DNA of 26,918 nt from contig MU646396.1 of the NCBI GenBank assembly GCA_026770585.1, positions 445,732 to 472,649 on the forward strand. The letters are read 5' to 3'. Below are positions 1 through 26,918 of this stretch, in pieces. The number at the start of each line of letters is the position of its first letter. Position 1 is the stretch's first letter. The notes below the pieces were generated by a model, which was given only the letters and a program-made list of their open reading frames with translations, did not search any database and was not told the origin of the DNA. The translations under genes and the position numbers were made by a program. Source of the DNA: Baffinella frigidus. Taxonomy: Eukaryota; Cryptophyceae; Cryptomonadales; Baffinellaceae.

Positions 1-29
1 GGGGGGGGGGGGGGGGGGGGGGGGGGGGG
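1..29. repeat. Poly-G tract at window start
   Basis: The window opens with an uninterrupted run of 29 G. Other long G runs occur at about 7880-7892, 16206-16223 and 18507-18516. It may be a real homopolymer, the end of a G-rich telomere-like tract, or an assembly artefact at a contig edge; the sequence alone does not decide. Confidence 0.9.
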
Positions 30-960
30 CGTGGGGTGTCGGGTACGAGCGGGGGCCATATCATGTACGTGTGAAGGGTTCATTTCCTACCGACATTGAA
101 ATGGCCAATAGAAAGTGACAAGTGAGGGGGTACCAGCGTCCCCGAGCGGCGTGGGTTTCGGGGAGGGAGTTGGGAACGCGTGGCGGAGCACGTCGTCTCC
201 GATCTGCCCCGATCGGAGAGGAGATGCCGCCCCTGCCGCTGTCGCGCCTGCTTGCCGTTCGGTTGCGGCGGCGGGTTCGGATCCTGGAGGCAGGTGGTGA
301 CAGGGTTTAATTTTGAAGAGTGTGTGGGGGTGGGGGGGGGCTGTCCCCGCCGCTGTCCCCGCTGAGTGGCGTGGGATTGAGGGGTTGAGGACGTGTCAAC
401 TTAGGACCGTGTCAACTTAGGATCAGGTTGAGGTTGTGGAGGTGAGGAGGGCGGGGTCCGACCCTGGATGGAGGTGGTGACGGGGTTTACGTGTCAACAG
501 TGGGCGAGTGACTGACTGGCGGAGTTCGTTTACAAGAGGGTGCTGCCCCACTTGTGAAAATGTTACAAGTGGATAGTTGCGTGCCGTTTGCAAAAGGCGA
601 TGTGGGTTCCCACGCATGGTCGCGTGGAGAAGGTTCTGTTCGTCGTGTAGAGAGTGGCGAGGGGTTCGGTTCACCCACAGGGTTCTGTGGGTAAGGGGCA
701 CAATCCTGAATTGGTGCCATGCATCGATATCGATGTTCTTTCTGCAAATGAATGGTTGCCACGGTTGTGATAATGTTGCAACTGGAAATTCGATTGTCTT
801 TCGCAAAGTCGATGTGGGGTCGCACTCATCGTCGCGTGGGGAGAGTTCTGAGGGAGGGGAGCACAACCTGTGCGAACATTGAGCGCCAAGAAGCGTGGCC
901 CGCCCTGGAGGAGTGCGTTTCGAGTTAATCGCAAACGTTGAGGGTTAATCGGCAACTTTG
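30..960. repeat. Gene-poor segment with diverged direct repeats
   Basis: No convincing gene is seen. Two diverged direct-repeat pairs are visible. A segment around 276-310 (ending ggtggtgacagggttta) recurs around 460-490 (ggtggtgacggggttta). An unit of about 85 bp at about 555-640 recurs at about 766-850; both start tgtga(a/t)aatgtt(a/g)caa and end near (g)gagaaggttctg or ggagagttctg. The phrase gtgtcaacttagga is doubled at 394-423. The short open frames on both strands here look like chance. Confidence 0.6.
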
Positions 961-964
961 CACG

Positions 965-1780
965 TTACTTGGGGGTTAATCTTGAGCTTGAGCCGAAACC
1001 CAAAGCCCACGCCACAAACCTCAATCCCCAAACCCCCCAAAAAACAAAAAAACAGAAGATAGAACCAACCTGCCCACCGAGGTGCCAAACCCTGCACATT
1101 GAAAAACCTGAACCTGAACCCCGAGACCTCAAAGACCCACATCCTACACCCCAAACCCCAAAGCCTAAACCCAAAAGCCCCACACCCCAAGTCCCAAATC
1201 CCAAAGCCTGAACACGTCCCCAAGCCGAAAGCCGGAACCCCAAACAGAGCATAGTGCCGACCCCCCCCCCAAGATTCTGGTTATTAGTAGGCAATCTGAT
1301 CTTCCTCCCCTCCGCGCAAAACCCCCAAACCCTGAACCCTGCACTCCAGACCCTGTCCACACCCCACACCCGAAACACGAAAGCCCACCCCCCCACAACG
1401 AAAAAGAGCATAGAACCAACCTCGCCGTGGAGGTGCACAAGGACCCTCCACGCAAACAACTCAAGCCCCAACCCTCAGCTCCAGACCCCACACCGGAAAC
1501 GGGAAAGTACCAACCTCCCCCCCGAGGTACTCAACCTTGAAAATCCTGAAACCAAACACCTGAACCCCAAAAACCCCAAAACCCCAAACCCCAAACCCCA
1601 AACCCCAGACCCCAAACCCAAAACCTGAAAACCGAAAACCCAAACAGAACCCCCCCCCCGAGATGCTGGACGTTGAAACCAACGCCCAAAGCCCACACCC
1701 GAAACCCGAAACCCGAAACCCGAAACGCCCAGAACCAAAACCCAAAGCATGATAGCGGCAACCTCCCCCCCCAAGATGCT
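965..1780. repeat. C-rich degenerate telomere-like tract with embedded exon-like motif copies
   Basis: The plus strand is dominated by imperfect ccccaaa / ccctgaa / cccgaaa units, a degenerate form of the CCCTAAA telomere repeat. Interrupting it at about 1066-1100, 1253-1310, 1408-1450, 1508-1540, 1649-1680 and 1758-1830 are copies of a short segment. On the minus strand each reads as variants of HLGG(E/G/Q)VG(T/S). The seventh and fullest copy is at about 1986-2080. Copies six (1773-1842) and seven (2001-2070) are nearly identical over 70 bp. Unlike the other gene-associated tracts in the window, the repeat here is G-rich, not C-rich, in the minus-strand sense, so it may lie beyond the end of the minus-strand gene. 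Confidence 0.6.
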
Positions 1781-1868
1781 GGACGTTGGTCGGCAGCCCG
1801 ATCTTCCTCCCCTGGAACAGCGGCTCCCGGAACCCTAGCTGCTACTAAACCAGGATAATGGTATTATA

Positions 1869-1984
1869 GTGCTGACTAATAGTGGTGTAGTGCTGACTAA
1901 TACTATTATAGTGCTGACTAAAGGCATCATAATGCTGACTAATAGTATTTTAGGGCTGACTGTTAGTAATCTAGTGCCGACTAA
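1869..1984. repeat. 21-bp minisatellite
   Basis: Five consecutive 21-bp units start at 1869, 1890, 1911, 1932 and 1953, followed by an 11-bp partial unit to 1984. The core is gtgctgactaatagtattata with substitutions between units. The period is a multiple of three, so on the minus strand it stays open as a heptapeptide repeat (LVSTIIV-like). It is AT-rich compared with its surroundings. I see no evidence that it is translated. Confidence 0.85.
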
Positions 1985-1989
1985 GTACC

Positions 1990-4900
1990 AACCTCGCCGC
2001 CAAGATGCTGGACGTTGGTCGGCAACCCGATCTTCCTCCCGGGGAACAGCGGCTCCCGGAACCCCAGCTGCCCCGCCGAGGTAGTCACCGATTGCAACCG
2101 TTCGTTTAGCGCCTCCACGGCATCCTCCGCGTGTAGCCTGTTCCACGATTGAGGGGTCAGAGGTCACAATGAGTTTCTGATGAAACGCGAGAAAGGAAGC
2201 GACCGCTGGAAGCACGCTGCTTAACGCGTCGACGCCGTCTTGTCCGTGCAATCTGTGATAGGGTGTAGGGGTTAGGGGTTTCTGATGAAACACGTGTTAG
2301 CAAGGCCAGAGCAGGAGCAGCGTTCGGCTCTGCGGGGTTCTGGGTTTATGGTTTAGGGATTAGGGTGTGGAGTTTGAGGTTTGGGGTTGAGAGGTGGAGA
2401 GCACGCGGATCGAGTGGGTGCCGAGTTCTGTCGCTGTCTATTTGGGATCACCACTCTGCCGAGCCCGGGCTGTTTCCCGCTCCAAAGTTGACGGATTTGT
2501 ACCGCGAACCCAGCATGTCAACTTGAGAATAGTCGGTGAAGAGGAAGGCAGAGCCTGACGCACACAGGCCCCTTACGCATGAGACTGCTAGGGTGGGGGG
2601 GCTCTGTGCTTGGAGGCCAGTGTAAAGCGCAACCCTTCTGTTTGTTTTGAGCATTCAACGCCTCGGTTTCGTTCGCGCATACTAGCTCTGCTTCAGGGTG
2701 GGGACACCTTGAGAATAGTCGGGCAGGTGAGGCAGAGAGCTAGGGGTGGGGGCCTGTGAGCTCCAATTCCTGGCTTTTGGCGAAAGTGTTTCGTGGGGGG
2801 GGATCTCGGATGCGGGGCGGGAACGGCAGGAAAAATCTCAAGCAATATCCTCGATTTGGTCCACTTGGGAGAGACCTGTGTGCATGGAAGCCAGTGTAAA
2901 GCGCGGAGAGGATCGCGATGAGTCTTTCTTTTCGCACCCTGTCTAATGCCGCCACCTGCTTTCGGGTTTCGGGTTTAGAGTTTAGGGTTCAGGGTGCAGG
3001 GTTCAGGGTCTAGGGTGAACACCAAGACATGGTGGCTTCCTTCAAGGCCTCAGCGCCCCCCACCTCAGGCGCGTGCGAGACAGAGAGAGAAAGAAAAAGA
3101 AAAAAGAAATATAGAAAGCGAGAGAGAGAGAGCGCGCGCGAGGGAGAGAGAGAGAGGGAGGAAGAGAGGGCAGGAGAGAGCGAGAGAGAAAGAGTGTGCG
3201 CGAGATAGAGCGAAAGAGAGAGAGAGAGGCAGGAGAGCGCGGGCACACACCAAGACTTCACTAGCTTCCTCCAGCGCCTCCCCGTCACCCGGCTCAGCCC
3301 CCCCCGCGCCCGCATCCTTGCGTCGCTTCAACAGATCCCGCTTCGCCACCTTGTATTCCTGGAGGAGGGCATGGCTTCAGGGCGGCGGAATAAATACAAA
3401 AGTTTTTTGGGACGTGACTGGATGATTCAGGTGTGTAATTTTGGTTGCAAATCGGATCGGCGCCTCTGCCCCCGCGTCCGTGCGTCACTTGAACACATCC
3501 CGTTTGGCCGCCTTGTATTCCTGGTGGAGAGCGTGGCGTTAGGCTGTAGGGTTAACAGTAAACCCCAAACCCTGAAGCATCGCTCTTCATCCGGAATACA
3601 CGTCGCTGGCTTATAAGGCCTCACCCGAAATTCATATGGGATTCGGTTAATTTAAAAAAATGGTTTCAATGGAAATCACTACACGACTGTTTTATTGTAA
3701 CCAGTAAAAGACCATTATGTGCAGAACATTTTAATGCGTTTGGAAATTTCAGTTTGGAAATTTCAAAGGTTTGCACATTAGATCGGGCGCTTCACCAAAT
3801 CCCGTTTCGTCTGGTATTCCTGCCGCGCCATCAGGAGAAGCATCCTCATTGCCAATGGCTCAAGTGAAGCTACGTGAAATGTATTCCTGATGGAAAGCGC
3901 GGCGGCGGGTAAGTGGAACTGGGCACGCCATAAACGCATTTAGAGCATACACTCCAGTTCAAAAGGGTCACTGACATGCTTTTGTGTTTTTATGGCGAGC
4001 CCAGTTTTACGTGGGGCCAGGTGGCGGCGGGTGTCTGTACCGCGCAGGTTCTGCCAAGGACCGTGGCTCATCAGGTGTGTGCAGTACCAGGGAACTGTGT
4101 AAATAGTCAACAGTCGTGGGGGGGGTTTTAGGGTTCAGGGTTCAGGGTTCAGGGTGCAGGGTTCAGGAGTGAGGGGTTCGGACGTACTGTCTTGAGCCTC
4201 TACTGTCTTGAGCCTGGGAACCCCTGAACCCATATCAAGGGTCAGGGGGAGGGGGGCGTACCGCCTTTGCAGCAGCTAGGGTCTGGGACACACCGAATGG
4301 TCAACAGCCGTCAGAGTCTCTTTCGGGTTCAGGGTGCAGGGTTTCGGGGGGGGGGCGAAGGGGGGTGGGCGTAGGTTCCGCCTTGACAGCATCCAGTGCT
4401 GAATTGTCAACAGGTGTCGGAGGGAGTCTCTGAAGGGTTCAGAGTTGAGGGATCAGGGGTTAGGGGGGTGGGCGTAGGTACCGCCTTTGCGGCAGCCAGA
4501 GCGGCGTCCTTGGCCTCCAACGCTGCAGCCACCTGCCCACACAGAAAACCCCTGATCAACCACAGGGAGAGAGGACTTGCCGGTCATTGAAAAGTGTGAG
4601 TATTGAACCTCCAACGGTCCCGCCAACTGCCCAAACATTGAAACAACCCTTTTGTCTAACGGAGAATACTTTGTCAAACACATAAAAAGACATGTACCAC
4701 ACCTGAGTATTGAACCTCCAACGGTCCCGCCAACTGCCCAAACATTGAAACAACCCTTTTGTCTAACGGAGAATACTTTGTCAAACACATAAAAAGACAT
4801 GTACCACACCCACACAGAGAAGCCATGACAGTTGATTGAAGAGTGTGGTGAGTGAAATGCTGGTGGCGGGCAGCGCCCAGGCACGCGTGCCTGACGCAAG

Positions 4901-6909
4901 AGCGGCGCCCTGCTGAATAAACTCTGAACGCGAACTCCCACACATAAAGACGTTATCAAACACCAGCAGCGACTTCCTGCCCAGATTCGCGGTCGCCCTG
5001 CATCCCGCGCATCATTTGCCCGTCGAAATTTTGTTGATTCTCCATTGCGAGATGCGGATCGGCGACACACGACACAAGCCCTGGGCGCGTTTATCGTGAG
5101 GAGCTGCTCCCCGCCAAAATCCAACGCAAGAGGTTTAGTCTACCCATTCGTATATGAGATTAGTATTTTGTCTGTGCAGTCTTGCGTCCTTTCTTTTTGG
5201 TTGGCCCCGAGCTTTGGAACCAACCATTCACCTCTTTCTCTCACCGAATCGCTCTCCTCCTCGCTTGTGCGGGTCGGGTTTGACCTCCTCTACTTTGGCC
5301 TTGACGACCAGGCGATACTACAGTGCGGTCCTCAGAGCCCCTTCCGGCCTGCAGTAGTCAACCCCGTGTCCTAGGAGCACTCCGGGGCCTGCCTTTCACC
5401 ACCCGTAATCGAAGCTGGATTGCATCAGGTTTCGGAGAAGGGGAGACCTCCTCTAGCTTGGCCTCGACGACAAGGCGACACTGCACGAACGAATCCGCCG
5501 TCGCGCGTTCGCCGTCTGCCGTTGAGGGTTGAGAATGCAGTGTTCAGAGTTGAGAGTCCGGGATGCATGGTTCATAGTTCAGGTTTCAGGGTGTAGGGTT
5601 GCTTGAAATTCAGGACACGCACCGCATTAGGGGCCTGCCGTAGGGCTAGTACGCACCGCCGTAGGGTCCTACCGTAGGGCTAGTCCTAGGAGCATGGGAC
5701 CACCCGAGGGACGGTGCGTGTCCGTATTCGCGAGTAAGGCCTGTATTGTTTTTGTGGTAATCCCCTCCCCTAGCTCTGCCTCACTGGGGTTGACCTACTA
5801 TCCTCAAGTTGACATGCCCGCACAGGCCTACTTCTAGCTCGGCCTCACTCGGGTCCCTGGTTCAAAAAAAAAATTCACCCCAAAAGTTGACAGATGTGTT
5901 CCCACAACAGGATAATTAAGAGGGGGGGCGGGAGGAGATGCTGGCGAGGAAGGGCCTTTGCAGGGCGCGCATTCGGGTCAAGGCAGGGGGTTCGGGTTGA
6001 GGGGTGGGGGTGGGGGGTTCAGCGTTGAGGATTGAGGGTGCAGGGTTCAGAGTTGAGAGTTCAGGGTGTGTGTTTCATAGTTGAGGGATCAGGGTGTAGG
6101 GTGCAGAGTTGAGAGTTCAGGTTGTAGCGTGCAGAGTTGAGATTTCCGGGTGTAAGGTTCATGGTTGAGGGTTCAGGGTGTAGGGTGCAGAGTTGAGGGT
6201 TCAGGGTGTAGGGTTCAGCGTTCAGGGTTGAGGGTACAGGGTGCAGAGTTGAGAGTTCAGGGTGTAGGGTTGAGAGTTGATGTTCGGGAGACCACCAGCA
6301 CCCCGTGGCAGCGTATAACCGGGTTGGGTACTGTAGTAATTTTCAGATAAATCAATGAGATCGCATTGAATCTCCCCGTCAGAAATGCCCAAGTCCCTAG
6401 GACCTCCTACCGTAGGGTCCTACAAACAAATCAAAAAAAAAATCACTTCCGGATCATTGCAAGGACCCGGTAAAAGCTGCTACGGGTTGCTGGTGGTGGG
6501 GAAGCGCCTGCGATGTTTGACATGAGCGAGGCCTCCGGGCTCCTGCCCTCCGACTCCGCCACTGCACAGCAGCACACACACAGCACCGTTCAGTAGACAC
6601 CGCACCGGTATCCTGCTGAGCGAGAACTCCTCTCTGGGCCAGAATGGGGGCAAGAGCTGGCAGCCCTCCCCGAATCGGGACCCCGATTCCAAAAGAAAAA
6701 GGTCAAGGAAATCATTGGTACTGCGTGCGAATGTGTGGGGCCAGACAGACACCGAGGTGCGTGGTTGGCTCGAAGGCTCGGGATCAACCTTCATCGAGGA
6801 AGTCGGCGAGGCCCGAACAGGCGGCGTGGAGCAATTTCAATCGCGACGAGCAGGCATCCAGGTGCTTCGCCATCTCTCGTCTCTGCTGCGCCGCTTTCTT
6901 CCACCGCCC
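1990..6909 (-). CDS. BAR-domain sorting nexin-like protein (Vps5/SNX1 type), partial exon model
   Basis: On the minus strand a series of exon-like segments with AG acceptors and GT donors joins in compatible phase. They are 6909-6789 (KKAAQQRREMAKHL...), 6561-6467 (VAESEGRSPEAS...), 5480-5448 and/or 5317-5285 (33 nt each), 3358-3251 (EYKVAKRDLLKRRKDA...ALEEASEVL), 2955-2876 (VAALDRVRKERLIAILSALY...FHAHR), then 2252 or 2137 onward (LHGQDGVDALSS or LHAEDAVEALNERL). The heptad-rich pattern and the order of helices resemble the C-terminal BAR region of Vps5/SNX1/SNX2, which dimerises and bends endosomal membranes in retromer transport. I see no PX domain. A possible first exon is MKWLGLFPERIPDN near 7107-7150. 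The 3' end is unresolved. The gene is divergent from CCT1. The BAR assignment is inference from pattern; the exons are better supported than the family name. Confidence 0.45.
2090..2252 (-). CDS. BAR-like gene, two alternative 3' exons
   Basis: Two related minus-strand exon starts follow a telomere-like intron. The first begins at 2252 after cacag (LHGQDGVDALSSVLPAVASF). The second begins at 2137 after gaacag (LHAEDAVEALNERLQSVTTS). Each supplies one base that completes the split Arg codon of the exon at 2876-2955, so both are phase-compatible. The second reading continues openly toward about 1990 through REPLFPGRKIGLPTNVQHLG. I cannot tell which is used or where the stop lies. Confidence 0.4.
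2270..2410. repeat. Degenerate telomere-like tract (G-rich on plus)
   Basis: Variants of gggtttaggg (ggggttaggggtttctg, gggtttatggtttagggattagggtg) fill the interval. On the minus strand it is CCCTAAA-like, so within the minus-strand BAR-like gene it is C-rich in sense, as in the CCT1 introns. Confidence 0.7.
2436..2556 (-). mobile_element. MITE-like element, family 1
   Basis: This is one of several copies of a non-coding element of 120-150 bp. Shared landmarks are a ctag(c/t)(g/t)ctgcctcac-like terminus, ggtttgtaccgcgaaccc, a caacttgagaatagtcgg block, and an opposite terminus close to gaggcagagctag. The ends are roughly inverted repeats. Other copies lie at about 5770-5925, 8592-8729, 19123-19260, 19900-20031 and 23575-23724, with fragments at 2696-2742 and 8450-8475. 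Confidence 0.6.
2696..2742 (-). mobile_element. MITE family 1 terminal fragment
   Basis: The segment contains caccttgagaatagtcgg followed by ggtgaggcagagagctagg, matching the distal end of the family 1 elements. Confidence 0.5.
2876..2955 (-). CDS. BAR-like gene, exon with third helix
   Basis: The minus-strand exon is preceded by gaaagcag and followed by gtctctc. It is 80 nt: 26 codons plus AG, which is completed by the first base of the next exon to give Arg. It reads VAALDRVRKERLIAILSALY then TGFHAHR, like the last long BAR helix. The intron before it (2956-3020) is telomere-like and C-rich in the sense strand. A decayed copy of its 3' half (ALYTGLQAQSP) lies at about 2612-2650. Confidence 0.5.
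2960..3020. repeat. Telomere-like tract in BAR-like gene intron
   Basis: Imperfect gggtttaggg/gggttcaggg units on the plus strand, hence C-rich in the sense of the minus-strand gene, immediately precede the acceptor of the exon at 2876-2955. Confidence 0.7.
3078..3240. repeat. GA-rich microsatellite
   Basis: About 160 bp of gagaga/gcgcga-rich low-complexity sequence lies in the intron between two BAR-like gene exons. In the sense (minus) strand it is CT-rich, as are the CT tracts of CCT1 intron 10. Confidence 0.85.
3251..3358 (-). CDS. BAR-like gene, exon with second helix
   Basis: The minus-strand exon is 108 nt, in phase 0 at both ends, between tcctccag and donor gtgtgt. It reads EYKVAKRDLLKRRKDAG..., an acidic Gly-rich insert, then EALEEASEVL. 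It has upstream decayed copies of its 5' end at about 3520-3470 (EYKAAKRDVFK then stop), 3819-3780 (EYQTKRDLVKRPI then stop) and 3896-3885, each with an intact cag before GAATAC. A copy of its 3' end lies at about 3025-3060. Confidence 0.5.
3360..3900. other. Intron holding decayed copies of the downstream exon
   Basis: The stretch carries three progressively decayed minus-strand copies of the exon at 3251-3358, starting at 3520, 3819 and 3896. Each begins after an intact cag. Between them, 3738-3768 holds a 14-bp tandem duplication (gtttggaaatttca). The rest of 3640-3780 is AT-rich. No separate gene is visible. Confidence 0.6.
3915..4008. mobile_element. Foldback MITE, family 2, copy 1
   Basis: Inverted arms aactgggcacgccataaa (3917-3934) and ttttatggcgagcccagtt (3988-4006) enclose an AT-richer centre. 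A second copy with arms of the same sequence lies at 19302-19372. Confidence 0.65.
4010..4590. other. Intergenic or intronic, telomere-like islands
   Basis: G-rich telomere-like islands (gggttcaggg) occur at 4126-4170, 4325-4345 and 4435-4470. Between them a phrase near gggcgtaggtaccgcctttgc(a/g)gcagc recurs at about 4255-4278 and 4468-4500, and less well near 4365-4390, together with gtcaacag...tc(a/g)gagggagtctc. These look like decayed direct repeats of about 105-120 bp. I see no gene. Confidence 0.5.
4598..4811. repeat. 107-bp tandem duplication, essentially perfect
   Basis: Unit 1 is 4598-4704 and unit 2 is 4705-4811. I see a single difference, at the last base. Each contains gagtattgaacctcc at the left and catgtaccacacc at the right. 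The near identity indicates a recent event, or an assembly duplication. On the minus strand the unit is open in one frame (VWYMSFYVFDKVFSVRQ...), but there is no independent support for coding. Confidence 0.9.
4976..5190 (-). pseudogene. Inverted partial copy of the CCT1 5' end
   Basis: The minus strand here closely matches 7255-7475, the presumed promoter and first exon of CCT1. From 5048 downward it reads MENQQNFDGQMMRGMQGDRE then SGQEV, against [20 protein letters not shown] then SGQDV in CCT1. Changes are substitutions without indels in the coding part, and the frame soon ends at TGA. The flanking upstream part (phrases such as ccctgggcgcgttt and ggtttagtctacc) is also shared. It lies inside the span of the minus-strand BAR-like gene, head-to-head with the real CCT1 start about 2.2 kb away. 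Confidence 0.75.
5285..5317 (-). CDS. 33-nt microexon, copy A (YRLVVKAKVEE)
   Basis: The minus-strand segment of exactly 33 nt is flanked by tag acceptor and gtcaaa donor, phase 0 to 0. It encodes YRLVVKAKVEE. A second 33-nt exon with the same organisation (CRLVVEAKLEE) lies at 5448-5480. The peptide fits the second BAR helix of the gene. Whether both, one or neither is spliced in cannot be read from DNA. Confidence 0.4.
5448..5480 (-). CDS. 33-nt microexon, copy B (CRLVVEAKLEE)
   Basis: The minus-strand segment of exactly 33 nt sits between gtgcag and gtctcc and encodes CRLVVEAKLEE. It is the upstream (in transcription) sister of the 33-nt unit at 5285-5317. Both copies keep an open frame, a splice acceptor, a donor and length divisible by three. 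Confidence 0.4.
5520..6290. repeat. Telomere-like tract plus MITE in BAR-like gene intron
   Basis: From 5525 to 5600 and from 5990 to 6280 the plus strand is gggttcagggt/gttgagagttcaggg-type degenerate telomere repeat, thus C-rich in the sense of the minus-strand gene. A family 1 MITE lies at 5770-5925. A short palindromic phrase ctaccgtagggtcctac occurs here (5640-5700) and again near 6405-6423, 16738-16757 and 16860-16900. Confidence 0.6.
5770..5925 (+). mobile_element. MITE-like element, family 1 (composite)
   Basis: It begins ctagctctgcctcactgggg, contains tatcctcaagttgacatg and a second terminus ctagctcggcctcactcggg at 5832, then an A-run and aaaagttgacagatgtgt. The repeated terminus suggests a nested or internally duplicated copy. 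Confidence 0.5.
6467..6561 (-). CDS. BAR-like gene, linker exon
   Basis: The minus-strand exon begins after gtgcag with TGGCGGAG. With the G left by the preceding exon it reads VAESEGRSPEASLMSNIAG and ends RSSFYR before donor gtcctt, in phase 0. It is rich in Ser, Ala and Pro, consistent with a loop between BAR helices. Just beyond the donor lies the A-run at 6432-6442. Confidence 0.4.
6789..6909 (-). CDS. BAR-like gene, exon with first coiled-coil helix
   Basis: The minus-strand exon is preceded by cag (6912-6910) and followed by donor gttgat. It is 121 nt, 40 codons plus one base, and its final G joins the TG that starts the next exon (6561) to give Val. The peptide GRWKKAAQQRREMAKHL... 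is amphipathic and matches the pattern of the first BAR helix in Vps5-type sorting nexins (..RRxELAxxLxxxGxxLxxL..). The same DNA is open in other frames, but only this phase joins cleanly to the next exon. Confidence 0.45.
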
Positions 6910-7254
6910 CTGCGTTCCAGCCACTCCCCGAATCAGTTATGGTCCCGCATCGTACTGTCCGCAAGACGTCGTCGTCGCCGTGGGAGAGAGTGGGCAGCGG
7001 GGCGGAAAATTGAAAAATGCTTGTAAAATGAGGAACCAGCGGGACTGCACCCTTGCTCCTTCGACTGCGGCGTTGTCGGGGATCCTTTCGGGGAACAGCC
7101 CCAGCCACTTCATCCTGGACAAGGTGGGAGTGAGGTGTACGCCCTGACTGCAGTACACGTGGCCAGAGAAGCAACCCCCCGCCTTTGAAGGGGTTTGTCA
7201 GATTTGACCAACGCGATCGTATACAAGGAATTCAGGATCATATATCGTGAGGGT

Positions 7255-7397
7255 TGCTGCAAAGATGAGACTGATATACTAATCCCATATACGAATTGGT
7301 AGACTAAACCTCCTGCGTTGGATTTTTGGCTTTTTGGCGGGGAACAGATCCCACGACAAACGCGCCCAGGGCTTGTGTCGCTGATCCGCATCTCACA
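7255..7397 (+). promoter_or_regulatory. Putative CCT1 promoter / 5' flank
   Basis: This is the segment between the likely start of the minus-strand BAR-like gene (near 7107-7160) and the CCT1 start codon. It is shared with the inverted copy at 5050-5190, including ccctgggcgcgttt and ggtttagtctacc. Conservation between the copies marks it as part of the duplicated unit, not necessarily as functional. I see no clear TATA box. Confidence 0.35.
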
Positions 7398-9141
7398 ATG
7401 GAGAATAAACAAAATTTCGGCGGGCAAATGATGGGTGGGATGGAGGGCGACCGCGAATCTGGGCAGGACGTCCGCTCTGCCAACGGTGCAGCCCCGCCGC
7501 CCCGGAACAAGACTGAAGCAAGCAAGCCCAGCCACAGCAGATCGTGCGAGCTGTTGGGTCCCCTCCAGGCCGGCTGCTGGGCTCGGGAAGGAGCCCTTTC
7601 ACCGCACATCAGAGCATGGACGATGCGAGTCGCTCGTGAGGAGATTGCCGCGCGCTGGCAGATTGGTGGAGGGTGCAGGGCTCGTGCAAAGCGCGTTCTT
7701 GCTGTGGATGCGCACCAGCAAAGAAGGCGGGTGCCAGTTCGCTAGGGTGGTCGGTCGAGAGAGCAATGTGTGGCGCAGCAGTCGATTCCAGCTTTCCCCC
7801 TGCAGCTATCCGCACGTCGAACCCTGCAGCTGCTCGGAGACGTTCTGCTTGAACCGATGCAGGGCATGAGCCTCGCAGGGGGGGGGGGGGGGTCCAGCTG
7901 CCTGGCATGCTGTGCGCTGCAGTGCTCCGGTGGATACCCAGTAGCGCCCTGCGAGCTCGCCTCCGCCACCATCCCCGTCCACGCGTCACCCCCCTCCCCA
8001 TGCGGCGTCGCGCCTCCACAAGCCCTCCACGTGTCTCAGCTCACCCCTGCCGGATCCACGCCACATGTTCCTTCCAGCTGCGCGCACACAGCCGCCCCTC
8101 GCACTGGCACTGACGCACTCGAGGCGTGGGTAGTAATGACATGCATCGCCATGCGTGCTCCCCCGCTCCCCCGGAGGCTCGGCCCTCCTAGCGCAGACGT
8201 GCGTCGGGCGTGCAGTGCAGGGCATAGGCGTGGAGCGTGGTGCACAACCTGTGCTAAACTGAGCGCTGGTGTATAACCGGTGCTGAACGGTTCCCGTTTC
8301 TCTGTTGTGGCAGTGATGGCGTGCATCGCGATCGCGAACGTGGTGAAGACGTCGCTCGGTCCCGTCGGGCTCGACAAGATGCTCGTCGACGACATTGGGG
8401 AGACCACCGTCACCAACGACGGCGCCACCATCCTCTCTCTCCTCGAGGTCTAGCGCTGCCTCACGCGAATTGCTTGCCCGTTTTCTCACTCAAAGTTGTA
8501 CCATACAACAGGAGAATTAACTTTTGGTATCGTCAATTTCAGGAGACCGGATTCACCCAGGCAGAGCCACCATCGTCTCCTTTTTCGAGGTCTAGTGCAG
8601 TCTATTTGGGCAAAGCATCATGTGGGCCCGGGCGCTTTTCCGCTCCACAGTTGACGGGTTTGTACCGCGAACCCAGCCTGTCGACTTGAGAAGAGTCGGT
8701 GGACCTGAGTGAGGCAGAGGCAGAGCTAGAGGTCTGCGTGCACTTGCACCCCTCCCCCCGTGCGTGCTCTGGACTCATGTGAGTGTTTCATGGCACACGT
8801 GCGATACACCCCCCTCCTCATGTCTGCCTATTCTCAACCCCGCCCTGGGTGACTAGCCTGCCCTTTGGGCTACTAGACCACCCTGCAATTCCCCTGAGAA
8901 TGTCGGTAGACCACCCTGCACCTCCCCTCCACCCGGGTAGAGTGCTCTGCGACCAACCAGCGATGCGTCCCCCCATCCACACCCAGCCAGGTGGGCCCTC
9001 CCCGCACACACCCCCACAACCCGAAACCCAGAACCCGAAACAGGTGGACCACCCCGCGGGGAAGGTTCTGGTGGATCTCGCGCAGCTGCAGGACAAGGAG
9101 GTGCGCCAAGCACCCTACTCCCTGCACCCTAGAGAGAGAGA

Positions 9142-9189
<48 letters not shown>

Positions 9190-12100
9190 TGAGTGAGAGA
9201 GTGTGTGTGTGAGAGAGAGTGTGTGTGTGTGAGAGAGAGAGAGTGTGTGAGAGAGAGAATTATGGCTCATCTCGCGCAGCTACATGACAAGGAGTTGCGC
9301 GAACCCCTAAACCTGACACCCAACCCCTAAACCCTGAACAATGAACCATGAACACTCAATACTGAACCCTCAACTATAAACCCTGAATCCTAAACCATGA
9401 ACCCTAAACCATGATCCCTAAAACCTAAACGCATAACCCATAAACCCTGAACCCCAAACGTTCAACCATAAACCATAAACTCTGAACCCTAAACCCTAAA
9501 CCCTGAACCCTAAACCCTAAACCCCACACCCCAAATCTCCAACCCTAAACTCTAAACCTCAAACCCTAAACCCCAAACCCCACACCCTAACCCCAACCCT
9601 AAACCCTAAACCCTAAACCCTAAACCCTAAACCCCAAAACCCAAAACCCAAAACTCAAACCCCAAAACCCAAAACCCGAAACACCAAACCCTGAACACGA
9701 AACCCCCTTACCCTGCAGGTGGGCGACGGAACGACATCGGTGGTGATCCTGGCCGCGGAGCTGCTCCGCCGCGCGAACGAGCTTGTCGGTGCGTGCGCCC
9801 GACACGAACCACGCGACGCTACCCTGCTTATCAAATCCACTGTCGACCAATTCGGTGTCGGTCCAAATCCGTGGCCGGATTTCGGCCGCTTTGTACCAGG
9901 AATGATAGACAGACGCAGTCGATTTGATGTGCATGGTATAGTCGCGTGGTACCCTACTCCAAACCATACGCCCTAGAGACCGTGAACCCCACGAGCGACA
10001 CACCCTACAAGCTAGCGTGTTGGTGCGTGCGCGGCCCCACACCCGACACCCTACGCGCGTGCGAGAGAGCGCGCACGCGCGCGCGCTCGCGCGTGTGAGA
10101 GTGAGAGAGAGAGTGCGTGTGCAAAGGGTGCCTCTCGACTAATTCCATGCATCTGTGATGCGAATCCTTCCCATTATAGTAACCAATATGTTGTCAGCCT
10201 CTGGCCAAATACAAGCCCAGGTGCGACTGTGTCGGGGGTCAGGTGTCGGGTTCTGCGTTCCGGGTTTACGATTTCGGGTGTAGTGTGTAGGGTGTGGGGC
10301 TATGCACATACCGAAAATCTCGGTGGCGCGGAGGATTTCGGGATTACGGTTTCGGGTTCACGGTTTAGGGTGTATGGTGTGGGGTGTGGGGTTGCGCACG
10401 CACCAAACAGCTCGGGTGTGCTGTGTGGGGTTGCGCACGCCATTAAAAACTTGGGTGTAGGTGATGGGGTTGCACGCGCGCGCCCGCTCCCCCCCCCCTC
10501 ACTCTCACTCTCGCACATTCAATGCAGCCCCGGTGAGCATCCAGCTTCTCAGTAACCGCCTCCCCTCGCGATCTACAGAGATGAAAATCCACCCACCCCC
10601 CCTGAACCCTAAATCCTCAACCCGAAACGTCCATCTCTAAACCCTAAATCCCAAACCCAAAACGTCAAACCCTCAACACTAAACCCCAAACCCAAAACCC
10701 AAAACCCCAGAACCCCACACCCCAAACCTCAAACCTCAAACACTCAACACTCCTAAACCCCGCACCCCAACCCTCATCCCCAAACCCCGAACCAGGGATG
10801 AAGATCCACCCGACGTCGATCATCGCGGGATACCGTCTGGCCATGAAGACCGCCATCAAGTACATCAACCAGAAGATGGCCATCAAGGTCTAACCGCTAA
10901 ACCCTAAAACTGAAACCACACCCCGACCCGAAATATCCCCAAACCCTTGAACCCTGAACCATGAACCATGAACAATAAACCGCAAACCATAAACCATGAA
11001 ACATAAAACCCAAACCCCAAACCCCAAACCCCAAACCCCAAACCCCAAACTCCAAACTCCTAAACCCGAAACCCGAACCTAGGTGGACAAGCTGGGGCGG
11101 GATGCGCTGATCCAGGCAGCGAAGACCTCCATGTCTTCCAAGATCCTCAACGTCGACTCGGGTCACCCGAAACCCGAACCCCGAAACCCCGCACCTGCAA
11201 AAAAAACCTCAACCCTATTTTCTAAACCCTGAACCTTGAAACCCTCACACCCGAGCCCGGAACCTCACACCCTAAAACTCCAACCCGATACTCGAAGACT
11301 TTTTCGCGGCGATGGCGGTGCAATCAACCCTGCACCCTGAACACTGAAACCCTCACCCCTGAATCCCAAACCCCATGCCCTAAATCGCAACGCAAAATGT
11401 GGCGCAGACTTTTTCGCGGCGATGGCGGTGGACTCAGTGCTTCAGGTGAAGACGGTCAACTCCGCGGGCGAGGCCAAGTTCCCCGTCAACGCCATCAACA
11501 TCCTCAAGGCCCACGGCCGCGGTCCGCCCCTCAACCCTAAACCCCAAACCCTAAACCCTAAACCCTAAACCCTAAACCCTAAACCCTGAATCCTAAACCC
11601 TGAACCCTGAATCCTAAACCCTAAACCCCAAACCCCAAATCCCAAATCCCAGACCCCAAACTCCAAACCCTAAACTCCAAACGGTCACGCAGGATCAGCG
11701 GAGTCGCGGCGCATCAACGGCTACGCCCTCAACTGCACTCGCGCGTCCCAGGTGCCCTACATGCCCGAAACCCGAGATACGAGATACGACATACGAGATT
11801 CAAGACCCGAAACCCGAGACCCGAGACCCGAAACCCGAGACCCTAAAATCCCTCAACCTCAAAAACCAAACCCAACACCCGACATCCAAACCCTCAACCC
11901 TCAAACCCAAACCCTAAACCCCAAACCCTAGATCCCAGACCCGAAACCAAAACCCAACCTTGCACGCGATGCCGACAGAGGTGGAAAAGACTGAAACCTC
12001 AAACCTTCAACCCTAAACCCCGAGACCTGGCCTGCACATGCGAACGCCTACACGGCAAACGTTAATCCCTTTCCCCCTACCACTCGCCCTCACGGCAGGA

Positions 12101-15100
12101 CCAAATATACGATTCTCAGATCCTGGATATGTCTTGACAGACACCCCAGATAAGGGTGTCTGACAAAAACGTTGTTATTTAAAAGTCCAGTACCAGGGAA
12201 ATAACCGATCAGTGTGTCGGACCCGTTTCCTGGTCCGTGACCAGGACCCAACCACTATTTGTTTTTCGCACGACTCTTTTCTCGAGTTTACTAAACGCGG
12301 TGGGAAGGACGTGACCGGTCATGTGATCCCAGTCGCGTGTAGTCAACTCTTTTTTCGACATATTTTGGACGTGACACCCCGGGATACAATGTTTTAAAGC
12401 CCTAAATGTGTCTGGGTCACACGTCTCGAAATCAGGCATTTGGTCTCGCTGTGAGGGCTGGTGGTACACGGCAACAAGCGAAACCGAAAAAGTTGGAGAA
12501 GACGACACTCAACACCAAACCTCAGAACCCCAAACCCTGAGCCCCCATCGCGGATTGCAGGCGATGCCGACGAAGGTGGAGAAGGCCAAGATCGCGCTGC
12601 TGGACTATGACCTCCGCAAGTTCAAGATGTCCCTCGGCGTCCAGGTCCCCAAACCCGAATCCCGAAACCCAAAACCCGAAACCCAAAACCCGAAACCCAA
12701 AACCCGAAACCCGAAACCCGAAACCATAACCTGGTGTGGTTCGAGCGCCTTCTTTTTGGGGGCGCGGGACCTATCAAGCACCCGAGGCAAAAGCACCCAG
12801 CGGAGGGGGCGTGTTTGATTGTTGAGGATGCAGGGTGCTGGGTTCAGAGATGATCCGCGTGGGATCCCGCTCGTCTGTCTCTTCAGCTCGCTGAAGCCCA
12901 CACCCAAACAGGTTGTTGTCACGGACCCGAAGAAGCTGCAGGACATCCGCGACCGCGAGGAGGACATCATGAAGGAGCGCATCGACCTGGTCTGCCACCC
13001 TCTCTCTCTCTCTCTCTCGCTCTTACGCTCTCTCTCTCACTCTCGCTCGCTCGCGCTCTCTCTCTCTCAGATGGCTCGGATATCATGAAGGAGCTCATCG
13101 ATCTCGTACCAGACCCTCTCTCTCTCTCTCTCGCTCTCTCTCTGTCTCTCGCTCTCTCTCTATATGTGTGTGTGTATATATATATCGCTCGCTCGCTCGC
13201 TCGCTCTCTCTCTCTCTCTGTCTATGACGGTTCGGGGGCGAGGCTGACGGCGGTCTTGGCCCTTCTGAGGAACAGCCTCCGTGTGGTGCAGCCAGCGCGG
13301 CCGTGTTGGTACTCATCAAGTTATCTGGTGTTATTACACAAGGTCGCTGTCGGTATTAATCACGATGTATGTCGGTATTAATCAAGGTCGCTCGCGCGCT
13401 CTCTCTCTGTCTCTCTCTCTCTCTCTCTCTCGCTCTCGCTCTCGTGGTTCTCAAGGCCTCTCTCGCTCTCCATCGGCAGGTTCTCCGGGCAGGGGCGAAC
13501 GTGGTCCTGACAACCAAGGGCATTGACGACATGTGCCTCAAGTATTTCGTCGACGCCGGCGCCATCGCTGTAAACCCCACACCCTACACCCTGGCACCTT
13601 CTTTATTTCTCTCGAGCCTAGGTATGATTTATCCAGAACCCTGCACCCTAAACCGTGAACCATGAACCTGACACCCTCAACCCTACGCCCTACTCCCCAA
13701 ACCCAAAACCCCAAACCCGAAACCCCAAATGCGAAAAACTGACCCCCAACCTGGAACGCAGGTGCGGCGCGTCAAGAAGGATGACATGCGCCGCATCGCC
13801 AAGGTTTCCTCGGACCCTATGCCCCAAACCCTGAACCCCAACCCCTGAACCACAACCCCCAAACGCCAACTCCAAATCTCAAACCTCAAACCTCGAACAC
13901 CAAACACCAAACACCCAAACACCCAAACACCCAACACCAAACACCAAACCACAACCCCCGAACACCAAACCCCAAACAAGTTACAACTCGACCCCATAAA
14001 GTCAAACAACGAAACCCAGCAACAACTAACCCGAAGCCTCAACGCAGGCGACGGGCGGGAGCATCATGCTGTCCCTCGCGGGCATGGACGGCGAGGAGTC
14101 TTTCGACGCCTCATCCCTCGGCCAGGTCAACCCTAAACCCTGAACCCTAAACACTAAACACTAAACACTAAACACTAAACACTAAACACTCAACCCAAAA
14201 CCCTAAACCCTAAACCCTGAACACTGAACCCTAAACCCTAAACTCTGAACCCTAAACCATAAACCCACGGGCAGGCCGAGATGGTCTACGAGGAGCGCGT
14301 CGGGGATAACGAGATGCTGGTGTGCCCTACACCCGAATCCCTCAACCCTAAACCCNNNNNNNNNNNNNNNNNNNNNNNNNNNNNNNNNNNNNNNNNNNNN
14401 NNNNNNNNNNNNNNNNNNNNNNNNNNNNNNNNNNNNNNNNNNNNNNNNNNNNNNNNNNNNNNNNNNNNNNNNNNNNNNNNNNNNNNNNNNNNNNNNNNNN
14501 NNNNNNNNNNNNNNNNNNNNNNNNNNNNNNNNNNNNNNNNNNNNNNNNNNNNNNNNNNNNCCTCAACCCTGAACCCTGAACCCCAACCCCTAAACCCAAA
14601 ACCCACAACCCAAAACCCCAAACCCCAAACCCCAAACCCTAAACTCTAACCCCTGAACCCTCAACGCTCAGGTGTTCGAGGGGTGCGCGTCCCTGCGGTC
14701 GGGGTCGATCCTGCTGCGCGGGCCGAACGAGTACACGCTTGATGAGATGGAGCGGTCGCTGCACGACGCCATGTGCGTAGTCAAGCGCGTCCTCGAGTCC
14801 AACGACGTTGTCCCCGGTGGCGGTGTGTACCCGAAACCGTCAACCCGAAACCCTAAACCCTAAACCCTAAACCCTAAACCCTAAACAGCGTTTGCCCTAA
14901 ACCCTGGACAGTGTTTGCCCTTGACTCTTTACCCGAAACCCTAAACTCTTAACTCCAAACCCTAAACAATGACTCCTAAACCCTAAACCCTGATCGCCAG
15001 ATCCTCAACCCTCAACCCTCATCCCCAAATCCCAATCCCCAAACCCTCAAACCCCCAGGCGCGGTCGAGGCAGGCCTGTCGATCTACCTAGACCCTAACC

Positions 15101-16162
15101 CCTAAACCTCAAGCACCAAGCCTCGATCGACCGGGGCTGTCCATCCACCTGGAGAACTTCCCCAGGAGGAAATGCCTCAACCTCAAACCTCAACATCAAA
15201 CCTCAAACCTCAAGCTCAAACCTTAACCTCAAACCTGGATGCACTTCGCTGCGACTGAAGACACAAACGCGCAGGCGCGGTGGAGGCGGGGCTGTCGATC
15301 TACCTGGAGAACTTCGCAACGACCCTCTCGTCCCGCGAGCAGATGGCCATCGCTGAATTCGCCGACGCCCTCCTGGTCATTCCCAACCCCGACACCCGGA
15401 ACCTCATTCCCAATTCCGACACCCGGAATCCCCTATATCAATTGTAACCCATGGTTGTCCATCAATTTAACCATCACCTGACTCCCGACGCCCTACGGCC
15501 CAAACCCTACACCCTACACCCTGCACCCTGCACCCTATGCACGACACCCAACACCCATACACCCCTACACCCCTACACCCTACACCCTACACCCTACACC
15601 CTACACCCTACAGCCGAAACTCTTGGCCCTGAATACCAAACCCTACATCCGAAACACTGGTCACTAAACGCCAAACTACAAAGCAGGTGATCCCGAAGAC
15701 ACTGGCGGTGAACGCGGCGTGCGACGCGACGGAGCTTGTCGCCAAGCTCCGCGCAGACCACAACTTCTCGCAGATGGATCCCGCCAAGTACGCGGCCAAG
15801 GCGCACTCGGGCCTCAACCTCACTGACGGGACCGTGCACAACTGCGTGGAGGCGGGCGTCATCGAGCCGGCCATGTCCAAGGCCAAGAGCATCGCCTTCG
15901 CCACCGAGGCACACCCGACACCCGAAACCCGAAACCCTCAACCTAAAGGACCCGAATCCCTGGATCGTACCCCCTGCACCCTACACCCTACACCCTACAC
16001 CCTGCACCCTACACCTCACACCTCACACCCTACACCCTGCACCCTACACCCCAACCCCCAAACCCTAAACCCGCAACCTGATCTCAGGCGGCCATCACGA
16101 TCCTGCGCATCGACGACCGCATCACCATCCAGGCCCGCGAAGAGCAGCACCCGGGTATGTAA
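7398..16162 (+). CDS. CCT1: T-complex protein 1 subunit alpha (CCT1/TCP-1 alpha), 18 exons
   Basis: This is a subunit of the cytosolic CCT/TRiC chaperonin, which folds actin, tubulin and other proteins using ATP. Exons: 7398-7485, 8314-8447, 9044-9100, 9719-9788, 10796-10887, 11083-11161, 11408-11521, 11693-11751, 12561-12644, 12912-12989, 13480-13569, 13762-13803, 14048-14125, 14275-14319, 14672-14822, 15275-15375, 15687-15908, 16088-16162. They total 1659 nt (552 aa plus stop) in frame at every junction; family members are about 545-560 aa. Visible signatures are [120 protein letters not shown] and [10 protein letters not shown]. The start is at 7398; internal Met codons at 7428, 7431 and 7440 are alternatives. 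The end HPGM-stop is provisional because ggtatgt just before it could be a donor. All acceptors are CAG, except TAG before exon 6. Confidence 0.95.
7486..8313 (+). other. CCT1 intron 1
   Basis: An 828-bp intron, donor gtgcag, acceptor gtggcag. Unlike later introns it has almost no telomere-like repeat. It holds a poly-G run (7880-7892) and a decayed copy of the start of exon 2 at 8131-8158 (gtaatgacatgcatcgcc against gtgatggcgtgcatcgcg). Near 8241-8290 there is a short doubled phrase (cctgtgctaaactgagcg, ccggtgctgaacggttcc). The phrase gcacaacctgtgc recurs at about 861. Confidence 0.7.
8448..9043 (+). other. CCT1 intron 2
   Basis: A 596-bp intron. The donor gtctag coincides with the terminus of a family 1 MITE (gtctagcgctgcctcac). 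At 8542-8600 there is a decayed copy of the end of exon 2 plus donor plus MITE terminus (gccaccatcgtctcc...ttcgaggtctag). A fuller MITE lies at 8592-8729. At 8874-8887 and 8907-8920 the phrase tagaccaccctgca copies the start of exon 3 (gtggaccaccccgcg). The acceptor follows a short cccgaaa tract. Confidence 0.7.
8592..8729 (-). mobile_element. MITE-like element, family 1
   Basis: It runs from ctagtgcagtctatttggg to gaggcagaggcagagctag, with gttgacgggtttgtaccg and tcgacttgagaagagtcgg in between. It lies within CCT1 intron 2 and directly abuts a decayed copy of exon 2's end. Confidence 0.65.
9101..9718 (+). other. CCT1 intron 3
   Basis: A 618-bp intron. After donor gtgcgc comes a GA/GT microsatellite (9133-9258), then at 9262-9300 a decayed copy of the end of exon 3 (ctcgcgcagctacatgac, against ctcgcgcagctgcaggac) whose donor has mutated to ttgcgc. 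From 9300 to 9710 it is degenerate CCCTAAA telomere repeat, including five near-perfect units around 9597-9630, running to acceptor ctgcag. Confidence 0.8.
9789..10795 (+). other. CCT1 intron 4
   Basis: A 1007-bp intron, the longest of the gene. It holds a possible decayed copy of exon 4's end plus donor at about 10012-10040 (ttggtgcgtgcgc), a GC/GA low-complexity patch (10058-10112), and a block at 10286-10470 repeating gtgtggggttgcgcacgc three to four times. At 10575-10596 there is a copy of the start of exon 5 (agagatgaaaatccaccca). C-rich telomere-like repeat runs from 10605 to the acceptor. Confidence 0.7.
11162..11407 (+). other. CCT1 intron 6 with duplicated exon 7 start
   Basis: At 11294-11320 the intron carries gactttttcgcggcgatgg and onward, identical for 24 nt to the start of exon 7 at 11407-11430 and preceded by its own aag. 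The sequence diverges after gcggtg. The rest is degenerate telomere-like repeat. Confidence 0.8.
11752..12560 (+). other. CCT1 intron 8
   Basis: An 809-bp intron. Telomere-like and cccgagacccga repeats fill 11765-12030. At 11961-11990 there is a copy of the start of exon 9 (gcgatgccgacagaggtgg) with the acceptor AG lost (cac). From 12100 to 12450 the base composition changes to AT-richer, transposon-like sequence. It has two small hairpins: cagacaccc/gggtgtctg near 12136-12160 and cctggtccgtgaccagg near 12226-12243. Confidence 0.7.
12990..13479 (+). other. CCT1 intron 10
   Basis: A 490-bp intron built of CT microsatellite blocks (12999-13070, 13112-13220, 13395-13442). At 13079-13105 it has a copy of the end of exon 10 (gatatcatgaaggagctc) that is again followed by CT repeat, exactly as the true exon is. 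A weaker resemblance to the start of exon 11 lies at about 13227-13262. The phrase gtcggtattaatca is doubled at 13347-13384. Confidence 0.7.
13804..14047 (+). other. CCT1 intron 12
   Basis: The intron is made of CCCCAAA/ACACCAAAC-type degenerate repeat between donor gtttcc and acceptor acgcag. Confidence 0.75.
14320..14671 (+). other. CCT1 intron 14 with assembly gap
   Basis: The intron contains 205 N (14356-14560) flanked on both sides by CCCTAAA-type repeat. Exons 14 and 15 join in frame, with the residue count expected from human CCT1, so no exon needs to be hidden in the gap. The gap probably marks a longer telomere-like array that could not be assembled. Confidence 0.85.
14823..15274 (+). 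other. CCT1 intron 15 with two copies of exon 16 start
   Basis: Telomere-like repeat surrounds two partial copies of exon 16. Copy 1 (15059-15092) follows an intact cccccag and matches 30 of 34 nt; all four differences are at third codon positions. It then runs into a stop. Copy 2 (15125-15166) keeps ctggagaacttc but has lost the acceptor and several codons. The true exon begins at 15275. Confidence 0.8.
15376..15686 (+). other. CCT1 intron 16
   Basis: The intron starts gtcattcccaac, which still translates as VIPN in frame, and exon 17 starts gtgatcccgaag (VIPK). The two ends of the intron thus carry versions of the same codons. The centre is CCCTACA-type repeat (15500-15615), preceded by a doubled phrase, cattcccaa(c/t)(c/t)ccgacacccgga. 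Confidence 0.75.
15909..16087 (+). other. CCT1 intron 17, GC-AG type
   Basis: After ACC GAG the sequence is gcacac with no GT that keeps the conserved reading [14 protein letters not shown], so the donor is inferred as GC. The intron is CCCTACA-type repeat and ends ctcag. The next exon begins GCGGCC, sharing GC with the donor. Confidence 0.7.
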
Positions 16163-17029
16163 AGTCGCTTTGCACGCTGGGGCGCGTTGCGTCAGGCTGG
16201 GGCAGGGGGGGGGGGGGGGGGGCACGCCGCTGGGGCTGGCCACGGGGGCTACTTCTGAGGCGGGCTCTTCGGAGAGGAGAGAGAAAGTGAGAGTGTGGAG
16301 GCGAGAGGGGGGGTGAATGTCGTGAGAGGCTTTCTGTGTCTCGTGTCTGCCAGGGCGCTGCGACCTGAAGTGGTGGCTGATGCGTTTTCCTCCAAAGTGG
16401 TGCCTGGCCGAGCGCTCCGCGATGAAGGGCGCGGGGGTAGTTTGCGCGGAATGCGCGGGGCGCCACTTGACCCGAGGCGGGCCCTCCCTAGCTAGACTAC
16501 TACCGCACATGTACAGAGCAAGCGAACGAGGGAGAGAGAGTGCGCGGGCGAGGGAGTGTCTGAAAGATGCGCGGGAACGAACGGAGGCGGGGGCGAGTTG
16601 TGAAACGAACATGGCCACCATACATTCCCTTCCGTGAAGGCCGTGATCGACTAGGACCACAACAAGTTATGGATGTTCCCCGAGCCGCACCCTATCCCAT
16701 AGGATGGATATTCACCCTAACTCGCCCTGGGCAGGTCCTAGGTCCCTACCGTAGGGCGTATGAGCCTGCTTGGCACTTGAAGGATACAAGAGGTTGAGAG
16801 AGCCATGACCGAGTGCCAACGCCTGGTACAGGGGTACCTCTCTCATAAGAAACTGTCCCCCCCGTAGGACCACCATACTGTAGGGCCCGAGGCATAGGCC
16901 TGTTGTAGGGGACTAGGGGGACGCGGCTTCTTAAGAGCGAGGTATTCCTGTAGAGCCTCCGCGGAACCGGGCAGTCTTCCACAACCGCACCCAACCACAC
17001 GAGTCGGCGTATGATACAATATTCAATAT
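16163..17029. other. Region between convergent CCT1 and GNAT genes
   Basis: It holds a G-run (16206-16223), GA-rich sequence and a palindromic ctaccgtaggg family. Two decayed copies of the GNAT terminal exon lie on the minus strand: 16943-16994 (AVVEDCPVPRRLYRN) and 16781-16831 (LYQALALGHGSLNLLY). A plus-strand open segment at 16354-16485 (KWWLMRFPPKWCLAERSAM..., then VCAECAGRH) after gccag could be an exon, but I cannot place it. Confidence 0.5.
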
Positions 17030-17968
17030 TCATTTGCTGAGAGGCGTGAGAGGTTCTGAAAGGCGGAGGCGGTACAGGAGGTTGAGAGGGCCCTGGTCGA
17101 GCGCCAACGCCTGATACAGCTTCAGTGCGGCCGGGCAGTCTTCGACCGCAGAAAACCCGAAAGCCTCGTATCTGCACGTGCGGGTTTGAGGTTTAGGGAT
17201 CAGGGTTTACAGCGCCTGATAGCTTGAGTGCGGCCGGGCAGTCATCCACCCTCGCGAACCCGAAGACTTCGTACCTGCGGGTTCAGGGTTTTGGATTCAG
17301 GGTTTAGGGTTTGGGGTTCAGGGTGTGAAGGGGCTAGGGGTTGGGGGTTAGCGAGCAGGGAGCAGGGAGCAAGGCGGAGGGAAGGGGGGTGGGGCATACA
17401 GGGCTCGAGCCGCGGTGTTGGTCTCCTCGACATGCAGGAACACGTCGGTAAAGTCCCGATCCCTGCTTTGTGGACGGCGACCTTCATCAAGAGAGAGAGA
17501 CATGCAGGAACACGTCTGTGAACCCCACCCCCGGGCCCTGCGCGGTGGAGGACAGAGACCTTTATTGCTGCCAACACGGCCGCCATGCACACCAACCAGA
17601 GATGTGGCGTACACGAACGATTATTGATCCCACACGATGACCGCGGGACGCGCTGGTGGCGGGGAACCGCGATAAGGGGCTCAGGACGTGCTGGCTGGCA
17701 GTGACCTAGCACCGGCGAGTGCGGCGGTGCAAAGCGCGGACGCTGACTACGCCTACGTTGACACGCTAGGTGGGTGGTACACATGCGTCGACGTTGGAGT
17801 GACCTGGCGCCAGGACGGACGGGCCCGCCTCGAAACATGGACGGGCAGTGACCTGGCGCGGGCGAGGGTGGCGGCGCACAGGGAGGCAGCCAGGCCCAGG
17901 CGGCGGAAGGCCGGGTGCACCCCCAGGTCTGAGATGTAGCTGCTTGCTCCGCCGAACGCTGCCTCCCA
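17030..17968 (-). CDS. GNAT-family N-acetyltransferase, 3' exons
   Basis: Three minus-strand exons join in frame. 17968-17853 contains SSYISDLGVHPAFRRLGLAA, the acetyl-CoA-binding motif A (V-x-P-x-x-R-x-x-G-x-A). 17462-17400 contains FTDVFLHVEETNTAARAL, motif B. 17171-17030 contains YEAFGFSAVEDCPAALKLYQ and ends LTPLSK-TGA. The Arg and Leu codons split across the two introns are restored exactly (AG+G, CT+A). These enzymes transfer acetyl groups from acetyl-CoA to amines; the substrate is not predictable here. Donors are gtcact and gtatgc. Upstream exons are not resolved. The gene is convergent with CCT1. Confidence 0.75.
17193..17274 (-). pseudogene. Alternative or decayed copy of the GNAT terminal exon
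   Basis: Preceded by cccgcag, it reads YEVFGFARVDDCPAALKL and then, after a 2-bp loss relative to the true exon, SGAVNPDP-stop, the stop being supplied by telomere-like sequence (TAA at 17195-17193). Its first base G also completes the split Leu codon, so splicing to it would give a shorter but continuous C-terminus. Confidence 0.6.
17501..17527 (-). pseudogene. Copy of GNAT motif B exon start
   Basis: The minus strand reads GGTTCACAGACGTGTTCCTG then CATGTC, matching TTTACCGACGTGTTCCTGCA in the true exon at 17462-17400. It then enters tctctctc. It lies upstream of the exon in transcription order. Confidence 0.6.
17697..17815 (-). pseudogene. Copies of GNAT motif A exon end plus donor
   Basis: At 17734-17706 the minus strand repeats the last 29 nt of the exon with the same AG|gtcactgcc donor (ctagGTCACTGCC). 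At about 17809-17796 a shorter copy (tggcgccagGTCACTCC) is seen. Both lie downstream of the true exon end at 17853. Confidence 0.6.
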
Positions 17969-18033
17969 CTGCACGGGACAGACGGGTTATGAAGAATCAG
18001 ATGGAGACTTGTGTTTGAGGTATCTGATAGAGA

Positions 18034-18163
18034 GACCTGTGTTACTCCCAACACAGCCGTGAGAGAGACCTTTGTTGCCACCAACGCCACTAGTCGGAGA
18101 GAATGTTGTTACTACCGACACGGCCGTGAGAGAGTCCGTTATCACGACCAACACGGCCGCCAT
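18034..18163. repeat. Imperfect tandem repeat around caacacggccgtgagagag
   Basis: About four units of roughly 35-40 bp have the core (g)agagaccttgttac(t/c)accaacacggcc. Single related copies lie at 17557-17585 and, inverted, at 18380-18420. They surround the GNAT gene's 5' region. Confidence 0.6.
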
Positions 18164-18250
18164 GTGTGCAACCCCACCGAGGCTGCATCGGAGCAGGGGC
18201 GCCGAGAGAGGTCATGCGTAAGCCGTGTTCGCCATGTTATGCGCCCCCAC

Positions 18251-18309
18251 CGAAAAGTCGCAAACTTGTACGAGAGGTTTTCTGGTAGGTGCGCCCTGTA
18301 CTTGACAAT
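18251..18309 (-). CDS. Possible exon of unassigned minus-strand gene (PENLSY)
   Basis: After ccaag the minus strand reads IVKYRAHLPENLSYKFATF and ends at a gtgggg donor. A related segment, LIPENLSYPSR, is encoded on the plus strand at about 18427-18460. PENLSY is kept with different third bases (CCA/CCT, CTC/CTG, TCG/TCT). The phase does not fit directly to the GNAT exon at 17968. Weak call. Confidence 0.3.
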
Positions 18310-18657
18310 CTTGGCAGGGGGAAGTGGCACCCGCGCGTGCCAACTGTCACGTCCAAGAGGTCTGGCCGGGGGCGTTGCTAGTCATAACGGTCTCTCTCAT
18401 GGCCGTGTTGGCAGTAACAAAGTTATCGATCTGATACCTGAAAACCTGTCTTACCCATCGAGGCTGCTCATCAAGGCTGTGTCGGAGCAGGACCCAGATA
18501 ACGCAGGGGGGGGGGGCTAGCGAAGAGACTGGGAGGGGTTGGTGCCTCGGGAGACGCGAGGGCGAATTCGTGTGTCGAGAGATCCACCGCGGCTGTCACG
18601 ATCTTCCGCGGAGCCTCGCCGGGAATAACCTGTTGATGTGAGTGAGTGAGAGAGAGT

Positions 18658-18830
18658 CACTAAGTGGACCTCGACCACTAAGTGGACCTCGCAGGTGGTC
18701 CAGAGAGTGGACCAGTTAGGAGGGTTGAGTGGGATGCAGCGATGCGGATCGGTTGGGATGCAGCGATGAGGGCTGGTTGGGATACAATGCGGATGATGAA
18801 GTGGGATACAGCGAGGAGGGTCGGCATGCA
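18658..18830. repeat. 18-bp duplication and about 24-bp tandem repeat
   Basis: cactaagtggacctcgac is repeated in tandem at 18658-18693. From about 18728 to 18830 units of ttgggatgcagcgatg(c/a)gg(a/g)t recur four to five times. No coding meaning is evident. Confidence 0.65.
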
Positions 18831-18971
18831 TTCCACCACGAACCTGTTGACGTGCGCCCAGGCTTGGAGTGCAGGGGTGTGTGCAGGGCGCAGCAACGAT
18901 GGTAGTGCGAGCGATGGGGTACCGTGATGGGGATTGGTTGGAATAGCGATGGGGGTTGAGGAGTAGCTCAC

Positions 18972-19064
18972 CTCGGTCCATGCCGCGACCGCTTCGCTCA
19001 GCCTCTCCTCGTACCCCTCCTGAAAAGTTTTGACGGTTTGGTACAGCATCGTCAACTTTTGCAG
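18972..19064 (-). CDS. Coiled-coil exon, unassigned minus-strand gene
   Basis: The minus-strand exon is 93 nt, in phase 0 at both ends, between cacacag and donor gtgagc. It reads LQKLTMLYQTVKTFQEGYEE then RLSEAVAAWTE. Its heptad pattern suggests a coiled coil. It joins in phase to the candidate exon at 19642-19570. Family not recognised. Confidence 0.5.
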
Positions 19065-19122
19065 CTGTGTGATTTTTCGGCCGACAGCTGCGAACACCGC
19101 TCTGACTGCAGAGGAAGGAGTA

Positions 19123-19260
19123 CTAGCACTGCCTCACTCGGGTTGACAGACTACTCATATGTTGACATGCTGGTGTTGCGGTACAAATCCGTCAACTTTA
19201 GAGCGGAAAAGAGCACGGGCTTACCAAATTGGTGAGACCAAATAGAATGAGAGAGAGGAA
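19123..19260 (+). mobile_element. MITE-like element, family 1
   Basis: It runs from ctagcactgcctcactcggg through atgttgacatgctgg, gcggtacaaatccgtcaac and aaattggtgagaccaaatag. It is oriented opposite to the copies at 2436 and 8592. Confidence 0.65.
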
Positions 19261-19301
19261 GAAGGAGAAGACGTGATCAGACCTCTGGCGCTGCCTGAAC
19301 G

Positions 19302-19372
19302 AAACTGCGCTCGCCATCAAAGCGTTATACTTGCCCTTTTGTTCTAAATGTGTTTGATGGCGCGCCCAGTTT
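19302..19372. mobile_element. Foldback MITE, family 2, copy 2
   Basis: Arms aaactgcgctcgccatcaaa and gtttgatggcgcgcccagtt are inverted repeats related to the element at 3915-4008. Confidence 0.6.
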
Positions 19373-19449
19373 TATTCGGGCAGATTTAGGACCTGCGGGA
19401 TGGCTCCGGACGCGAGTTCTGTCCCAAGCTTCCTGTACTCCTGACCAGG

Positions 19450-19760
19450 TCAGCGGTTTAGGGTTGAGGGTTTAGGGTTCAGAGTTTAGGGATTAGGGTT
19501 TGGGGTTGAGATTTTAGGGTTGAGGGTGGATTTTTGAAGGTTTGGGTTTAAGGGCGAGCTAGGAGGCACCTGGTCAAAATCTCTGTCGCGTTTCGCCTGC
19601 AGATCTGGCGCCTCTCCCAGCCTCTGCACGCGAGCGCTCAGGCTTTAGTGTGTGGGGTTTGGGGTTTGGGGGTTAGGGTGTAGGGTTCAGGGTGTGGGGT
19701 TTGGGATTAAGGGTTTAGGGTTTACGGTTAAGAGGTTTACGGTTGAGGGTTTAGGCTCAG
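19450..19760. repeat. Telomere-like tracts (G-rich on plus)
   Basis: Two blocks, 19453-19545 and 19648-19758, of gggtttagggttgaggg variants. They flank a possible minus-strand exon at 19642-19570 and are C-rich in its sense direction. Confidence 0.75.
19570..19642 (-). CDS. Possible exon, unassigned minus-strand coiled-coil gene
   Basis: Between ctaaag and donor gtgcct the minus strand reads LSARVQRLGEAPDLQAKRDR then DFDQ, 73 nt, ending in phase 0. It is compatible with the next exon at 19064-18972. Support comes from phase, flanking telomere-like introns and composition only. Confidence 0.35.
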
Positions 19761-19899
19761 CAACCCCCCACAAGAGAATCATAGCGGGGTTAGCAAGGGC
19801 CGATCAGAGTCAACGAGCGCCGATCAACTGTTCCCCCCCACAGAACCCACAGATGAAATCGAAACAACACGCGAGACGCAGCATCGCACGCGAAAAGGT

Positions 19900-20031
19900 C
19901 TAGCGCTGCCTAGTTGAGTTCGCTGACTATGCTTGACACGCTGAGTTCGTGGTACACATCCGTCAACTTTGTAGCGAAAAAGAGTCCGAGCTCACCTCAT
20001 TGGTGAGACCAAACAGAGTGAGACAGAGCAG
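19900..20031 (+). mobile_element. MITE-like element, family 1, next to a donor-like GT
   Basis: Preceded by cgcgaaaag|gt, it begins ctagcgctgcc and ends gagtgagacagagcag. The left junction has the same gtctagcgctgcc that forms the donor of CCT1 intron 2. If the flanking plus-strand frames (KSKQHARRSIAREK before it) are coding, the element would be a complete intron. Confidence 0.55.
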
Positions 20032-20640
20032 GAGGGTGGTCCCCCGTTGACGTGGACTACGAGGTCCCCAAGACCCCCAGAATTCGGGGGCTACGTGACT
20101 AGGTTTGTACCGGAAAAGCTAAAAGAAGTGAAACGTACGAGGAGACTCGTCAATGATGACCTTGTAGTCCACCGTGTGAGTATGGGGGTGCACCAGCATC
20201 ATGGCGAGCTAAAACCCTTGAAGCTTGGACGAGGAATCCCGTGTTCCAAGTTCTCGGCACACTCATTTGTACCAAGACAACGAAACGTTGCGTTATGAAA
20301 TTCCCACTAAACCCTGGCGTGGACAGAGCTGGAAGGGAGGAGGCTGCACCAGCAGCATGGCGCGCGCGAGGCCGTCCGGAGGCGGCACGGGGAGAGACGC
20401 TGTTAGGCACCTGTCAACAATATGTCGATTATAACATTTGATTATATGTATACAGGTCAAAGCAGGGCGAAACACTGCTGCGCAGGGTGGTGCCACCGTC
20501 TTCTGGTTACACTCCTCCACCCGAGAGTAGTAAACGTGGCGAAACGAGGGCAGGTGATGCTAAGGGGGTCACCTACCCGGAGTCAGGTATCACCCAAGGT
20601 TACTGTGTACCCCAAAATAAACGTGCCGAAGATAAACGTG
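20032..20640. other. Region with a dispersed repeat, no clear gene
   Basis: Segment 20258-20325 (cactcatttgtaccaagaca ... ccctggcgtggacag) is related to 25502-25573 in the DEK-like gene. An open plus-strand frame at 20047-20298 overlaps this repeat and is therefore probably transposon-derived or fortuitous. I see no further gene. Confidence 0.45.
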
Positions 20641-20650
20641 CTGCGATGCT

Positions 20651-20704
20651 GGGCGTCCATTTCAATGGCCACGCCTCACTGTTCTGCGCCCCGCCGCAGC
20701 ACTC
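20651..20704 (-). pseudogene. Inverted partial copy of the DEK-like gene 5' end
   Basis: The minus strand reads gtgctgcggcggggcgcaga, then acagtgag and tggccattgaaatggac. The DEK-like gene start at 22898-22951 reads gtgctgcggcgggtcgtgga, gcagtgag and tggccattaaaatggac. About 50 bp are alignable with one 3-bp gap and include the ATG context. It is head-to-head with the real gene, about 2.2 kb away. Confidence 0.6.
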
Positions 20705-21063
20705 TCTGTATTCTGGCTCGTCTTTACACCAAGTATTTAAGAGCAGAAATCCAGCAGACGAGGGCGAAAACAAAGCTTTTCGGACGAACCAGAATACACC
20801 TGAGGCAGAGCTAGGATACCGCCGCGAGGGGGGAAGAGAATGGATGACAGGGAGGGCGCCACCGCGCAAGCCACTGGGTGCGGGTGCCGTGGTCCGATCG
20901 CCGCCAGATCGCTACGCGTGTCAGTCCACGGGGTCGCCAGCCGGGAGGGGGGGCGTGGGGGGGGGGGTACGTGGCGCCCTTTCCCATCCGGAGTCGCACT
21001 GCCTCGAACAGCGCATACCGTGTTTCTGCCGAAGCGCTCATCCAATCACCAGCTGGTCTAAGC

Positions 21064-21186
21064 GAATGTATTCATTAAAGCCTTTCTGCCACTGAAAATT
21101 ACTACACAATTGGACCATATTAGTAATTGTAAAGCATTTGTTGTAGTAACTTTCATTGGCAGGAAAGGCTTTAATTGATACATTCT
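21064..21186. mobile_element. Foldback element
   Basis: Arms of about 45 bp: gaatgtattcattaaagcct onward on the left, and the reverse complement of aggaaaggctttaattgata...cattc on the right. They enclose about 35 bp of AT-rich loop. It has the form of a miniature inverted-repeat element. Confidence 0.75.
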
Positions 21187-21349
21187 GTGAGATGAGAGCG
21201 GCGGGTACAAAGGACGAGTTTTGATGGGACTTGCTGTGAACAACCACACAGCGGACTTGGGAGGGATTTTGAACACCTCATAAGCGATAAGACCTAGGAC
21301 CCTGCGGTAGACAATTGGTAGGGACATACCACAAACCCTCATGGAAGAA

Positions 21350-21480
21350 CCAAACAGTCAATTTTCGACCTTTTCCCAAAAGTTGATTTTGCACCAAGAT
21401 TGGGACTTTCTAAGTTGTAGCCAGGCGAATTCGCCTGGCTGACAAGGTGCATTTGAGGTCTGAAAATCGACGATTTGGTC
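21350..21480. other. Large imperfect foldback centred on a perfect 22-bp palindrome
   Basis: agccaggcgaattcgcctgg followed by ct (21419-21440) is a perfect palindrome. Flanks are also inverted: gtcaattttcgacc on the left against ggtctgaaaatcgac on the right, and gcacca against ggtgca. The left arm has extra bases. Confidence 0.7.
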
Positions 21481-21654
21481 TTTCCGTGAGGGTTGTTGGT
21501 AGGGGGGGTTCCTACGGATAAGGTAACCGGAAATTGGTTGATCCTGAAGCTTTTTCCCGTGCGTAGCCCGCTGTGTGGAGATCGGAAATCAAGATGTGGT
21601 CCACTATGGAGAGCGATCTGATATCTGAACCAATGCATCGTGAGGAGGCTAACT

Positions 21655-21705
21655 ATGTCTTCCCGAGTTGGGAGCGGTTCTACAGCTGCCAACTCGGGAA
21701 GACAT
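21655..21705. other. Perfect 17-bp stem hairpin
   Basis: atgtcttcccgagttgg (21655-21671) and ccaactcgggaagacat (21689-21705) are exact reverse complements with a 17-nt loop. It lies between genes and there is no T-run typical of a terminator. It may belong to a foldback element or a small structured RNA. Confidence 0.85.
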
Positions 21706-21943
21706 GATTTCTTCCCGATGGTCTTTTCAAGTGCGTTCGCTGTCTTTTTGCGCGGCAGGCTGCCTGAGTTCGGGTGACCTCTCGCACAAACCACCGAGTA
21801 ACGGGAAATCCGCAACCGAAAGTTGCAAGATTCCGCAAGAGAATGTTCGGCCACGGTAAAATCGCGGGTGAAGACCATCAGGGAAGAACCATGCTTTCTC
21901 AACAAATAATGTTTTCCTCGCCCGTAATGCACCACGGCGCGCA

Positions 21944-22378
21944 TCATCTCGCAGGTTCTCGACCTTTGATGGTGGGTCGGGCGTCCGTACCGATGAACGC
22001 GTCCGGCGAGGGTGCTGCCCCACGAGCAAATGCTTGCGCTCGGATCCCGGCCACCGCCATCGCCCCCTGACGGTCTTCGAGCACCAGCTCCGCCACTGTC
22101 GCGGAAGCGCCCAACGCAACCCTCTCCTCTCTTGCATCTTCAGCAACCATTCTCAGCGCGGTGCTCGCCCAGATGCTGCCACGGGACGGGGGGCGTCGCA
22201 TGCATTGTGCAAGGCCGCTGCCTCTCAGCAAGGTAGGATGCGTGAGAGCGCAGAATGCGGTCATGTGGTGCGGTGCTGAGGATGAAGTCGTAGACAGGGA
22301 CGGGGATATGGTGAGGAGAAGGACAGCGAGGAGCGCTCCTCCCACTCCACCAGCCTTGCCGAATCCCCGCTTCTTCAT
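21944..22378 (-). CDS. Putative secreted or plastid-targeted protein, unknown function
   Basis: The minus-strand frame begins MKKRGFGKAGGVGGALLAVL, a positively charged start then a hydrophobic core (ALLAVLLLTI), as in a signal peptide. It is followed by a Ser/Thr/Arg-rich stretch with MTAFCAL and ASTALRMVAED, reminiscent of the bipartite presequence (signal plus transit peptide) of algae with secondary plastids. The presumed mature part (ERVALGASATVAELVLEDRQ onward) is not recognised. A donor gtacgg at 21990-21985 may end the first exon. An upstream in-frame Met exists at 22429. It is divergent from the DEK-like gene. Confidence 0.4.
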   Translation of the reverse strand: MKKRGFGKAGGVGGALLAVLLLTISPSLSTTSSSAPHHMTAFCALTHPTLLRGSGLAQCMRRPPSRGSIWASTALRMVAEDAREERVALGASATVAELVLEDRQGAMAVAGIRAQAFARGAAPSPDAFIGTDARPTIKGREPAR

Positions 22379-22429
22379 CCTTGCGAAGAAGTATCCTGGC
22401 CCGGTCTTGCCCACGTGCGATTCGGTCAA

Positions 22430-22936
22430 GCTTCAGGCGCCGGATTCGAGACCCGTCTCGAAGGAGACGAGATGCTCTCGGAGGCGAGTCGCAGAGCTCA
22501 GCCACAGCGCTCACCCTTCACGCTCCGAGGTTTTGGCGGTCTTGATCGCAGATTCCTTGGGCCAAAAAAGGACACGACCAAGTTCCAGGAGCTCTCTGTG
22601 GTGGATCAAACCTTGTTTTTTCGAGCTTTTGTGCAAACATTTTACAACCTCTGAAACACCTCTTGTGTACCGAGAATGGACTTGTAGAGCCTTATATTGT
22701 TTTTGTAGGCTCCTCGGATTTGAAAATTGCCGGGCACGCTCCATTCTCGATTTGATGCCTTTCTAAAGGCTTCACGCATTTGAAGGCGGCTGACGATCCT
22801 GGGGGCGCCCTAGTCTACACGATCACAGGAAGAGGCGTCTTGAGAAGAGGCTCGTTGTTTGCGGGTGATTCGCAAGAAGACGTTGTCCGTCAACAGGGTG
22901 CTGCGGCGGGTCGTGGAGCAGTGAGTGGCCATTAAA
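22430..22936. promoter_or_regulatory. Putative divergent promoter region
   Basis: The region separates the minus-strand presequence protein from the plus-strand DEK-like gene. It contains AT-richer patches around 22600-22760, with a short inverted pair cgagaatgga / tccattctcg. The last 40 bp belong to the segment shared with 20651-20704. Confidence 0.35.
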
Positions 22937-25900
22937 ATGGACCCCGAGGAAATGGCGGTGGACCCAGCGGCGGTGGACGCGCAGGACATGGCAGTGGATT
23001 CGCCGGCTGTGGATGCTGCTCCTGAGCCTTCTGCTGAGGTTGCTGCGGTGGAGGAGGGTGGGAGGCCGAAGCGCGAGCGGAAGCCAGTCGAGCGCATCCG
23101 GTGCTGGCCCTACCAGCTACCCTGCACAGCCAGAGGAGGAGAGTTTGCCAGAGAACGGCAGGAGCAGAGCTACCTGTGTGGTGACCCGCGTGGATCGTAC
23201 GGTGCAGGTCAAGTCAGCTGCGAACGACGCAGACCAAGGAGAAGCGGAAAGTGCCGGAGGGCGGGGCCCCGCCAAAGAAAACCCCTCCCGCGAAAAAGGT
23301 GAGACCCCCACAGCCCCCCCGATCTCTTTTTTGCGACACCCATTCCCGGGCGATAGGCATGCTGATGCGTTGCGTATCTCAGCGCTTCAAGCGGGCGTGC
23401 GATTCCGTGTGGGGATTCGAACGGGGCGCTCTGAGAACAGGTTTTGAGCCCCTCGCTGTGCCAAGCTGACCTCGTGCGTCACACGCAGAGCAAGAAGAAG
23501 GTGAAAGCGGCCGATGCGGAGCCGGGATCAGAGTCTGAGGCGGTGATTCCCCTCCCATCCCAACTGCACACCTCCTAGCTCCGTCTCAAAATCTATTTGT
23601 GCTCACCAATTTCGTCTCTTTTCCGCCCAAAAGTTGACGGATTTGTGCCGCACACACAGCGTGTCACCTTGAGAATAGTCGGTCAACTCGAGTGAAGACA
23701 GAGGACTGAGCGAAGCAGCGCTAGCAAACGCTCCTGCGGAGGGGAGGCGCCTGGTGCGGCCAGCCGCTTGTCAGGAAATGGTGGTGCACGATACACGAGG
23801 GGTGGTCGTTGCTTCCTTTTGCGCGCCGCAGCTGAAGCTGAGTGCGGTTGAAGCGTGAGGGCGCCTTGCTGACTCTCCAGCGGTGATGTGCAGGAAGCGT
23901 CTCACTCGGAAATCCCGCTGGCAACACTCCCCACTAGGGTGATACCAATCTCGCCCACGGCCTGACCCCAGAGAGAGAAGCACTGACTCTGAAGCACTGA
24001 TGTGCAGGGCACGTGATGGGGTGATGCGAAACACGCCCCCGGCCTGAGGTCTCTGCAGAGAGAGAGACGCGCTGACTCTGAAGCACTGGTGGGCAGGACA
24101 CGTCGGACTTGGACATCCCGCTCGCTGCGCGCCTCCCGGGCGCCGATAAGACCCCGCCCAAACAGGTTATTTGCCCCGACACGCTTCACTGCAAAGTCGT
24201 TAGGCTTGACAGTACCTCCCGGGGGGCGACAAGACCCCGCCCACACAGGTCCTCTTGGGCTGGTCTTTTGGGGGGGGGGGCGTGGTTTTGGAGTTACGCC
24301 AAGTTGGACTGTCTTCACTCAAGACAGTCAACCAGATCGCCCCAACAGGTACAACAGGAGGACTGTAACCACACGGTGGACCACGCACCTGTCAACAAAA
24401 GTCAACGTACCCAGAGATGATTAACTTGGAGGATTTTCTGGTGCAAATTTGGTCACGTAACACCCCAGAATCCGGCCCCAAATTCAAATCCGAACCCCTC
24501 GAAGCCCACCGAGCGGTGTATATCCAAACGACTTCACTGCAAAGCGTGCAGGGGCACAGTGAATAAGACATCGGCAAAATAGGTTATGAGCCCTGGCGCG
24601 CTTTACAGTAAAGTCGTTTGGCTGTACAGTACAGGCACCCTGTGTCAGGGTCGGTGCCCCGGAGCGCTGCGGCCCCTCCCGCCGCGGACCCAGGCGCATA
24701 GAGTCCCCCCCAACATGTGCCCTCGCTCTCTCCCTTTCTCTCTCTCGCGCGCGTGCGGCGCAGGACGCGCGAGCTCAGGCCCGCGTGCGGCATGAGTCGC
24801 TTTACACTTACGTGGCGTCAGTCGCTTTACAACAAGCTGTTTTGTCGACCGCAGGCGGGCAAGGCTTCCGCGGGGAAGGGCAACCCCCACCCCCCACCCC
24901 CCGCGGACCCAGTGAGCCCCAGGGTGCGGTATTCGGACTGCAGTAGAGTCCACCCAAGTCCGCCCTAACAGCCCCCCCCCAGAGTTCCCCCTAACCTGTT
25001 ATCGACCACAGGTGGGGAAAGCTGCCGCGGCATCAGTCGCTTTACAATAACCTGTTTTGTCGGCAGGGGGGGAAGGCTGCTGCGGGGAAGGAGGACACTC
25101 CCCCGAAGAAGAAGGCTGAGAAGGTCAAAGATGTCAAGGAGCCCAAGGAGCCCAAGGAGGTCGCGGAGAAGGACGTTGGGGGAAAGGGGGGCGGGGGGGG
25201 GAGGGACGAGGTGAAGGAGGGGGGGGGGGAGGTGGAGAAGAAGGAGGTGAAGCGTGTTGAGCTGAGCGAGGAGGAGGCTGCGCTCCAGACGCAGCTGGTA
25301 CCACTTCAGCCTGCACGTTGTTTGGTACACAATTTGCCAGGGCGTGGAGCCATTATTCCTGCACGCAGGCGTTGGACCCTCGCCAGGCCATTACTCGGAA
25401 TTTCGGATACAAGTCTTGTTTCAAATTGTGTACCCGGTTCCGAGATTCGGAGTAACAAATCGGACGTGCAAAGGACGAGGACCTGCCTCTCACGTGGGAC
25501 CGCACACTCGTTTAGTACCAGGAAACGAACCGTTGCGTCCCGAAATTGTGCCTAATGACCTGGCGTGGAACAGGGTCTGCGTAACAGGGTTGCTTCACAC
25601 ATCTATTTGCAGACCCTGTAACTATCAACGTGGCCTGCGTGATGCAGGTGGAGATGATGGGGGCGATGTCCAAGGATGAGATCGCGGTTCTCACCATGAA
25701 GCAGGCTCGCAGGTGCTTTCCCCCTCCCCCTCTTCCGCTCCATCTCTCGATGTAGGAGGTGCCCCCCTCTCCATCTCCCTCTATCGCTGTCGGAGGTGCC
25801 CCCCTCTCCCTGCCGTGCGCATGTTGGGGCAGGGGTAGGGCAAACACGGGCCCGTGTGTGCCCTACCCCAACCCCGGAGAAGCCCCAAGGTTGAAACCCG

Positions 25901-26918
25901 TTGGTGCAAGACCTCCGACAGTCTGGCAATCTGCCGACTTGATACAGCCAGGCACGCATGGCGTGGCAGACAGGGCCGCAGGCCTCCATCACCCTGTTGG
26001 GGTGCGGGGTACCCAGCTACGCTCGAGAAGCTCACGCACTCTGCCGCAAAGAGACCCAACATAGACCTCCCATAGATCACGTACGAACACTAGACAGGAG
26101 AAGGTGACGTGTGATCTGTCCCGCAGGAAACTGGAGAAAGTCTCCGGCGCAGCCGAGTTTGCGCTGGACCCTAAGAAGGGGATGATCGGGAAGTGGGTGG
26201 AGACTTTCATGAGCCAGTCGTCGGCCCTCGCGGCTCCGAAGGCATAAACCCTAAACCCTGAACCCTAAACCTTAAACCCCAAACCCTGAACCCTAAACCC
26301 TAAACCCTAAACCCTAAACCCTAAACCCTAACCCCTAAACCTGAAATCCTAAGACCCGAAAGACCCGAGACCCGCTGCCGTGAACCCCAAACACCAAACT
26401 CTAAACCCCAAAACCTACACCAGGCGGCGAAGGCTGGGAAGGCTGCTGTTGATCCGGCGGAGGCTGAGGCCAAGGAGAAGGAGAAGAAGGAGGCCGAGCG
26501 GCTCGAGAAGGAGAAGGAGAAGGAGCGGAAGGAGAGGGAGCGGGGAGAGAGGGAGAAGCGGGAGAAGGAGAGGGAGGCGAAGGAGAAGGAGAGGAAGGAG
26601 AGGGAGAGGAAAGAGAAGGAGGCAAAGGAGAGGGAACGGAAGGCGAAGGAGGAGAAGGAGAGGGAACGGAAGGAGAGTGAGAGGGAGGCGAAAGAGAAGG
26701 AGGCGAAAGCGAAGGAGGCGAAAGAGAAGGAGGCGAAAGCGTCTGTGGTTGGGGTTGGGGAGGGGGGCGGCGAGACGCCGGGCGCGACCGAGGATAAAGC
26801 ATCGCCTGCAAAGGAGGCGCTGGAGGGTGCGGAAGGTGACGTCAAGATGGGGGAGGCTGAACGAGGAGAGGGGGAGATCAAAAAGGAGCGCAAGGTTGCA
26901 GAGCAAGTGGGGGGGGAG
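22937..26918 (+). CDS. DEK-like chromatin protein, multi-exon, open at window end
   Basis: Exon 1 (22937-23100) reads MDPEEMAVDPAAVDAQDMAV..., then GGRPKRERKPVERIR, a basic motif like the RERKxVER element of DEK proteins. Further likely exons are 23233-23298 (TKEKRKVPEGGAPPKKTPPA), 23489-23542 (SKKKVKAADAEPG...), 24097-24165 (DTSDLDIPLAARLPGADKTP), 25067-25297 (GGKAAAGKED...; VELSEEEAALQTQL), 25648-25712 (VEMMGAMSKDEIAVLTMKQA), 26127-26241 (KLEKVSG...; LDPKKGMIGKWVETF) and 26424-end. The junction of 25297, 25648 and 26127 rebuilds a DEK_C domain (..TMKQARRKLE.....LDPKKGMIGKWV..). DEK binds DNA/histones and shapes chromatin. Exon structure between 23101 and 23232 is unresolved. No SAP-like DEK core was seen. 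Donors include gtgctg, gtgaga, gtgatt, gttatt, gtacca and gtgctt, plus an inferred GC donor at 26242. Confidence 0.7.
23543..24096 (+). other. DEK-like gene intron with MITE and exon copies
   Basis: It contains a family 1 MITE (23575-23724), then copies of the start of the next exon. 23893-23922 after gtgcag reads EASHSEIPLA (true exon DTSDLDIPLA); 24003-24020 after gtgcag is a shorter, stop-containing copy. Around each is a doubled phrase gactctgaagcactg(a/g)tg(t/g)gcag. Confidence 0.6.
23575..23724 (-). mobile_element. MITE-like element, family 1
   Basis: It runs from ctagctccgtctc to gcagcgctag, with agttgacggatttgtgccgc and caccttgagaatagtcggtc in between. About 150 bp, within an intron of the DEK-like gene. 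Confidence 0.65.
24166..25066 (+). other. DEK-like gene intron with exon copies
   Basis: 24213-24249 repeats the end of the preceding exon with its donor (ggcgacaagaccccgccc acacag|gt). Copies of the start of the next exon occur at 24855-24885 (cgcag|gcgggcaaggcttccgcg) and 25011-25030 (cacag|gtggggaaagctgccg). A block around gtcgctttacaataacctg recurs at about 24170, 24530, 24600, 24790, 24820 and 25035. Confidence 0.65.
25298..25647 (+). other. DEK-like gene intron containing a dispersed repeat
   Basis: The intron interrupts the DEK_C domain. 25502-25573 matches 20258-20325. The phrase pairs ttggtacacaatttgcc / gaaattgtgcc and gccagggcgtgga / acctggcgtgga suggest a transposon-like unit with related ends. 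The donor is gtacca. Confidence 0.55.
25713..26126 (+). other. DEK-like gene intron with repeats and a large palindrome
   Basis: Near-identical phrases g(t)aggaggtgcccccctctcc occur at about 25754 and 25791. A near-perfect 38-bp palindrome lies at 25832-25869 (ggggtagggcaaacacggg / cccgtgtgtgccctacccc, one mismatched pair). No telomere-like repeat here. Confidence 0.7.
26242..26423 (+). other. DEK-like gene last visible intron, telomere-like, GC-AG
   Basis: If exon 26127-26241 ends at CCGAAG, the donor is gcataa and the next exon (after caccag) starts GCGGCG. If not spliced, a TAA at 26245-26247 ends the protein as APKA. The tract is CCCTAAA repeat, with about six consecutive near-perfect units at 26290-26332. 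Confidence 0.6.
26424..26918 (+). CDS. Lys/Glu-rich coiled-coil exon, open at window end
   Basis: In the frame set by acceptor caccag the segment is open for 165 codons to the window edge. It starts AAKAGKAAVDPAEAEAKEKE and continues as highly charged KE/RE repeats, then ASVVGVGEGGGETPGATEDK and an acidic/basic tail. Its start resembles the GGKAAAGKED exon at 25067. It would give the DEK-like protein an unusual charged extension after the DEK_C domain. It could instead belong to a separate transcript. Confidence 0.55.

Follow-up and report, generated by a model that had tools for sequence, protein, structure and literature searches.

Results

The CCT1 gene and copies of its exon edges

The window, by which we mean the whole 26,918-nucleotide stretch of contig MU646396.1 of Baffinella frigidus (GCA_026770585.1) analysed here, contains the gene for CCT1, T-complex protein 1 subunit alpha (Table 1). 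We take the predicted exon model to be sound because all 550 residues of its translation are identical (100%) to those of P0001, a transcript-derived protein of 552 residues from the mmetsp/eukprot sets. A run of N lies inside CCT1 intron 14. Codon-usage scanning of the window revealed CCT1 and lysine-glutamate-rich frames at 25082-26918, and no further clear gene. We found no literature on Baffinella introns.

An earlier note on this DNA had reported that CCT1 introns carry decayed copies of their own flanking exon ends, and all 12 copies that it listed could be aligned at or near the positions given there. Each query joined 40 nt of exon to 10 nt of intron, and the 15 non-adjacent CCT1 introns served as controls; a second, exon-only query type measured 45 bp. 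With the former, 10 of the 12 copies scored at least 14 and above all 15 control introns, the highest control score among those ten queries being 16, for the end of exon 2. The other two, both copies of the exon 3 start, were weak: the one scoring 9 was equalled by 2 of the 15 control introns, and the two form a tandem duplicate of each other (22-bp pair 8874-8895/8907-8928). Chance as the source of the copies is rejected by the control scores except for these two, and the earlier observation is confirmed. Distinctness of the exon 2 start and exon 4 end copies depends on the intron bases in the query, since with the exon-only query the former scored 11, matched by intron 8, and the latter 9, with three other introns higher.

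The second exon 16 start copy was also recovered by local direct-repeat scans, as the pair 15132-15167/15287-15322. A suspected copy of the exon 17 start in intron 16 was at chance level, with a score of 6 that all 15 control introns attained. The nine aligned CCT1 copies extend over 19-63 columns and share 72-91% identity with the true edges. Several copies retain an intact donor or acceptor dinucleotide and are therefore possible cryptic splice sites.

Table 1. Coordinates of features in the window, with scores of the exon-edge copies (40 nt exon + 10 nt intron query).
Feature	Position	Strand	True edge	Identical columns	Score	Best control	Remarks
CCT1 gene	7398..16154	+					18 exons modelled, 17 introns; final codons beyond
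Exon 2 start copy	8129..8155	+	8309-8336	22/28	14	10	with acceptor AG
Exon 2 end copy	8543..8603	+	8400-8461	45/62	23	16	with donor
Exon 3 start copies (two, weak)	8874..8928	+			9 and 11	10	
Exon 3 end copy	9260..9320	+	9066-9128	47/63	28		donor decayed; GA/GT repeat between
Telomere-like CCCTAAA-type array, intron 3	9300..9705	+					7-state HMM
Exon 4 end copy (probable)	10014..10056	+	9780-9819	31/43	15	12	with donor
Exon 5 start copy	10576..10594	+	10793-10811	17/19	15		with CAG; array 10600-10793 between
Telomere-like array, intron 5	10890..11079	+					97% of intron; 7-state HMM
Exon 7 start copy	11293..11326	+	11403-11436	31/34	28		array 11324-11397 between
Exon 9 start copy	11960..11989	+	12555-12584	26/30	22		
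Second exon 9 start copy	12470..12505 (about)	+			15	11	more decayed; absent from the earlier note
Exon 10 end copy	13078..13118	+	12962-13002	32/41	22		with donor; CT repeat between
Exon 16 start copy	15048..15092	+	15264-15308	39/45	29		with acceptor CAG
Second exon 16 start copy	15125..15167	+			24	14	
Telomere-like array, intron 17	15913..16078	+					93% of intron; 7-state HMM
E1 dispersed element (about 20213-20326)	20186..20365	+					outside CCT1; between 24-bp direct repeats 20186-20209 and 20342-20365

Position of the copies relative to their exons

We assessed sidedness across 26 introns, which belong to CCT1 and two other genes, each gene on a contig of its own. At a score of at least 12, a copy was found on the expected side for 9 of 51 exon edges (CCT1 7/34, the two other genes 2/17) and on the wrong side for 0 of 28, while the non-adjacent control introns gave 14 hits in 1184; at a score of at least 16 the corresponding figures were 8/51, 0/28 and 0/1184. 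The earlier observation that the order never inverts is thus borne out. The order is fixed because any direct duplication that spans a splice site leaves just one of its two copies next to the exon body. The geometry is therefore a logical necessity and no evidence for one particular way of duplicating, and its one-sidedness argues against free copy-and-paste.

Birth of introns through the same duplication gave no signal: the start of the intron and the start of the next exon shared 2.56 of 6 bases on average, compared with 2.49 after shuffling (25 introns), although intron 16 is suggestive by eye.

Telomere-like arrays and other inserts

Between most CCT1 copies and their true edges lies an insert, in many cases a telomere-like CCCTAAA-type array or a microsatellite, and the sequence just outside the copies differs, which indicates duplications around an insert and not plain tandem repeats. 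CCCTAAA is a telomere type of plants and algae. The 7-state HMM places telomere-like arrays in 15 of the 17 CCT1 introns, five of which consist of array to 91-97%. The arrays are made of degenerate 7-mers, and the repeat units vary between arrays.

At a score of 12 the flanks of 23 of 105 arrays repeat each other directly, against 1.08 expected from mismatched flanks, and inverted matches between array flanks were found at 0 of the 105. Random intervals away from arrays had a local direct repeat in 8.5% of cases (L003 and L005 were included in this test and its control, L029 and L030 excluded), which lowers the enrichment at array flanks to about 2.5-fold. On less selected loci (six placed arbitrarily, together with the window and its neighbour on the contig), flank repeats occurred at 16 of 83 arrays compared with 5.6% of random intervals, with one inverted match among the 83; most arrays there (67/83) thus show no flanking direct repeat at the score used. 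Direct repeats flank inserts beyond chance, as in the staggered-break footprint of the Daphnia type, and given the high background of local direct repeats the enrichment over random intervals is only about 2.5-3.5 fold.

Local direct repeats across the genome

The sample contains 4.2 local direct repeats per kb, and unselected loci contain 3.7 per kb; repeats of the same kind were found neither in 49.5 kb of E. coli nor in 85.6 kb of simulated DNA. They cover 20.6% of the unmasked sampled bases overall, and 18.4% when the window is taken with the six arbitrarily placed loci. Of twenty 10-kb stretches sampled, 14 were wholly N and were left out, so that L011, L013, L014, L015, L017 and L027 were counted; L003 and L005 were left out of the local-pair counts as overlapping L029 and L030, the overlap of L005 being deduced from coordinates. 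The same type of duplication fills DNA outside the studied genes, and hence the process is not specific to introns.

We counted 362 direct and 141 inverted local pairs. Among 81 simple local pairs, 20 were tandem and 61 spaced; at least 85% identity was seen in 23 of 59 spaced pairs (median length 34), and duplication lengths ran from 18 to 72. A blind scan yielded nine pairs in CCT1, none of them with both copies inside one exon. Two results on spacers count against the break-repair reading discussed below: the spacer is more than 40% telomere-like array in only 21 of 303 spaced pairs, and dispersed relatives were no more frequent for spacers (21/57) than for random segments (116/300).

Dispersed elements

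E1 gave 42 scored matches and 149 candidates, and E2, of about 125 bp, gave 41 scored matches and 1109 first-look candidates. All 41 other scored genomic matches of E1 keep within the space between the two flanking repeats, which therefore belong to the target. The E2 query stopped at its right-hand side, so that match ends there say nothing on the right border of E2. Of seven element copies examined, four are flanked by direct repeats that align over 24-52 columns, the gaps measuring 2/0, 1/2, 4/0 and 3/15 bp; five of the seven had been picked for lying between a repeat pair, and of the two not so picked one has a 9-bp repeat and the other no adjoining repeat. The insert of CCT1 intron 2, the one insert compared genome-wide as a possible introner family, had a single match, itself.

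Discussion

The copies, their order relative to the exons, the sequence between them and the background of similar repeats outside exons can be read directly from the DNA. We give an even chance to the reading that the copies are direct duplications of ~20-60 nt from the repair of staggered DNA breaks, with filler often captured and with the process widespread in the genome. It is favoured by the one-sided placement of the copies, the lack of CCT1 pairs within one exon, the arrays in CCT1 introns, the direct repetition of array flanks, the element copies between direct repeats and the spaced pairs of high identity. Against it speak the high background of local direct repeats, the majority of arrays without a flanking repeat, the two spacer results, the way in which five of the seven element copies were picked and the lack of signal for intron birth. 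From the footprints we infer the break, its fill-in and the order of events as follows. Overhangs of ~20-60 nt would be filled in and the ends joined, leaving the overhang sequence present twice, and a telomere-like repeat, a microsatellite or other DNA would often be captured between the two copies. An event inside an exon would usually destroy the gene, and selection on the reading frame would filter the outcomes. Where the duplicate spans a splice site, the copy next to the exon body would keep working, while the other copy and the insert would become intron and decay; recurrence would give stacked copies, as at exons 16 and 9. Telomerase together with CST/polymerase-alpha fill-in is a hypothetical source of telomere-like filler along with short duplications.

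The earlier note had proposed that introns grow as exon-intron boundary segments are duplicated in tandem time after time; the form of this model considered here has repeats expanding, or DNA inserting, at the junction afterwards. Its core, direct boundary-spanning duplicates that lengthen introns, is retained; in CCT1 the duplicates lie mostly around inserts, however, and duplicates of this kind also occur outside the genes studied. Tandem pairs make up a quarter of the simple pairs, repeat units differ among arrays as slippage would give, and in a CCT3-like gene the end of the penultimate exon is followed, by eye, by a copy with donor and ~50 nt of intron with few bases between. A head-to-tail unit with nothing between is thus nearly realised there, but not at CCT1 exons 5, 7 and 16. 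A larger unit should moreover match on the array side, whereas the copies that precede exons 5 and 7 diverge within a few bases, even though the matched part there is 17/19 and 25/25. With most simple pairs spaced, we consider plain tandem duplication unlikely. Still less probable, in our judgement, is mobile-element machinery that inserts small elements and arrays and duplicates its target sites over an unusual length, about 25-50 bp. The dispersed matches of E1 and E2 and the four element copies with long flanking repeats near their ends fit such machinery, but the two copies not chosen for repeats lack long ones, the inserts are mutually unrelated, that of intron 2 being single-copy, and duplication lengths are widely spread.

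Templated filler or template switching, in which a break is filled with sequence that a polymerase copies from nearby, would account for inverted local pairs beside direct ones; it would also be expected to place copies on either side of an exon, and the empty wrong side, together with the lack of inverted matches between the flanks of the 105 arrays, makes it very improbable. The assembly is gapped or masked, as the N stretches in the sample and in intron 14 attest, and unmerged haplotype ends or gap filling might be suspected. The divergence of the nine aligned copies from the true edges is hardly expected of unmerged assembly copies, though, real sequence separates copies from edges, and copies occur in three genes on three contigs; we regard an artefact as extremely improbable.

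Repair of staggered breaks has precedents. For Daphnia pulex, new introns have been proposed to lengthen as staggered double-strand breaks recur in them (PMC4202315), and the earlier statement that this is not a standard intron growth model was therefore too strong. As here, the D. pulex introns contain direct repeats, including repeats of the adjacent exon's terminal bases; those are 4-12 bp long, whereas ours align over 19-63 columns, telomere-like or microsatellite inserts are frequent here, and similar repeats are common in all sampled DNA. Relative to the Daphnia case, what is new is the longer duplicates, the telomere-like filler and the saturated genome. CST/polymerase alpha-primase act in mammalian cells on breaks with 3' overhangs and give rise to small tandem duplications (PMC8355091); these, too, are direct duplications, tens of bp long, that arise from staggered breaks, but most simple pairs here are spaced. 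Mammalian genomes also gain telomeric repeats at sites of breakage, and the flanks are duplicated at 6 of 130 loci in rodents and 4 of 25 in primates (PMC2246262). Our case shares the internal position of telomere-type repeats and flank duplication at a minority of arrays, and differs in that its arrays are degenerate 7-mers that fill introns.

Direct repeats beside introns are also reportedly left by intron gain through tandem duplication. Introners have them too, as target duplications of 3-9 bp (PMC9860276), unlike the present case with its single-copy intron 2 insert and negative intron-birth result. Direct repeats near the borders of 213 introns have been read as insertion marks (PMC11782384); like ours they lie at exon-intron borders, but they measure 4-30 bp and stand at both ends of one intron, whereas here the copies are found within introns, next to the true edge.

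A further reading, which we put forward tentatively and think unlikely, is that introns of this lineage are built chiefly from telomere-type repeat that was added where exon edges had broken. The C-rich strand would offer no decoy AG or GT and would be spliced out, the G-rich orientation would hardly be tolerated, each insertion would leave an exon-edge duplicate, and the introns would be a layered record of repair. This genome offers a way to test if telomere-type repeat addition at breaks builds introns.

The origin of intron length is an old question, usually argued from few recent events. Single genes here hold several events of differing decay, each with a readable footprint, and since about a fifth of the sampled bases lie in local direct repeats, the rate, the duplication length and the choice of filler become measurable. 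If the break-repair reading is true, the introns would be a readable record of their own growth.

Exon-edge copies in the CCT1 gene

The CCT1 gene lies in a genome of 382 Mb, and its conceptual translation has 100% identity to P0001, a database protein of 552 residues found in both the mmetsp and eukprot sets; the intronic copies of its exon edges are therefore spliced out of a real message. Near matches include P0003 (80% identity), whose label breaks off at "Hemise"; we read it as Hemiselmis, and the organism as a cryptophyte.

We searched the CCT1 introns with queries made up of 40 bases of exon plus 10 of intron, using 15 non-adjacent CCT1 introns as controls. Ten of the 12 copies proposed in the earlier note scored at least 14, above all 15 control introns, and the two copies of the exon 3 start were not clearly distinct from the control. 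When exon sequence alone was used as query, two more copies were indistinct, those of exon 2 (start) and exon 4 (end). A second copy of the exon 9 start was additionally found. Nine copies were aligned with their true edges, gaps allowed; the alignments are 19 to 63 columns long, with identities from 72 to 91%. The exon-end copies span the donor and the exon-start copies span the acceptor. The exception is the second copy for exon 16, where the alignment starts 12 bases inside the exon. The splice dinucleotide has survived in the copies of four exon starts (2, 5, 7 and 16) and three exon ends (2, 4 and 10); it has decayed from AG to AC in the copy of the exon 9 start and from GT to TT in that of the exon 3 end. 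Intron 17 itself starts with GC in place of GT (exon end ACCGAG, intron start GCACAC).

Features located in this analysis (positions refer to the window unless a contig or sampled locus is named)
Feature	Location	Strand	Remarks
CCT1	7398 to just past 16154	+	18 exons, 550-residue translation
Second chaperonin gene	contig C6	minus	PF00118/PF08083 family searches
PROCN-domain gene	contig C824	minus	PF00118/PF08083 family searches
Second copy of exon 9 start	~12470-12505
GC start of CCT1 intron 17	15909
Tandem duplication	4597-4810		107 bp, two copies, perfect
Lysine- and glutamate-rich frames	25082-26918	+
C-rich array, same sense as these frames	26243-26421
Element E2	L027:3505-3629		~125 bp, dispersed

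One-sided placement in three genes

Two further genes came from searches for the PF00118 and PF08083 families; we take them to be CCT3-like and PRP8, and their exon borders are predicted from a reading of the frames against known relatives. The exon-edge count covered 26 introns of the three genes, one of them cut by the locus end. At a score of at least 12, copies were present on the expected side (upstream of exon starts, downstream of exon ends) at 9/51 edges, namely 7/34 in CCT1, the gene of discovery, and 2/17 in the CCT3-like and PRP8 genes together. The opposite side, counted for exons of at least 80 bp only, had none at 28 edges, and non-adjacent introns gave 14 in 1184 comparisons. 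With the threshold raised to 16, the corresponding values were 8/51, 0/28 and 0/1184. The claim that the order never inverts held in this count over the three genes. One of the copies, in PRP8, is of the end of the last exon in hand and lies inside the downstream intron (score 26), with an apparent dispersed hairpin element between it and the exon edge. By eye, two copies of the start of the penultimate CCT3-like exon also lie upstream of it, each with ~8 exon bases and outside the 51-edge count. In these genes GT stands at the start of the downstream exon in 13 of 25 complete introns.

The order does not invert because any direct duplication spanning a splice site yields two copies, a single one of which stays attached to the exon body; the other falls upstream if the site is an acceptor and downstream if it is a donor. 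This geometry shows duplication across the boundary as opposed to free copying, and does not discriminate between modes of duplication.

Local direct repeats in the genome sample

A blind scan for pairs within 700 bp, with low-complexity sequence masked, returned 362 direct and 141 inverted pairs in 85.9 kb of unmasked sequence. Direct repeats held 20.6% of the bases of this sample, which was partly picked via a microsatellite hit. The window and six arbitrary loci, the window itself being a non-random choice, yielded 195 pairs over 53.2 kb, with 18.4% of the bases in direct repeats. The yardsticks were E. coli K-12 (49.5 kb; 0 direct, 5 inverted) and first-order simulated DNA (85.6 kb; 0 direct, only direct pairs counted). 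Among 81 pairs sharing no copy with another pair, 20 were tandem and 61 spaced; the duplicated stretch was 18-72 columns long (median 34) in the 23 of 59 spaced simple pairs with at least 85% identity. Nine pairs fell within CCT1. In six of them one copy touches an exon, and in none do both copies sit in a single exon, as selection on the reading frame would give. The perfect 107-bp duplication in the window probably arose very recently, through an event of this general kind.

Telomere-like arrays and the sequence between copies

Arrays of a CCCTAAA-type repeat were detected by a 7-state model in 15 of the 17 CCT1 introns, and make up 91-97% of introns 5, 7, 12, 13 and 17. By word count, 22 of the 26 introns in these three genes have the C-rich form in the sense direction; one of the 22, CCT1 intron 4, has the G-rich form too. 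The C-rich form is without AG and GT, and a simple reading of the bias would be that decoy splice sites are selected against.

The copy is separated from its exon by an array at exons 5 and 7, by arrays as well as other sequence at exon 16, by GA or CT repeats at exons 3 and 10, and by other sequence at exon 2. Arrays made up more than 40% of the spacer in 21 of 303 spaced pairs of the blind scan. Direct repeats at score 12 flanked 23/105 arrays (1.08 expected from mismatched flanks; inverted 0), and since such repeats also flank 8.5% of intervals placed at random in this DNA, the background is high. In a less selected set (the window, its contig neighbour L032 and six loci from arbitrary places), direct flank repeats occurred at 16/83 arrays versus 5.6% of random intervals, with one inverted.

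Origin of the duplications

The simplest common cause of the pairs would be staggered breaks that are repaired with their overhangs filled in, filler being captured or not. Such fill-in would account for tandem and spaced pairs alike, their length range, direct orientation and varied inserts, and the frame filter. Two mammalian studies describe such duplications at 3' overhangs, made by CST and polymerase alpha (PMC8355091), and telomeric repeats inserted at breaks (PMC2246262); the two may be joined here into one process. A birth of introns by the same duplication route was tested and found unsupported.

The earlier note saw introns growing by serial tandem duplication of boundary segments. 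The duplicates do cross the boundary, and by eye a copy follows the CCT3-like penultimate exon end almost in plain tandem, carrying the donor and ~50 nt of intron. However, the two copies are usually unlike immediately outside the duplicated stretch, with an insert between them; the exon 7 pair matches at 25/25 positions and then meets unlike sequence on either side. This speaks more for duplication around an insert than for a larger tandem unit, and we consider serial tandem duplication unlikely. Mobile machinery inserting elements with long target-site duplications appears more doubtful still. Seven copies of dispersed elements were considered, five of them from locus L027 and five picked as lying between a repeat pair. 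Four of these five have bordering repeats, 24-52 columns long, whose inner ends come to 0-4 bp of the element, save on one side of element E1 (15 bp); the fifth has 34 columns and gaps of 29 and 2. Both repeats flanking E1 lie outside 41/41 other genomic matches, and 40/40 other matches of E2 start 5-15 bases into the query, its right border being based on one relative that diverges after three bases. Of the two relatives not so picked, one has a 9-bp repeat and one no adjoining repeat. Target duplication around dispersed elements is thus possible and not general, which makes mobile machinery somewhat less likely and serial tandem duplication slightly more so. E2 gave 1109 first-look candidates. 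It had 41 scored matches, mostly with identities of 94-98%, and was perhaps recently active. By eye, a recurrent hairpin-type element, its ends resembling TATCCCTTAAGTGGC...GCCACTTAAGGGATA, is present in the sampled loci L043 (reverse strand), L037, L030 and L031, once in variant form within a PRP8 intron.

Repeated staggered breaks have a precedent in introns. The earlier note considered tandem duplication of boundary segments not to be a standard intron growth model; a Daphnia study already describes intron lengthening via repeated staggered breaks (PMC4202315), with exon-terminal repeats of 4-12 bp, shorter than the CCT1 pairs. Telomere-like arrays as introns are described in none of the titles and abstract beginnings among the papers listed. 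A further protein, P0006 (458 residues), comes from contigs of up to 113 kb; its start is unrelated to CCT1, and from exon 5 on it has 90% identity to CCT1 across 79% of its length. The presence or absence of the CCT1 introns in this relative would help to date them.
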